Assembly: GCA_024958655.1 (NCBI GenBank) | Contig: JANWUR010000003.1 | Coordinates: 124,001 to 188,000 of the forward strand | Source of the DNA: Cyanobium sp. FGCU6 | Lineage (GTDB): Bacteria > Cyanobacteriota > Cyanobacteriia > PCC-6307 > Cyanobiaceae | DNA: 64,000 bases | Direction: 5' to 3' | Part shown: positions 1-64,000 of the stretch, piece by piece | How positions within the stretch are numbered: position 1 is the stretch's first letter | Layout: each line of letters begins with the position of its first letter | The notes under the pieces: generated by a model | Told to the model about the DNA's origin: nothing | Databases searched by the model: none | Seen by the model: the letters and a program-made list of their open reading frames with translations, nothing else | Program-made: the position numbers and the translations under genes

Positions 1-470
1 AGAGCGACCGCCGCCACTGAACTGGCCAGGGCCAGGCCCCCCCAGACCGAAACCAGCAAGGTGAGGGGCAGGGGGCGAAGGTAGCCGCCCATGAAGCGGC
101 CGTACCAGGCGAGCACGAAGCTGCGGCCGGGGGCATGGAAATCAGGATCCGTGGCCGTGCCGGGGCGGTGATGGTGCTGCTGATGGTTGTCCCGACAGCG
201 GCCATAGGGCAGGGCGCCATAGAGCAGCAGCACCAGAGAGCCCAGATGGTCGTTCCAGCGCCGACTGCCTGGAAGCAGAACCCCATGCATGGCGTCGTGA
301 CCGACGATGAACAGACCGGTCTGCAGAAAGGTCCTGGCCAGCACGGCCAGGACCAGCAGGGCGGGCGGGAGCTCCCCGGGGTTGAGGGGCAGCAGCAGCA
401 CGAGGGAGGCCAGCCAACCCAGCAGGATGAGGGCCGCCAGCAGCAGCCCCCTGCGGGTGACGGGGCTCAA
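1..470 (-). CDS. crtW: Beta-carotene ketolase CrtW (N-terminal part, runs off the left edge)
   Basis: This membrane di-iron enzyme adds 4-keto groups to beta-carotene, making echinenone or canthaxanthin. About 156 residues are visible. After hydrophobic segments comes the first histidine box (HDAMH), then HQQHH and the family motif DPDFH; the TGLFI stretch before the first box is typical of cyanobacterial CrtW and separates it from general fatty acid desaturases. No ATG lies before the first histidine box. The best start is a TTG at 470 that overlaps the stop of the upstream ocp gene (TTGA), so translation is probably coupled. Position next to ocp fits its role of supplying the keto-carotenoid that OCP binds. 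The C-terminal part lies outside the window. Confidence 0.85.
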   Translation of the reverse strand, partial: MSPVTRRGLLLAALILLGWLASLVLLLPLNPGELPPALLVLAVLARTFLQTGLFIVGHDAMHGVLLPGSRRWNDHLGSLVLLLYGALPYGRCRDNHQQHHHRPGTATDPDFHAPGRSFVLAWYGRFMGGYLRPLPLTLLVSVWGGLALASSVAAVA

Positions 471-1420
471 CGGGCGAACTTGAGGAGTTCGGCGGGCGAG
501 GCCAGCAGATCGATCGCCACGAAGTAGATCTTGCCTTCCGCGTTCAGCAGGAAGCGCCAGGCCACGTTCATGCCGATGCCGGCGCCGAACCAGGGGGTCT
601 GCACCTTGCCGGTCACCTTGATCTGGGTGAAGCCGCCCTCGGAGGGCTCGGCGTAGCCGCGCTCAGGCAGCAGACGCAGGTTCTGGCAGTCTTCGCGGAA
701 GAAGCGCAGGATCGCATCGGTGCCGACGATCGGCTTCTGGAAGGGAGGCTGCAGAGCGCCGTCGGGAAGGAACAGCTGGATGAGGTTGTCGAAGTCGTTG
801 GCGTTGAGCAGATCCATGTAGCTGGTGATCGTGGGGTTGATCACCCCCTCGATGAACACCTTCTTGCGCTGCTCTTCCGGGGTGGGGGCCACCACGGGTT
901 CCATCACCCGCTGCCCTTCGCCCTTGGCAGGGTCGTAACCCATATCGACCACGAAATTGCGCAGCAGCGTGATCTGCTGGCCCTGCTCCACACCCTTCAC
1001 CGAGGCCAGCACCGCAGAAGCGTTGGCGGAGAGCTGGTAGCCCTCGGGGATCGGGGCGACGAGGCCGGCGGCCATCCACTGGCCGAGCTGGTACCAGAAG
1101 CCGAGCTTGATGTTGACCGACCAGCTGGCGTAGGTGCGGCCGATCGTGGTGTCGGTGCTGTTGGCCAGGTCACACATCACCTGGCTCTGCTCCGGGAAGC
1201 TCATCGCCTTGATCTGCTGCAGGACGGGCTCGGCGAACTGCATGCGGGCCGCGCCTGGGGCGGCGATGGTGATCGTGGTGCCCATCTCGAGGTAGGCATA
1301 CCAGATCAGGGCCAGCTGGTCCTCGGCGCTGAGCAGACGGAAGCGGGCGGTGATCGCCGGAACCGCATCGGCGGCAAGGGTTTCCGGGAAGATCTGGGAG
1401 GCTTTTTCGAGCGTGAACAT
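467..1420 (-). CDS. ocp: Orange carotenoid protein (OCP)
   Basis: Water-soluble blue-light-activated photoprotective protein that binds one keto-carotenoid and quenches phycobilisome energy. The 317-residue frame has the usual OCP length and both domains: the alpha-helical carotenoid-binding N-terminal domain (LALIWYAYLEMG, IKLGFWYQLGQW) and the NTF2-like C-terminal domain (SYMDLLNANDFD, TPWFG, NVAWRFLLN). The carotenoid-contacting Tyr of SYMD and Trp of TPWFG, and the Arg of LLRN that forms the interdomain salt bridge in known OCPs, are present. The ATG at 1420 matches the family start; a GTG three codons upstream is less likely. It is the first gene of a probable ocp-crtW operon. No FRP gene is visible. 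Which OCP clade it belongs to cannot be decided by eye. Confidence 0.96.
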   Translation of the reverse strand: MFTLEKASQIFPETLAADAVPAITARFRLLSAEDQLALIWYAYLEMGTTITIAAPGAARMQFAEPVLQQIKAMSFPEQSQVMCDLANSTDTTIGRTYASWSVNIKLGFWYQLGQWMAAGLVAPIPEGYQLSANASAVLASVKGVEQGQQITLLRNFVVDMGYDPAKGEGQRVMEPVVAPTPEEQRKKVFIEGVINPTITSYMDLLNANDFDNLIQLFLPDGALQPPFQKPIVGTDAILRFFREDCQNLRLLPERGYAEPSEGGFTQIKVTGKVQTPWFGAGIGMNVAWRFLLNAEGKIYFVAIDLLASPAELLKFAR

Positions 1421-1506
1421 CGGCGGCACTCGTTTTGTTAAGGAGTCCTACTGAGTCTAGGGGATCAGCCGCCCATGAGGGCATGAACTGATTTAATCGC
1501 CAGCCC

Positions 1507-2076
1507 TCACTCGTTTGCGGAACCGGCCTCGGCCGGCAGCAGGGCTTCCGGCTCAAGATCGAGCCGCCGCAGCAGGGCGAACACGGTTCCGGCATTGCCA
1601 CGGCAGAGGCGCAGCTCGTCGTCGAGCACCGTGATGTCGAGCCAGGCGGGGAAGCTCTGCTTCACCGACGCCAGCAGCTCCAGCCGCTGCCCCCCCAGCC
1701 GCGGACCGATCCAGCCGCCCCGGCGGAAGGTGACCGTCACCCGCTGCCGGCCGCTGACCACCAGCTCGGCGATCACCGAGATCGCGGCCACCGCGCCCAG
1801 GGGACCCTTCAGGCGCAGCAGGTTCATGCCGCGGCCACGCTCGGGATCGAGCACCTGCAGGTTCTCCAGCCAGGGCGCCTGCTTGAGCCAGGGCTGGGTC
1901 GCACTGCTCCAGCGCAGCTCCCATACCCCCCGCAGCTGCCCCGCCTGCACCTCCAGATCCGCGGGCTGCACCCGCTCCAGCTGCTCCACCAGCGCCGGGA
2001 TGTCCGGATGGGAGGGCTCCTCCTGCAGGTAGCGCAGCAGGGTCTGGCGCACGGCTGCGGACGCTGCTTCGGCCAT
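1507..2076 (-). CDS. PAP/fibrillin family protein
   Basis: Lipid-associated protein of the plastoglobulin/fibrillin family, thought to bind lipids or carotenoids at thylakoids or lipid bodies. Of 189 residues, the family signature is near the middle: GVWELRWSSA followed by NLQVLDPERGRGMN, then a lipocalin-like beta-rich part and a C-terminal ITVLDDELRLCRG segment. The ATG at 2076 is followed by an alpha-helical N-terminus of about 45 residues. It lies just upstream of ocp on the same strand with an 86-nt gap, so it may be in the photoprotection neighbourhood, but no shared promoter is demonstrated. The molecular role in bacteria is not established. Confidence 0.85.
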   Translation of the reverse strand: MAEAASAAVRQTLLRYLQEEPSHPDIPALVEQLERVQPADLEVQAGQLRGVWELRWSSATQPWLKQAPWLENLQVLDPERGRGMNLLRLKGPLGAVAAISVIAELVVSGRQRVTVTFRRGGWIGPRLGGQRLELLASVKQSFPAWLDITVLDDELRLCRGNAGTVFALLRRLDLEPEALLPAEAGSANE

Positions 2077-2179
2077 GACACTCCAGCGGTGGGATTCACC
2101 TTATCGATGGCATCCGGCGGCTCTGGGCGGGGAAACCCTCCCCCGTACGCTGGCCCCCTGCGTCCACCCCCAACCCGCC

Positions 2180-2812
2180 ATGCGACCCCAGGCGCTGAAG
2201 CTCGGCCCCGGCAGCGATCTGCGCCTCAGCCTCGAGCAGCTGGCGATCGAGCGGAACGCCTCGGGCTTCGTGCTGGGTGTGGTGGGCAACCTCGCCCGCG
2301 CCGCCTTCCAGTGCCCGGGGCAGGCCGGGCCCACGGTGCTGGAGGGGGACCTGGAGATCATCACCCTCCAGGGCACGGTCTCACCCCAGGGGGTGCACCT
2401 GCATCTGAGCCTCTCCGACGGCGCCTGTCAGGTGTGGGGCGGCCATCTCGAGCCCGGCACGCTGGTGCTGAAGGGAGCCGACCTGCTGGTGGGATTCCTC
2501 GCCTCAGCCGACTCCAGCCCACCAGTTGCCGCGCCATTGGAACGCCCCACCACTCCCTCGGCGGAGCCGCGGGTGGAGATCGCCGTGGCCACCGGCTGCC
2601 CCTGGTCGGCGCGGGCCCTGCGGCTGCTGCGCACCCTCGGCATTGCCCATCAGGTGCTGCTGGTGGAAGACGCGGCCGGGCGTCAGGAACTTGAGCGGCT
2701 CAGCGGCCATGGCGGCGTGCCCCAGGTGTTCATCGACGGGCAGTGGATCGGCGGCTATGACGCCCTGGCGGAGCTGCATGGCCAGGGCGCGTTGGAGATC
2801 CTCAGGGGCTGA
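2180..2812 (+). CDS. PPC/DUF296 domain-glutaredoxin fusion protein
   Basis: A 210-residue protein made of two known domains. Residues about 1-110 match the PPC/DUF296 fold (LKLGPGSDLRLSLEQLA, LEIITLQGTVS, HLHLSLSDG, VWGGHL). Residues about 130-208 are a glutaredoxin domain: the redox site CPWS replaces CPYC, so only the first Cys remains (monothiol type), and the glutathione-binding GGVPQVFIDG and GGYDAL motifs are present. The ATG at 2180 begins directly at the PPC domain. It is divergent from the fibrillin gene. The PPC part suggests a small-molecule or DNA-associated role, and the glutaredoxin part suggests redox sensing or iron-sulfur transfer. The function of the fusion is unknown. Confidence 0.85.
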   Translation: MRPQALKLGPGSDLRLSLEQLAIERNASGFVLGVVGNLARAAFQCPGQAGPTVLEGDLEIITLQGTVSPQGVHLHLSLSDGACQVWGGHLEPGTLVLKGADLLVGFLASADSSPPVAAPLERPTTPSAEPRVEIAVATGCPWSARALRLLRTLGIAHQVLLVEDAAGRQELERLSGHGGVPQVFIDGQWIGGYDALAELHGQGALEILRG

Positions 2813-2846
2813 ACCGTCCGGGCCCATGCTGTGGGTGGCCGCCCCC

Positions 2847-3656
2847 TCAGGAACCGCGGCGAAGAATCCCCCCCATCAGGCCGCGGGCGATGCTCCGACC
2901 GGTCGGTCCCCCCAGCCGCTGGCCCGCCTCGCCGGCCAGCGAGAGCAGAAGACGCTCCTTCTCCCGCTCGGCACGCCGATGGGCCTGGGCCCGCTCCCGC
3001 TGCCTGGCGCGCTCCTGCCGCTCCTGCTCCCGTTCCTGCCGCCGCTGCTCCTCAGCGGCGGCAGCCAGGGCTGTGGCTTGCTCCGAGCGCTGGCGCAGCA
3101 GCTCGTAGGCCGATTCCCTGTCGTCCGGGGTGCGGTAGACGGCGTGCAGGGGCGACGCCGCGATCCTCGCCTGGCGGTCCGCCGTCTCGATCGGCCCCAG
3201 CTGACTTCCTGGGGGAACCACCCAGGCCCGCTCGATCGGGCAGATCCATCGGGTTCCGGGTGCAGAACAGCAGCGCCACCCCCTTGGAACGGACCAGGCG
3301 CACCACCTGCTCGATCGTGTCGACCAGCACGGCAGGAGCGCCGTCGAACAGGAGATGGGCTTCGTCGAACTCCAGCAGCAGCCGTGGCTTCTCGCCATCG
3401 CCCATTTCGGGGAGCTGCTCGTACAGAGAAGAGAGCAGCCAGAGCAGCACTGTGGCGAAGAGCTTCGGGGAGCGGTGGAACTGGGCACGCCGATGCGGCT
3501 GAACTGCTCCACGACCCGCTGCACGCTCACCGTCTTGCCGGTTCCGGGGGCACTGGCGATCAGGAGGAGGCGGTTGGCCTTCGCCGGCAGCAGCACCCCA
3601 TCCGCTCCGCCTCGCCCGGGATCGGGCCTGGCGATCAGCAGCGGCTCGGCGGCCAT
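2847..3656 (-). pseudogene. Decayed HerA-like/DUF853 (YjgR-type) ATPase
   Basis: Remnant of a DUF853 helicase HerA-like ATPase, normally about 500 residues. The N-terminal Walker A (APGTGKTV) and the following VVEQFSRIGVP are in one frame. The Walker B region (PRLLLEFDEAHLLFDGAP) and VRLVRSKGVALLF are in a second frame (about 3245-3480). The C-terminal part (RESAYELLRQ, then an Arg/Glu-rich coiled tail) returns to the first frame. At least two frameshifts and an internal deletion between Walker A and the Walker B block are needed to explain this. It is therefore a non-functional gene. Confidence 0.8.
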
Positions 3657-3697
3657 CGCGGCGGCAGCGTTGTGGACCGCAGCGCAGGGCCGCTGAC

Positions 3698-4573
3698 TCA
3701 GCCCAACTCGAGGCAGGCCAGGCCGTAGATCTCATCCAGAGGCAGCCGGGGCGCCGGGCCTCTGTACATCCGCAGGGTCTCCCCCACCGCGGTGAATCCG
3801 CGCTCGGCCAGCACCGCTGCCGCATGGGGATTGGCCGCGGGGGCGTCGATCAGCACCTCGCCGGGGTGGGCCGCCAGCAGGGCCGCGAGCAGGGCATCGG
3901 CCAGGGGCGGCGTGTCGGCGATCAGGGGACCCACCCGCCAGCCCCAGCCCACCGGCAGCAGGCAGGGGCGGATGCGCCCGAAGCCCCTGCAGCGGCTGTC
4001 GCCATCCAGCAGCACCCGCACCGTGCCGGCGGGATGGTGCAGCCAGTCACCGAGGAAGAGGGGCCGGGGTGTGGCCTCGTGGCGGGCGTCATAGGCCTGC
4101 ACCACCGCCTCGGGCACCGCCTCCAGCGGCTCCAGCCGCCAGGGCGGAGGGGATGGCGCGATCGTGGTGCGGCCGTCGCCGCGCTGGCGCCAGCGGCGGG
4201 TGGGCGCGGCGGGGTGGAAGCCCCAGCCGGCGTAGTCCTCGATCCGATCGGGGGCCGCCTCGATGCCGATGCAGCGCACGTCGCTCAGGTGCTCGAGGGC
4301 ATGGCGCCAGAGCTGCAGCCCGAAGCCGCGGCCGCGCCGGTCGGGCCGCACCAGGAACAGGCCGATGAAGCCGTAGCTGGGGTCGTAGCGGACGCCGGCG
4401 ATGCAGCCGATCGGCTCGCCATCGAGGCACCCCACCCACAACCCCTGGGCGTCGGTGTGGCGGTAGATGGCCAGATCGCCGCTGCCCGGCACGAAGCCCT
4501 CGGCCCGGGCCCAGGCCGTGACCACAGAAATGTCGGCCGCGGTGAGCGGGCGGATCGTGAAGGAGTGGGTCAT
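3698..4573 (-). CDS. GNAT family N-acetyltransferase with C-terminal DUF1248-like domain
   Basis: Probable acyl-CoA-dependent N-acetyltransferase of unknown substrate. The 291-residue protein has an N-terminal GNAT fold (FTIRPLTAADI, then GFIGLFLVRPDRRGRGFG with the acetyl-CoA-binding R/Q-x-x-G-x-G motif, then LWRHALEHL). A C-terminal half (WRVGPLIADTPPLADALL, GEVLIDAPAANPHA, RMYRGP) matches the DUF1248/Acetyltransf_18 extension found behind such GNATs. The ATG at 4573 gives the usual N-terminus; an upstream in-frame start adds 11 unlikely residues. Neighbours do not suggest a substrate. Confidence 0.82.
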   Translation of the reverse strand: MTHSFTIRPLTAADISVVTAWARAEGFVPGSGDLAIYRHTDAQGLWVGCLDGEPIGCIAGVRYDPSYGFIGLFLVRPDRRGRGFGLQLWRHALEHLSDVRCIGIEAAPDRIEDYAGWGFHPAAPTRRWRQRGDGRTTIAPSPPPWRLEPLEAVPEAVVQAYDARHEATPRPLFLGDWLHHPAGTVRVLLDGDSRCRGFGRIRPCLLPVGWGWRVGPLIADTPPLADALLAALLAAHPGEVLIDAPAANPHAAAVLAERGFTAVGETLRMYRGPAPRLPLDEIYGLACLELG

Positions 4574-4776
4574 GGGGAACGGTCCCTGGCCCCAGCATCG
4601 GGCCAAGGGACCCGCACGCGGCGAGGCACGGCGGCCGGGTCAGGAGACGCTGCCTAAGGTTCAGCCCACCGGCGGACGCGGGCATGGCACGCACCCGAGC
4701 GACCTTCGGGGCGGTGCCGGGGAGCGATCCGGCCGGCCAGCCGGCGCCTGCAGCGAAACCGGCGGGACCCTGAGGC

Positions 4777-5502
4777 TCAGCGCTTCGGCAGATCGCGCAC
4801 GCCCGGCACGCCATCCACGATCTCGCCCACCAACACCTGGTCGGTGAGGTTCACGAACAGGCCGTTCTCCAGCACCCCAGGCAGGTTGTTGATCTCCTTC
4901 TCCAGGCTCACCGGATCGGTGATGCCGCCGGCGAACTTCACATCCAGCACCAGATTGCCCTGGTCGGTGACCACCGGGCCGGCCTTGCGCACAGCCATCC
5001 GCAGCTGGGCATCGCCGCCCATCTCGCCGAGCTGACCCTGCACCTGGCGCCAGGCGCCGGGCAGCACCTCCACCGGCAGCAGGAAGCCCAGGTTGAGGGT
5101 GTCCACCAGCTTGGTGGCATCCACCACCACCACGAAGCGATCGGCCCGACGCGCCACCAGCTTCTCCTGCACGTGGCAGGCCCCGCCCCCCTTGATCAGC
5201 TGGAACGAGGGATCCACCTCATCGGCGCCGTCGATCGCCAGGTCGATCCGCTCGATCGCGTTGAGGCTCTTGAGCGGGATCCCCAGCTCGGCCGCCAGCA
5301 CCTCCCCCTGGAAGGAGGTGGTGACGCCGGTGATGTCGCGCAGTTCACCGCTGCGCAGCCTGGCCCCGAGGGCCTCGATCATCAGGGCGGCGGTGGAACC
5401 GGAGCCGAGGCCAAGCACCATGCCGTCGTGGATCTGCTCCACGGCGGCTTCGGCCACCGCCTGCTTCATCTGGTTCTGCAGATCTGACACGCGCTGATCC
5501 AT
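4777..5502 (-). CDS. rpiA: Ribose-5-phosphate isomerase A
   Basis: Interconverts ribose 5-phosphate and ribulose 5-phosphate in the Calvin-Benson and pentose phosphate pathways, in the cytoplasm. The 241-residue protein shows all family motifs: GLGSGSTA phosphate-binding loop near residue 33, DGADEVDP, and [11 protein letters not shown] that carries the catalytic Lys region. Length and start ([14 protein letters not shown]) are normal. It lies 18 nt downstream of the GGDEF-EAL gene stop on the same strand, but no functional link is implied. Confidence 0.97.
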
Positions 5503-5520
5503 GGCTGTCGCGGTGCGAAC

Positions 5521-7386
5521 TTAGCCCGGCCAGACCACAGGATTCGGGTTCGCGTCACGCCCTGCAGCCCAGGCCGGGAAGGCGCTGGCCGGCATCGGCG
5601 GGGCCAGCGCGAACCCCTGAACCAGATCACAGCCCATCAGCCGCAGGGCGTCCTGGTGTTGCGGCGTCTCCACCCCCTCGGCCACACAGTGCAGGCCGAG
5701 GGAATGGGCCAGCTCGATCACACCGCGCACGATCGCCGCATCGCCGGGTTCCCGCAGCATCTGAGCGATGAAGGAGCGGTCGATCTTCAGGCCGGCCACC
5801 GGCAGGCGGCGCAGGTAGGTGAGGGAGGAGTAGCCGGTGCCGAAGTCGTCCAGGGCGAAGCTGATGCCGAGCTCACAGCAGGCCAGCATCGTCTGGCGCA
5901 CCTGGTGGAGATCCTGCAGGGCCGCGGTCTCGAGCACCTCCAGCCTGAGGGACTGGGGCGGCAGGCCAGGCTGGCGGGCCAGCTGCTGACGCAGGCGATC
6001 AGGCAGGGCGGGATTCAGCAGCTCGCGGGCCGAGATGTTGACGCTGACGCCTTGACACAGGCCTGCGGCGATCCAGGTGGCGGCCTGGTCGAGCGTCTGC
6101 TCCAGCACCCAGTCGCCCAGCGCCTCGATCGCCGCTTCCTCCTCGATCAGCGGCAGCCACTCCCCAGGCAGCAACACACCCCGCTCGGGATGGGCCCAGC
6201 GCACGAGCGCCTCCAGCCAGGACACCCGAGCCGTGCGGAGATCGAGGATCGGCTGCACGTACAGACGCAGTTGCCCGGCCTCGATCCCCGCCTGGATGGC
6301 CAGCACCCGGGCCTGGCGCTGGTTCGCCCGTCGCTCCAGCTCCGGGTCAAAGTGCCCCACCCGCCCCGGCCCGGCCCGCTTGGCGGCGTACATGGCCTGG
6401 TCGGCCTGCCGCAGCAGCGTGTCCGGATCTGCGTCATCCGGCGGCACGGGGCGCAGCCCCAGGCTCGTGCTGAGGGCCAGCGCGATGCCATTGGCCAGGC
6501 GACAGGGCTCGGCCACCGCGGCCAGCAGATGCCGCCCCAGATCCTCCAGTTCAGTCCGATCCCGCAGGCCGGGCAGGATCACCACGAATTCATCCCCACC
6601 GAGGCGGGCGACGGTGTCCCCCGGCCGCAGGCAGGCCACCAGACGCCGGCCCATCTCCACCAGCAACTGGTCACCGATGGCATGGCCGTACTGATCATTG
6701 ATTGGTTTGAAGGCATCCAGGTCGAGATAGCCCACGGCCAACAGTTCCCCCTGCTCGCGGCAGCGCTGCAGGGCCTGGTCCAGCCGGGTTCTGAGCAGGG
6801 TGCGGTTGGGCAGGCCGGTGAGCGGATCCTCGTAGGCCAGCTGTTCCAGGCGCCGGTCGAGCAGGCGCCGCTCGAAACCCTGGGCAAAGCTGCTCACCAC
6901 GATGGAGAGCACCGCCACCTCCTCCGGGCTCCAGCGGCGCGGGGCGCGCACATGGTCGAACCCGACGAAGCCGTCGAGATGACCCCGGCGCACGAGGGGA
7001 AGCACCAGCAACGACTGGATGTCCTGGGAGCGGAGCAGCTCGCGCTCGGCGTCGGCCTCGGCCGGCAGCGCCTCCAGACAGGGCAGGTTGATCGCGCGGC
7101 CGGCCCGCAGCTCCGCCATCCACCACGGAAAGGCCGCCGTCGGAACGTCCTGCAGGCCGTCGCGCTGGGGCGTCACCCCCGCAGCACACCATTCATGGGT
7201 GTTGCTCAAGCTGTCTGGAGCGCTGCGCACGGTGAACACGTAGGCCCGGTCCACAGCGAACAAGCTGCCGATGCGGGCAAGGGTGTGGTCGATGCCGGCG
7301 TCCAGGGCGGCGCTGGGCTGGGTGATGAACTCCTCGGCCGTGCGGGCGATCAGCCCGAGCAGGTCGCCACTGAGCGGACGGCCCAT
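5521..7386 (-). CDS. GAF-GGDEF-EAL cyclic-di-GMP signalling protein
   Basis: Bifunctional-looking enzyme for synthesis and breakdown of cyclic di-GMP. It has 621 residues: a GAF sensor domain at about 10-175 (SLFAVDRAYVFTV, LLVLPLVRRGHLDGFVGF), a GGDEF domain at about 185-345 with an intact GGDEF motif and an inhibitory I-site (RPGD) five residues before it, and an EAL domain at about 365-610. The EAL part keeps LEALVRW, VNIS, DDFGTGYSSL, LKIDRSFI and AEGVET, so both catalytic domains look active. No transmembrane segment is seen, so it should be cytoplasmic, with the GAF domain sensing an unknown ligand. Confidence 0.93.
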   Translation of the reverse strand: MGRPLSGDLLGLIARTAEEFITQPSAALDAGIDHTLARIGSLFAVDRAYVFTVRSAPDSLSNTHEWCAAGVTPQRDGLQDVPTAAFPWWMAELRAGRAINLPCLEALPAEADAERELLRSQDIQSLLVLPLVRRGHLDGFVGFDHVRAPRRWSPEEVAVLSIVVSSFAQGFERRLLDRRLEQLAYEDPLTGLPNRTLLRTRLDQALQRCREQGELLAVGYLDLDAFKPINDQYGHAIGDQLLVEMGRRLVACLRPGDTVARLGGDEFVVILPGLRDRTELEDLGRHLLAAVAEPCRLANGIALALSTSLGLRPVPPDDADPDTLLRQADQAMYAAKRAGPGRVGHFDPELERRANQRQARVLAIQAGIEAGQLRLYVQPILDLRTARVSWLEALVRWAHPERGVLLPGEWLPLIEEEAAIEALGDWVLEQTLDQAATWIAAGLCQGVSVNISARELLNPALPDRLRQQLARQPGLPPQSLRLEVLETAALQDLHQVRQTMLACCELGISFALDDFGTGYSSLTYLRRLPVAGLKIDRSFIAQMLREPGDAAIVRGVIELAHSLGLHCVAEGVETPQHQDALRLMGCDLVQGFALAPPMPASAFPAWAAGRDANPNPVVWPG

Positions 7387-7414
7387 GGGCGAGGAATTCC
7401 CAGGGAACAGCCCT

Positions 7415-9404
<1,990 letters not shown>

Positions 9405-9478
9405 CGCCGAAGAGAGTGAAGGGTTGCCGGAGGGACGCGGGCCGACGGGCCCAGGCGACTAAGTTTCCAGCCAAGTGC

Positions 9479-9775
9479 ATGGAGCGGGCCATGGCCGCCA
9501 TCCCACCCGGCAGCCGCCGACGCTGCAGCCTCTGCCAGGTCGAGATCCAGGGCATGACCGGCGGGGCCGATCTGGTGCACTTCAGCCAGGGGGCCCCGGG
9601 CACCCGCGCCAAGCTCTGGGCCCGGGTCTGCCAGTACCTGCGCAGCCCTGAACAGACCGGCCAGTGCCTCAACCAGGACCCGACCCTGCGGGGCGAGGTT
9701 CAGAGCTCCGACTATTACGCGGAAGCCCCGCAGGTCGACCTCTCCGGACTGGTGGGAGGCGATCCCGTAGGGTGA
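9479..9775 (+). CDS. Conserved small protein with CxxC motif, unknown function
   Basis: A 98-residue protein that I do not assign to a characterised family. It has a CSLCQVE (CxxC) motif near residue 16, two more cysteines (VCQYL, GQCLNQD), and a C-terminal SSDYYAEAPQVDLSG segment. The four cysteines could form a small zinc site, which is inference. The ATG at 9479 is used; a second ATG 12 nt downstream is possible. It sits 79 nt upstream of rimP on the same strand and may be the first gene of the rimP-nusA-infB transcript. Confidence 0.65.
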   Translation: MERAMAAIPPGSRRRCSLCQVEIQGMTGGADLVHFSQGAPGTRAKLWARVCQYLRSPEQTGQCLNQDPTLRGEVQSSDYYAEAPQVDLSGLVGGDPVG

Positions 9776-9854
9776 GCTGATCGCCCGCCGGGCGGCACCC
9801 TCATCGGCCTGCGTCACCCCTGCCGGGGTCACCCTGCCGTCAGGGGGCAGTTCC

Positions 9855-10373
9855 ATGACTGCAGAACCCGGCGGGATGCCCCGCCGGCCGTCTCACGTCG
9901 TGCCCCACCCTGCCCAGTCATCGCTCGAAACGCTGGCCCGCTCGGTCGCCGATGCTCGCGGGTTGGAGCTGAACGGCCTCCATGTACATACCCATCGGAT
10001 CCCGATGACTGTGCAAGTGCTCGTGCAAAAGGCCGACGGCAGCGACGTCACCCTCGACGAATGCGCCGCCCTCAGCGGCCCGCTCGGCGAGGCGGTGGAG
10101 GCCGAAGGCCTGCTCGAGGGCGCCTGGACGCTGGAGGTGAGCAGCCCAGGAATCGGAGACGATCTCCGCTCCGACCGTGACTTCACCAGTTTCCGCGGCT
10201 TTCCCGTGGCGGTGACCCACCGCAGCGCCGACAGCGGCGAGGCGTCCCGCGAAGGTCTCCTCCTCGGCCGCGACGAGCATGACGTTCTGCTCAATGTGCG
10301 CGGACGCACGGTGAAGCTGCCCCGCGACGACGTGCTCGCAGTGCGACTCGTCAGTCCGAAGGGAGAGGGCTGA
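9855..10373 (+). CDS. rimP: Ribosome maturation factor RimP
   Basis: Assembly factor for the 30S ribosomal subunit. The 172 residues contain the RimP N-terminal domain (LARSVADARGLELNGLHVH, VTLDECAALSGPLGEA, LEVSSPGIGDDLRSDRDF) and the C-terminal SH3-like domain (FPVAVTH, DVLLNVRGRTVKLPRDDVLAVRLV). The LEVSSPG motif is diagnostic. It starts the conserved rimP-nusA-rnpM-infB order and is followed by nusA after 54 nt. Confidence 0.96.
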   Translation: MTAEPGGMPRRPSHVVPHPAQSSLETLARSVADARGLELNGLHVHTHRIPMTVQVLVQKADGSDVTLDECAALSGPLGEAVEAEGLLEGAWTLEVSSPGIGDDLRSDRDFTSFRGFPVAVTHRSADSGEASREGLLLGRDEHDVLLNVRGRTVKLPRDDVLAVRLVSPKGEG

Positions 10374-10427
10374 GGCCCAGCTCTCCCACCTTCCCTCCCT
10401 ACCCCGTTCTCCCCCCTCTCTCCGCCC

Positions 10428-11855
10428 ATGGCCCTGGTCCTGCTGCCCGGTCTGAACAACCTGATCGAGGACATCAGCGATGAGAAGAAACTGCCGCCCC
10501 AGGTGGTGGAGGCAGCACTGCGCGAGGCGCTGCTGAAGGGCTACGAGCGCTACCGCCGTACCCTGTATCTGGGCATCTCGGAAGATCCGTTCGAGGAGGA
10601 CTACTTCTCCAACTTCGACGTGCAGCTCGATCTCGATGAGGAGGGCTACCGCGTGCTGGCCTCGAAGATCATCGTGGAGGAGGTGGAGAGCGACGACCAC
10701 CAGATCGCGATCGAGGACGTGCGCCAGGTGGCCGAGGATGCCCAGATCGGCGACACCGTGGTGCTCGACGTGACGCCGGAGAAGGACGACTTCGGCCGCA
10801 TGGCCGCCGCCACCACCAAGCAGGTGCTGGCCCAGAAGCTGCGCGACCAGCAGCGCCGCATGATTCAGGAGGAATTTGCCGATCTCGAGGATCCCGTCCT
10901 CACAGCCCGGGTGATCCGCTTTGAGCGCCAGAGCGTGATCATGGCGGTGAGCAGCGGCCTGGGCCGTCCCGAGGTGGAGGCCGAACTGCCCCGTCGCGAC
11001 CAGCTGCCCAACGACAACTACCGCGCCAATGCCACCTTCAAGGTGTTCCTCAAGGAGGTGAGCGAGGTGCCCCGCCGCGGCCCCCAGCTGTTCGTGAGCC
11101 GCGCCAACGCAGGGCTGGTGGTCTACCTGTTCGAGAACGAGGTGCCCGAGATCCAGGAGGGTTCGGTGCGGATCGTGGCGGTGGCCCGCGAGGCCAATCC
11201 CCCCTCCCGCGCCGTGGGGCCACGCACCAAGGTGGCCGTGGACTCGGTGGAGCGGGAAGTGGATCCGGTGGGGGCCTGCATCGGCGCCCGCGGGTCGCGC
11301 ATCCAGCAGGTGGTGAATGAGCTGCGGGGCGAGAAGATCGACGTGATCCGCTGGTCGCCCGATGCCGGCCAGTACATCGCCAACTCCCTCAGCCCCGCCC
11401 GGGTGGAGATGGTGCGCCTGGTCGATCCCGATGGCCACCATGCCCATGTGCTGGTGCCCCCGGATCAGCTGAGCCTGGCGATCGGCCGCGAAGGCCAGAA
11501 CGTGCGCCTGGCCGCCCGTCTCACCGGCTGGAAGATCGACATCAAGAACGCCAATGAATACGACCAGTCCTCCGAGGACGAGGTTGTGGCCGGCCTGATC
11601 GCCCAGCGCCAGGAGGAGGAGTCCCTCCAGGCCGAAGCAGAGGCCCGGCTTGCCGCCGAGCAGGCGGCCCGGGCGGAGGAAGATGCCCGCCTGCGGGAGC
11701 TCTATCCCCTTCCCGAGGACGAGGAGGAGGACTACGGCGAGGCGGAACCCGAAGGGGAAGAGGAGGCGGTGGCCGCCGCGGAGTCGGAGTCCGAGGGTGA
11801 GGGTGAGGGTGAGCTTGAAGCTGCTGTCACCCCCGACGAGGACGAGGCCCGGTGA
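10428..11855 (+). CDS. nusA: Transcription termination/antitermination factor NusA
   Basis: RNA polymerase-associated factor for pausing, termination and antitermination. The 475 residues show the N-terminal polymerase-binding domain (1 to about 125, LPPQVVEAALREALLKGYER), the S1 domain (about 135-200), KH1 (GACIGARGSRIQQVV) and KH2 (LAIGREGQNVRLAARLTGWKIDI). The tail from about residue 390 is a long Glu-rich low-complexity region ending in an alternating Glu/Gly-Ser stretch, which replaces the C-terminal acidic repeats of enterobacterial NusA. The stop overlaps the GTG start of rnpM (GTGA). Confidence 0.97.
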   Translation: MALVLLPGLNNLIEDISDEKKLPPQVVEAALREALLKGYERYRRTLYLGISEDPFEEDYFSNFDVQLDLDEEGYRVLASKIIVEEVESDDHQIAIEDVRQVAEDAQIGDTVVLDVTPEKDDFGRMAAATTKQVLAQKLRDQQRRMIQEEFADLEDPVLTARVIRFERQSVIMAVSSGLGRPEVEAELPRRDQLPNDNYRANATFKVFLKEVSEVPRRGPQLFVSRANAGLVVYLFENEVPEIQEGSVRIVAVAREANPPSRAVGPRTKVAVDSVEREVDPVGACIGARGSRIQQVVNELRGEKIDVIRWSPDAGQYIANSLSPARVEMVRLVDPDGHHAHVLVPPDQLSLAIGREGQNVRLAARLTGWKIDIKNANEYDQSSEDEVVAGLIAQRQEEESLQAEAEARLAAEQAARAEEDARLRELYPLPEDEEEDYGEAEPEGEEEAVAAAESESEGEGEGELEAAVTPDEDEAR

Positions 11856-12142
11856 ACGCTGAGCCCCGCCGGCCGGTACTGCGACGCTGCTGCGCCTGCC
11901 GCAGGCTCGCCGACCGCCGCGAGTTCTGGCGGGTGATCCGGCGGGCTGACGGAGACGGGCTGGCCCTCGACGATGGCATGGGCCGCTCGGCCTATCTCTG
12001 CCCCGATCCTGCCTGCCTGGAGGAGGCGAGGCGGCGCAAGCGTCTGCAGCGGGCGCTGCGCTGCCAGGTTGCGGATTCCATCATCAGCACCCTCGAGCAG
12101 CGGCTCGATGGCATCGCCCCAGCAGCCGCTGAGGCAAGATGA
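11852..12142 (+). CDS. rnpM: YlxR/RnpM family RNA-binding protein (DUF448)
   Basis: Small basic protein of the YlxR family, shown in Gram-positive bacteria to bind and modulate RNase P. The 96 residues hold the family pattern: RRCCACRRLADRREFWRVIRR near the N-terminus, then GRSAYLCPDPACLEEARRRKRL. It starts at a GTG overlapping the nusA stop by four bases, so translation is coupled. Its position between nusA and infB is the usual one for this family. Whether it acts on RNase P in cyanobacteria is not known to me. Confidence 0.92.
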   Translation: MNAEPRRPVLRRCCACRRLADRREFWRVIRRADGDGLALDDGMGRSAYLCPDPACLEEARRRKRLQRALRCQVADSIISTLEQRLDGIAPAAAEAR

Positions 12143-12301
12143 ACCATGGCCGCAGCGAGCCTGCGACCCGGTGTCAACCGACGTTCCCTCGACGTCCATC
12201 CGACGTCATCCAGACGTTCACCCGACCGGTGCACTGTCCGGTGGCCCTCACCCGGCCCCCGACCGGTGGCCCTAACGGGCCCCGATCCATTGGAGACCTG
12301 A

Positions 12302-15300
12302 ATGACCAGCAGCGGCAAAGTCAGAATTTATGAGCTGTCCCGGGACCTGGGCCTGGACAACAAGGACGTGCTCGACGCCGCCGAGAAGCTTTCGATCGCC
12401 GCCAAGAGCCACAGCAGCTCCATCAGCGACGATGAGGCCAGCCGCATCCGCTCCCTGATTCAGAGAGGCAACGGTCGCCCGGTCGCCCCTGCCGCCGCTC
12501 CCGGCAAGGCCATCCTGTCGGTCAAGAAGGCTGCCCCCGATGCGGTCGCACCAGCGGGTCGGGCGCCCGCAGCTCCGCTGCGGCCGGCCACTCCGGCTCC
12601 CGCACCGGCACGCCCCGGCGCCGCCACGCCGCCGCCGCCACGTCCGGTTGCCGCCACACCGGCCCGACCCGCTGCCCCGCCACCGGCCCCAGCTCGACAG
12701 GTCGCGGCTCCTGCCCGTCCAGCGGCCGCCAAGCCGGTACCCGCCCGACCGGCTGCCCCGGCACCCCGGCCTGACATGGCCGCTTCGGCCCCACCGGCCC
12801 GGCCGGCTGCCGGCACACCGGCGCGCCCGGCCGCGGCTCCGTCCCCCAGCCCGAACCGTCCCGTGGCGGCGGCTCCCGCTCCCGCTCCCGCACGGCCAGC
12901 CCCCCCCAGCCGTCCGACCCCCGGGGCTCCCGCCCCCCGTGCTCCCCAGCAGCCCGGCCGTCCCGGTGCTCCCGTGCGGCCGGGAGCAGGCACCCCCCCC
13001 AGCCGACCCGGTGCGCCGGTGCGTCAGGCGCCCGGACGGCCCCAACTGGTTGGCCGTCCCCAGCCCGGCCCACCTTCCGGTGGGGCCCCCAGGCCTGCGG
13101 CCCCTGCCACCTCACCCCGGCCGCAGCGTCCGGGCGCACCGGCCCCCGTGCGGCCCGCCGGCGGCGGTCGCCCGCCTGGTCCCGGCAGCCGTCCCGCCGG
13201 CGGCCGCCCTGGAGCGACCCCCCTGGAACTGGTGGGCAAGCCGATCCGACGCGACAGCGGCAGCTCCCAGGGCCCCGGCGCCGGTCCCAGTGCCCCCAGG
13301 GCTGGGGCGCCGACTCGCCCCGGAGGCATGCCCGCGGGCATGCGCAAGCCGATGGCGCCCGGCGAGCTGATGCAGCTCCAGAAACCCACAGGCCGCCCCA
13401 CGGCCGCGCCGCCACGGCGCACCACCGACCGCGGCGAGAGCGGCGAAGCAGGAACCAGGGAAACGCCCGATCTGGTGAGGCCCACGGCCACCGCCCCCAC
13501 GGCTCCGCGTCGCCCCGGGTTCCGCGCCCCCACCCCCGCCGGTGGAGCCGTGCGCGCCCGTCGTCCCGACTGGGACGACAGCGCCAAGCTCGAGGCGCTG
13601 CGCAGCCGTTCGCCGCAGAAACAGCGCCAGAAGGTGCACATCATCGGCGAGAACGATGACGCCCTCACCGCCGAAACCAGCGGCTATGCGGGCGAGCAGG
13701 AGGCGATGGTGCTGCAGGCCAGCCTTGCCCGGCCCAGCAAGCCCCGCACCCCCGCCGCCGCCGGCGGGGCCAAGCCCACGGTGGCGGTCCGCAAGCGCAA
13801 GAAGGAAACCACCCGTCAGCGTCAGCGCCGCCGGGCGATGGAACTGCGGGCGGCCCGCGAGGCCAAGGCCCAGCGGCCGGAGATGCTGATCGTGCCGGAG
13901 GGCAACCTCACGGTGCAGGAACTGGCCGACAGGCTCGGGGTGGAGAGCTCCGAGATCATCAAGAGCCTGTTCTTCAAAGGGATCAGCGCCACCGTCACCC
14001 AGACCCTCGACCTGCCCACCATCGAGACGGTGGCCGAGGAGTTCGGCGTGCCGGTGCTCGAGGACGACGTGCAGGCAGCCGCGGCCAAGACCGTGGAGAT
14101 GATCGAGGAGAGCGACCTCGCCCACCTGATCCGCCGTCCGCCCGTGGTCACCGTGATGGGCCACGTCGACCACGGCAAGACGAGCCTGCTCGACGCCATC
14201 CGCAAGACGCGGGTGGCGGCGGGGGAGGCCGGTGGCATCACCCAGCACATCGGTGCCTACCAGGTGGAAGTGCCCCATGGTGGTGCCACGGCGAAGATCA
14301 CCTTCCTCGACACCCCAGGCCACGAGGCGTTCACCGCCATGCGGGCCCGCGGCACCAAGGTCACCGACGTGGCGGTGCTGGTGGTGGCCGCCGACGACGG
14401 CGTCCGGCCGCAGACCCTCGAGGCGATCAGCCACGCCCGCGCCGCCGAGGTGCCGATCGTGGTGGCGATCAACAAGATCGACAAGGAAGGTGCCCAGCCC
14501 GACCGGGTGAAGCAGGAGCTCTCCGGCCTCGACCTGGTGGCCGAGGACTGGGGAGGCAGCACGGTGATGGTGCCGGTGAGCGCCATCAAGGGCGAGAACA
14601 TCGACCAGTTGCTGGAGATGATCCTGCTGGTCTCCGATGTGGAGGATCTGCAGGCCAACCCCGACCGGATGGCCAAGGGCACCGTGATCGAGGCCCACCT
14701 CGACAAGGCCAAGGGCCCCGTGGCCACGCTGCTGATCCAGAACGGCACCCTCAAGGCCGGCGACGTGGTGGCGGCGGGCCCGATCCTGGGCAAGGTGCGC
14801 GCCATGGTCGACGACACCGGCAAGCGGGTGAAGGCGGCCGGGCCGTCCTGTGCCGTTGAGGCCCTCGGCTTCAGCGAGGTGCCCACGGCCGGCGACGAAT
14901 TCGAGGTCTACGCCGACGAGAGGAGCGCCCGGGCCGTGGTGGGCGACCGCGCGACCGAAGCCCGGGCCACCCGCCTGGCCCAGCAGATGGCCTCCCGCCG
15001 GGTCTCCCTGGCGTCGATGTCCGGCCAGGCCAGCGAAGGCGAGCTGAAAGAGCTCAACCTCATCCTCAAGGCCGACGTTCAGGGCAGCGTCGAAGCGATC
15101 CTCGGATCCCTCGAGCAGCTGCCCCAGGAAGAGGTGCAGGTGCGGGTGCTGCTTTCGGCGCCGGGCGAGATCACCGAAACCGACGTCGACCTGGCAGCCG
15201 CCTCCGGCGCAGTGATCGTGGGCTTCAACACCTCGATGGCACCGGGCGCCAAACGGGCAGCCGACGCCACCGGCGTCGACGTGCGCGAATACGACGTGAT

Positions 15301-15661
15301 CTACAAGCTGCTCGAGGAGATCCAGCTGGCCATGGAGGGTCTGCTGGAACCCGAACTGGTGGAGGAGGCCCTCGGCGAGGCCGAGGTGCGGGCGGTGTTC
15401 ACCATCGGCAAGAGCGCCGTGGCGGGCTGCTACGTCACCAGCGGCAAGCTGCAGCGCAACTGCAAGGTGCGGGTCCACCGCGGCAGGGAGAAGGTGTACG
15501 AGGGCGACCTCGACTCCCTCCGCCGCGGCAAGGACGACGTCAAGGAGGTGGCCACCGGCTTCGAGTGCGGGATCGGCTGCGATCGCTTCACCGCCTGGCA
15601 GGACGGTGATCGCGTTGAGGCCTTCAAGTTCGTCACCCAGCGCCGCACCCTCAGCACCTGA
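12302..15661 (+). CDS. infB: Translation initiation factor IF-2
   Basis: GTPase that places initiator tRNA on the 30S subunit. The protein has 1119 residues, long for IF-2 because of a proline/alanine/arginine-rich linker at about 60-370. Residues 1-50 form the IF2 N-terminal module ([19 protein letters not shown]). A second IF2_N module lies at about 530-590 ([23 protein letters not shown]). The G domain has G1 GHVDHGKT near residue 620, the switch motif [20 protein letters not shown], and NKID. Domains II-IV follow to the end. The linker has no stop or frameshift despite its repetitive base composition. A 159-nt gap separates it from rnpM. Confidence 0.98.
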
Positions 15662-15681
15662 CCCCCGCTCCATCCGCCCCC

Positions 15682-16476
15682 GTGAACCCCCGCAGCGAGC
15701 CCCTGCTCTGGCTGCAGTTGATCGGCCTTGGGGCTCTTCCCCTTCAGGCCCTGCTGCTGCTCCTGCTGCTGGCAGGCAGCGATCCGGGGCGGCTGCCTGG
15801 CCTGGAACGCCTGTTCACCTGGGCGATCGGAGCCCTGCTTCCCGCTCTGCTGCTGCTCCGGCGGCCGGCGGATCCGTTCTCCCTCCTGCTGGTGAGCACG
15901 CCCCTGCGCGCCCGCCGCGAGCTGCAGCGACGCCTCTCCACCCTTCAGGGGGCCCTGCCTCCCAAGGTGGGGCTGGCTGCTGGGATCGCCGGTGCCCTCC
16001 CGCTGCTGGTGTGGGTCGACGAACATGCGGCCCTGGCCGCCGCGCTCTCTCCCCTCGACGGCAGCCCCCGCCTGGTGGCCCTGCTGCTGGCCGCCCTGCT
16101 GCTGGCCATGGTGGTATGGCAGTGGCAACAGGCGATCCAATCCCTCTGGCTGCTCAGCCGCCCGGCTGCCGCCGTGGCCGCCGCCACCCCCATGCTCACC
16201 GCCGACATCGGTGACCAGCGGCTCTGCATCGGGCTGCCCTTGCTGCTTCCCGATCCCCTGAAACTGCCCGAACCGCCGGCGAAACCGCCACCGCCGGCAA
16301 CCCGACCCGAAGCCACCCCTGAGCCAGCGCAGGGGGCGGAACCGATCATCGAAGCGGTTGCCGCAGCAGAGCCAGGCGCAGAGCCTGACGAGGAGGTTGC
16401 TGAATCCGAAGCTGAGGTTGTAGCCGACCCTGAGGTTGCGGCAGAAGTTGAAAACGAATCCGAATCACCCTCCTGA
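15682..16476 (+). CDS. Low-complexity-tail membrane protein
   Basis: A 264-residue protein found behind infB, recognised only by its build. It has about four hydrophobic segments (near residues 8-32, 43-60, 104-120 and 134-150), then a soluble part and a Pro/Glu/Ala-rich acidic tail from about residue 195 to the end. The start is a GTG at 15682, 20 nt after the infB stop, so it is probably in the same transcript. A cyanobacterial group with this design is known only as low-complexity tail membrane proteins. No function can be given. Confidence 0.7.
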   Translation: MNPRSEPLLWLQLIGLGALPLQALLLLLLLAGSDPGRLPGLERLFTWAIGALLPALLLLRRPADPFSLLLVSTPLRARRELQRRLSTLQGALPPKVGLAAGIAGALPLLVWVDEHAALAAALSPLDGSPRLVALLLAALLLAMVVWQWQQAIQSLWLLSRPAAAVAAATPMLTADIGDQRLCIGLPLLLPDPLKLPEPPAKPPPPATRPEATPEPAQGAEPIIEAVAAAEPGAEPDEEVAESEAEVVADPEVAAEVENESESPS

Positions 16477-16490
16477 ACCGCTTGTTCAGG
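16472..16490. terminator. Short hairpin between convergent genes
   Basis: A perfect 7-bp inverted repeat (CCTGAAC, 5-nt loop, GTTCAGG) lies at the junction of the convergent membrane-protein gene and DUF3493 gene and overlaps both stop regions. It lacks a clear U-run, so it is at best a weak bidirectional terminator. Confidence 0.35.
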
Positions 16491-16770
16491 CCGTTGGCCG
16501 GTTGCGATCGACAACCAGCAGGGCCCCGAACAGGCCAAGCGCCCCCAGTTGAATCGCCAGATCCGCCAGGGGCACCTCACCACCGGCGGCAGAGCGCAGG
16601 GCCATCGCCGCCAGCCCCACGCCGGCCGAGGCCAGCAGGGCGAACCACAACCCCCTGCGCAGGCCCCGCCAGGGCGTGCGGGCCTCGGTGAGCAGCCGCT
16701 CCCTCAGGGCGGGATCCAACTGGCCGCGGGATGGGGATGCCATGGGCCAGGGGGGATCGTCGAACTGCAC
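16486..16770 (-). CDS. DUF3493 family small membrane protein
   Basis: A 94-residue protein of a family confined to cyanobacteria and plastid-bearing organisms. It has the family opening LDPALRERLLTEARTPWRGLRRGLW and two hydrophobic segments (about 42-60 and 70-88). The ATG at 16770 is used; a second ATG at 16743 would shorten it by nine residues and also fits. Function unknown. It runs away from tRNA-Thr, 20 nt from the tRNA 5' end. Confidence 0.8.
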   Translation of the reverse strand: MQFDDPPWPMASPSRGQLDPALRERLLTEARTPWRGLRRGLWFALLASAGVGLAAMALRSAAGGEVPLADLAIQLGALGLFGALLVVDRNRPTA

Positions 16771-16790
16771 GATGCTAAATTGCCCCCGTT

Positions 16791-16862
<72 letters not shown>

Positions 16863-16981
16863 TTGGCAACAATCCCACTCCCCATCGCATGATCAAAGCG
16901 TCGCTTGTTTAGCAAAGTGCCTGGAATCGTTGACTCCGAAGCGGAACTATGATGTTCCCTTCGGCATCGCCGCATACCCGC

Positions 16982-17575
16982 TCACAACCAGTGGTGGGGA
17001 TACGGCACCAGGGGGTTCCGCAGGCGATTGAACAGCACCGCCAGGCCCACGAGCAGCAGGGAACCGCTCAGGATCGGCACCAGCACGAAACCCAGCCTGG
17101 CCTTCAGCAACACGCCGAGCAGGGCCACCGCACCGGCGGGGGGGTGCAGGCAGCGCAACTTCTGGCCCAGGGCGATGCTCAGCCCCACCGCCAGACCCAT
17201 CACCCAGGGAGATGCACCCAGAGTGCCCACACACCCCGCGCTGACCAGGGCCGCCAATGTGTTGCCCAGCACAATGTTGCGGGGCTGAGCCAGGGGGCTG
17301 GTGGGGTGTCCGAACAGCAGCACGGTGGACGCGCCGAAGGGCGCCACCACCAGGGGGTAATGGCTCCAGGTGCTGATCAGTCCCAGGGCCGTGATCGCCA
17401 GCAGACCGCCCAGCCAGGCCCCGAGAACCTCATGGGGCTCGAAGCGGGGCTGATAGGCCCGCCCCCTGGCACGCTCAACCTGAAGACGTCGCCACAGCAT
17501 CGGCTTTTGGTAGCGATACGAACCATTCAAGCCAGGGAACTGGGCCGGCGGCGGCTGTCGGTCGGCGGCCACCAT
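16982..17575 (-). CDS. HPP family integral membrane protein
   Basis: The 197-residue protein has an N-terminal soluble part of about 50 residues and four hydrophobic segments. The family motif HPP is in CLHPPAGAVALLG, and the preceding APFGASTVLLFG and HPTSPLAQPRN blocks are also typical. Some HPP proteins from plants and cyanobacteria have been described as nitrite transporters of plastid or cell membrane; this role for the present gene is inference. Its start overlaps the stop of the upstream secreted-protein gene by one base (TGATG), so the two are co-translated. Confidence 0.88.
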   Translation of the reverse strand: MVAADRQPPPAQFPGLNGSYRYQKPMLWRRLQVERARGRAYQPRFEPHEVLGAWLGGLLAITALGLISTWSHYPLVVAPFGASTVLLFGHPTSPLAQPRNIVLGNTLAALVSAGCVGTLGASPWVMGLAVGLSIALGQKLRCLHPPAGAVALLGVLLKARLGFVLVPILSGSLLLVGLAVLFNRLRNPLVPYPHHWL

Positions 17576-17982
17576 CAGGCCGCCGCTTCACAGGCGAAGT
17601 CCTGCACGTCGCCGCGGCTGCGCCGCAACCGGAAGCGGGGGTGGGTCGGATCCTCCAGGCTCCACCACCACTTTCCATCGGTGAAGCTGGCGGTACCGGC
17701 ATTGTTGGTGCGGGGCAGCTGCAGGTTCAGGTCGCGCCAGTGCAGCACCACGAAGCCCCCCACGGGAACAGGGCCTGTGGTGGGGTCGGTTATGCCCGGC
17801 TCGTCCATCGGACCCGGAAACAGCAGGGCGCTGAGGGGATCGCCATCGCAGTGGAAGGCCTCGGCCGATGCGGTGGTATCAGCTCGGAGCGGCGCGGGCC
17901 AGGAGACCAGGAAGAACAGCAGGCCGACGGCCAGCAGCGCGGCCCGTTGGATCCTGCGCCAGGCTGGGGGTTGAGGGGCCAT
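17575..17982 (-). CDS. Predicted secreted protein, unknown function
   Basis: A 135-residue protein with an N-terminal signal peptide: basic start (PAWRRIQR), hydrophobic core AALLAVGLLFFLV, and a likely cut after LRA. The mature part is rich in Trp (GKWWWSLEDP) and Gly/Pro, with two cysteines (FHCDGD and DFACEA) that could form a disulfide. No family is recognised. It is the first gene of a two-gene unit with the HPP gene (TGATG overlap) and its start region faces the divergent DCC gene. Confidence 0.68.
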   Translation of the reverse strand: MAPQPPAWRRIQRAALLAVGLLFFLVSWPAPLRADTTASAEAFHCDGDPLSALLFPGPMDEPGITDPTTGPVPVGGFVVLHWRDLNLQLPRTNNAGTASFTDGKWWWSLEDPTHPRFRLRRSRGDVQDFACEAAA

Positions 17983-17995
17983 GGCAGCCGGAAGC

Positions 17996-18439
17996 ATGAA
18001 ACGTGAGTCTGCTGACGCGCGGGCCTGGCCTGCGGCCGGAGGGCCGATGCTGGTATTCGACGGAGGCTGCCCGTTCTGCCGCCGGTTCGCTGAGCTCAGC
18101 GAACTGCGCAGCGGCATCCCCGGGCTGACGATCCGCGATGGCCGCGCCGATGGGGCCCTGCGGCACGCCCTGAGCCAGAGGGGGTTTCAGCTGCGCAACG
18201 GCGCGATGGTGATCGAGGGGGAGCAGGTTCTGCATGGGTCCGAGGCCATCGCCTGGCTGTGCGAACGCATGACCCCCAGTGCGGCGCTGCTGGCGTTGCT
18301 GGCTCCGCTGATGGCGGATGGGCAACGTGCCCGGACGCTCTACCCCCTGCTGTTGCTGGCACGGCGGCTTGCCCTGGGTCTGCGCGGCCTGCCGCTGGAT
18401 CCCGATGCGCCGGCGAAGGTGGCGGATGCCATCGGATGA
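17996..18439 (+). CDS. DCC family thiol-disulfide oxidoreductase-like protein (DUF393)
   Basis: The 147-residue protein carries the DUF393 signature: FDGGCPFCRRF near residue 20 with the redox CxxC pair in the D-G-x-C-P-x-C context, followed by the ALRHALSQRGFQL and GSEAIAWLCERM segments. Family members are thioredoxin-like, and their partners are not known. The ATG at 17996 is chosen because an upstream ATG at 17981 overlaps the divergent gene's start; an ATG at 18047 is also possible. Confidence 0.82.
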   Translation: MKRESADARAWPAAGGPMLVFDGGCPFCRRFAELSELRSGIPGLTIRDGRADGALRHALSQRGFQLRNGAMVIEGEQVLHGSEAIAWLCERMTPSAALLALLAPLMADGQRARTLYPLLLLARRLALGLRGLPLDPDAPAKVADAIG

Positions 18440-18741
18440 CGCGGCCTCCCCCCGCTCACTGCCCCCTGCATGCGTGAAACGCCAGCAAAGGAGAGGTAGC
18501 GGTCACCACCGGCCAAGGTGGGCGTTTGTCGGCCGTTCCCGCTGCGGCCCTGCTTGGATGAGGGCTCCTGGAGATCCCCCGTCCGCCGCAGCCTCTGCGG
18601 CGGATTTTTCTTGGGCCGTCGTGCAGGTGGCAGGGAGAGAAGATCCTCACGATCAAGCGGTCCTGATCACCATCGTTGTTCTCACTTCCAAAAGGTGATG
18701 GCCAAAGATGTGAGCATCGTGCTCCCAGGGGACGGCAGCCG
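18440..18741. other. Intergenic region with a strong terminator; possible small RNA
   Basis: No protein gene is visible in these 302 bases. The only clear structure is the intrinsic terminator at 18583-18610. It lies about 145 nt beyond the DCC gene stop, so it may end that transcript or a separate small RNA starting near 18480. I recognise no known RNA family here. Confidence 0.4.
18583..18610 (+). terminator. Rho-independent terminator
   Basis: A 9-bp perfect stem (CCGCCGCAG, loop CCT, CTGCGGCGG) is followed by ATTTTTC. This is a textbook intrinsic terminator in the plus direction. Confidence 0.8.
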
Positions 18742-20259
18742 CTAGGAGGATGCCTCTGGAGGCCCATCAGATCTGCGCTCGAACAGACGATCGATCCCCG
18801 GTTGCAGGCTGGTCCGCAGCGCCACGAACACATGGTCGCCAGGCTCGAGGGCGGTGTCGCCTCGGGGCATCACCACCTGCTTTCCCCGCAGGACCAGGGC
18901 CACCAGCACGCCCTCCGGCAGGGCGAGATCGCGCAAGGGGCGGCCCACCACCCGGGCACCAGATTTCACGGTGTAATCCACAATCTCGCCATCGACCTGG
19001 CGCAGGGCATGGATCTCCACCGTGAGCGCCGGCGGAGGATCGGCCGGCCGCCCGAGGTGCAGCCAGCGCGCCACCAGCGGCAGCGACCAGCCCTGGCTGA
19101 TCACCGAGATCAGCACCACGAAGAACACGGCATTGAAGATCAGGTGGCTCTGAGGAACACCCGCCATCAGCGGGAACGTGGCCAGGGTGATCGGCACGGC
19201 GCCCTTGAGGCCCACCCAGGAGAGGAAGGCGAGCTCCCGGCGCCGGAAGCGGAACGGCCACGCCGAGAGGGCAACGGCGATCGGCCGCGCCACCAGAATC
19301 AGCACCAACGCAATCCCCAGCCCCTGCCAGGCCACGGCCAGCAGCCGGCTGGGGAAGCTGAGCAGCCCCAGCATCACGAACAGCACGATCTGGCCCAGCC
19401 AGGCAATGGCATCGTGAAAGGAGAAGATCCCCCGCCGGAACACGATCGAGCTGCTGCCCAGCACGATGCCGGCGATGTAGATGGCCAGGAAGCCGCTGCC
19501 CCCCAGCACCGCCGCCAGCCCGAACGCCACCAGGCCGAAGGCCAGGGCCAGCAGGGGATAGAGCCCCGGCACGTCGAGGTTGATGCGGTTGATCGCGGCT
19601 GTGGCCAGCCGCCCGATGCCGAGGCCCACCAGGGTGCCACCGCCGAACTGGGCCATGAACAGCAGCAGCAGCGATACCGCTGAATCGCTGCTGCCGGTGA
19701 TGACACCGATCAGGCCGAGGGTGAGGAAGATCGCCATCGGATCGTTGGAGCCGCTCTCCACCTCGAGGGTGGCGGTAAGGCGCCCGGGCAGTTTCAGACC
19801 GCTGGAGCGCAGCACCGAGAACACGGCGGCGGCATCGGTGGAACCCACGATGCTTCCCAGCAGCAGCCCCTGCAGCAGCGGGAGGTTCAGGAGCCAGGCA
19901 GCCGCCAGCCCGGTGAGCAGCGAGGTGAGCAGCACGCCCACCGTGGAGAGGGCCAGCGCCGGCCGCCACACCCGTCGCACCGAGGTCAGGGAGGTGCGCA
20001 GGCCACCGTCGAAAAGGATCAGGGCCAGGGCCACGCTGCCGATGCTGCTGGCCAGGTCGTAGTTCTCGAAGGGGATGCGGCCGATGCCTTCCGATCCCGC
20101 CAGCATCCCCACCGCAAGAAACAGCACCAGCACCGGCACGCCGAGCCGCGCCGAGAACTTGCTGGAGGCGATGCCCAGCAGCAGCAACACCCCCACCAGC
20201 AGCAGGGCAGTATTGATCGCCACGATGAGCTGAGCGAATGGCCCCGAGCAGGATGGCAA
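18742..20259 (-). CDS. CvrA/NhaP2-type potassium/proton antiporter
   Basis: Monovalent cation:proton antiporter of the CPA1 family in the cytoplasmic membrane. The 505 residues hold about 12 membrane segments in the first 395, with ALILFDGGLRTSL, GSIVGSTDAAAVFSVL and LEVESGSNDPMAIFLTLG (the ion-binding ND pair) plus WVGLKGAVPITLATFPL. The C-terminal cytosolic TrkA-C domain (about 410-490, VVGRPLRDLALPEGVLV, LEPGDHVFVAL) marks it as the CvrA/NhaP2 type, which is gated by nucleotides or volume in other bacteria. The start at 20259 gives a slightly odd N-terminus (MPSCSGP); the hydrophobic part begins right after it. Confidence 0.9.
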   Translation of the reverse strand: MPSCSGPFAQLIVAINTALLLVGVLLLLGIASSKFSARLGVPVLVLFLAVGMLAGSEGIGRIPFENYDLASSIGSVALALILFDGGLRTSLTSVRRVWRPALALSTVGVLLTSLLTGLAAAWLLNLPLLQGLLLGSIVGSTDAAAVFSVLRSSGLKLPGRLTATLEVESGSNDPMAIFLTLGLIGVITGSSDSAVSLLLLFMAQFGGGTLVGLGIGRLATAAINRINLDVPGLYPLLALAFGLVAFGLAAVLGGSGFLAIYIAGIVLGSSSIVFRRGIFSFHDAIAWLGQIVLFVMLGLLSFPSRLLAVAWQGLGIALVLILVARPIAVALSAWPFRFRRRELAFLSWVGLKGAVPITLATFPLMAGVPQSHLIFNAVFFVVLISVISQGWSLPLVARWLHLGRPADPPPALTVEIHALRQVDGEIVDYTVKSGARVVGRPLRDLALPEGVLVALVLRGKQVVMPRGDTALEPGDHVFVALRTSLQPGIDRLFERRSDGPPEASS

Positions 20260-20400
20260 AGCTGCAGCTCCGTCAGGGCCTTGCCTGCGATGACGTCAGC
20301 CTGTAACCAATGGCACATCATGTCGCTGCATCCAGATGAATGCAGCACGGAGAGGGTTTTTAGGTTGCAGAACCAGCCCAGGCTTTCACTCCGCTTGCCG

Positions 20401-21462
20401 ATGCTCTCACTCAGTGTCTTTCGTTCCCATCCTCGTTGGCACGTGCATCGATCCGGGATCGCTGCGGTCTCCCTGGCGGCCTTCATGCTGGCCGGCTCGG
20501 GCAGCAGCGTCCAGGCTCAGAGCAATGAGATCGGGGTGTATTCCGGCCGTCACTACAACACCGACAAGGAGCTGTACAGGCAGTTCACCGCCCGCACCGG
20601 CATCAGGGTGAAACTGCTCGAGGCCAAGGATGACGCCCTGATCGAGCGCCTCCGCAGTGAAGGGGCCAACACCCCGGCCGATGTGCTGGTGCTGGTCGAT
20701 GCGGCGCGGCTCGACCGCGCCACCGACCTGGGCCTGCTCCGCCCCACGAGTTCCGCCGCCCTGACGCGCGATGTGCCCGCCAACCTGCGCGATGCCAGGG
20801 GCCGCTGGTACGGCCTCACCCGCCGCGTGCGCGTGGCCGTGGTGAATCCAGCGATGGTGCAGCCCTCCAGCATCCGCACCTATGCCGATCTGGCCAAGCC
20901 GGCCCTCAAGGGCAAGCTCTGCCTTCGCGACAGCAAGAGCGTCTACAACCAGTCGCTGGTGGCCGATCAGATCATCCTGCGGGGCGAAGCGGCAACGGCC
21001 GGCTGGGTGAAGGGCCTCACCGCCAATGTCACCCAGCCCTTCTTCACCTCTGACACCCCCCTGATCCGCGCGGTGGCCAACGGCCAGTGCGGCGTGGGCC
21101 TGGTGAACACCTACTACGTGGCGCGGATGCTGTCGGGCGAGAGCGGCGCCGCCGATCAGGCCCTCGCCCGCAAGGTGAAGGTGGTGTTCCCCAACCCGGC
21201 CCACGTGAACATCAGCGGCGCCGGTGTCACGCGCCATTCGAACAATCCCCAGGCCGCCCTCAGGCTGATCGAGTTCCTGGCCTCCCCCAGCGGCGGCAAG
21301 GGCTATGCCGAGGCCAACCACGAGTACCCGCTCAAGGGCAATGGCAACAGCTCGATCCTGCGGAGCTTCGGCAGCTTCCGCTCCGATCGGGTGTCGGCCG
21401 AGCAGATGGGCGCCAAGAATCGGGCCGCGGTGCAGCTGATGCAGGGGAACGGCTGGAAGTGA
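20401..21462 (+). CDS. futA: Periplasmic ferric iron-binding protein FutA/IdiA
   Basis: Solute-binding protein of an ABC Fe(III) importer, also linked to iron-stress protection in cyanobacteria. The 353 residues begin with a basic region and a signal peptide (GIAAVSLAAFMLAGSGSSVQA), followed at once by the family motif IGVYSGRHYNTDKELY and FTARTGIRV. The iron-binding Tyr pair is in LVNTYYVARM. Other family blocks are VNPAMV and FPNPAHVNISGAGVTRHSNNP. The ATG at 20401 gives a normal signal peptide. No FutB or FutC gene follows, which is usual in cyanobacteria. I saw no clear Fur box upstream. Confidence 0.93.
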   Translation: MLSLSVFRSHPRWHVHRSGIAAVSLAAFMLAGSGSSVQAQSNEIGVYSGRHYNTDKELYRQFTARTGIRVKLLEAKDDALIERLRSEGANTPADVLVLVDAARLDRATDLGLLRPTSSAALTRDVPANLRDARGRWYGLTRRVRVAVVNPAMVQPSSIRTYADLAKPALKGKLCLRDSKSVYNQSLVADQIILRGEAATAGWVKGLTANVTQPFFTSDTPLIRAVANGQCGVGLVNTYYVARMLSGESGAADQALARKVKVVFPNPAHVNISGAGVTRHSNNPQAALRLIEFLASPSGGKGYAEANHEYPLKGNGNSSILRSFGSFRSDRVSAEQMGAKNRAAVQLMQGNGWK

Positions 21463-21655
21463 GCCCGCAGCCAGGTCATGCCCGTGGCGATGGCCAGCCG
21501 GCCGCTTCCCTTCGATCCCGACGCATCCTGCTCAGCCTCTCGCGGGGCCGGCTTGAAGGCCGTGCCCACCGCGGTCCCAGGCCAGCAGCAGTTGTGAGGA
21601 GCGGTTGAGCAGCCCCACCGGCATGCCTCACAATGCCGGCTTCGCAAGGAACGCC

Positions 21656-22027
21656 ATGAACGGCATCCCCAGGCCGTCCCTTCTGAACCGCATCGCCCGG
21701 GTTCTGCTCTGCCTTGTCTTCGTGCATGCGGTGCTGGGCAAGCTGATCGGTTTCGAAGCCGTAGCGGGCCGCATCAGCGAAAGGGGCCTGCCGCTCTCCC
21801 CCCTGCTGCTGGTACTGGCGATAGCCCTGATGACCGTGGGCTCGGTGCTGGTGATCAGCGGCTGGCGCCCCCGGCTGGGGGCGGTGCTGCTTCTGCTGTT
21901 CCTGATCCCCACCACTCTGCTGTTCCACGGCGGCGTGGGGGAGGTGTCAGAGCGGATCCAGCTGTTCAAGAACCTGGCGATCATGGGCGGGTTGCTGCTG
22001 GTGATCGACGAGAGCCGAAGCCGGTGA
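21656..22027 (+). CDS. DoxX family membrane protein
   Basis: A 123-residue four-helix membrane protein of the DoxX/TQO small-subunit superfamily. Typical parts are ARVLLCLVFVHAVLGKLIGFEAV, the RGLPLSP turn, SVLVISGWRPRLGAVLLLLFLIPTTLLFH and the C-terminal FKNLAIMGGLLLVI. These proteins are often associated with redox or quinone functions, but no specific role can be assigned. The ATG at 21656 begins a normal N-terminus. The following 238 nt up to 22265 show no gene. Confidence 0.85.
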   Translation: MNGIPRPSLLNRIARVLLCLVFVHAVLGKLIGFEAVAGRISERGLPLSPLLLVLAIALMTVGSVLVISGWRPRLGAVLLLLFLIPTTLLFHGGVGEVSERIQLFKNLAIMGGLLLVIDESRSR

Positions 22028-22265
22028 GGGAACGGGAGCAAGGAGAAACCACCTCCTCATCAAACTCATGCCATCGATCACACGGACATCAGCAGCAAGC
22101 CCTGAATACGACCGAGGCCTCAAGCGTTCATTCGCCTTGTTGGACTGGTGGATACAGCCGTGTAGCGCCCCATCCACATGCAGCTCATCATGTCGATGGT
22201 CAAGGACCGGCGTTTCGCGGGGGCACCACCATGCCGGCAAGCCGGTCCCCGGCCATCGTCAACGC

Positions 22266-23204
22266 TCAACACGTTGGCGATCGGGAGGCAGCGGCATCGC
22301 CCAGCGGCTCGAAGCGGTAGAAGAGATTGGGCTCGGCCACGATGAACACAGTTCCATCCGGACCGAAGGCGAGCCCTTCGGGCTGATCCACCCGCTCCAG
22401 GAGCCCGTGCTTTCCCCGCTCGAGATGCAGGATCAGCGAGGGATCCCGCCCAGGATCAAAGCGATAAACGCGCCGGGACTCATGACTCAGCAACATCATA
22501 CTTCCCCAGCGTTCATTGAAGGAGATTGAGGACACATCACCAGCGAGACTTCCGAGCGAAGGATGCTGCCTCCAGATGGCGAGGGCCACGCTCGCCGGTC
22601 GTCCAAGCATCAGGCGATCGAACCCCTTCACCTCCACAATCTGCAGAGGATTCTTCTCGTTGGCCAGGAAAAGCCTTCGGCCGCGATGGTCCCACGACAA
22701 TCCCTCAATTCCCTGATTGTCATCTCCATTGAGCGAGACCGAAAGCGTATGGGTGGTGAGCGGACCGACTTCACGGGTCTGACGATCAATTTGCGCACCC
22801 CAGATCACATTGCCATTCTCACTCGCAATAACAAATAGATCACCAGTGACATGACTGATTGCCTCCAGATCATCACCAAAAGCTGTTGGCAGGACCCTCA
22901 GAACCTTGCCACAGAGATCCAGTTCAATCACACGCTCCGGTCTGTTCGTGACAGCGAACAGGGTATTGGTGGCTTCGCTGTACGTAAGCCCGGAGATGTT
23001 CTTTTCAACCCCCTGGAGTGGCTTGCCGGCGACAACCACGGCATGGCTGGGGTGATGCTCTCCGGTGGAGGGGGTGATCAGCCAGTAGTTGAGGAATCGC
23101 CTGGGAAACGAGAACGCCGCTGCTGTGAGTCCGCACCCGAGGGCAAAGGAAACAAGCATCCGGGGCCAGCGGCAGCCTGGGCGAAGGCGTTGATCCTTGC
23201 GCAT
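22266..23204 (-). CDS. SdiA-regulated-like beta-propeller protein
   Basis: A 312-residue exported protein of the SdiA-regulated domain family (YjiK-like beta-propeller). An N-terminal membrane anchor or signal (RMLVSFALGCGLTAAAFSF) precedes repeated propeller blades: VEKNISGLTYSEATNTLFAV, DDLEAISHVTGDLFVIASENGN, DNQGIEGLSWDHRGRRLFLA and DQPEGLAFGPDGTVFIVAEPN. The ATG at 23204 is chosen because the open frame continues far upstream in a way that would run antisense through hsp20. Its central part is richer in A/T than the flanks. Function unknown; the family name comes from enterobacterial quorum sensing, which does not apply here. Confidence 0.8.
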   Translation of the reverse strand: MRKDQRLRPGCRWPRMLVSFALGCGLTAAAFSFPRRFLNYWLITPSTGEHHPSHAVVVAGKPLQGVEKNISGLTYSEATNTLFAVTNRPERVIELDLCGKVLRVLPTAFGDDLEAISHVTGDLFVIASENGNVIWGAQIDRQTREVGPLTTHTLSVSLNGDDNQGIEGLSWDHRGRRLFLANEKNPLQIVEVKGFDRLMLGRPASVALAIWRQHPSLGSLAGDVSSISFNERWGSMMLLSHESRRVYRFDPGRDPSLILHLERGKHGLLERVDQPEGLAFGPDGTVFIVAEPNLFYRFEPLGDAAASRSPTC

Positions 23205-23402
23205 CCAGCAGAGAACCCCACAGACCGGATCCAACCCTACGCAAGGGGCCTGATCGCAACGGGGCAGAGGCGGCCAGGATTCGGTTGCCCCGCCTCTTTG
23301 GTTCGGTCCTCCGTCAGCGGTGGTGAGGGCCGAATCAAGAGGTTCGGCTCTCCCGATTCCTGCCATGGTCCGGCCCAGCGAAAGTAAGCGCACCGGGGGC
23401 GA

Positions 23403-23906
23403 ATGACGACCCCGACCCCATCCTTCGCCACCAGAATGATGCTTACCCTGCGTTCCACTTCTCCACTGTCCCTGATCGATCGGCTGGAGCAGCAGCTCAG
23501 CCACCAGCTCCAGACCAGCGAGCGCGTGCCCGCCGCCGAGGTTCACGAAACGGCCGAGGCCTACGAGGTGGTGCTTGAACTTCCCGGAGTCGACCGGGAG
23601 GCCATCGAGGTGAAAGCCACCGAGCGGACCCTGGTCATCAGCGCCGACCGCCGCAGCCACCGCCAGGCCCACCCCTCGGCTGATCAGGGCGCTCCGGCCA
23701 GCGAAGGCAGCCCCGAAGGATCTGCCCAGCCCCGGAAGGCTCCGCTGCTCAGCGAGTTCCGCTACGGCACCTGGAGCCGCAGCTTCCGCTTCCCCACCCC
23801 GATCGAGCGGGAGCAACTGCAGGCCCGCTACCGCGACGGTCTGCTCACAGTGACCCTGCCCAAAGCCCACAAGGTCAGCACCGTCACGGTGCAGGTGGAG
23901 GGCTGA
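23403..23906 (+). CDS. Small heat-shock protein (Hsp20/alpha-crystallin)
   Basis: ATP-independent chaperone that holds unfolding proteins, known to protect thylakoids and phycobilisomes in cyanobacteria. Of 167 residues, the alpha-crystallin domain runs from about 43 to 165: AEAYEVVLELPGVDREAIEVKATERTL is its start, and a Pro/Ser/Ala-rich loop splits the domain before YGTWSRSFRFPTPI and YRDGLLTVTLPKA. The N-terminus LIDRLEQQLSHQL is typical. The ATG at 23403 has a GGGGG stretch upstream; an ATG at 23436 is an alternative. Confidence 0.92.
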   Translation: MTTPTPSFATRMMLTLRSTSPLSLIDRLEQQLSHQLQTSERVPAAEVHETAEAYEVVLELPGVDREAIEVKATERTLVISADRRSHRQAHPSADQGAPASEGSPEGSAQPRKAPLLSEFRYGTWSRSFRFPTPIEREQLQARYRDGLLTVTLPKAHKVSTVTVQVEG

Positions 23907-24106
23907 ACCCGGACAGGCTCCAGCCATGAGAACCCCTGCCCCCCGGCTTCGGTCGGGGGATTTTCATGGCCCCGCCGGCGATGGTGGCCCTGGAGCTTGG
24001 GACGACTGTCGAGCGCCGAGGAGCCCACCTTGCTCCAGACACCGGGTTCGGGGTTCTGACGCTGCCGTGCGGCCTGGCCATGCTGGGAACCCTGGCCGCC
24101 GCCGCG

Positions 24107-24958
24107 ATGATTCCTCCCCAGAAGCAGATGACCGGGATGCTGGGGCATCCGGTGGCCGAGAACCCGATCGACCGGATGTTCGATGCCGTCTACGCCCACC
24201 ACGGCCTGAACTGGCAGTTCTGGAAGAACGACATCGCCGACGAACACGACCTCGCCCTGGCGATGGCGGCCCTGAGGCCGCTCGGCTACCGGGGCATGGC
24301 GATCACAGTGCCGTGGAAGGTGGCGGTGATCCCCCTGCTGGATGAGGTGGATGCCGACGTTCAGGCGATCGGTGCCGCCAACTACCTCACGATCGAAGCA
24401 GGCCGCCTGATCGGCCACAACAACGACGGCAAGGGGGTGGTGAAGGCGATTGAGAAGGTGACGCCCCTGCAGGATGCACGGGTGGTGATGCTGGGAGCCG
24501 GCGGGGCCGGCCGGGCGATGGCCGTGGAACTCGCCTGGGCCGGAGCGGCCCATCTCACCCTGGTCACCCGGCGGGAGGAGCAGGGACGGGAGGTTGCTGA
24601 ACGGGTGCGCAGCGCCTCCGGTGTTCCGGCCGAATGGCAGCCGTGGCAGAGCCCGGTGGCCGTGCCTGCTGGCTCCACGCTGCTGATGAACGCCACCCAC
24701 CTGGGCTGCGCGCCCGAACTGGAGCCGGTACCGCTGCAGTGGGAGTCGGTGGACCCGTCCTGCACGGTGGTGGATGTGATCACCAATCCCCGCCTCACCC
24801 CGTTCCTGCAGACGGCACGGGAGCGCGGCTGCCCGATCGTGGATGGGGTGGAGATGCTGGTGCAGCTGGCGATGCAGATCTTCGAGCGCTGGACAGGCAT
24901 CAGCCCCGAGGAGGCGGTGTTCCAGAAGGCCGTGGCCGCGGCCCTCGGGGAGGCTTGA
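24107..24958 (+). CDS. Shikimate dehydrogenase-like protein (AroE family)
   Basis: NAD(P)-dependent oxidoreductase related to shikimate/quinate dehydrogenase. The 283 residues include the catalytic Lys in ITVPWK (residue 71), the Asp of NNDGKG (107) and the nucleotide-binding VVMLGAGGAGRAMA. However, the N-terminal substrate pocket reads GHPVAENPID instead of the usual G-x-P-I-x-H-S-x-S-P, so the two serines that hold the shikimate carboxylate are missing, and NTD is NND. It may therefore be a paralogue with another substrate rather than the biosynthetic AroE. The ATG at 24107 gives the normal N-terminus. It lies 16 nt upstream of the mechanosensitive channel gene. Confidence 0.8.
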   Translation: MIPPQKQMTGMLGHPVAENPIDRMFDAVYAHHGLNWQFWKNDIADEHDLALAMAALRPLGYRGMAITVPWKVAVIPLLDEVDADVQAIGAANYLTIEAGRLIGHNNDGKGVVKAIEKVTPLQDARVVMLGAGGAGRAMAVELAWAGAAHLTLVTRREEQGREVAERVRSASGVPAEWQPWQSPVAVPAGSTLLMNATHLGCAPELEPVPLQWESVDPSCTVVDVITNPRLTPFLQTARERGCPIVDGVEMLVQLAMQIFERWTGISPEEAVFQKAVAAALGEA

Positions 24959-24974
24959 GAGCCGCCTGCTGACG

Positions 24975-26732
24975 ATGCGCGCCCTCCACCACGGGTTGTT
25001 GCCGGCCTGGCGGCCCCGCCGTTGCCCACACCGCGGGGCCCGGACGTGGATCCCGATGCTGCTGGCCCTGGTGCTGCTGTTCGGCCTGCTCCCCGGCGAC
25101 GCTGGCCTTGCGGCCCGCGGCCCCGCGGTCACCGGCAGCGGTGGCGTTCCGGCCGGGAAGCCCCAGGCCGGCGAGGATGCCGGCAGTCTGCAGCTGGCCA
25201 ACGTGCGGGTGCTGGGGGTCCCCACGCTCGTGGTGGCCTCCCCCACCCTGAGCGGCGCAGGGAAGGGGCCGACGGCCCTCGAGCGGGCCAGGGTGATCGA
25301 GGGTAACCTCCAGCTGCTCTACCAGGCACCGAACCGCTGTACACCGGGAGAGCGGCTGGGCGAGCTGGTGGCCGCCCGTCACGGGGAAGGCAAGCGGATC
25401 CTGCCCTGCGACTTCGACCATCTGGGCCTGGGCGGCCGCCCGGATGATCTCCAGGTGGTGGTGCTGAAGGGCAACGGCGTGCCTCCCCAGCTGGCAGCGG
25501 TCGTGCCCGGGCGCGAACGCCCCCTGCCCCTGCTGAGCGTCACCGAGGAGGATGCGCGGCTGCACGGCACCACGCCGGAACGGCTGGCGGATCGCTGGCG
25601 CGGTCTGCTGGAGCAGCGGCTGCGTTATGCCCGGCTCCAGTTCGAGGATCAGAGGATGCTCCGCCGGTTGCGGCAGGCGGCCATCAGCGCCGTCGTGCTG
25701 GTGGCCCTGCTGGTCTTCTGCCTGTGGCTCTGGCACCGCACGCGGCAGCGGATCCCGGAGCTGCAGCGGCGCCATGAGCAGCACCCCGGCCGCTTTGACG
25801 ATCGGGCGCTGCACGGCCTGCAGATGCGCAGCCGGCTGCTGACCGCCCTGATGGCGGTGCTGGCCGCGGCGATCGTGGCGGTTCTGCTGATGGCCTGGCC
25901 GGGTCAGTTCACCCGCGCCGTCGACCTGCTCACCGAGCCCGCGATCGTGGGAATCAAGGTGCTGGTGATGCTGCTGCTGCTGGCCCTGCTGCGCGCTGTG
26001 GTGTGGCTGCTGCTCAGCCAGTGGGCCCTGAACGTGGATGTGCCGGTGGAAGCGCGTCAGCGCCGGGAGCAGCGCTACCGCAGCCTGCTGGTGGCCCTGC
26101 AAAGGCTGGCCAACCTGCTGGCCATCGCCGTGGGTGGGGCCTGGATCGTGGCCGGGATCCCCCTGCTCAGCGAACTCTCCGCCAATGCGCTGCTGGCCGG
26201 TGGCGCTGTGCTCGGGGCCCTGGCCCTGGTGTTCCAGAGCATGCTGCGCGACTTCATCGCCGGCCTGGTGGCCCTTGTGGACGACCGCTATGCCATCGGT
26301 GACCTGGTGGAGGTCGGCGGCCTGATGGGCGAGGTGCTCGATGTGGGCATGCTGAGTACCGAACTGCGCACCGTGGATCAGCGGGTGATGGTGGTGCCCA
26401 ACAGCAGCTGCGACCAGATCGTGAACCACACGAAGCTGCGCTCGGGCGCCGAGGTCACCCTGCTGCTGAATCGCCAGGCCGTGGATCTTGACCGTGCGCT
26501 GGCGGTGATCGAAGAGGAACGGAAGGCCTTTGCTGCCGACCCCACCTGGCAGCCGCTGCTGCTCGAGCCGCCCCTGCTGCGCGGCATCAAGGCGGCCCGC
26601 CCCGAGGGCCTGGAGGTGAGCCTGCTGCTGGTCACCCGGGTGGGGCGCCAGGGCGAAGCCCAGCGGGAAATGCTGCGCCGGCTGCTGAACCGACTGCTCA
26701 GAGAAGGGATCCCCCTCGGCGGACGCGAATGA
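24975..26732 (+). CDS. Mechanosensitive ion channel protein (MscS family)
   Basis: Tension-gated membrane channel releasing solutes under osmotic downshock. The 585-residue protein has a signal peptide (MLLALVLLFGLLPG), an extracytoplasmic N-terminal domain of about 170 residues, about five membrane helices from residue 235, and the MscS core near 390-560. The pore-lining helix is LSANALLAGGAVLGALALVFQSMLRDFIAG, followed by the beta domain DRYAIGDLVEVGGLMGEV and VVPNS. It is longer than E. coli MscS (286 residues) and belongs to the extended class. The ATG at 24975 follows the upstream stop by 16 nt. Confidence 0.9.
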   Translation: MRALHHGLLPAWRPRRCPHRGARTWIPMLLALVLLFGLLPGDAGLAARGPAVTGSGGVPAGKPQAGEDAGSLQLANVRVLGVPTLVVASPTLSGAGKGPTALERARVIEGNLQLLYQAPNRCTPGERLGELVAARHGEGKRILPCDFDHLGLGGRPDDLQVVVLKGNGVPPQLAAVVPGRERPLPLLSVTEEDARLHGTTPERLADRWRGLLEQRLRYARLQFEDQRMLRRLRQAAISAVVLVALLVFCLWLWHRTRQRIPELQRRHEQHPGRFDDRALHGLQMRSRLLTALMAVLAAAIVAVLLMAWPGQFTRAVDLLTEPAIVGIKVLVMLLLLALLRAVVWLLLSQWALNVDVPVEARQRREQRYRSLLVALQRLANLLAIAVGGAWIVAGIPLLSELSANALLAGGAVLGALALVFQSMLRDFIAGLVALVDDRYAIGDLVEVGGLMGEVLDVGMLSTELRTVDQRVMVVPNSSCDQIVNHTKLRSGAEVTLLLNRQAVDLDRALAVIEEERKAFAADPTWQPLLLEPPLLRGIKAARPEGLEVSLLLVTRVGRQGEAQREMLRRLLNRLLREGIPLGGRE

Positions 26733-26736
26733 AAAA

Positions 26737-26764
26737 CTCCCCCATGCCTTACGGCATGGGGGAG
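26737..26764 (-). terminator. Rho-independent terminator of amtB
   Basis: A 12-bp perfect stem (CTCCCCCATGCC, loop TTAC, GGCATGGGGGAG) lies between mscS and amtB. The U-run is on the minus strand (GAGTTTTTC), so it ends amtB; on the plus strand only A-tracts precede it. Confidence 0.85.
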
Positions 26765-26800
26765 CGGGTGACAGCAGGAATGCGACATCAACCAGAATGA

Positions 26801-28252
26801 TCAATTCTGGGCGATGGAGAAATCGGGATAGGCCTCCATGCCGTGCTCGCCGATGTCGAGCCCCTCGATCTCCTCCTTTTCAGTCACACGGATGCCGCCG
26901 AAGATGGCTCCGATCACGCTCCACACGATCCAGGAGCTGATGGCCGCGAACAGGCCGAAAGCCACAACGCCAAGGATCTGAATACCCAGCTGGCCAAAGC
27001 CATGGCCAGTGAACAGACCCTTGTCCATGTTGAACAGGCCGACGGCCAGGGTTCCCCAGATGCCGCAGGTGCCATGCACCGACCAGGCCCCCACCGGATC
27101 GTCGATCTTGAGCGAATCGATCAACGCCACCGAACACACCACCAGGCCCCCGCCGATGAAGCCGATGACCCAGGCCGCAGGCATCGAAAAGCCGTCGCAG
27201 CCAGCGGTCACACTGACCAACCCGGCCAGGATGCCGTTGATCGTCATGGTGAGGTCGGGCTTACCGCCCTGCAGCTGACTGATGATGGTTGCAGCGATCG
27301 CGCCACCGGCGGCTCCTAAGGTCGTGGTGACGGCGACGTAGGGGACGGTTTCGTTCATGGAAAGAACGGAGCCGGGATTGAATCCGTACCAGCCGAGCCA
27401 GAGAATCAGACAGCCGAGAGTGGCAATCGCCAGATTGTGACCGGGGATGGCCTGAGGCCTGCCATCAACGAATTTGCCGATACGCGGTCCAAGAACCATG
27501 GCTCCGACCAGGCCCGACCACGCTCCGAAAGAGTGCACAACCGTGGACCCGGCAAAGTCAACGAAGCCAAGTTTGTTGAGCCAGCCCTCGCCGACATTCC
27601 ATACCCACGATCCAGAAATTGGATAAATGATGCCACAAAGGACAAGAGAGAATATAACAAACTCACCAAACTTGATGCGCTCAGCAACAAGGCCAGACAC
27701 AATCGTTGCAGCGGTACCTACGAAAGCAACCTGGAAGAGAAAATCTACACTTGGCACCAATTTCGCTTCCTTCACCATGTCAGCGGTCACGGTGGGATCG
27801 AAGAAGACACCGCCGAACTTGAACCAACCGGGAATCACCCAATCGGCGTTGTACATAATCTTATAGCCGATGAACCAATACGCCGTCACCGCCAAGGCGA
27901 AGACAATAAGGTTTTTGGCCAGGATGTTAACGGCATTCTTCTGCCGGCAGAGGCCAGCCTCCACCATGGCGAAGCCGGCATTCATGAAAATGACCAGCGC
28001 CGCGCAGATGAGCAGAAAGAAGTTATTGATCAGAAAGGCCGGGGTCAGCTCCGGCAGCTCAGCGGCATGGGCCGAAAGATTGAACAGTCCGAGGATGACC
28101 AGGGCGACCGGCACACAGGCCAGCCAGGCGGAGCGACCGGAACGGGTGAACCCACGCAGACGACCCAGCAGCTGGGAGGGAGCCTGTGCCAGGGATACGT
28201 CGCGTAGCCGCCGCGGAGGCCCCTGGAGAGGTCGATGCGGAACAGTTGTCAT
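26801..28252 (-). CDS. amtB: Ammonium transporter AmtB/Amt1
   Basis: Trimeric ammonium/ammonia channel for nitrogen uptake. The 483 residues start with a signal-like segment (LACVPVALVILGLFNLSAHA) and eleven membrane helices follow. The two pore histidines are in STVVHSFGAWSG and GAWSVHGTCGIWGT, and the family motif GFSMPAAWVIGFIGG and the PII-contacting C-terminal tail (DIGEHGMEAYPDF) are present. The ATG at 28252 is preceded by an NtcA-type promoter shared with the divergent PII gene. A stretch at about 27,480-27,960 is clearly richer in A/T than the rest, suggesting a recombined central part. Confidence 0.97.
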   Translation of the reverse strand: MTTVPHRPLQGPPRRLRDVSLAQAPSQLLGRLRGFTRSGRSAWLACVPVALVILGLFNLSAHAAELPELTPAFLINNFFLLICAALVIFMNAGFAMVEAGLCRQKNAVNILAKNLIVFALAVTAYWFIGYKIMYNADWVIPGWFKFGGVFFDPTVTADMVKEAKLVPSVDFLFQVAFVGTAATIVSGLVAERIKFGEFVIFSLVLCGIIYPISGSWVWNVGEGWLNKLGFVDFAGSTVVHSFGAWSGLVGAMVLGPRIGKFVDGRPQAIPGHNLAIATLGCLILWLGWYGFNPGSVLSMNETVPYVAVTTTLGAAGGAIAATIISQLQGGKPDLTMTINGILAGLVSVTAGCDGFSMPAAWVIGFIGGGLVVCSVALIDSLKIDDPVGAWSVHGTCGIWGTLAVGLFNMDKGLFTGHGFGQLGIQILGVVAFGLFAAISSWIVWSVIGAIFGGIRVTEKEEIEGLDIGEHGMEAYPDFSIAQN

Positions 28253-28276
28253 GGTGGATGCGACGCGGACATGAGG

Positions 28277-28320
28277 ATGGTAAACAGCAGACCCAGGCCA
28301 ATCATGGTAACTATTACTAC
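28277..28320 (-). promoter_or_regulatory. NtcA-activated promoter of amtB
   Basis: A perfect GTA-N8-TAC palindrome (28307-28320) is followed on the minus strand, after 24 nt, by TACCAT (28277-28282), which fits the TA-N3-T minus-10 element. This is the standard architecture of NtcA-activated promoters in cyanobacteria. In the plus direction the nearest TA-N3-T is only 17 nt away, so activation of the PII gene is less certain. Confidence 0.8.
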
Positions 28321-28456
28321 GGTTCCGCCCATCCACTTACCGTGAGGGGCGCACGGGGTCGGCCCGCACGGCCGCCCACGCCGCTACATTCAGCCAGGTC
28401 TGCCATCCCTGCGCAGGCAACCATCCCTCTACCCCCCCTGATCAAGGAGCAACGGC

Positions 28457-28798
28457 ATGAAGCAGGTTCAGGCCATCCTCCGACCGGAGAAACTCGATGC
28501 CGTCAAAGATGTTCTTGTTGATTTCGGCATTCAAGGAATGACCGTGATTCCCGTGGAGGGTTTCGGCAACCAGCTCGGCCACACCGAGGTCTACCGAGGC
28601 GTGAAGGTGGAAGCACGCTTCGTGCGTAAGGTGTTGGTGATGCTGCTGGTGAAGGACGCCATGGTCCCCGCTCTTATCGAGGCCATCCGCAGGTCCGCGT
28701 CCACCGGCGAGGTGGGCGACGGCAAGATCGTGATCACGGATGTGGTCGATGTGGTGAGGATCCGCACCGGCGAAACCGGTGAAGTCAGCCTGGGCTGA
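28457..28798 (+). CDS. PII-family nitrogen regulatory protein (GlnK-like paralogue)
   Basis: Signal protein that binds ATP/ADP and 2-oxoglutarate and blocks AmtB. The 113 residues keep Q39 of the 2-oxoglutarate site, the B-loop TGEVGDGKI and the C-loop RIRTGETG. The T-loop is unusual: residue 49 is Val, where cyanobacterial GlnB has the phosphorylated Ser49, and residue 51 is Val rather than Tyr, the uridylylation site of proteobacteria. It therefore cannot be modified at either place. Being divergent from amtB with a shared 204-nt promoter region, it is most likely the dedicated AmtB partner, not the main GlnB. Confidence 0.9.
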   Translation: MKQVQAILRPEKLDAVKDVLVDFGIQGMTVIPVEGFGNQLGHTEVYRGVKVEARFVRKVLVMLLVKDAMVPALIEAIRRSASTGEVGDGKIVITDVVDVVRIRTGETGEVSLG

Positions 28799-28849
28799 GC
28801 CGTCAACCGTCCTCCCGGGCGAACGCCGCACCTGGAGAGATCGCCCCCA

Positions 28850-29596
28850 TCAGATCCGCTGCGGTTCCTGGCCGGGAATCACCAGCGGACGACGGTGGGG
28901 CAGGTTGCCGAAGTGCTCCCGCGCCACAGCGAGCAGGGCCGCCTCGCTCATGCCGGCATCGTCGAGGGTTTCGATCCCCACAATCCTCTCCAGCAGGTCG
29001 CGGCGGTGGCTCTGCAGGTAGTGGAGAAGCACGCTGCGCATGTCGCTCTCGCCGCTGCCGTGGCCCAGCAGCAACACCACATCGGCATCCGCCATCGCTG
29101 CGGTGATCCTGGCCAGGTAGTCGTTGTCGCGGGGGGCCCGCTGACCCGCCACGTCGCGATCGTGCCGGTGGGTGAGGTTTTCACCCGAACCCCACACGCC
29201 ATGGGGCCTGAGCACCGCATGCTCCACCTCATCTCCCTCGAGCCGGAACACATCGGTGACGTGATGGTTGAGATGGAGCACCAGACGATGGCTCACATCC
29301 CCGCGGGGGGAGGTGGGGCCGGCCTCGGGGTGATCGGGGGTGATCCCTGCCTGCTTGAGCAGGTGCCGCAGTCGCATCACCGCCTCGCCGTCGAGGTCGG
29401 GACTGCGGAGGCCGCTCCCCTTGGCCACCCAGGTTTCCTCGCCATCCGGAAGGCGGAGGCGCAGGCGGCGGTCATCGATCTCGTTCACCTCGGCCCCCAG
29501 GGCACGGAACAGGGCCTCGACCCGGCTCACCCGAATGCCGTGCTGGAGAGGATGGGCATAGAGCGCCTCGAGGGTGCGCTGGTGGTGGCGTCGCAT
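28850..29596 (-). CDS. Protein with HicA-like N-terminal and eRF1-domain-3-like C-terminal parts
   Basis: A 248-residue protein. Residues about 5-85 resemble the small double-stranded-RNA-binding fold of HicA-type proteins (VEALFRALGAEVNEID, then LRHLLKQAGITP). Residues about 120-235 resemble the eRF1 domain 3-like proteins of bacteria (DYLARITAAMADADVVLLLGHGSGESD, IVGIETLDDAGMSEAALLAVAREHFG). The combination suggests RNA or ribosome contact, perhaps in ribosome rescue, but this is inference from weak similarity. The ATG at 29596 begins the first domain; the open frame upstream looks non-coding. Confidence 0.6.
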   Translation of the reverse strand: MRRHHQRTLEALYAHPLQHGIRVSRVEALFRALGAEVNEIDDRRLRLRLPDGEETWVAKGSGLRSPDLDGEAVMRLRHLLKQAGITPDHPEAGPTSPRGDVSHRLVLHLNHHVTDVFRLEGDEVEHAVLRPHGVWGSGENLTHRHDRDVAGQRAPRDNDYLARITAAMADADVVLLLGHGSGESDMRSVLLHYLQSHRRDLLERIVGIETLDDAGMSEAALLAVAREHFGNLPHRRPLVIPGQEPQRI

Positions 29597-29696
29597 GGGA
29601 GCCGATCCGATCGCTGTCTCGACCCTATCGATGGCGCGCACCGTGGGGGTGGGGAGCTCATGCGGCGTAACGATCCCCCCAGGGGCCTGGAGCGCC

Positions 29697-29942
29697 TCAC
29701 TCCAGCTTGAGTACGTCCACCGCCGCCAGCCCCAGCTTGCGCAATTCGGTGGCGGCCCGCAGCGCGGCCTCATGGGTGTGAAAGCCGTGGGCGCGCTCCG
29801 GCGTCTCCACGTCGATCAGCCCCTGGTCCACGGGATCGATGGCCAGATAGCACCCATTGGAAAGCCGACGCAGGACGTAGCGCTCCGGGTGGGTGCACTC
29901 CAGCGGATGGTCGGGATCGATCTCGGGAGACCAGAAATGCAT
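29697..29942 (-). CDS. Conserved small protein, unknown function
   Basis: An 81-residue protein (MHFWSPEIDPDHPLECTHPERYVLRR...) with an SPOR-like or swivelling alpha/beta pattern at the C-terminus (HTHEAALRAATELRKLGLAAV). An upstream ATG at 30059, with GAAGG ahead of it, would add 39 less ordered residues and overlap the preceding gene by 26 nt; both starts are possible. No family is recognised. It is in a row of small minus-strand genes. Confidence 0.6.
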   Translation of the reverse strand: MHFWSPEIDPDHPLECTHPERYVLRRLSNGCYLAIDPVDQGLIDVETPERAHGFHTHEAALRAATELRKLGLAAVDVLKLE

Positions 29943-30033
29943 GGCGATCGGCACGCAGCCGTTGGCAGAGCCCTCTCCAGGGTGCCATCGTCCCACGTCC
30001 ACCGGAACTGCTGCGGCCTTCCGGAGCCTGGCG

Positions 30034-30312
30034 TCAGGTCTGGTTGCCGCCGAACTCATCGTCAAGCCCTTCATAGGGGTCGAACTCACTCCAGCCCGGG
30101 CTGGCATCCCTCAGCAGGCCGTAGCGGGCGGCCTCGTCGTCGAAAAGGGTGTTGCCCGTGGGCACGGTGTCGCAGGTGATCGATCCGTCGCTCCCGTGCA
30201 CACAGTTCTCGAACTGCACGCCGGCACGGACCGCCCTCGACAGGGTCAGCGGGAGGAGAAGCAGGGCAACCGCAGCGATGGCCTGCGACTGGGGGGGGAG
30301 CGGTGGACGCAT
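30034..30312 (-). CDS. Small secreted protein conserved in picocyanobacteria
   Basis: A 92-residue protein with a signal peptide (AIAAVALLLLPLTLSRAVRA). The mature part has one cysteine pair (ENCVHGSDGSITCDTVP) and the motif VPTGNTLFDDEAARYGLL followed by an acidic tail (FDPYEGLDDEFG). This pattern looks like small exported proteins I associate with marine Synechococcus and Prochlorococcus, from memory. Function unknown. The ATG at 30312 gives a clean signal peptide. Confidence 0.7.
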   Translation of the reverse strand: MRPPLPPQSQAIAAVALLLLPLTLSRAVRAGVQFENCVHGSDGSITCDTVPTGNTLFDDEAARYGLLRDASPGWSEFDPYEGLDDEFGGNQT

Positions 30313-30363
30313 GGGGAGGGAGCGCTCGGCTGGGATGATGGCACCGGTTTCACCACTGACCGG

Positions 30364-30480
30364 ATGTACACCGACTGGACCGCCGTCATCCTGCTTCTGC
30401 TCACTGCGGCACCGCTGGCCGTGGTGGTGGCCACCACGGTCTTCTTCATCGCCCGGAAGCCAAAGAAACCGCAACGCTGA
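30364..30480 (+). CDS. Single-span small membrane protein (38 residues)
   Basis: Encodes a 38-residue peptide: short polar N-terminus (MYTDW), one hydrophobic helix (AVILLLLTAAPLAVVVATTVFF) and a basic end (ARKPKKPQR). This is the build of tiny photosystem or cytochrome b6f subunits such as PsbX, but it matches none of them clearly. Its 3' end overlaps the convergent zinc-finger protein gene by 35 nt. A small bicistronic or lone transcript is possible. Confidence 0.5.
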   Translation: MYTDWTAVILLLLTAAPLAVVVATTVFFIARKPKKPQR

Positions 30481-30649
30481 TCGGGCGGAAGAAGAATTCC
30501 TCAGCCGTCTCGCCGATCCGCCGGCCCTGACCCAGACAGTCGAGGCAGGTGCGGAACCGCTGATCGCCATGGCGGAGCATGCCGCTGCCGCCACAGCGCC
30601 GGCAATGCGGTGTGATGTCCGGCGGGGCGTGGCTGGAGGAGTGGCTCAT
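30446..30649 (-). CDS. DnaJ-type zinc-finger small protein
   Basis: A 67-residue protein with two CxxCxGxG-like repeats (CRRCGGSGM and CLDCLGQGR), the zinc-binding repeat of DnaJ. It has no J domain. Proteins of this kind in cyanobacteria and chloroplasts (for example BSD2 types) act as chaperone or assembly factors; a specific role here is not shown. The ATG at 30649 is used. Confidence 0.72.
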   Translation of the reverse strand: MSHSSSHAPPDITPHCRRCGGSGMLRHGDQRFRTCLDCLGQGRRIGETAEEFFFRPISVAVSLASGR

Positions 30650-30716
30650 GGGGGGCGTGGCTCGGTTCGTGCGATCACTGTGCTCGCAATCCGACCGTTT
30701 GATCCCGAAACCTTCC

Positions 30717-31745
30717 TTAAGCCTGGCGACTTTCGCCGCTGGCGGTGCCACTGGCGCGTTGATCGCTGCCCGTCAGGGCCCGCTCGAGCCGATCGGCCTG
30801 GAGGCCGGCCAGCAGTTCAGCGGCACTGATGCGGGTCCCTGAGGGCACCAGCTCGAGACTGGCGGCCAGCTCACCGATCACCGCCGGCGCGTCCAGCCCC
30901 CTCCCCCGGTAGCCGGCCAGTCCCTCGGCCCCCTCCCGCTTGCTGAGACGCTGGCCGGTGGCGTCGCGCCACAGCGGCACATGGGCATAACGGGGTGGGG
31001 AAGCCCCCAGGGCCGCCATCACGGCCACCTGGGCGCCGGTTGAGGCCCGCAGATCCTCACCCCGCAGCACTTCCTCGATGCCGAGGACCAGTTCATCCAC
31101 CGCCGTGGCCAGGTGATAGGCCACAAGGCCATCGGCACGGCGCAGCACCACGTCTCCCACCTGGAGAGGGCCGTCGGTGCAAGCAGGCGGCTGGCCGTGC
31201 TCGGCCCAGACCAGCGATCCGGGCCCGAGACGCAGCCGCCAGCTGGGGAGTCGATCCTGCACCGGCCCCCAGAGGGGCACCGCCCCCCGGCAGCGGCCGG
31301 GATAGACAACCAGGCCCCCGTGGGGCGCGGAAATGTCCGCCAGCAGCCGGCGGCTGCAGCGGCACGGATAGAGCAGCCCGGCGCGCCGGAGGGCCGACAG
31401 CACGCTGGCGTAGAGGCCGCGGCGCGAGCTCTGGCGGATCGGGGAGCCATCCCAGGTCAGTCCCAACCAGCGCAGGTCAGCGAGAATCGCCTGCTCAGCG
31501 CCTGGGCGGTTGCGGGGAACGTCGAGATCGTCGATCCGCAGCAACCACTCACCTCCCCGACGGCGGGCCACCAGCCAGCCGAGCAGGGCGGTGCGCAGAT
31601 TGCCGCGATGCAGCGCTCCGGTGGGCGAGGGGGCAAAACGCCCCCGATAGCCCTGGCTCCTCCGCTCAAGCCCTGCTGCCAGCTGAGCGCGTACGTGCTC
31701 CGGCAGGAAGGTGGAGAGACCAGGACTGGGAATGGGGGGGATCAG
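30717..31745 (-). CDS. gluQ: Glutamyl-Q tRNA(Asp) synthetase
   Basis: Glutamyl-tRNA synthetase paralogue that charges queuosine in the anticodon of tRNA-Asp with glutamate. The catalytic core is complete: the HIGH-type region FAPSPTGALHRGNLRTALLG, LLRIDDLDVPR, zinc-site cysteines (LYPCRCSRR), YHLATAVDEL and the KMSKS-like QRLSKREG. It lacks the anticodon-binding domain, as expected. The start is the oddity: no ATG, GTG or TTG lies upstream of the FAPSPTG motif. I extend it to a CTG at 31745 that overlaps the hup stop (CTGA). The first GTG downstream of that motif (31571) would delete the ATP site and is rejected. Confidence 0.85.
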   Translation of the reverse strand: MIPPIPSPGLSTFLPEHVRAQLAAGLERRSQGYRGRFAPSPTGALHRGNLRTALLGWLVARRRGGEWLLRIDDLDVPRNRPGAEQAILADLRWLGLTWDGSPIRQSSRRGLYASVLSALRRAGLLYPCRCSRRLLADISAPHGGLVVYPGRCRGAVPLWGPVQDRLPSWRLRLGPGSLVWAEHGQPPACTDGPLQVGDVVLRRADGLVAYHLATAVDELVLGIEEVLRGEDLRASTGAQVAVMAALGASPPRYAHVPLWRDATGQRLSKREGAEGLAGYRGRGLDAPAVIGELAASLELVPSGTRISAAELLAGLQADRLERALTGSDQRASGTASGESRQA

Positions 31746-32020
31746 CCGCCCTGAACCTTGTCCTTGAACAGCTTGCCGGCGGTGAAGGCCGGCACGCGCT
31801 TGGCCTCGATCTTGATCTTCTCCCCGGTCTTGGGATTGAGACCCTGGCGGGCGGAGCGCTCACGGGGCTCGAACGAACCGAAGCCGAGGATCGACACCTT
31901 CTTGCCGTCGACCACCGAGTCGATGATCGTGTCGATCAGGGCGTCGACCACGGCGGCGACATCGGTTTTGGTCTGTTCGGTGCGGGCGGCAACGAGGTTG
32001 ACGAGATCAGCTTTGTTCAT
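31742..32020 (-). CDS. hup: DNA-binding protein HU
   Basis: Histone-like dimeric nucleoid protein. The 92 residues match HU over full length: MNKADLVNLVAARTEQTKTD, GKKVSILGFGSFE, and the DNA-binding arm region PKTGEKIKIEAKRVPAFTAGK. The ATG at 32020 is unambiguous. Its stop overlaps the likely CTG start of gluQ. Confidence 0.97.
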   Translation of the reverse strand: MNKADLVNLVAARTEQTKTDVAAVVDALIDTIIDSVVDGKKVSILGFGSFEPRERSARQGLNPKTGEKIKIEAKRVPAFTAGKLFKDKVQGG

Positions 32021-32233
32021 CGGACGGGAGTCTCGGGTGGGCGGCGGTGGAAGAAATCCGGCAGGCGGAGCTGGAGCGAACCGGTGAATCCCGGCCGCCG
32101 TGAGCGTAAGCGCGCCAATCGTATGGGGAGGGGCCCGGGGCGGCAACCAGAAAAGTCTGATCCTGACAACGTTTTCGCAGATCCTGATTATTCGGGAGCG
32201 CCTCCAGCCCCCGCCGATGGCCTTGGCCGGCCC

Positions 32234-32902
32234 TCAGCCGATGGACAACGGGGGCTGTTCGCACGCCAGCGCCGCCAGGTCGAGGGAGGCCAGCAGGGCC
32301 TCGCCGTTGTCCACAAGCTTCTCGCCGCGCAGGGCCCCGAGACCGCCGCCCGTGGCGATCCCGTGGGGGGACCCGGCCGGGAGCCAGCGGCGCAGCCGCT
32401 CGATCGAACGCAGCAGCCGCGGCCAGTGGAAGGTGCGCCGCTGCGGCAGCGGCGCCAGTCGGCCCGGCCCCACCGGCAGGAGCAACCGGCCGCAGAAGAG
32501 CACGTCGATGGCGGCGGTGCGGGCATGGAGCACGCACGAGCCCGGCCCCGGACCCGGCGTCCACAGCAGCGCCAGCCCGGGGGCGGGGCGGTGCTCGTCG
32601 GCGAAGGTTTCCAGCGCGGCCATCCCGGGCAGAAGGTACGCCTCCTGCTCCTGCACCAGCACCGGCCAGCCCAGCGCCTCCTGCAGGCGCCGGCAGCGGC
32701 CGTGGCCGTCGCGGCCGGTGAGCACGATCCGGCCCTGAGGGCGCTGGGCGAGAAAGGTGAGATGGGCCTGGGTGAGGGCCGGCACGTCCACCAGCACGGG
32801 GCCCTGGTCAGCGTCCAGCAACCAGGAGCTGCCGCCCGCCGTGTCGCGGTTGGGGGCAAACAGCCACAGGCCGGGCGCGACCGGCTGGGGTGGGCGCCCC
32901 AC
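32234..32902 (-). CDS. Metallo-beta-lactamase-fold-like protein without the metal motif
   Basis: A 222-residue protein whose strand pattern (WLLDADQGPVLVDVP, RIVLTGRDGHGRCRRLQEAL, GLALLWTPGPGPGSCVLH, DVLFCGRLLLPVGPG) matches the MBL-fold hydrolase layout. The metal-binding H-x-H-x-D-H is replaced by TGRDGHG, so it is probably not a classical hydrolase. Similar picocyanobacterial proteins lie next to glycogen genes, from memory. The start is uncertain: a GTG at 32902 is used, while a GTG at 33001 would add 33 poorly structured residues. Confidence 0.65.
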   Translation of the reverse strand: MGRPPQPVAPGLWLFAPNRDTAGGSSWLLDADQGPVLVDVPALTQAHLTFLAQRPQGRIVLTGRDGHGRCRRLQEALGWPVLVQEQEAYLLPGMAALETFADEHRPAPGLALLWTPGPGPGSCVLHARTAAIDVLFCGRLLLPVGPGRLAPLPQRRTFHWPRLLRSIERLRRWLPAGSPHGIATGGGLGALRGEKLVDNGEALLASLDLAALACEQPPLSIG

Positions 32903-33045
32903 CTCGCGTGGTGGCTGGGAGATGGCCGGCGGGGTCGATGGCGGTTCCAGCGCGCTCCACCAGGGTGATTCTCTCCATTGAAGCCTCCCTGCAACAGACA
33001 CCTCGGCGACGTCCCCCTAACTTGTGGCTACTCCCGGCCGGTTCC

Positions 33046-35127
33046 TTGGCGGCGATCCGCATCGGACAACCCTGGCCCCTGGGCGCTTCCTGCACGGCCC
33101 GCGGCGTGAACTTCTCGGTCGTGGCGCCGCTGGCCACCCGGGTCGAGCTGCTGCTGTTCGCCGACGGCCGGGCGAGCGAACCCCGGCGGGTGATCGACCT
33201 CGACGGCCGCCACCGTTCGGGCGACCACTGGCACGTGGAGGTGGAGGGCGAAGGGATCGGCTGCTGCTACGGCTACCGGGTGTTCGGTCCGCTTCAGCCC
33301 GGCAGCCACGGTTTCAACCCCTCCAAGGTGCTGCTCGATCCCTGTGCCCGGGCGATCACCGGCTGGGAGGTGTACGAACGCGGGGCTGCGGTGGGGGCCG
33401 TGCCCAACACCGCCAGCTGCCTGCGGGGCGTGGTCACCGAGCGGGATCACTTCGACTTCGAGGCCGCCCCGCGGCCGCGCCACCGCTGGCAGCACAGCGT
33501 GATCTACGAGCTGCACGTGGGCGGCTTCACCCGGGGGACCGGCTGCCCGGTGCCGGAGGAACGGCAGGGAACCCTGCTGGGCCTGATCGACACCCTGCCC
33601 ACGCTGGTGGAGCTCGGGGTGACGGCGGTGGAACTGCTGCCGGTGATGGCCTTCGATCCCCAGGATGCGCCGGCCGGCCGCTTCAACCACTGGGGCTACA
33701 GCCCCGTGAGCTGGATGGCGCCCCACCCCGGTTATCTGGTCAGCGACGATCCCCTGCAGGCCCGGGGCGAGGTGAGGGCCCTGGTGGCCGCCTGCCACCG
33801 GGCCGGGCTCGAGGTGATCCTCGACGTGGTCTACAACCACACCAGCGAAGGCAACCAGGCCGGCCCCACCCTCAGCTGGCGCGGCCTGGCCGACACCACC
33901 TACTACCAGCAGAACACCCGCGGCGATTACCTCGACGTGAGCGGCTGCGGCAACACCATCGCCGCCAACCGCCCGCTCAGCCGCCGCCTGATCCTTGAAT
34001 CCCTGCGCTGCTGGGCCCTGGAACTGGGCATCGACGGTTTCCGCTTCGACCTCGGCATCGCCCTCAGCCGCGGCGACCAGCTGGAGCCGCTGGATGCCCC
34101 GCCCCTGTTCGAAGAGATGGAGGCCGATCCGGATCTGGCCGATCTGAAGCTGATCAGCGAACCGTGGGACTGCGGCGGCCTCTACCGCCTCGCCGACTTC
34201 CCCGCCCGGCGGGTGGCGGGCTGGAACGGTCGCTTCCGCGACGACCTGCGCCGCTTCTGGAAGGGCGATGAGAAGTGCGTCTGGAATCTGGGGCAGCGGC
34301 TGGTCGGCAACCCTGATCTGTTCGGCGGCCTGCCGGCACCTGTGGGCCGCACGATCACCCTGCTCACGGCCCACGACGGCTTCACCCTGGCCGATCTGGT
34401 GAGCTACGACCGCAAGCACAACCTGGCCAACGGCGAGAACGACCGCGACGGCGACAACCACAACAACAGCTGGAACCACGGGGTCGAGGGGCCGTCGAGC
34501 GATCCGGCGGTGGAAGCCCTGCGCAACCGCCAGATGCGCAACCTTCTGGCCTCCCTGCTGCTCGCCCCGGGGGTGCCGATGCTGCTGATGGGCGATGAGG
34601 TGCGCCGCAGCCAGGGGGGCAACAACAACACCTGGTGCCAGAACAACCCCCTGGGCTGGATGCACTGGCGGCCCGACGAGCAGGATCTGGCCCTGCGCCG
34701 CTTCCTGCGCCGCCTGATCACGCTGCGCCAGGGCCTCGCCGATCTGCTCAACCCGGAAACGCCCGTGGCCGACGAGCTGCTCACCCGCCGACCGGCCGAA
34801 CCGGGGATGGTGTGGCGGGAATGGCACGGGGTGGAACTGCACCGACCCGACTGGGCTGCCTGGTCCCACTGCCTGGCCTGGAGCCTGGTCGATCCCCAGC
34901 TTGGTCCGCTGTTGTGGTGCGCGATGAACGCTTACCACCGGGCGATGCACTTCGATCTGCCCCCATCAAAGCTGGGATGGCGGCGGGTGATCGACACCTC
35001 CCTTCCCCCTGATGAGGATTTGCCCCGCCAGCCCATCGCCTGGACGCCGGCCGGGGTGCCCCTGGAGAGCCGCAGCCTCATCCTGATGGTGGGGGCGCCA
35101 TTGGTGGATCGCCTCCAGATCCCCTGA
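33046..35127 (+). CDS. glgX: Glycogen debranching enzyme (isoamylase type, GH13)
   Basis: Hydrolyses alpha-1,6 branch points of glycogen. The 693 residues contain the N-terminal CBM48 (WPLGASCTARGVNFSVVAP) and the GH13 barrel with VVYNHTSEGN, the nucleophile in GFRFDLG, the acid in LISEPWD and the third Asp in TAHDGFTLADLVSYDRKHN. The NGENDRDGDNHNNSWNHG block is typical of GlgX/TreX. The start is unclear: a TTG at 33046 gives MAAIRIGQPWPLG, which matches the family N-terminus as I remember it; an in-frame GTG at 32965 adds 27 residues. Confidence 0.93.
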   Translation: MAAIRIGQPWPLGASCTARGVNFSVVAPLATRVELLLFADGRASEPRRVIDLDGRHRSGDHWHVEVEGEGIGCCYGYRVFGPLQPGSHGFNPSKVLLDPCARAITGWEVYERGAAVGAVPNTASCLRGVVTERDHFDFEAAPRPRHRWQHSVIYELHVGGFTRGTGCPVPEERQGTLLGLIDTLPTLVELGVTAVELLPVMAFDPQDAPAGRFNHWGYSPVSWMAPHPGYLVSDDPLQARGEVRALVAACHRAGLEVILDVVYNHTSEGNQAGPTLSWRGLADTTYYQQNTRGDYLDVSGCGNTIAANRPLSRRLILESLRCWALELGIDGFRFDLGIALSRGDQLEPLDAPPLFEEMEADPDLADLKLISEPWDCGGLYRLADFPARRVAGWNGRFRDDLRRFWKGDEKCVWNLGQRLVGNPDLFGGLPAPVGRTITLLTAHDGFTLADLVSYDRKHNLANGENDRDGDNHNNSWNHGVEGPSSDPAVEALRNRQMRNLLASLLLAPGVPMLLMGDEVRRSQGGNNNTWCQNNPLGWMHWRPDEQDLALRRFLRRLITLRQGLADLLNPETPVADELLTRRPAEPGMVWREWHGVELHRPDWAAWSHCLAWSLVDPQLGPLLWCAMNAYHRAMHFDLPPSKLGWRRVIDTSLPPDEDLPRQPIAWTPAGVPLESRSLILMVGAPLVDRLQIP

Positions 35128-35173
35128 GGGCTGGGCTGGTCGTGAGGGCTGATTCAAGGGCGCGCGGCACGGT

Positions 35174-35878
35174 TCAGGCTTCGCCGGGACCGGGATAGCG
35201 GATCGGCTCCACTTCGCCCATCCAGTCGATCGCGGAGCTGTGCAGGTCGTAGTAGCCGGCCACCACCGCGAGCTGGGCGGCCCGCAGGCGATCGGTGAGC
35301 AGCACGCTGGAGTGCACCAGATTGCCGGCGGCGCTGAGGGTGTGGCGCCGGCAGGATTCCTCCAGCGTCAGGTGGTCGCCGTACTGCAGCAGTTCCATCC
35401 GCAGCTGGCCCACCACCTGGGACAGGCTCGGCGTGAGCAGCAGTTCCGGATGCAGGGCCGCCGAGACGGCGCCACAGGCCTCATGGCCGAGCACCACGAT
35501 CAGGGGCACGTCGAGATGGCCCACGGCGTACTCCAGCGAGGCGATCGCCGCCGTGGTGCTCATGGTGCCGGCGTTGCGCACCACGAACAGGTCACCGAAG
35601 CCGGTATCGAACAGCAGTTCCACCGGCACCCGGGAATCGGCGCAGCCCAGCACCGCCGCCAGCGGATGCTGCCCCTCCACCACGGCCTGCATGCGCTCGC
35701 GGGTGCTGTGGGGATGGAGGGAATGGCCCTCCAGAAAGCGCCGGTGGCCCTGCTGGAGCCACTGCAGCACGGCCCTGGGACAGGTCCGGGACATCCCGGG
35801 ATCCTGGGCCATGAGCGGGGCGATCGAGTCGGGGGGGTCGGCCATGGCCTGTTCAGCCCACGCCGAGGGCAGGATCAT
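35174..35878 (-). CDS. Beta-class carbonic anhydrase
   Basis: Zinc enzyme interconverting CO2 and bicarbonate. The zinc ligands are in GCADSRVPVE and VLGHEACGAV, with the Asp-Arg dyad of ADSR intact. FGDLFVVRNAGT and SLEYAVGHLDVPLIVVLGH are standard. No carboxysome gene is near, and an N-terminal stretch of about 35 residues has no clear signal peptide, so a cytoplasmic location is most likely. Starts at 35899 (GTG), 35878 (ATG) and 35845 (ATG) are all possible. Confidence 0.93.
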   Translation of the reverse strand: MILPSAWAEQAMADPPDSIAPLMAQDPGMSRTCPRAVLQWLQQGHRRFLEGHSLHPHSTRERMQAVVEGQHPLAAVLGCADSRVPVELLFDTGFGDLFVVRNAGTMSTTAAIASLEYAVGHLDVPLIVVLGHEACGAVSAALHPELLLTPSLSQVVGQLRMELLQYGDHLTLEESCRRHTLSAAGNLVHSSVLLTDRLRAAQLAVVAGYYDLHSSAIDWMGEVEPIRYPGPGEA

Positions 35879-36073
35879 CCGCCGATCTGACTGCGTCACG
35901 GGGCCGATGGCTGTTCGCAGTGAACGATCTGCTTCTTCGACCAGCGGATGGCCGCTGGATGCGTGTCAGAACCAGCACCGGAATCGCCGTGATCCCGAAA
36001 TCAGTCTGCTGCTTTGCCGCCCCGTCATGGCGGGTTGGCTTGCCTGGAGGAATCGTGTCAACGAGCCGTGGCC

Positions 36074-36271
36074 ATGTTTGTGATCGAAGCGCTCCATCCC
36101 GATGGCTGGCGCGAGCAGGGACGGGCGACTGTGGAGTACTGGGCCTATCAGGAAGCGCAGATGCGCTGTTGCTCCGATGGTCGCAATTACCGGATCCGCC
36201 GGCAGGACACCGAACGGGTCGTGGCGCTGGTGGACACGAGCAGCTGTCGGGTGGCGGTGGCGCGCCGTTAG
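36074..36271 (+). CDS. Small protein, unknown function
   Basis: A 65-residue peptide (MFVIEALHPDGWREQGRATV...) with a regular beta-rich pattern and three cysteines (RCC, SSC). It resembles no family I know. It converges on the ndh gene with a four-base overlap of the ends. Coding is supported by a natural-looking amino acid make-up. Confidence 0.55.
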   Translation: MFVIEALHPDGWREQGRATVEYWAYQEAQMRCCSDGRNYRIRRQDTERVVALVDTSSCRVAVARR

Positions 36272-37635
36272 GCCGGCGGCCGCACCGCCCGGAACAGCCC
36301 CACGTCGACACCGAGATGCTGATCCGGCCGGCCCGTGATCAGCAGGGCCGTGCGCTGGCGGGTCGCGATCTGCCACATCCACTTGCTGAACAGGGCGATG
36401 CGGTTCTCGGTGTCGGGGATGAAGGCCAGGTGGGCCAGGGCCCACACCACCCAGCCCGCCAGGCCGGTGAGGTGCCAGCCCCGCAGATCCGCCACGGCAT
36501 ACCAGGGGCCGATCACCGCCATGCTGCCGAGATCGAGCCAGCGGAACGGCGCGATCGTCTCCCCGCGCAGGCGGGCCAGGATGTCGCGGGCGACCCAGCC
36601 GCCCGCCTGCACGGCGGGGCCGGCCATGCCCGGCAGGGGCGTGCCTTCGGGGGTGTGCCCGTAGCAGCAGAGATCCCCCACCGCCCGGATCTCGGGATGG
36701 CCGGGGATCGAGAAATCCGGCTCCACCACCAACCGCCCCCCCCGATCCACGGCGCAGCCGGTGGCCTCGCTGAGCAGCCGGCCCAGCCGTGAGGCCCGCA
36801 CCCCGGCGGTCCAGCAGATGGTGGCCGCCTCCAGCTCTGAGGCACCGGCGGCACCGCTCAAGGCCACACGCCCGGGGGCGATCGTCTCCACTTTCTGGCC
36901 CAGCCTCAGCTCCACCCCGGCCCCCTGCAGGTGGGCGGCGGCGGCGGCGGAGAGCGGGGCCGCCATGGTGGGCAGCACCCGCTCCACCGGGTCCACCAGC
37001 ACCACGCGGCAATCCTCGCGGCGGAGCTGCTTGAAATCCCGCCGCACCGCCCGGTGCATCAGTTCGATCAGCGAGCCGGCCAGTTCGCAGCCGGCCGGAC
37101 CGGCGCCCACCACCACCACGGTCTGCAGGAAGGCGCGCTGGTGGGGATCGACGGTCTGCTCGGCTTCCTCGAGGGCCATCAGCAGCCGCCGGCGGATCTC
37201 ATCGGCGTGCTCGAGGATCTTCATCGGCGGTGCCAGGGGCCGCCACTCCTCCCGTCCGAAGTAGGTGCTGCCCGATCCGGTGGCCAGCACCAGCTGGTCG
37301 TAGGCGTAGGAGCGGTCGTTGAACACCACCCGTCGCTCCGCGGGCTGGATGTCCGTCACCTCGCCGAGCAGGATCTGGATGTTGGGGGCGTTGCCCACCA
37401 TCTGCCGCAGCGGCGAGGCCACGTCGGCCTCCGACACCAGGCCGGAGGCCACCTGATACAGCAGCGGCTGGAACAGGTTGAAGTTGCGCTTGTCGATCAG
37501 CGTCACCCGCACCGGCTCACCGGCCAGGGCATTGCACACCTTCAGCCCTGCGAAGCCCCCGCCCACCACCACCACGTGGGGCCAGGCGCGCATCGCCTCC
37601 TCAGGGGGCTCGAGCTCCAGAAAGAACCGTTCCAT
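36268..37635 (-). CDS. ndb: Type II NADH dehydrogenase (NDH-2)
   Basis: Single-subunit FAD enzyme moving electrons from NAD(P)H to quinone without proton pumping. The 455 residues have the N-terminal FAD site VVVGGGFAGLKVC, the NAD(P)H site VVVGAGPAGCELAG, ATGSGSTYFG, the second FAD motif IRAVGDLCCYG and the quinone-site region AGPAVQAGGWVARDI. The C-terminal hydrophobic part (GWVVWALAHLAFI) and the following WMWQIATRQRTALLITG are typical of membrane association. It ends next to the small 36074 gene. Confidence 0.93.
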   Translation of the reverse strand: MERFFLELEPPEEAMRAWPHVVVVGGGFAGLKVCNALAGEPVRVTLIDKRNFNLFQPLLYQVASGLVSEADVASPLRQMVGNAPNIQILLGEVTDIQPAERRVVFNDRSYAYDQLVLATGSGSTYFGREEWRPLAPPMKILEHADEIRRRLLMALEEAEQTVDPHQRAFLQTVVVVGAGPAGCELAGSLIELMHRAVRRDFKQLRREDCRVVLVDPVERVLPTMAAPLSAAAAAHLQGAGVELRLGQKVETIAPGRVALSGAAGASELEAATICWTAGVRASRLGRLLSEATGCAVDRGGRLVVEPDFSIPGHPEIRAVGDLCCYGHTPEGTPLPGMAGPAVQAGGWVARDILARLRGETIAPFRWLDLGSMAVIGPWYAVADLRGWHLTGLAGWVVWALAHLAFIPDTENRIALFSKWMWQIATRQRTALLITGRPDQHLGVDVGLFRAVRPPA

Positions 37636-38156
37636 GGGCCGGGCGCCAGCAGAGCCAACCTATGGGGGATGGCAGCGTGGCCGGGTAACGGTTCCGACGG
37701 TTGATGACTGGGGCGGCGACGGCAACGCTGAGGAGTGCTTCGAGTTCAACGGCGTGCCGGAGGAGGCCGCCGCCTCAGCAGATGCCGACCGCAAGGCCTT
37801 CCTGCGTAGGCGCCGGATCCATGCTGCACGGCCACATCCTTGGCCGTGATTGATGGCACCAGACAGGGCCTGCATGGGCACCATCGCAAAACGATGCACC
37901 CTCTGCATGGGTACGCAGCCTTGGGATGGAGATCGCACGGCCTTTGTTGCGCTGCAGTTGTGTAACGACGAAAACTGAATCAGGCCGATGTAAGCGAGCA
38001 ACCGGCGACGGTTCAGGCGCCGCCTTGCCCGCGAAAACGGCCCTGCTGTGCGCCTTCCGAGCCATCCTGAGGCCATCCAGAGGACGCCCCTGATCCAGGG
38101 AGAGACTCGGTTTGCCTGAGCTCCAGCCTCCCCGCCTCGCACCTCCTCCTGCCCCG
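37636..38156. other. Intergenic start of the accessory region
   Basis: No gene is supported in these 521 bases. Two short direct repeats of CTGCATGGG (near 37,873 and 37,901) and a more A/T-rich stretch around 37,900-38,000 mark the change from the core genome to the decayed restriction locus. A possible 48-codon frame at about 37,700-37,850 has no recognisable content. Confidence 0.5.
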
Positions 38157-38720
38157 ATGCCCGCGCTTGCCGACCTCGTCAACGATCTGATCGCCCGGAT
38201 CCCGGAGGACGGCAGCCGGATCACGAACGAGGAGATCGGCGCCGCCCTGGAGCGCGAGGCGGGGGAAGCGATCAGCGATGAGCAGCTCAAGGAGATCAAG
38301 AGCCAGGTGGTGGCCCTGGGCGCCGCCGAGGCTGTGCAAGGCCCCGGTGGGGCTTGCGAGCGCCTGGGATCGACCCGCCTCCCCGCACCGCCGCAGCCCG
38401 CCATCGCCCCGGGCACCACGGCGGCCTCGGTGCTCACCGGCGAACTCCGCAACCAGATCGACCGCATCTGGGACGCCTTCTTGAGCGGCGGCATCGCCAA
38501 CCCGCTGGAGGCGCTGGAGCAGCTCACCTACCTTCTGTTCATCCGCCGGCTGGATGAGCTGGAAACCCTGGAGGAGCGCCGCAGCCAGCGCTCCGGCCAG
38601 CCGATGCGCCGCCGCACTTATCCAGAGGGGGCAGACGAGCAAGGGCGTCCCTGGAGTGAGGTGCGCTGGAGCCGGTTCAAGCAACTGGGCGAGGCATCGG
38701 CCTACGCCACCCACATGCGC
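38157..38720 (+). pseudogene. Type I restriction-modification HsdM, N-terminal remnant
   Basis: Start of a type I modification methyltransferase. After an N-terminal helical part (ALADLVNDLIARIPEDGSRIT) comes a clear HsdM N-terminal domain (LRNQIDRIWDAFLSGG, EALEQLTYLLFIRRLDELE, EVRWSRFKQL). At about residue 188 the similarity stops and the same frame runs into transposase sequence (LDGVLVQSDALHANRPF). The SAM-binding and NPPF parts are missing, so it is dead. Confidence 0.85.
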
Positions 38721-39394
38721 GATGCACGGTTCACGATCCCCGCGCCGGGGCTGCTCACCAGGGTGGTGAAGCTCGATGGGGTGCTGGTGCAGTCCGACGC
38801 GCTGCATGCGAACCGCCCTTTTTCCTCGACCTCGCCCAGCGTGGCGCCGACTTCCTGATCGCCATCAAACACAGTCGCCGCACGGGTTTTCAGTTCATCA
38901 GAGACAGGCTGACCTACGGTCGCCGGATTCCTTGGTGCACCAGCAAACGGGAGCTGAAACAGGGCCGCGACATCACCTGGACCCTGCAGGCCATGCCGCC
39001 GCCGGAGTGGGTGATGGAACAGTGGCCAGGCAGCGCCACGATCATGGCGGTGCGCAGCCACAGGATCCGCGACGGCAAGCCAATCGACGAGACCCGCTAC
39101 TACGTCACGAGCCAGAGGACCAGCCCCAAGGCGCTGCTGCAGCATGGGAGAGCGCTGGTCCATCGAGAACCGCTGGCACTGGGTCCGCGGCGTGCCGCTG
39201 CGCGAATACGCCGATCGCTACCGGGAGACCAACGGGGTTCAGATCCTGGCAACGCTGCGGAGCCTGGCGATCAATGCGTTGCGGTTGGAGGGGATCTGGT
39301 CGATCACAGAAGGCATCGCCGCCCTGGCTCACGACATCAAGGACCTGCTGACGCTGCTGGGGTGGAGCCCCGCGGCGGAGACGCCCTCAGGATG
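38721..39394 (+). mobile_element. Decayed ISAs1-family transposase
   Basis: C-terminal part of an ISAs1-type DDE transposase in three frames. Segments are VLVQSDALHANRPF, FLDLAQRGADFLIAIKHSRR, DETRYYVTSQRT and ERWSIENRWHW...YRETNGVQILATLRSLAINALR. One-base frameshifts are needed near 38,817 and 39,145. The N-terminal catalytic part and the inverted repeats are not found. It sits exactly between HsdM and HsdR remnants, so the insertion probably caused the deletion between them. Confidence 0.82.
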
Positions 39395-39456
39395 ACTTCT
39401 GATAAGCCCTGCCCCCTGCGGCTGCATCGCCACACGCTGGCTGAGCTGCTGCGCTG

Positions 39457-40240
39457 CCATGTGGCCGCCTGCCCCCACCGGCAATGTCCTGGTGCGCCCC
39501 AACCTGGAGCTGCTGGAGCGCTTCAGCCGCCCCGAGGCCTGGAACCAACTCAGCCCCGACGAGCATCAGGCGCTGGCCACCACCCTGGCGCCGCTGCCGT
39601 CGGCCTACGCCAAGCAGCAGGGCGACACCGACGCCGACGCGCGCCGCTTTGACCTACTCCTCTACAACCAGCAGCTCGCCTTGCTGCGCGGCGAGCCACG
39701 CTTCCAGCGCCTCCAGCTGCAGCTGCGCGAGCTGGCCGCCCAGCTGGAGGCGCGCCCCAACATCCCCCAGATGGTGGCCGAGCTGGAGCTGATTCGTGAT
39801 CAGTTGCGCAATGAACGGTGGCAGGACGTGACCTTGCCGAGCTCGAGGAGGTGCGGCGGCGCCTGCGGAGCCTGATCGGCCTGATCGAAATCGACGGCAA
39901 AGAACCCCTCTACACCAACTTCGCCGATGAGCTCGGAGAGCTGCGCGAGCTCGATGCCGCCGCCCTGTTCATCCGCTCGCTGGTGGGCCTCGATCGCATC
40001 GCCGCCAAGGAGCTGTTCGCCGACTTCTTCGCCGAAGGCACCCACACCGCCAACCAGATCCGCTAAATCGACGAGCTCACCAGCCGCGGCGTGATGGATC
40101 CCGCCCGCCTCTACGACCCGCCCTTCAGCGACCTGGCCCCCACCGGCCCGGAAGGGCTGTTCGCCGAGGAGGACGTTGACAGGATCTGCCACCATCTCGA
40201 TCTCATCCACACCAGGGCCACGGCTGCACAGGCGGCCTGA
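39457..40240 (+). pseudogene. Type I restriction enzyme HsdR, C-terminal remnant
   Basis: Carries only the EcoEI_R_C-type end of HsdR: LLERFSRPEAWNQLSPDEHQAL, then RRLRSLIGLIEIDGKEPLYTNFADELG, and IDELTSRGVMDPARLYDPPF. A one-base frameshift is needed near 39,835 and a TAA stop interrupts the frame at 40,064. The nuclease and helicase parts are missing. Together with the HsdM fragment it shows a type I system lost by an IS-mediated deletion. Confidence 0.82.
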
Positions 40241-40332
40241 ACAGCCCTTCGCCAGCGTGTCGCTCGTTCAGGAAGCAGCCCTTCACCAGCTCCAACAGGC
40301 ACGGCCAGACTGTTCACGTGTCCTTCAGCCCG

Positions 40333-40737
40333 ATGCCCAAGCGCCTGATCATTTCCGACAACCCTGAGGACCCGGGCAACCCGCTGATGCTGGATGGCGC
40401 GGCGATCGACGCGGCGGCCAGGGATCCGGCGGCGATCGGCAAGGTGATGGTGGATCAGGTGTGGGCCGAGGGGACGGATCCCACCGGTGGGGCCCTCTAC
40501 TACGAGCGGCGCACGAATCGGCACCGGCGCCTCCAGGCGTTCGAGACGGGCCACGAGGATTTCATGACCGGCGGCTGGGTGCGGGTGCTGGTGAGCGCCG
40601 AGCAGCGTCAGCACGACCGGGAGGGGATGGAGCGGGCGTCGGCCGACGGCCTGGTCTGCCAGCACGGGACCCACCGGGGCGTGCTGCTGGTGGAGTTCCT
40701 GGATCGGGACTGGGGAGGGGAGGCGCCGCAGGGTTGA
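40333..40737 (+). CDS. Hypothetical protein
   Basis: A 134-residue protein (MPKRLIISDNPEDPGNPLML...) with mixed alpha/beta pattern and acidic start. No family recognised. A GTG at 40318 could add five residues. It stands alone between the HsdR remnant and the tRNA-Gly fragment, and may be a cargo gene of the island or a piece of core genome. Confidence 0.6.
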   Translation: MPKRLIISDNPEDPGNPLMLDGAAIDAAARDPAAIGKVMVDQVWAEGTDPTGGALYYERRTNRHRRLQAFETGHEDFMTGGWVRVLVSAEQRQHDREGMERASADGLVCQHGTHRGVLLVEFLDRDWGGEAPQG

Positions 40738-41021
40738 GCGGCCCCAGGGCGAAGCTCCTGCCACGATGGCCTCCGCAGCGTTCCGCCGCCGGGCGTGACG
40801 CCAGCCCGGGCGCGGGGCCACACCACTGAGGTTCTTGAAAAGCAAGGCAAGGGCGGCAGGCTTCTGCACCGGTCGCGGGCCCGCTGGAGGCGGATCGAGG
40901 CGCTGCTGCGCGGAGCCCCACTGCCGCGGCGACAGCGGGAATGGGGGCAGGTGCGGTGGGGGTGGAGTTTTCCTCTGCCGAGCAGGGGCTTTGGGCCGAA
41001 AACCCTTATTGAGAACAGGAA

Positions 41022-41067
<46 letters not shown>

Positions 41068-41748
41068 CCATAAATCGCCCAGTCTCATTGCTAGAGCTAG
41101 CTTCTCAACAGCAGAAAAGCCCTATGTGAGATGTTTGGTGAGATGTTTTGCCCCTGAAAGCCACCTAACGGACTGGAAGGCCTCGGAGCTGGCCCATCAA
41201 ACAAAAGGCGGCCGAGACCGGCGTGGGACGCGCGAGACCACCCGCTGACCAATAGGCGCCTTGTTCAAGGGAAGGGGAGCGTTCTTGAATTAGGCGCAGG
41301 CGAATTCAAGGCTCGAGCAGAAGTCCCCACGTCCTCGCGCGGCGCTGGGGGTACCGAACCGCTCTGGTTGTTCTGCTCCACCGGGCTCGGCCATGAAGAC
41401 GGCAATGCCGCAAAGCTCTGCAGACACCGCAGGGCTCCGGTCGGCGACGGCAGTCCTTCAGCGTGCCACGGCTGCGCCGTGGCGTGCATCGGCCAGCCGC
41501 CGCCGCTCTCCGCTCCGGGGCCGGTGTGGGGGTGGCGGGCATGGCTGCCCTCCCGCGGCTGCGGTGGCCGGGCAGTTGCCCCGTGCATGGAGCTGGGGTG
41601 CTGCCCCAAGTTTCCTCGCGCGGCTGCGCGGCCGGTTGGGCATTCAGGGCTGAATCTGTTGGGGGTTGTTTATCTGTCTCCAGGCCCGCCTGCGCATCGT
41701 GTCGCCTTGCATAGATCCATTGCCCTGCAGCGGCTCTGCCGGTCCTGT
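41068..41748. other. Stretch without a supported gene
   Basis: About 680 bases without a convincing gene. Several frames are open on both strands because of the high GC, but none gives a protein-like composition. A local hairpin (GCCACGG...CCGTGGC, about 41,466-41,482) is visible. No integrase is found. Confidence 0.5.
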
Positions 41749-41770
41749 AGTGCGTTTGCACTGGTAGAAT
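41749..41770 (+). promoter_or_regulatory. Palindromic operator with -10 element before the SLOG-Gp157-Rad52 genes
   Basis: AGTGC-GTTT-GCACT (41749-41762) is a perfect palindrome with the same 5-4-5 spacing as the cyanobacterial LexA box but with GTGC in place of GTAC. TAGAAT at 41765-41770 fits a -10 element directly downstream. The SLOG gene begins 85 nt later. Repression by a LexA-like or phage-like repressor is inferred. Confidence 0.45.
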
Positions 41771-41855
41771 GAAGGTTGCGCCAAAGGCCACGAGCCCATC
41801 GCCTGCGGCAACGAAATCCTCGGACAACTTGCCCCGTTCGTTTGTTCTGTAGCCC

Positions 41856-42377
41856 ATGAGCTTGTCCTCTGCTGCAGTGGCCCAGGCCGCTGCATTGCCG
41901 CTTTCCGGTCTTCTTCCTCCGCCGGTGCTGGCCCATCGCTCGGTCGTCATCGTTGCGGCCGGCGGTCGCGATCTCTCCTGGCCTCAGGAGCGCATCGACG
42001 CCGCTCTCCTCCAGCGCAGTGCCGGCCGGCCTGTCCATCTGCTGCTCCATGGCAGTGCCCGTGGCGCCGATCAGGCCATCGGCCGTGCCGCCCATCAGCT
42101 CGGCTGGCGGGTCCAGTCCCTCGCCGCTGATTGGCGCCGCCATGGCCGCGCTGCCGGTCCGATCCGCAATCGCCTCCTGCTGGAGCAGGCCCTGGTGGAG
42201 GCCCAGGCCCACACCTCCCCGGCATTCAGCGCTTCGGTGCTGGTGATCGCCTTCCCCGGTGGGGCAGGTACGGCCTCGCTGGTGCAGCAAGCCCGCCGCT
42301 GCTCCTCCCGCTCGCCGGTGCCGGTGGTGGTGATGGAAGTGCCGCCGCCCTTCTCGCCGGAGCCCCTCGCCGCCTGA
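41856..42377 (+). CDS. SLOG/DUF2493-like (YpsA-related) protein
   Basis: A 173-residue protein with a Rossmann-like SLOG fold: VVIVAAGGRDLSWPQERID, LLLHGSARGADQAIGRAAHQLGW (the G-S-x-x-G-A-D nucleotide-ligand loop), AAGPIRNRLLLEQA and VLVIAFPGGAGTASLVQQA. DUF2493/YspA proteins bind nucleotide-like ligands and are common in phages and mobile elements. It is the first gene of a three-gene unit with Gp157 and Rad52, separated by 51 and 82 nt. Confidence 0.8.
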   Translation: MSLSSAAVAQAAALPLSGLLPPPVLAHRSVVIVAAGGRDLSWPQERIDAALLQRSAGRPVHLLLHGSARGADQAIGRAAHQLGWRVQSLAADWRRHGRAAGPIRNRLLLEQALVEAQAHTSPAFSASVLVIAFPGGAGTASLVQQARRCSSRSPVPVVVMEVPPPFSPEPLAA

Positions 42378-42428
42378 GCGGTGGTCGCCGCCTCGTTCTT
42401 CTCGTCCCTTATCCCCAGTCACCACCCC

Positions 42429-43046
42429 ATGGCCGTTCTCACTGCCCCCGCCGCTCCTGTCTTCCCGGCTCTCCCTCAGGCCGCCGGGCCGTCCTGCTCC
42501 CTGCAGCGCTCCGGTTCCCTCTGGCAGTTGGGCATCGAGGCCCAGGAGCTCACCACCGCCATCGGCCAGCTTGCTGAGCAGCTGGAAGGCGACGACGACA
42601 CCCGCGCCCAGGCCCTCGGCGAGCTGGAGGCTGCCCTGCTCGCGGAAGAAGGCAACAAGGCCGCCCTGGCGGCCAAGGCCGATGCCACCTGCTGGGTGAT
42701 CGAGCACCTCCGCGGCCAGGCCGCCTATCGCCAGCAGCAGGCCAAGCGGCTCACCGAGCTGTCCCGGTCCGACGCCGGCCGGGCCGATGCCCTGGAGGAA
42801 TCGCTGGTGCTGGTGCTTACCCGGCTGCAGCCCACGGCCACCCGTTTCTCGTTCCCCAACCACGAGCTCAGCAGCCGCAAGTCGCAGGCGGTCGAGATCG
42901 AAAGCGAGGCCCTGCTCGATCCCGAGTGGCTCTGCGTCAAAACCACCTTCTCGGCCGACAAGACCGCCATCAAGGCAGCCCTCAAAGCAGGCCAGCAGAT
43001 CACCGGCGCCCAGCTTGTCTCCCGCCGCTCCTGGCGCATCTGCTGA
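42429..43046 (+). CDS. Siphovirus Gp157-family protein
   Basis: A 205-residue protein with a central coiled region (TTAIGQLAEQLEGDDDTRAQALGELEAAL, ATCWVIEHLRGQAAYRQQQAKRL) and the C-terminal signature of the Gp157 family: a short beta hairpin then VEIESEALLDPEWLCVKTTFS, DKTAIKAALKAGQQITGAQLV and RRSWRI. The family comes from streptococcal siphophages and is often near single-strand annealing proteins. The role is probably in phage or mobile-element recombination. Start ATG 42429 follows the SLOG stop by 51 nt. Confidence 0.85.
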   Translation: MAVLTAPAAPVFPALPQAAGPSCSLQRSGSLWQLGIEAQELTTAIGQLAEQLEGDDDTRAQALGELEAALLAEEGNKAALAAKADATCWVIEHLRGQAAYRQQQAKRLTELSRSDAGRADALEESLVLVLTRLQPTATRFSFPNHELSSRKSQAVEIESEALLDPEWLCVKTTFSADKTAIKAALKAGQQITGAQLVSRRSWRIC

Positions 43047-43128
43047 GGGGCCATAGGCCCCCTGCAAATGGGGTTCCGGTCGAGATGCCGGGGCCCTCTC
43101 CTCTCCTCACACCATTGTTTCCATCGCC

Positions 43129-44106
43129 ATGACCGTCGCCGCTCCTTCCGCCAACGGGGCCAGCACCACCAGCCGCCCTGCTGCTCCTCGACCCAGCCAG
43201 AGGCCGCCATCGGCACTGGAGCTGACCCGCTCCGCTGATCGCAGCGAGGCGCTCCCTGCCGCCGCGCCGGAATCCACGTCGGCCGCCGTCTCGATTCAGC
43301 CCCCAGGCTTCTCCCCCGAGCAGCTCGCCGCCCTCTCCGCCCCGCTGGATCGGGCCAACGTCCGCCAGCGGGAGCAGGGCCGCAGCCGCGTGAGCTATTT
43401 GGAGGGTTGGCAGGTGATCGCGGAGGCCAACCGCATCTTTGGTTTCGACGGCTGGCAGCGCCAGACCATCGCGGTCCGCTGCGTCGCCCAGGCCGAACGC
43501 ACGATCGGCAGGGATCAGAAGCCCGGTTGGGGCGTCACCTACACCGCCCGCGTGCGCGTCACCGTCACCGCCGGTGGGCTCGCACCCCTGGTTCGGGAGG
43601 GCAGTGGCGCCGGGCACGGCATTGACGTGGACCTCGGGCAGGCCCATGAATCCGCGCTCAAGGAAGCGGAGACCGATGCCATGAAGCGGGCCCTGATGAC
43701 CTTCGGGAATCCGTTTGGCCTCGCCCTCTACGACAAGGCGCAGCGGCAGGTCAGCACCGGAGTGGGCCAGGGTGATGGGCCCCAGCGTCAAGCAGGGCAG
43801 CGGTCTTCTCTGAGTCGGCCGGAAGCTGGTGCTCCCGCCACCACTGCTTCCCCGGCTCAGGGGCGCTCCAAGGCCTCGACGTCTACGCCATCAGCCCCGG
43901 CCGACTCCGGCCAGGTGGCCCTCGATGCCGAAACGATCCAGCACCTCCACAGCACCCTGCGGGCTCTCCCGCGGCCCCAGCTGGAGAGCCTCACCCGTGC
44001 CTTCCGCAAACGGTTCCAGGTGCCCGAGGAGGCGGTGACGATCGCCGATCGGATCAACCAGAAGTGCCACCACGACTGGATTGAGGCGTTTCTCGTCCAG
44101 CAGTAG
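43129..44106 (+). CDS. Rad52/Rad22-family single-strand annealing protein
   Basis: Recombinase that anneals complementary single strands. The 325 residues have a disordered N-terminus of about 65 residues, then the Rad52 core (about 65-200): LSYLEGWQVIAEANRIFGFDGW-type sequence, TYTARVRVTVTAG, GAGHGIDVDLGQAHESALKEAETDAMKRAL and FGNPFGLALYDK. A Ser/Ala/Pro-rich linker and a C-terminal helical segment follow. Such proteins in bacteria are of phage origin and work with an exonuclease; none is seen nearby. Confidence 0.88.
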   Translation: MTVAAPSANGASTTSRPAAPRPSQRPPSALELTRSADRSEALPAAAPESTSAAVSIQPPGFSPEQLAALSAPLDRANVRQREQGRSRVSYLEGWQVIAEANRIFGFDGWQRQTIAVRCVAQAERTIGRDQKPGWGVTYTARVRVTVTAGGLAPLVREGSGAGHGIDVDLGQAHESALKEAETDAMKRALMTFGNPFGLALYDKAQRQVSTGVGQGDGPQRQAGQRSSLSRPEAGAPATTASPAQGRSKASTSTPSAPADSGQVALDAETIQHLHSTLRALPRPQLESLTRAFRKRFQVPEEAVTIADRINQKCHHDWIEAFLVQQ

Positions 44107-44168
44107 TCACCGGCAGAGGGGGGCTCCACCAGCCTGGGGCCCTATCGGATCGCCCGACTATCCCAGGG

Positions 44169-44480
44169 TCAGCCGGCTGCACAGGTCTGGAGCTCGAGCG
44201 AGAGCTCGGAGAGCTGTTCAGCCACTTGATACCGGACTTCCTCACTCTGCTGACTCAGCGGCAGCACCTCCAGACATGGGCTCCCAGACGTGAGGCTGAT
44301 CTCCTGGCCCTTCATCAATGGCAGAAGCCTGGGATCCTCAAAGTTGGCGCTGGTCGCAAAGACCAGGTGCCTGTCGTGATCCGCATCAAAGACGTAGCCC
44401 ACGACGTAGAACGTCCCGTCGGGACTGGTCGCGCTGGTCACCACCTCGTGGAGAACAGCTCGCGTTGGTTGCATCGCCAT
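44169..44480 (-). CDS. Hypothetical protein
   Basis: A 103-residue protein (MAMQPTRAVLHEVVTSATSPDGTFYVVG...) with a beta-rich N-terminal half and a C-terminal helix (SEEVRYQVAEQLSELSLEL). No family recognised. It is convergent with the Rad52 gene, ending 62 nt from it. Confidence 0.6.
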   Translation of the reverse strand: MAMQPTRAVLHEVVTSATSPDGTFYVVGYVFDADHDRHLVFATSANFEDPRLLPLMKGQEISLTSGSPCLEVLPLSQQSEEVRYQVAEQLSELSLELQTCAAG

Positions 44481-45060
44481 CGCTTGGACTCCTCTTCAAA
44501 CGAGGGGGCTGGTGCGGCACCACAGCCACACCCAGGTGGATGCAGAGGGGTGCGCCGCGTCTTCACTCGATCGCTTCTGGCAGAGCGAAGAACGGGAGGA
44601 AGTGGACTGGTCGGGCGGCGTGGAAGGCCCGGAATCACTGGCCATGGGCTGACTGCAAAGTCATGAACAAGGGACCGCATGGGTAGAAGCAGAGGGCTCC
44701 AACTCCCCCCGGCCTTTCTCGTTCCGAAAGGCCAGCCCCGCGGACTTCAAGGTCTAACACCGGGTTTTGGGGACGGACACCACCGGTAGCGTCAAGCGCC
44801 TTTACGACTTGCCACATTTGGTGGTCAGCCGTAGGATCGCCCCACTTGGAGGGTTGGCTCCGAGAGTTGTCGCGATAGGGCATCCCGAGAACCGCCGCAA
44901 CCTGCCGCCAGACCCGAAATTGAGAGCCCCTGCGCCGCAACGGTTCTCATTCGCTCTCAATAAAGGCTTGTGCCAGTCGAAAAACTGCCCCCCCATATCG
45001 CCTTGCGCCGCGCCCAGGCCATGCCGAGCGAGCGCGAGCCCATTCCAGCGACTCCTTGAT
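44481..45060. other. Stretch without a supported gene
   Basis: About 580 bases with open frames on both strands that do not look convincing. A minus-strand reading at about 44,640-45,060 has protein-like pieces (AVFRLAQAFIESE, then a stop, then QFRVWRQVAAVLGMPYRD) and may be a degraded gene of unknown type. Confidence 0.4.
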
Positions 45061-45074
45061 AGTACGCTTGTACT
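45061..45074 (+). promoter_or_regulatory. LexA (SOS) box
   Basis: AGTACGCTTGTACT matches the cyanobacterial LexA consensus RGTACNNNDGTWCB at all defined positions. It lies 3 nt before the ATG at 45078 and is nested in a wider palindrome (AGCGACTCC ... GGAGTCGCT, about 45,047-45,087). Binding here would block initiation or early elongation of the downstream gene. Confidence 0.7.
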
Positions 45075-45077
45075 TCC

Positions 45078-45374
45078 ATGGAGTCGCTGATGGCGCTTCA
45101 TCGTCCACGCTCAGTAGGGCCTGTCGATCGAATCGATTTGCCAGCCGAGGAGTGGCCCTTCCTGGACCAGGAGGTGCTGGTGCAGGCCAGGAGCCGCAAG
45201 GTCTGCATGACCTGCCACTGGTTTCAGCACCAAGCCGGTGTCAACTGCATCCCCCTGCTCACCTGCCAGCTGCACCAGGGCCTGATCGCCCACGGCGAGC
45301 ACCTCATCAGCCGTTGCCAAGGTTGGACCGATGACATGGCCCGCCAGGCGGGCAGGGCACCGGACGTGGCTTGA
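45078..45374 (+). CDS. Cysteine-rich small protein, putative zinc-binding, SOS-controlled
   Basis: A 98-residue protein with five cysteines in the central part (C43, C46, C57, C63, C80) in a CMTCHWF...NCIPLLTCQLH...SRC pattern, plus several His, which suggests a zinc site. No family recognised. Since the LexA box lies directly against the first ATG, the true start may be the second ATG at 45090 if the transcript begins close by. A damage-induced role is inferred from the operator alone. Confidence 0.65.
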   Translation: MESLMALHRPRSVGPVDRIDLPAEEWPFLDQEVLVQARSRKVCMTCHWFQHQAGVNCIPLLTCQLHQGLIAHGEHLISRCQGWTDDMARQAGRAPDVA

Positions 45375-45614
45375 TCTGCCATGGACGACGAGCACGCTGT
45401 AACCCGGCTGGGCCGGCTGAACTGCATCGATCCACCAGAGGAGGTGCGTCAGGCAGGGGGCGGTCATGGGGGGCTGGCCATGGGGCTGGTGATCACGCCA
45501 CTCGGCCTGCCCCGGCTTGCGCACCGCGCAAGGGCTGACGCGAGTCGCTGCGCGACCCTTGCGCGGCGCAGGCGGCGCCGGGGCTGAACGGCGGTGTCGT
45601 TCGCCAGCCCAGCC

Positions 45615-45827
45615 ATGGCCGCCACTCCCCTGGTCCGCTCCTGCCCGATCCGCATCATCTCGGTGCACTTGCTCGACGCCGCCGGCCAGCTGCTGCGGGT
45701 GCTGTTCCTCGATCGCGAGGGGCATATCAGCGCCCAGCCGCACTACGTGCCCAGGGCCGAGGCCCTGATCCTGGCTGCTAATCAGCAGCGGGTGCTTGGC
45801 CCCCAGGCCAGGGTGCACGTGCTCTGA
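45615..45827 (+). CDS. Hypothetical protein
   Basis: A 70-residue protein (MAATPLVRSCPIRIISVHLLDAAG...). It has a clear alternating strand pattern (RIISVHLLDAAGQLLRVLFLD) and a C-terminal helix (AEALILAANQQRVLG). Not assigned to a family. It lies between the cysteine-rich protein and the DUF6932 module. Confidence 0.5.
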   Translation: MAATPLVRSCPIRIISVHLLDAAGQLLRVLFLDREGHISAQPHYVPRAEALILAANQQRVLGPQARVHVL

Positions 45828-45938
45828 GGCGCCAGCGCCTCTCCCGGCTGGCACTGCCGGCCGGGATGCCATCGGACCCTGTCATCAGCTACCCGGATCG
45901 CCGAGGACTGGGTATAAAACTGGCAATCGGGGCAGCCC

Positions 45939-46034
45939 ATGCCCGGCTACGCCATCAGCACGATCACCGAGGCGGCTTTATCTGTCGGAGCAGCAGGCAG
46001 GGCCCTGAGCCTCGGGGCGGCGATTGTTGGATAG
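45939..46034 (+). CDS. Possible 31-residue leader peptide before the DUF6932 gene
   Basis: ATG at 45939 opens a 31-codon frame (MPGYAISTITEAALSVGAAG...) that stops 3 nt before the DUF6932 start. A TATAAA at 45913-45918 could be the -10 element. Coding potential is weak, and it could be a leader or a chance frame. Confidence 0.3.
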   Translation: MPGYAISTITEAALSVGAAGRALSLGAAIVG

Positions 46035-46037
46035 CGG

Positions 46038-46490
46038 ATGCCGATCCCTGCCTTCGATCGATTTGGCCTGCTGCCTGGTGGCATTCATGAGTGCACCATC
46101 AAGGAGGTTGAGGTGGACCTGGCCTGGAATGACGATCGCCGCCGCCTGACAGCCCAGCTGCAGGAGTTCATCACCGTTGAGTTGGCACCGCGGTTTGCCG
46201 TGGTCCCTCCTGTTGTTCTCGATGGCAGTTATGTGAGCAAGAAGGCCAGCCCGAGCAACATCAACCTGGTGCTGGAGCTGAGCAACCTCCCTGATGCCGA
46301 CCAGTGGCAGGGGCAGATGCTCTTCCAGGGGAGAGCAGAGCTGTTCCGCAGCTACCAGATCGACATGCTCCCTGGCCTGAAGGGTCTCAAGCAGGACTTC
46401 GTGGATCTGTTGCAGACCTTGCGCCCCCAGACTGCCTTCGAGAAGGGTCTGCACCACGGCCACCGCAAGGGCGTGTTGAGGTTGATCTGA
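46038..46490 (+). CDS. DUF6932 nucleotidyltransferase-like protein with altered active site
   Basis: A 150-residue protein matching the DUF6932 nucleotidyltransferase-like group by its start (IPAFDRFGLLPGGIHECTIKEV) and the LDGSYVSKKASPSNINLVLE segment. In active nucleotidyltransferases the G-S is followed by a D-x-D pair for metal binding; here it is N74-I-N76, so it may not be catalytic. The stop overlaps the next gene's start by one base (TGATG). The family often occurs in toxin-antitoxin-like or mobile settings, from memory. Confidence 0.7.
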   Translation: MPIPAFDRFGLLPGGIHECTIKEVEVDLAWNDDRRRLTAQLQEFITVELAPRFAVVPPVVLDGSYVSKKASPSNINLVLELSNLPDADQWQGQMLFQGRAELFRSYQIDMLPGLKGLKQDFVDLLQTLRPQTAFEKGLHHGHRKGVLRLI

Positions 46491-47506
46491 TGGCCAGCTG
46501 GATCGACGCGATAGAGGCCAAGGCCCGCATCATTCACCAGGAGCTCCAGTCCGCTCGGGAACTGGCCAGGCGCATGGGGAAGGAGCCGGAGGAGATCACC
46601 AGTGCCTACATGGAAATGCTGGCCAAGCTCTACCGCGAGGACTTCTCCTATGCCCTGCTGGCCGACAACGCCGACCTGATCGCCCGCTACAGAGGCCCCG
46701 GTGTCGCCCATCGAGAGCCGCCTGTGTCGCTGGTGACGACGGTGTTCGGAAAGCTCCGGGCCGAGATCCAGAAGGTGGCCAAGGCGATCGCCGGCATGGA
46801 AGAGAAGAAGGTGCGCTGGCCGGCCGATCTGGACCCCCAGCTGGCGGGGGTGACCTACGGCAGCCTGGTGGTGGGCATGCGCGTGCCACGGCCTGGGGAT
46901 GTGGGTGCCGACGGCCAGGCGGTACTGCCCGGGGTGAGCGATGACCTCTATCGGGCGGTGCAGACGGCCGTGCAGAGCCTGCCGGCGATTCCACGCCTGA
47001 TTCAGGACGGCCAGATCAGTGAGGCCATCTACGAGCAGTTCCCCGATCCCGCTGTGCGCGACACGGTGATGGTGGCGGCCAAGCGCCTGGCACCCTCTGC
47101 ACAGAACAAGGCGATCAGTGAGCTGTTCCTCAGCGGCCCGCAGCCCGATGAAGATCTGGGCCCGGCTCAGGCGCTCACCAAGCAGAGCCGCCAGATCCTG
47201 GGCCGCAGCCTCAACACCCCCAGCAGCCGGCGCCTGAAGGGCAATGGTGAGTTCGAAGGCGTGGTGCGGGAGGTGGACCTCGATGCCCGCCGCTTTGAGA
47301 TCCGAGGTCGTGGGGCCAGCAGCGGCATGCGCTGCATCTACGAGCCCATCTACGACGGCGACATCATCGGCCTGCTCAATGCCGCCGTGCGTGTGAAGGG
47401 CAGCTACGAGGCTGCAGCCGATGAGCAGCCGAGGCTGGTGCGGGTGGAGCAGATCATGGTGAACAGACGGCCGGGTAAGCAGCTGAAGCTCGAGGTCGAG
47501 TCCTAG
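46490..47506 (+). CDS. Partner protein of the DUF6932 gene, unknown function
   Basis: A 338-residue protein translated from an ATG overlapping the DUF6932 stop (TGATG). The N-terminus is helical (ARIIHQELQSARELARRMGKEPEEI, EMLAKLYREDFSYALLADNADLIARY). The middle contains GVTYGSLVVGMRVPRP, and the end is beta-rich (EFEGVVREVDLDARRFEIRGRG, LVRVEQIMVNRR). No family is known to me. Its tight coupling suggests that the two products form a complex. The composition is close to the core genome's GC. Confidence 0.7.
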   Translation: MASWIDAIEAKARIIHQELQSARELARRMGKEPEEITSAYMEMLAKLYREDFSYALLADNADLIARYRGPGVAHREPPVSLVTTVFGKLRAEIQKVAKAIAGMEEKKVRWPADLDPQLAGVTYGSLVVGMRVPRPGDVGADGQAVLPGVSDDLYRAVQTAVQSLPAIPRLIQDGQISEAIYEQFPDPAVRDTVMVAAKRLAPSAQNKAISELFLSGPQPDEDLGPAQALTKQSRQILGRSLNTPSSRRLKGNGEFEGVVREVDLDARRFEIRGRGASSGMRCIYEPIYDGDIIGLLNAAVRVKGSYEAAADEQPRLVRVEQIMVNRRPGKQLKLEVES

Positions 47507-47541
47507 TCCTGCTCAACTCAGCCACACACATAGTGGAAATA

Positions 47542-47569
47542 TGGTGCGGAGCGGGGGATTTGAACCCCT
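47542..47569 (-). pseudogene. 3'-end fragment of a tRNA (T-arm, acceptor strand, CCA)
   Basis: Read on the minus strand this gives a T-arm with loop TTCAAAT between AGGGG and CCCCC (one A-C mismatch), acceptor 3' strand GCTCCGC, discriminator A and an encoded CCA. The rest of the tRNA is not found upstream. The identity is not certain; the GCTCCGC end fits a Leu-type tRNA best. It lies just beyond the 3' end of the four-gene defence operon and may be the edge of an integrated element. Confidence 0.5.
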
Positions 47570-47987
47570 CCCCCTCTTGGCCCTCTCAGAACACATTCCC
47601 CAATAGACATAAACGCTATGGCCGCCACTGACTTGAATCAGGCTCCGCGGAAAGGGGTTGCAAACCACACGCTTGCTTTGAGAGTTGTTTTCCATATGCT
47701 TTAGGTCGAAGTTGGCTTGTTTAGAGCCTGAACCAAAAGACAGGGACAACCCGAGCTTGATGCCAAGAGGAATGCGTACTCCGTGAGACTCCAGTAAATG
47801 GAGTAGCGCCAATCCGAAGACTATCGCTAAGGCCGAGACAGAAGTTTCATGATTATATACCGGTCAGAGAGGCATCGCTGGGCGCCTGGTTCGGGTCTCC
47901 GTACCAGCAGCTGGATTAGATCACGATTGGATGGCCAGGCAAGTTGCGCCGCTGCAGAAGCAACAATGCGCCACCATGGTCCATGTA
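47570..47987. other. A/T-richer spacer between the DUF6932 module and the defence operon
   Basis: About 420 bases without a gene. The base composition is clearly more A/T-rich than the flanking core genes, as expected for foreign DNA. No hairpin terminator for the defence operon could be identified with confidence. Confidence 0.5.
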
Positions 47988-50900
47988 TCAGCCCGGTTCC
48001 CGGGTCACCATTTTGATTACATCCGCCTCACCCGAAAGCGCCTTAGCCGATAATTCAATTACGTTCCATTGATGCTTGCCTAGCGAAAGTGCCTGCCGTA
48101 TAGCTCGGTCACGACGTAGACGACTTCCCGTATGAAATGCAGCGCCATCAATATAGATCAAGGTATTCTTATCTCTCACCTTGAAGTCCGCCTGGCTGAT
48201 TGGCCTTCCCCCAGGATCAGGGCTTACAGGCACCTGCTTCTCCACCTCAATCCCATGCTTCTCAAAAAGACGGAGGAACTTCAGTTCCAGAGGTGAGCCA
48301 ACGCCTGCGTCATAGGCCTCCAGCCAGGGAGATGGATCGTCAGAATCACCTCTCTGGAGTGGCAGGGTTTCTGGCTCGGCCATCGCGAGAGTCTCCAGAT
48401 CCGGCATGATGCGCGGCCAGGAGAGGTGCTCGTGGTGACGTTGATTGGTGTAGGTCTTTAGGCATCGATAACACGCGGATTCGCAGTTGGGATGATCGAG
48501 GTGATCTATGGCACGTTCTGCGACCCGATGCATATCATCGACGCAACGCTCCAGGAAGCCGCTCCCACCGACGGCGGCATCAATGAAGGTGAGCGCTCCG
48601 AACTTTCGGCTTTCTCCTGACCGTCGCTCTTCCCATTGGGGTTCCAGCTCAAAGTCAATCTCAGGACCATCGAGCATGTAGAGCTGACGCAGGCCAGTGC
48701 GGAGAGCAAAGCCAAGTGAGTAACCCCAGCGCTTGTAGTCCTCGTCCTCGAAGTTGCGAGGCAGGACAACCGTGATTCGAAGTGTCGTTGCCGGTGACTC
48801 GGTTGTGATGGCTACGGGCTTGGGTGGTTGACCACTGCGTTGGCAGCTTGGGGCATGACCGTAGGGATCAGGACCATTGGCCTTACGGGTCTTGCGCCGA
48901 CCTGTCTTGTTGGGCGCGTCGTCGGGGAGCTTGAGATTCCTTCCGCAGCTGGGGCAGAGGTAGAAACCACGTGCTTGATCATGAAGTGACGGCTTGCCCT
49001 CCCGCTGGTCTGCAGCTGTGGGTGGCTTGGATTCATTGACCCAGCGGATGGTTTCTTCGGCTCGCAGTTCCGCGATCCACCCCGTCGCTAACTTGCGCCT
49101 TGCCTTCACGCGGCCATTGCGCTGTGGGTGGCACGAGACAAGCGAGCCGATGGAGAAGCGGTCCTCCTCCTGCAACACGGGGTTGTCGTCACGGATCGCC
49201 AGGAAGCCCCCGAAGCTATGGCCTGGGTAGCCACCTCCACCTCCCACAGTTTCTGTTGATCCACATCGAGGGCAGCTTGGTGATTGCCCTTCATAGCGGA
49301 GATCGCAATCCTTGCAGCGCACGTAGACCCAGTCAGGTTCTGCTGTTTTGGGATTCCAAGGGGAAGCAAGATCCAGTCCCACAACCCTCCATCGATGCCC
49401 CCGGGCATGAACCGGCGCTTCCGGTTGGTACTGCGCAATCCCAAAGCGCCGCGCCACGGTGATGCTGTCTTCCTCGTGTTCATCCCCCCAGAGCCTCAAA
49501 GTGCTTGGTGCGGATGGGAATTCATAGCCTGGGAGAATCCCAAACTCAGCAAAGCGGCGCATGGGATGGCCACTCCCCCGGTCATCGGCATCACCATCAA
49601 ACCGATCATCCCGAATACCGAGGATTTTCCGTTTGAGATCCATGGCATGCGTAGCCGAGCGGTCACCCTTTCCAAACTGATTCCAAAGATCGATCGTTTC
49701 TTGTAGTTTCAGGATCTGATAGCGCACACGATCGAAGAGGTCTCTTACGCGATCAGGAAGCTGTTGAAGCGCGGCCTCCAGGGCTTCCGATGTTCCAAGA
49801 CCAGCAGGGTCAAGAACGTCAGCTCCCCACGCATCCTTGGCCAGCTCAATCGCGTGGGGGAACTGCTCGACGACTGCGACAATCAGCTCATCGACCTTCT
49901 CCTGATTGACTTCGCCCTGAATGTTGATGTATTCCGCCATCCGCCCCGCAAGCCCGGGATTGGCAGCCCCAAAAGCGATGGCATGCAAGTGGCGGAGCAC
50001 CACATCGCGATTGCCAAGGCCCACACCTGGGGCTGGCACTTCACCGGCAATCATCTCGGTGGGCTTGTCGAAGAAATAGCCGTCATGGGGAGTGCTGCGT
50101 GCATAGCCGAGCACGATGCCCACTCGCGATCGGCGGCCTGCTCGGCCTCCCCTCTGGGCGTAGTTGTCCGGCCGTGGGGGGATGTTGCGCATCACCACCG
50201 CATCCAGACCACCCACATCGATGCCCATCTCCAGGGTGGGTGAGCAGGCGAGGACGTTGGTGGCGCCTCTTTCCTTCGTTCCTGCCCAGCCAGGTGGCGG
50301 GCTGAATCCCGGTGGAGGAGCCTTGAAGTCTTCTTCCAGGGCTATCCGGTCGTCGCCAGTGATCTGTGCTGTGTGCTCACCAGCTGCGAGAGGCATCAGG
50401 TCTGCCTTCTCAATCCGCTGCACGTAGCGATTGCGTTGGACTTCCTCTTCCGGCCAGGCTTCCAGGACGCCGTGGCAGCTCGGGCAGGGGCTGCCAATCG
50501 GCGCCCAGGGCATGCGCACATTGCAGATGGAGCACCGACGGCGGTCTTCTGCGGCCACGAGCTCCAGGCTCGCCACATCCCCATTCACTTGGAGCAGACG
50601 CCGCGCCTGCCGATGCCCATGCAGCTGCTGGGCATGGATCAGCCGGGGCCCCTTGGTGAGTAGCTCCAGTAGTTCCACCATCAGCTCAACATTGGGCTCA
50701 GGTCCACCGAAGCGGCTCACCAGGTGCCTCAGCTTCCGCTCGAGGCTGGGCCCCCGGCCTCCTGCCTTAGGGCGACGCCAGGCATTTAGCTTGGAGATCC
50801 CTGCGGGAGCCTCAGCGTCTTCCTGGTAAGCCAGGGGCTGGCCATCCGCTTCGCAGGCGTATCCGCAGGGGTTCTTGATGCGGCGCTCCCAATCGGCAGG

Positions 50901-53339
50901 CCCTCGGAACTCCTCGGGACAGCTGGGACTGGCGGGGTGATGGCAGAGCATCGGCCTCGAGAGTGCCCCCCTGCGCCGCATTTCATCGAGCAGGCAACGG
51001 CAGACGTAGGCGAGCTGCTCCTTGGTCAGGCCCAGAGCCGCAGCAAGGCTGGCTCCGTTCTTGTTGATATGGGCCTCCAGATGCTCGTAGCGGATGCCCA
51101 CCAGGCCCAGATTGAGCAGCGATGCCCGATAACCGGCGCTGACGGCAAGATCGTCCAGCAGGGGAGCCTCCTCCCATGCCTTTGCCTTGGCCCTTATTGC
51201 AGGTGCCAGATACTGTGCATCGTCGTAGTCCTTGGTGTTGGGGTTGTCGCCACGCTCTACCCCGTAGGCCACCAGCTTTGTGAGCAGTTCTTCGATGCTT
51301 CCGCGAGACTCCGGGCTCTCTTTGAGGGCTTGCATCAGCAGGCGGCGCATGCGGTCGTAGCGGCCGGCGTAGCTGATGAAGCGAGCCTGGTGAGCGGCGT
51401 CCTGGCGGCTGTCAGAGAAAATCAGCAGCCGCTCCTTACCGTCATGGCCAGGGCGGTTTCGGTTCTGAACAGCCAATCCCTCACAGAGGCCCTCCGCCAA
51501 CACCCGCACAGCGGCTGAGGTTCCAAGCGACACAGCCGTGAGCACGTCGTGCGCACCGGCGGTCCCGCCGCAGACAAGACAGCGATTCCTGGCTGGCGCG
51601 AGCACAGCCTTGACCGGGTAGTCGTTCTCTCCGGTGGAGAAGGAGCAGGTTGCCGGATCGAAGCTCCCCTCCAGCACCTTGCGGCCCCGCATCTGCTGCT
51701 CCACGCCCACCATCCCGGCGCGGCGCGAGGTAGACGCGTCCTCATCCAGCTCCTCCTCGTCGCTGGTTTCAAAGCGCGCCCGGTCGTAGAGCACCCATTC
51801 GTTCTGGTTGGAGCGGCTGGAGTTCGGCCGAAGTGCCTCCGCCTGGGGGCCTCCTTCACCGGAGGAGAAGCGCAGCGTGTCAGCTCCGCAGGAGCGGCAG
51901 AGGTAGAGCGGCGCTGCTGTGCTGCCGCAGCTGCACTGCTCCTCGCCCATCGGATGGAGCTTGCCGCAGGCAGGATCCACGCAGCGGGTAAATCGCCAGC
52001 CGCCGCGGATGAAGCGGTGGGCCCTCAGGCGCAGGGCCCCGGGCGTGTAATCCGGCAGGGCGGCGCCGAGCACAAGAGCAGCCTCCACCTCCTGGCGGAC
52101 CTCCTCCGGATCACTGCTGCTCCGTTGCGGCACGCTGCCCTGCACTTGCTCCACGATCTGGCTCAGCGACATCGGCCGGCGAGCCAGCAGATCGTTGAGG
52201 CTCCAGAGAATGCCGCTCTGCTGGGCCAGGCTTTCCAGCGGCTGCTCCGGTGAGCCACCGCTCAGCGTTGCCAATGCCGGCCGCAGATCTGCCTCAGCGA
52301 GGGGCGTCTGAAGGTGGGGCACAGCTGGCTCCGGCGTCCAGCGGGCCAGCTCGGGGATCTGTAGTTCCCGGAGTTCCTCACCCAGCACCCGAAAGCGATC
52401 AGCCGACACACCCGTGAGCTTGCCGAGGAACTCCTGCACCGCTTCATCCCGCAGCGCCTTCACTTCTGCCGGTGTGCGTCCGGTTTCATCGATGCTCTTG
52501 ATCGTGGCCGAGGTGGCCACAGGCAGCGTTTCTGGGAAGCGACGAGTGTCGCTGCGATCGTCCACCTTCCAGTCCTGACGCGCCTGGCGCAGGTGGGCCA
52601 TCAGCCGGCGGAAGAGCAGAGCGATGTTGGCGCCCAGGCTGCCGCGGTAGGTATGCACCTCATCGAGCACCACAAACCTGCAGCGATGGTTCGCGAAGAG
52701 GGCATCGCGATCGGCTGGTCGTACCAGCAGGTACTCCAGCATCATGTAGTTGGTGAGCAGGATGTGAGGCGGCTTCTCCCGCAGGGCCTTGCGTTCGTCC
52801 TCCTTGGTGGAACGGTCGTAGCGGGCCACCTTCACATGGGTGTGGCCGGAATCCTTGAGGTAGTCACGAATGCGCTCCTCCTGGTCGTTGGCCAGCGCAT
52901 TCATCGGGTACACCAGCAAGGCTGTCAGGCCCGACTGGGGGAAGCGCACCGAATCTTCGATGGCGTTCTGGATCACTGGAAGCAGGAAAGTCTCCGTTTT
53001 GCCGGAGCCAGTGCCAGTGGTGACTGCCAATGGCCCGGCGTCGGCCCCCAGAAGATGGCGGATCGCCTCGCTCTGGTGGAGATAGGCGGTTTCCGAGCCG
53101 GAGCGCTTCTCCATCACCTGCGCCAGGCGCACGTCGAGACCCAGCTCTCGCCAGGGGAGGCCACTCTTGAACGGTCGGTGGGCCTGGAAGAACGGCTCCT
53201 GTGCCAAGAAGCCGGCTTCATCGAGGGCAGCCTCCAGCGCTTGGCGCAACTGGGTATCCCTGGCCTGGAACTCCGTGGAGAGGTAACTGCGGTACTCCCC
53301 CAGGACCTCTTCGACGATGGTGATGGGGTTGAGGGTCAT
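47988..53339 (-). CDS. DEAD/DEAH helicase with DUF1998 domain and C-terminal Vsr-like nuclease domain
   Basis: A 1783-residue protein of the DrmA/DruE/DpdJ type. Helicase core: TGTGSGKT (108-115), VYPMNALANDQ, DEVH (226-229), SATI, then a very long insert with several cysteine clusters (CVDPACGKLHP, CSCGS, YLCRSCG, RCLVCGG, CSICN, CPSCHG), and motif VI QRGGRAGRR. The DUF1998 region includes FIDAAVGGSGFLERC and CESACYRCLKTY. After about residue 1682 comes a further domain: SPLELKFLRLFEKHGI (E1685), ISQADFKV (D1718), LIYIDGAAFHTG (D1731, H1736) and RRDRAIRQALSLGKHQWNVIEL, which looks like a Vsr/PD-(D/E)XK nuclease. It is the last gene of the operon, 41 nt after the AlbA_2 gene. The final 200 bases are more A/T-rich. 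Confidence 0.88.
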   Translation of the reverse strand: MTLNPITIVEEVLGEYRSYLSTEFQARDTQLRQALEAALDEAGFLAQEPFFQAHRPFKSGLPWRELGLDVRLAQVMEKRSGSETAYLHQSEAIRHLLGADAGPLAVTTGTGSGKTETFLLPVIQNAIEDSVRFPQSGLTALLVYPMNALANDQEERIRDYLKDSGHTHVKVARYDRSTKEDERKALREKPPHILLTNYMMLEYLLVRPADRDALFANHRCRFVVLDEVHTYRGSLGANIALLFRRLMAHLRQARQDWKVDDRSDTRRFPETLPVATSATIKSIDETGRTPAEVKALRDEAVQEFLGKLTGVSADRFRVLGEELRELQIPELARWTPEPAVPHLQTPLAEADLRPALATLSGGSPEQPLESLAQQSGILWSLNDLLARRPMSLSQIVEQVQGSVPQRSSSDPEEVRQEVEAALVLGAALPDYTPGALRLRAHRFIRGGWRFTRCVDPACGKLHPMGEEQCSCGSTAAPLYLCRSCGADTLRFSSGEGGPQAEALRPNSSRSNQNEWVLYDRARFETSDEEELDEDASTSRRAGMVGVEQQMRGRKVLEGSFDPATCSFSTGENDYPVKAVLAPARNRCLVCGGTAGAHDVLTAVSLGTSAAVRVLAEGLCEGLAVQNRNRPGHDGKERLLIFSDSRQDAAHQARFISYAGRYDRMRRLLMQALKESPESRGSIEELLTKLVAYGVERGDNPNTKDYDDAQYLAPAIRAKAKAWEEAPLLDDLAVSAGYRASLLNLGLVGIRYEHLEAHINKNGASLAAALGLTKEQLAYVCRCLLDEMRRRGALSRPMLCHHPASPSCPEEFRGPADWERRIKNPCGYACEADGQPLAYQEDAEAPAGISKLNAWRRPKAGGRGPSLERKLRHLVSRFGGPEPNVELMVELLELLTKGPRLIHAQQLHGHRQARRLLQVNGDVASLELVAAEDRRRCSICNVRMPWAPIGSPCPSCHGVLEAWPEEEVQRNRYVQRIEKADLMPLAAGEHTAQITGDDRIALEEDFKAPPPGFSPPPGWAGTKERGATNVLACSPTLEMGIDVGGLDAVVMRNIPPRPDNYAQRGGRAGRRSRVGIVLGYARSTPHDGYFFDKPTEMIAGEVPAPGVGLGNRDVVLRHLHAIAFGAANPGLAGRMAEYINIQGEVNQEKVDELIVAVVEQFPHAIELAKDAWGADVLDPAGLGTSEALEAALQQLPDRVRDLFDRVRYQILKLQETIDLWNQFGKGDRSATHAMDLKRKILGIRDDRFDGDADDRGSGHPMRRFAEFGILPGYEFPSAPSTLRLWGDEHEEDSITVARRFGIAQYQPEAPVHARGHRWRVVGLDLASPWNPKTAEPDWVYVRCKDCDLRYEGQSPSCPRCGSTETVGGGGGYPGHSFGGFLAIRDDNPVLQEEDRFSIGSLVSCHPQRNGRVKARRKLATGWIAELRAEETIRWVNESKPPTAADQREGKPSLHDQARGFYLCPSCGRNLKLPDDAPNKTGRRKTRKANGPDPYGHAPSCQRSGQPPKPVAITTESPATTLRITVVLPRNFEDEDYKRWGYSLGFALRTGLRQLYMLDGPEIDFELEPQWEERRSGESRKFGALTFIDAAVGGSGFLERCVDDMHRVAERAIDHLDHPNCESACYRCLKTYTNQRHHEHLSWPRIMPDLETLAMAEPETLPLQRGDSDDPSPWLEAYDAGVGSPLELKFLRLFEKHGIEVEKQVPVSPDPGGRPISQADFKVRDKNTLIYIDGAAFHTGSRLRRDRAIRQALSLGKHQWNVIELSAKALSGEADVIKMVTREPG

Positions 53340-53380
53340 GGCCTGAGAAGGGGGAAGTGCTATCGACGGATCCTGGGTGT

Positions 53381-55147
53381 CTAATGACGGGACTGGGAGT
53401 GGCGGCCAGGAGGCGAGCCCTGCTCTGGTGAGGGTTTTGGGCAGGGGAGGGCGTCTTCTATCGGCTCGTCTGGAGTGCCTAACGACGGGTCAGGAGGGAA
53501 GTACCGCCGCCAGCGACGCTCGCCTTCGGGCCTGATCCGCTGGCTGGTCACCAGGACCTGCAGTGCATCGCGCAGGGTGCTGGCGGGGATTTCCGGGGCG
53601 ATCCGGCTTCGGATTTCCGGCGCGCTGGCACCCGGATAGCGGCTGATGTCTTCTTCCACCAGCGCCCGCAGACGATGGGGTGCAATGCGCTTCAGGGTGG
53701 TCTGACGATCGAGACCAACCGAGCGCAGGAGGCTGGGGGTCACGAAGTAGCGGGTTGCTCGTGTACGGCCTGTCTGGCCGATGATCTGAAGATCGAGAAG
53801 ACGATCCAGCCAGGGCCGGAGCGCCGCAGGCTCCGTCAACTCCAGGGCAGACGCCAGTTCTGTAGCCAACATGCCCTCGGTAGAAGCCAGATAGCCCAAG
53901 ACAATTCGCTCGCGTTGCTTGAGCTGATGCTGCTGGTCAGCTGCAGCAATCAGACGAATGACGTCTGGATGCAAGACCCGCCGTGGGATTTCAACATGCA
54001 CCGAGTCGATGTCTTCACGCACCCTTGGAGCTGATCGCCCACTGACAAGCAGCTTTTCATACATCAGATCAAAGCCTGTGCCCTCCCGTTCCATCAACTT
54101 GAGGTCGTGGAAGATGCGGGTCAGGCCATCGTTTCGGCGCCGGAACGTGTGCAGAATGTTGGAGGGGGTAACACCCATCGGCAGCCGTCCCACATTCACC
54201 ACCTCCAGCCGGTCTGGGTGGAGGTTGAGATAAATGTCCCCTCGTTGGGTATAGGGGCGGTGCACCAGGGCGTTGACCAACAGCTCTCGCACCACGGCTT
54301 CTTCGTAGGCGGGCACCTGGGTGCGGAACATGCCCTCGGGGAATTCGTAGCTCTCGCGGAAGTCGGGGATCTCCTCCCAGATCGCATCCGGCAACTCAAT
54401 GGGAGACAGGGCGTGGTCGTCCCAGCAGAACTTGTTGACCTTGACGCCCTGGTCGTCGTAGCAGATCGCCTGAATCACCGGCGCAGTGCCTAGCCTGGCG
54501 CGGTCGAAACGCTGGCCCAGCAGAAGTACGCCGAGATTGGTGAGCAGATCGCCGCTGGCGAGGTTGTAGTGATCCAGCAGTTCCTGATCGCTCTGTTCTT
54601 TCACCGTTGGCTTGACTCGATCAGAGGCCCGCAGCTGGGTGCACAGAGATTCCAGCTTCTCGGGATCGACTGCTGCTCGAGAAATCTGGAGCGTGGTCAG
54701 CGTCTCCCATGGGAATGAAGGCCTGTCATTGGCCAGGCGCAGCACTTCATCCCCAAGAATGGGCTTGCAGTCATCCCCGATGCGCAGATAGAAACGGCCA
54801 TCACACGTGGAAGCGACACCGATGGCACGCTGAATGGTGAGAACGATCAGCTGACCACCATTGGCTGCGGTCTGGATCTCCGGAATCACCGTGACATTCA
54901 CAGTGAGCTCTCCGATTCGCTTGCGGATGCGATCGAGAACCCGAGAATCGACGCGTTGCCCAGTTGGTGGCTGTAAATCATCGTCTTCGATGCCGATCAG
55001 CAGCTGCCCACCTGAGGCATTGGCAAAGCAGACACAGTCCTTGGCGAGTTCCTCGAAATCAGTGGATCCACCCTGTACGACACGGAGGGACTTGCGATCG
55101 AGTCGCTGGCCCTCTTCGGTGTCGATCACAGCAGTTAGCTCAGCCAT
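53381..55147 (-). CDS. AlbA_2 domain/HATPase_c-like ATP-binding protein
   Basis: A 588-residue protein. Residues about 10-140 are an AlbA_2 (Schlafen-type) domain: [29 protein letters not shown]. Residues about 270-370 are the HATPase-like ATP-binding part common in these proteins ([43 protein letters not shown]). Two or three winged-helix modules follow (about 395-540), and the tail is Pro-rich. Related proteins are called transcriptional regulators, but some act in phage defence. The first eight bases overlap the end of the methyltransferase gene, so it belongs to the operon. Its role, whether regulatory or effector, is not known. Confidence 0.85.
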
Positions 55148-58100
55148 CCACCCTCCGGTACCGCATCCCGCGCCGCTGGCCTTCGGTCACCGCCAGGCCC
55201 CGCTGCACCAGCTGCTGGAGATGGGGCCGGACGCCAGCAGCATCCAGACCCGTTGCCTGCTGGGCATCGCTGGAGGTAATCACGCCGCGGGAGCGGAGCA
55301 GCTCAGCGATGGTGGTGAAGGCACCATTGGCGCTTGGGGATGATGTAGCTGAAAGCCTGTGCTGGTTGGGAAGAGCCGCTGTAGACAAGGAAGCTCTGAC
55401 TGGCGGCTGAACCAGCCTCAGGGACTCGGCAGCAGCCCCATCAAAGAGGGGTCCAAGGCCTGTAGCTGCCTGCCCGGGGATCGTAAGATCGATGACAGGC
55501 TGAGGGAGATTGTTATTGAGAGGGATGTTCCAATATGGATCATATCTCTTTGCGAAGGAATCAATGCCGGATTCACGGAGATCATCGAAGGCGTTAAGGC
55601 ATAAGAATGGCGCCTTCGGATTGCTACTGTGACTGAAAGACGAGAGAAGATGCTCGTATTGCTGGCGACTCAGTCCGTACGCATCCGCCACAAGAGCGTC
55701 GACAGCAGCACGAATGCTCCAGCAATCTTTCTTACTACCCAAAACTGGCCAAGTTTCTTGAGGGCCCTCCTCACGCCAAATGTCTCCTAACTGCTCTTTC
55801 CATAATGAGGAGTATCCAGCGTGATTACAGGAAAGGCGAAGTGCTGCATGAGCGAGAAAGACTTGTACCTCATTGGCCACATTAGGCATTGGGCAGCCAT
55901 TGAGTATAAATAGATTTACTGTGGCCTGAACCTTCATGCGCAATGCGAAATCAAATGCAAACGAGTTTGCTATAGCCAAAAAAACAAGTGCGTGCCAGCT
56001 TGGTCTTTCGGATGGGTGGCGCTCACACGGAGCCTTGTTGCCACATACAATCCCAGGAGGTAAAATGCAGAATATGCCAGTTCTTTCGTTCGTTGAACTG
56101 GCAATATCTCGAAACGCCAGCCGGTAATGCTGCGCAGGTATGAGCCATCCCGGCTTGTCGGCAATCGCTTGTATTGAAACAAGATAGCGAGTAGGGGCTT
56201 CCCAGTGATCAGTGTATTGATGGAATGTCTTGCCTTCGTGTAGAAGCAAAAAACCCCTAGCTCGCAGACTTGCCGCGACCTCTGGATCGCGGCCATCAGA
56301 GCCTGGATTAACTACATTATCTCCAGACGTGAAGTAGTGAGCTCCTTTAGACATATCAATTTCAACGCCACAGCGAACGGAGTGCTTATGAGAGAATATG
56401 CCAACAGATTCACCAGACAAGAACAGGGTCTTTGCGACTTCGGAATCTTCTGCCATTCTTGGCTCTAGAAAAGTGTAGTAGCCCGCTCCGGTTCGTTCCA
56501 CAAACTCTCGGCTGTAGTTGAGCCGCTCTGAGCCGTCGAACAAGCGCTCCAGGTAATGCCAGTAAAAACCACAGCTAAACTGAGATGTGCCAGCCGGATC
56601 TTTTCCTGCGACTACGGTTGCAAACTTGAAGCTTCGATGAATGTCAAATAACTTCTTTCGATTTTCAAATGAAAAGCAGTATTTTAGATCCATTGATTCC
56701 AGATATAGCCTCCTGATTCCAGTGGCGCTTTGATTGGCATGAAATGCTGATGGGAAGACCTGCCCTGTTAGTCCTCTACGGCGCAAAAGGCTGCTCGCTC
56801 GCTCGGCAAAGAACTGCCATAGATCACTGATCGCTCCACTTGACTTTCCTTCTGCTTGCTTGCCTACGTGGCTTACGAGCTTTGAGGTAATCCGCTTGGC
56901 TTGCTCAAAGTCTTCAGCATAACGTTCCCAGGCGCTGGCAATCTCGGGAGTTTCGGCAAGTGTGCGTTCAACACTTGCGCGCTCCTTGCGTGTTGCTGCA
57001 TCCAAAACTCGAAGGTCGTAAGCGGCAAAGAATTCCTTCGCATAGGGCTGCATGGCATCCCATGGTGGGTTGCCGACAATGACATCGAAACCTCTCTTTT
57101 CATGATCCCTCGTTCCGAAAACTTCAGGAAAGGCAAATTCAAATGCTAGTGACGATATTCCTTTGTCTCTCATTGCACGTAGTGTCTCCTTGCGTTGGAG
57201 AATTTCATCTGTACTCTTTCTATCGGCAATCGCCTGTGCTAGTAGCTGATAGCTCACATCGTCACATTCGTCCCCCAGCATGACTCCGCCGCTCCAGGCC
57301 TGTGCCAATGTCTTGAGCGGTGCCAAGGCGGCGTCCAATTTTGCCTTGGCCGATTCCTTCTGATGTAGATCAGCCAGATCCTTGCCAACACTGGCTTCCA
57401 GATCCCGCACGTGCACAAGCGCAGCAGCCAGTGTGTCTTCCAGCCGTTGCGTCAAGCCTTGAGCAAACAGATCATCCAAGCGCCCACCACTCTTGGGATA
57501 AGTCAGTAGGTGCTCGAAGAATGGCCCTGTGAGTGAGTCGCCGCAGATCAGGCGGTGATCCAGGAAGGTGAGCGGCAAGCCCTCGGCGTAGCTCTCCAGC
57601 CACAGCGATAGCTTGGCCAGCTCCACTGCCAAAGGGTTCTTATCCACCCCGTAGAGGCAATGCACGGCCACCAGGCGCCGGCACATCGCCTCGGCTTTCT
57701 TCTGCGAGAGGCCGCTCTCCTCTCCCTCGGTTGCCCGGCTGGGGAGATAGGCCAGCAGTTCGTTGTTCGGATCCGGCAGGTCTTCCACACGTTGTCGCAG
57801 CTCGGCTGCTTGGGCCAGCAGAGCCTCCCGTTCGACTCCCTCAGCCTTCTCTGCTTGCTCCTCCGCTTGGACGGCCAGCTCATCGCAGAGGCGGCAGGCT
57901 TCATAAAGCCCTTCACCCAGGAAGCGGCAGGCCTCCACCAGGAAGTGGCCGCTACCCATGGCGGCATCGAGCACCTTGAGCTTCAGGATCAGCGCCGGCT
58001 GCGGGTTGTCCCTGGGGCTGCATTCCGCCAGCAGCACACCCAAGGTTTCCTGCACCAGGAACCGCACGAAGGGATGGGGGGTGTAGTAGCTGCCGCTGGC

Positions 58101-59621
58101 CTTGCGACCCAGGCCCACCCGCAGGAAGAAGCGATCGGCGGCGATCTCTTCGATGAACTCCACCTTGGTCTTGCTGCCTGAAGCAGCCCGACCTCGTATG
58201 GGAGCTTGTTCGTCCTCGTCTCCCTCCTCTTCGTCCTCTCCGGTCTCTTCCTGATCGCTCGCCTGAACCGGATTGCTGCGGTAAGGGTCGCCCTGGGCAA
58301 CCGGCACCACCACCTCGAGCTTGGCCCGGCGCAGACGGCACATCGGTTCGCTGCTGATCCCCGGCTCCAGTTCCAGCAGGGATTCGTAGACCCGGCCCAG
58401 GTCTTCCACATCCAGGGCGCCGTAGTGCACCCGCTCCCGCATGGTCACGCCTTCGCCGGGCGTCCAGAGCAGGGCATCGAGCAAGCGCGCCACCGCCTGC
58501 TCGCCCCACTGCAGCTGATCCAGCAGCGGGGTGGCGTCGCGCCCAAACAGCATCCCGCCCAGCGGTTTGATCTCCAGTTCGCTGGAGCTCATGCCCTCGG
58601 CGAACAAGCGCCAGAGGGTGCGCAGCCCGGCCTCAAGAAAGCCACCACTCTCTTTCCCCTCATCCAGAACCCGACGCACCAGATCAGCGAGTGCCGTATT
58701 GGGCGAGTACGTGTTCCGCCACAGGCTGGTGGCGGCAAAACTGAAGGCCCGAGCCGGATCCGCTGAGGACTCCAGCTTGAAAACAAACAGCAACCGGTAG
58801 ACAGTGATCAGGCCCTCGCCCCAAAGCTGTTGGGCCAGCTGCTGCCGATCGCTCCGGTTTGCCAGCGCCTGGGCATTGGCCGGATGCTCCAACACCTCCT
58901 GCAGAAAGCCCTCGATCGCGCGACGTGCCTGCAGCCGCAACTTCTTGGTGACGCTGCTCTGGGCCAACCGAGCCGCTTCCGTGAGATCTGGCAGCGCCGC
59001 CACACCGGCGGGGGAAGCCAGGGCCAGGAGCAAGCGATAGGAATCCGGCAACGCCCGGGCTGCCCGCCAGCCACCGGCGCGATCCAGGCGGATGCTGATG
59101 TGGCTGTCGGGTCGGGCGGGATCACAGAGCAGGATCCGTAGCTCTTCCCCATCGCTCAGCAGGCCCATCCGTTCACCACTGGCCAGCAGCACCCGCTGAG
59201 CCACGCGGCTGGGACTGAATCGATAGGCCCGGCCCCGCCGGTTGGGAGCGTCCAGATCGGTCCCGAGGCTCACCGTCCAGGCCCTCAGGCGCTGGCCTTC
59301 TGCTGTGGTGAACAACCAGCCGCCATCTTCCGCACCCTCGCGGGTGATCACCTCTGCTTGCCGCTCCAGGGCGCTGTAACCGAGGCGCTCCACCAGAGGC
59401 TCCAGCACGTGATTGGCCACGCGGCGATCGCCGCCCTGCTCCCCGAGCTGGCGCAGCTTGCGCCGCAATACGTCCCAGCGTTCCTCCAGGGCACGCCCCT
59501 CGGCGCCAGTGGTTTTGGCCAGCAGATTCCGCTTGCTGAGCTCACGTTCGAGCTGGAACTTCACAAACGGTTCCGGCAACGCCGGACCGTGGAAGGTGCA
59601 GTCACGCAGCTCCAGAGCCAT
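55140..59621 (-). CDS. Large N6-adenine DNA methyltransferase (DrmMI-like) with C-terminal winged helix
   Basis: A 1493-residue methylase of the Eco57I/PglX/DrmMI type. The N-terminal 500 residues are helical and unassigned. Then come [14 protein letters not shown] (510-523), SAM motif [12 protein letters not shown] (551-561), [19 protein letters not shown] and the catalytic motif NPPW (851-854). The C-terminal 60 residues ([33 protein letters not shown]...) form a winged helix, unusual for this family. The part from about residue 775 to 1380 (about 55,480-57,300), covering NPPW and the likely target-recognition domain, is clearly richer in A/T. The start overlaps the SNF2 stop (TGATG). It should mark self DNA. 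Confidence 0.9.
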
Positions 59622-62600
59622 CAGCCCAGCCCTCCGTCCTGCATCAGTGCCACAGGCACAGGTGCCCTGGGCACGAGCATCAGCAGCCCCAGCGGTTGCG
59701 GTTCCAGGGTGCGCAGCTGCGCGCGCTGCCCCAACTCCTTCTGGCGGTCGCGCAAGAGTCGCAGCACCCCATCGGCTTCCCGCCTCTGCGCGGGGGCGTT
59801 GCTGCCGTCTGTGGCAAAACCTGCCAGTCGCTCAGCCGGGTCATCGCTGACCTGCCAGCTCGCCAAGCCCCCACTGCCGCCAAACAGATCTGTCTGCGCT
59901 TGTTGCACCACGCCACAGATCGTGTCTGCCCGGGAGCGCAGCCAATCCTCCAGATCCCGTTGCTCCCGTTGCAGCTGCTGCGCGTGCTCCTTGCTGGCCG
60001 GTTCAGCGATGGCCGCAAAGGCCTCGGCGACCGCCTGCTGGGCTTGCTGTCGCGCCTGTTCCCCCCAGCTCGAAAAGTGCTGCTCCCAGAGGTCAGCGGT
60101 GCGGATCGGTTCCCCAGCCGTCACCGTCTGCAGCCAGGCCTCCGGTTCCGCCAGCTCCTCGATCGATCCAGTGGCATCGATGCGCAGCGCCAGCACCCGC
60201 TCCAGTTCATGGCCTCGGTCGCTCTCCAGCACGCCGAGGAAGGTGCAGAGGAGCGCGGGCGCAGGGATGTCCAGTCCGATGGCGCTGACGCGCCGATCCA
60301 GCCAGGCGTCCGTGTCCCCGAAGCGCAGATTGCGCACGCGATCCAGGGCTCTGCGCACGATCGGATGGGCCCGACCGAGGTAGCCCAAATCCCGACCGGC
60401 CTCATCGCGGCAGCGTTTGGCATCGCTGGTGAGACGCAACTCCCGCTTCTCAGCGTCGAAACCGGGGATGTCGCGCAGGCCGTGGGTCCAGGTTGTGGGC
60501 AGTCGCAACACCACATCGGCACCAGCACCAGAGCTTCCTGCCACTGGTGTGATGGTTCCGCCATCGGCTTCGAGGGCCTGGCAGACGAATTCCATCAGCT
60601 CCACCGCTCCCAGCCGCTCGCCTTCCGATCGGGCCTGCTCGGCTTCTGCCAGCAGCCGCGCCTCGGCGTTGAGGCCCACCTCACCAAGCCAGCTGCTGGT
60701 CTTGGCGGCTTTCTCGTAACCCGCCATGGCGCGCTCCACCTCTGCAAGCAGATCGCGGTAGGCGGCTGAGCCGGTGTCTTCCTCCGCGGCATCATCCAGC
60801 TTGCGAATCTCCCGTCCTGGCGTCGCAAAGAGCGTCTCCTCTTCCTCTCCCAGGCCCTCCAGCAATCTCACGGTCTGGGCGTCTTCTGTGGTGATGCCGC
60901 CGAGGGTGTTGGGCACGAAGGTGAGTCGCGCCCGCTGCCGCTCGTACTTGGCCACCAACCGCAACAGCAGCCGCTCCTCGAAGGTTCCCGCCAGGTAGAG
61001 GTAACGCACATCGGGATCACTGCGCTGGCCGTAGCGGTCGATGCGGCCGTTGCGCTGCTCCAGCCGGTTGGGGTTGTAGGGCAACTCCAGGTGGATCAGG
61101 TGATGGCAGCGTTCGTGCAGGTTCAGGCCTTCCGCGGTGGCATCGGTGCTCACCAGCACCAGTCCGTCCTGATGGCTGAAACGCTCGGTGATCGAACTGC
61201 GCTCCTGGGCGTGCTCAGGGCGGCCACTCACAGCCAGCACCTCGCCGTCGAGGTCACCCTGGCTTACTGCGTTCTCCAGGAAGGCCACCAAGGCGTCCTG
61301 GCTATCGGTGTATTCCGTGTAGATGAGGACATTGGCCCCAGGGGAGGCCTGGCGGATGGTCTGCAGTTCCCGCAGGGCCAGCCGCAGCTTCGGGTCTTCA
61401 TCCAGGGCAGCCTCTGCCATCTCCACCAACCCGTCCAGTGCCTCGCCGGTGTTGGCGATGCGTCGGCCGCGGTCGCGTTCGCGCCGCTGGGTGCGGAGCA
61501 GATCCTCGATCCGGCCGACGATGTCCTCCAGGCCGGTTTCCGTGAGGTCGGCCGCCATGTCTTCCGCTTCCAAGGCAGCGCGGTCCTGCTCCTCCTCAAA
61601 CGAAAGCGAGCCATATCGCTCCAGCCGCTGCTGGTATTCCCGCAGACTGCGCAGCCGCTGTTTTCGTGTTTCGGCGTCGCTGATCCGGCTGCTGACCAGC
61701 TCGCGATAGCGATCGCGGATCACGCCCAGCGTGTTGCGGCAAGCCGCCACCGTGGACACCGAGCGCTTGAGCAGCGATACAAAGGCCAGCACCTCCCCGA
61801 AGCGTCGTTGTCTCACCGCCTGCCGCAGGCGAGGTGCCACCGCCGCCAGCAGCGCCTGTTGGAATGCTGTGAATACCGGCTGCTCAGCCGCGCTGAAGAC
61901 CACGGCACGCGGGGCCACCTGGCGGGTTCGGAACAGCGGCTCCCCGGTTTCGGGGTCCTTGATGTGGTTTTTCAGACGGCGCACCACGTGCTGGCGGTAC
62001 CGCTCTGCCCTCAATCCACCGCGGCCATCCACCAAGCTCGGATCGAGCAGCTCCACCAGCGAGGCGAAGTGCGGATCGAAGCCATCGTGCGGGGTTGCCG
62101 TCAGCAGAAGGAGCCCATCACAGCGCGAGGCCAGCACCTCGGCCAGGCGCCGCCGCCTGGAGTCCTCCCAGTCGCCGCTGCTGCCCAGCCGCACGCAGTG
62201 GTGCGCCTCATCGAGGATCACCAGATCCCACACGGTGCGCTCCAGCTCCTGCAGCACCTTCTCCTGCTTGGCGAAGTCCACCGAGGTGAGGCAGAAGGAA
62301 ACGTGATCGAAGGGATTGGCTCCCAGCACCAGTTCGCGGCGACGCTCCTGGAGCTCCCCCGCGCTGCGAACGGTCTCAAAGCGCAGCCCGAAGCGTTCCC
62401 GCATCTCCCGCTGCCACTGCTCCAGCAACGGGCCGGCCGGCGACACGATCAGAATCCGGTGAGCCCGGCGGCGGGCGATCAGCTCCGCCATCACCAGGCC
62501 CGCCTCAATCGTCTTGCCCAGGCCCACACCGTCGGCCAGCAGCAGCCGTGGGCGGCTCATCCGCAGGGCACGCATCACCGGCACCAGCTGGTAAGGCGCG

Positions 62601-62905
62601 ATGTCGAGCCGCCCGGGTTGCACCGCCAGCAAGGCCGATGGGCCTAGCGACTGCTCCAGCAGAAAGGCGTCATGGAACAGCTGCCACTGGCGCAGCCGGC
62701 CAGCGCGGCGCGGATCGAAGTCGGTGGTGATCGGTCGGATCGCCTCGAACGGATGGAGCAGGTCCACCTCCATCCCCTGCAGGTCTCCCTGCAGACAGCG
62801 CAGCCGGTAGCGCTGCTGCTCGCCGGCAGGCTCGGTCTGGACCACCTCCCAGGCCAGGCCGCGAGCCTCCACTTGGGTGCCAGGCAAGACCAGGGTCAAG
62901 AGCAA
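59621..62905 (-). CDS. SNF2-family helicase, DrmD-like
   Basis: First gene of the defence operon; 1094 residues from a TTG at 62905. The N-terminus ([30 protein letters not shown]) matches the DrmD layout. Helicase motifs: [15 protein letters not shown] (motif I, 122-136), [17 protein letters not shown] (231-236), [10 protein letters not shown], and the C-terminal core [14 protein letters not shown] and [14 protein letters not shown] helical C-terminal region ([11 protein letters not shown]..., [19 protein letters not shown]) follows. In DISARM, DrmD is the SNF2 partner of the adenine methylase; the same pair is adjacent here. An in-frame TTG lies nine bases downstream of the start as an alternative. 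Confidence 0.88.
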
Positions 62906-63031
62906 ATCAGCAGCACTCTGAGGCTAGGACCGGCTTGTGGCAGTTAGTCACTGTGAGGCGACCAACATTTCGCCCCCACCCCAGCGCCCTGCAGGGATCA
63001 AGGTCAGCCAGAAATAATCCAGTTGCTGAAT

Positions 63032-63050
63032 CTATGCGCTACACGCATAG
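63032..63050. repeat. Inverted repeat upstream of the defence operon
   Basis: CTATGCG-CTACA-CGCATAG is a perfect 7-bp palindrome with a 5-nt spacer in the gap before the SNF2 gene, about 130 nt from its start. On the plus strand it is followed by TTTTGTACTT, so it might also act as a weak terminator in that direction. An operator for the divergent genes is equally possible. Confidence 0.45.
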
Positions 63051-63271
63051 TTTTGTACTTCAGCGGCAATGCCTCAGGCTGAGCAGTCCTTGGCCAGGCC
63101 CTTTGCAGCAGCGGCAGTGAGGGGTGGTTGGCCACTGGGCCGGCGCACACCCACCGGATCCCTCGGCCAGTCCTCACGCCGCGTCAAGGATCGGGCCATG
63201 CGCCCCAGGGGGGCGTCCTTGCCACAGCGCTGCGGCCGGCCGGTGGGGGTGGGGTTCTCCGCCGTCCCCAG

Positions 63272-63901
63272 ATGGCTTCCCTCGCATCCCCCTCCCGCCG
63301 CAAGCAGCAGCCCCCAGCTCTCAGCCGTTCTGCCCTCAAGGCCCGCAATGCCCTGGTATTGGAGCACCTGCCTCTGGCTGATGCCATCGCCTCAGCCACC
63401 GCCCGTCGCCTTTTCCCGCTGGTGGAGCGGGAGGATCTGATCCAGGTGGCCCGCGAGGCCCTGGTCCGCTCCGCTCCCCGTTGCAGGGCAGGCGAGCCCG
63501 CTGGGCCCTATCTGCGCCGCTGCATCACCGGGGCCCTGCAGCACCACCTGCGCGATCGGGTGCGGCTGGTGCGCATCTCCCGCCGCGAGCACGAGAAGGG
63601 CAGCTGCCCGCTCGGCCACATCAGCCTCGATGCCACAGCCGATGGCGAGCCCTGCATGCTCGATCAGCTGGCAGCGCCAGAGGCCGAGCCGGCCATCAGC
63701 GAGGCCATGCATGGCCTGGCGCTGGAGCAGCTGGTGGAGCAGCTGCCGGCAGCCCAGGCCACGGCCCTGCGGCTCACCGTCCTCGAGGGCCTGTCGCTTC
63801 GGCAGGCGGCCACGCAGCTGGAGATCAGCTGCATGTCCGTGCAGCGGGCCCAGAAGAAGGCCATCGCAGCCCTGCGGCAGCAGCTCGCTGGAGGGGGCTG
63901 A
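63272..63901 (+). CDS. Sigma-70 family RNA polymerase sigma factor
   Basis: A 209-residue alternative sigma factor. Region 2 spans about 20-100 (NALVLEHLPLADAIASATARRLFPLVEREDLIQVAREALVRS, GPYLRRCITGALQHHLRD), and region 4 spans about 145-205 (LEQLVEQLPAAQATALRLTVLEGLSLRQAATQLEISCMSVQRAQKKAIAAL). The -10-binding part is short and region 1 is missing, as in group 3 sigma factors. The ATG at 63272 is chosen because upstream residues are not sigma-like. The target promoters are unknown. It is divergent from the defence operon. Confidence 0.85.
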   Translation: MASLASPSRRKQQPPALSRSALKARNALVLEHLPLADAIASATARRLFPLVEREDLIQVAREALVRSAPRCRAGEPAGPYLRRCITGALQHHLRDRVRLVRISRREHEKGSCPLGHISLDATADGEPCMLDQLAAPEAEPAISEAMHGLALEQLVEQLPAAQATALRLTVLEGLSLRQAATQLEISCMSVQRAQKKAIAALRQQLAGGG

Positions 63902-63919
63902 GGCCCCTTGGCTCCGCTC

Positions 63920-64000
63920 TCAGCTCTGCTCGAACACCAGGGTGGAGAGCGGCCACCAGCCGCTGCCGCCTTCGTCGTAGGCCAGCTCCACCAGCGGATC
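63920..64000 (-). CDS. C-terminal end of an unidentified gene
   Basis: The last 26 residues of a minus-strand frame (DPLVELAYDEGG...TLVFEQS) end at a TGA at 63920. The rest is outside the window. The composition is protein-like and the gene converges on the sigma factor. No function can be given. Confidence 0.55.
   Translation of the reverse strand, partial: DPLVELAYDEGGSGWWPLSTLVFEQS

Follow-up and report, generated by a model that had tools for sequence, protein, structure and literature searches.

A predicted Vsr-like nuclease domain at the C-terminus of an ARMADA-like helicase from Cyanobium

The C-terminal tail of a 1783-residue DEAD/DUF1998 helicase from Cyanobium sp. FGCU6 is confirmed, by structure modelling and family profiles, as a predicted Vsr-like domain of the PD-(D/E)XK superfamily that looks intact. 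The helicase is encoded in the window, which is the whole stretch of 64,000 nucleotides analysed here. The proposal, with a probability of about 0.78, is that this domain cuts DNA as a metal-dependent endonuclease of Vsr/EDxHD type and forms part of the helicase in an anti-phage system resembling ARMADA. Its activity is proposed on the grounds of the fold, the motif set, the conservation of that set and the gene context.

The operon and its helicase

The helicase gene is the last of an operon that runs from 62905 down to 47988 on the minus strand, after genes for a DrmD/BrxHII-like protein, a PglX/DrmMI-like protein and a protein with AlbA_2 and HATPase_c_4 domains. The four genes and the domains of the helicase are as follows.

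59621-62905, minus strand: ArmA-like DrmD/BrxHII SNF2 helicase, 1094 aa (PADLOC DrmD E 1.4e-111; NCBIfam DrmD E 2.7e-123, below the equivalog cut-off)
55140-59621, minus strand: ArmB-like PglX/DrmMI N6-adenine methyltransferase, 1493 aa (PADLOC DrmMI E 6.5e-85; Pfam Eco57I E 1.6e-20)
53381-55147, minus strand: AlbA_2 (Schlafen) and HATPase_c_4 protein, 588 aa, the variable third gene (PF04326 E 6.7e-12; PF13749 E 6.1e-14)
47988-53339, minus strand: ArmC-like YprA/DruE-type helicase with predicted C-terminal nuclease domain, 1783 aa (PADLOC DruE E 1.6e-118; tree)
52575-53078, minus strand: RecA1/DEAD helicase domain, residues 88-255 (Pfam PF00270 E 3.8e-22)
50130-50270, minus strand: RecA2/Helicase_C domain, residues 1024-1070 (Pfam PF00271 E 3.3e-8)
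48459-48710, minus strand: DUF1998/MZB zinc-binding domain, residues 1544-1627 (Pfam PF09369 E 2.6e-9)
47988-48338, minus strand: predicted Vsr-like nuclease domain (EDxHD-type, PD-(D/E)XK superfamily), residues about 1668-1783, the last ~115

The ARMADA systems were named, and their core gene content described, by Bell et al. 2025 (PMC12458937, main text in part). A BrxHII/DrmD-like helicase, a PglX-like methylase and a YprA helicase stand together in the window operon, these neighbours are conserved in relatives, and the YprA helicase carries a predicted Vsr-type nuclease at its C-terminus. Read from its sequence, the operon is ARMADA-like and not a DISARM operon lacking DrmC. Pfam finds no PLD domain among its four genes.

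Beyond the window, some 4.6 kb before the start of the operon, a major head protein of phage type is encoded (7469-8509 of locus L138, about 67468-68508 in window coordinates; phrog_212, E 1.9e-53), and few other phage genes are recognised near it; the operon may lie in a phage-like element. Downstream of the operon, 43129-44106 encodes a Rad52/Rad22-family recombination protein (Pfam E 6.1e-42). A single tRNA-Thr gene of the window, at 16791-16862, is followed by an open reading frame at 16949-17974 without PHROGs match, and is a possible integration site. The same genome holds two further ARMADA-like operons: the first has the type I order C-A-B (L036, G000:C27), and the second, at the start of a contig (L132/L139, G000:C66), has a helicase resembling type II with a UvrD helicase after it.

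Fold of the C-terminal domain

The AlphaFold model of residues 1641-1783, built with 48 aligned homologues, has a pLDDT of 91.3, and the domain itself is modelled in the order helix-strand-strand-strand-helix-strand-helix. Compared by VIA-align 2, the domain model matches best the catalytic domain of I-Bth0305I (Z 11.0, 2.6 A over 92 residues), followed by the E. coli Vsr-DNA complex 1cw0 (Z 10.0, 3.7 A over 105 residues) and by 1vsr (Z 9.0, 2.1 A over 92 residues), with the Bax1, TnsA and VRR_NUC nucleases next at Z 7-8. Foldseek gives the same model a best E of 5e-3, with no match below 1e-3, and places Toxoplasma gondii mitoribosomal proteins and PspGI at the top.

The 124-residue tail by itself retrieves from the PDB with phmmer a chance match to ClpX alone (E 1.5), and against Pfam the helicase sequence reaches a sub-threshold E of 0.043 for MTES_1575. 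As the helicase sequence on its own is only weakly matched, the domain assignment was tested through its relatives and a family profile. When PDB sequences are searched with the profile of the 48-row alignment, Vsr ranks first (E 2.4e-5), and in the profile alignment to 1cw0 D1718 falls on the Asp of the Vsr PDF motif and RRDR on ERDRRD. Pfam matches among the 48 members are to MTES_1575 (32/48), DUF559 (27/48) and Vsr (6/48), with a match to the RAP family in a single member. The nuclease fold that a preliminary description had read in this tail is thus borne out, with structure, profile and conservation in agreement.

Active-site residues and their conservation

The motifs on which that reading was built, SPLELKFL, QADFKV, IYIDG, FHTG, RRDRAIRQALSLG and WNVIEL, are found in the translated open reading frame exactly where it had placed them. 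Five of the residues compare with Vsr as follows.

48285-48287, minus strand: E1685, helix glutamate in SPLELKFL, aligned with the Glu of Vsr AIEKRL (1cw0); invariant 27/27
48186-48188, minus strand: D1718 of QADFKV, aligned with the catalytic D51 of Vsr (PDF/ADF); invariant 27/27
48147-48149, minus strand: D1731 of IYIDG, which falls on the His of FTHG in Vsr; invariant 27/27
48132-48134, minus strand: H1736 of DGAAFH/FHTG, with the spacing of H69 of Vsr HGCFWH; invariant 27/27
48108-48110, minus strand: D1744 of RRDR, a motif that falls on ERDRRD in Vsr; invariant 27/27 and in 48/48 alignment rows

The 27 full-length clade sequences are those that include the tail, the window protein counted among them, and their identity to it goes down to about 46%. 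E1685, Q1702, D1718, F1719, Y1729, D1731, H1736, R1743 and D1744 are unchanged in all of them, and this count is independent evidence because the rows were taken by overall identity. Variation of D1718 and D1731 among orthologues had been set beforehand as the result that would speak against a nuclease, and neither residue varies. Across 48 more diverse C-termini (alignment A2) the Glu, the Asp-Phe pair, the second Asp and the later Asp are also invariant; that set was chosen for having E1685, D1718 and D1731, so the invariance of these three is not independent there and only the Phe and the later Asp are informative.

At the classical (D/E)xK place, in the strand that follows the catalytic Asp, the window domain has Tyr1729-Ile-Asp and no (D/E)xK; the Tyr is invariant in 27/27, and Vsr, which departs likewise, has Phe there. 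The clade consensus for this strand is [IVL]Y[IV]DGxx[FYV]H. Between its Gly and its His lie as many residues as in Vsr (HGCFWH) and in ARMADA type II (DGWEYH, DGFAFH), and one more than in ARMADA type I, which has DGxxH instead of DGxxxH; these spacings were tabulated with a looser text pattern, as a strict one missed most clade members owing to their variable spacing. Glu-Asp-His-Asp is the letter pattern in the name of the EDxHD family, and the corresponding set (E1685, D1718, H1736 and D1744) is present in 27/27. Vsr mismatch endonuclease proper also has zinc-site Cys/His residues. These are not seen in the alignment of the window sequence, where Ala1733 takes the place of the Cys of HGCFWH and the positions following the His carry neither Cys nor His. 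Because of the invariant Tyr at the place of the (D/E)xK acid and the Vsr-like Gly-to-His spacing, the predicted active site is a Vsr/EDxHD variant, and neither a textbook PD-(D/E)XK site nor a DUF559 one.

The helicases of ARMADA types I and II are described as having at their end a Vsr-type nuclease that is predicted to be active (PMC12458937, in part). Judged from their residues, type I helicases are not uniformly of this kind, because a subset of those sampled (L042, L105, L109, L110, L115 and L120) has lost the Vsr catalytic set while keeping the C-terminal tail. The site can therefore decay, and its full retention in the window clade argues for activity.

A Vsr-like fold is in itself no proof of cutting, since FASTKD4 retains a Vsr-like pocket with an Asp and is apparently not a nuclease (PMC11879112). 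By this precedent, the domain could be a non-cutting clamp of Vsr fold that binds DNA or RNA in the manner of RAP/FASTK proteins, with another protein cleaving or with cleavage being no part of the defence. The T. gondii mitoribosomal proteins among the top Foldseek matches, the alignment member that matches RAP and the type I tails without the catalytic set all point that way, but the invariance of E1685, D1718, D1731, H1736 and D1744 in 27/27 goes beyond the needs of a binding role, and the clamp is regarded as unlikely.

Composition and age of the domain

The tail had also been described as rich in A/T, which is correct: residues 1660-1783 are encoded with a GC of 0.532 and a GC3 of 0.508, whereas residues 1-1640 have 0.628 and 0.712, and this 124-codon stretch has the lowest GC among all such stretches sampled along the gene. 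GC already falls within the DUF1998 part (0.576), and the low value persists in the non-coding DNA downstream (0.53). The A/T-richness of the domain is not consistently common to the relatives, one of which (L062) has 0.713 in the domain and 0.698 in the rest. The domain lies at the same position in every full-length relative, and its pairwise identities follow those of the helicase (Mantel r 0.749; none of 2000 permutations as high). Neither the GC of the domain against its relatives nor the divergence of domain and helicase gives evidence of a recent fusion. Since the domain is present across the clade and has diverged along with the helicase, the separate acquisition that its composition had suggested is not supported, and within this clade the domain is, by these comparisons, an old part of the protein.

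These results also bear on the proposal that the fused nuclease replaces a missing DrmC, which presumes a DISARM system that lost DrmC and newly acquired a nuclease on its helicase. The DrmD-like and DrmMI-like neighbours and the A/T-rich 3' end would suit such a history. The helicase, however, is a single chain of the DruE/ARMADA kind (PADLOC DruE models E 1.6e-118 versus DrmA E 6e-15), the domain is equally placed in 27/27 full-length relatives, and ARMADA fusions are already published (PMC12458937, in part), which makes this history extremely improbable. Replacement of DrmC was rejected, as helicase and DUF1998 are in one chain and a C-terminal nuclease fusion is usual in that lineage according to the same source; the window operon bears no sign of DrmC loss.

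Relatives and the variable third gene

In 84,980 species genomes scanned, relatives are encoded at 423 loci, and the analysis went on with the best 80. About half of these 80 form a compact clade with 44-94% identity, spread over Cyanobacteriota, Myxococcota, Acidobacteriota, Planctomycetota, Chloroflexota and other phyla, and the other half show about 25-39% identity over the best segment. Two extra close members were added, one on a Pseudanabaena plasmid and one from another genome of the window's class. In the tree, whose ARMADA reference rows were typed by gene order, the window helicase falls inside neither the sampled type I (15 rows) nor the sampled type II (5 rows) clade, but in a clade apart from both (SH-aLRT 100), whose sister may be either type I or type II (p-AU 0.484 for joining with type II).

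The gene order of this clade is A-B-X-C, and at about 25 loci the methylase gene precedes that of the helicase. The X gene encodes an ArmD-like ParE/RelE-UvrD protein in L031, L032 and L053, a UvrD homologue in L058, and a HEPN/RES protein in L061, and it is missing in L047. In the window and in the more distant L052 it encodes an AlbA_2 protein, as in L046, L048 and L062, where close homologues of the window gene occupy the equivalent place. The AlbA_2 gene looks like an exchangeable accessory. In the Pseudanabaena plasmid (L031, 4047-27509), a Phd/VapC pair sits between the first two genes of the window-type operon, which is convergent with a DruE-like helicase.

The window helicase thus belongs to a clade of its own, with A-B-X-C order and a changeable third gene, that is possibly less known. 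It is tentatively suggested, at somewhat less than even odds, that this clade is a third ARMADA lineage present in many phyla, in which a swappable X accompanies a constant helicase and an intact Vsr-like nuclease. If so, a fixed predicted cutting core would be combined with an exchangeable accessory, be it ArmD-like RelE/ParE-UvrD, Schlafen AlbA_2, HEPN/RES or none.

Proposed function

In the proposed mechanism, the ArmB-like methylase would mark host DNA or sense its state, giving self-recognition. By analogy with DruE, the helicase would probably feed DNA to the tethered nuclease, and the Vsr-like domain may nick or cut the DNA being fed through.

A role of the domain in host DNA repair and not in defence, as a structure- or mismatch-specific nuclease of true Vsr-like function, could be argued from Vsr being its nearest characterised sequence relative and from the repair helicases found within the YprA/MrfA family (PMC12458937, in part). 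Against this, the neighbours are defence genes conserved alongside the helicase, and Ala1733 in place of the Cys of HGCFWH means that the Vsr zinc site is not kept, so that repair is a very unlikely role.

Taken as a predicted endonuclease, the domain offers a clean case of helicase and nuclease in one anti-phage chain, with an invariant active site and with natural relatives that are without it. What cuts phage DNA in ARMADA could be addressed directly by point mutants of this domain. For one E. coli ARMADA, defence needs all four genes and the Walker motifs of ArmC, and mutants of the Walker motifs and of the methylase are reported, while in the part of the main text drawn on here no ArmC nuclease mutants were found (PMC12458937).

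Comparison with known systems

DISARM class 1 shares with the window the DrmD-like and DrmMI-like genes, but the window operon has no separate DrmA and DrmB and no DrmC. Druantia DruE, described as combining helicase and nuclease and as loading onto 3' single-stranded DNA (PMC13192584), is likewise a single-chain YprA-type helicase with DUF1998 and gives the best PADLOC matches; its tails are PLD in type III and inactivated Vsr in types I and II (PMC12458937, in part). Unlike in Druantia, the partner genes DruH, DruA-D or DruM-F-G do not accompany the window helicase, whose neighbours are DrmD/DrmMI-like and AlbA_2. E. coli Vsr and I-Bth0305I have the fold and the E-D-H-D positions of the window domain, which differs in being fused to a helicase and lacking the Vsr zinc-site residues, and from which mismatch recognition is not expected.

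ARMADA type I has the three core genes and the Vsr-like C-terminal domain, but its usual order is C-A-B, its motif is DGxxH and not DGxxxH, and its helicases form a separate clade. Type II (ArmA-ArmB-ArmC-ArmD) resembles the window in having A and B before C, a Vsr-like C-terminus on ArmC and the DGxx[FY]H spacing, and some window-clade members carry a ParE/RelE-UvrD gene resembling ArmD. It differs in that the window helicase belongs to a separate clade and is without the additional C-terminal domains frequent in type II, and in that the third gene of the window, between B and C, encodes AlbA_2/HATPase instead of ArmD. The architecture itself is already known, as the Vsr tails of ARMADA type I and II helicases were described in 2025 (PMC12458937, in part), and the window finding is therefore a correct independent reading of it.
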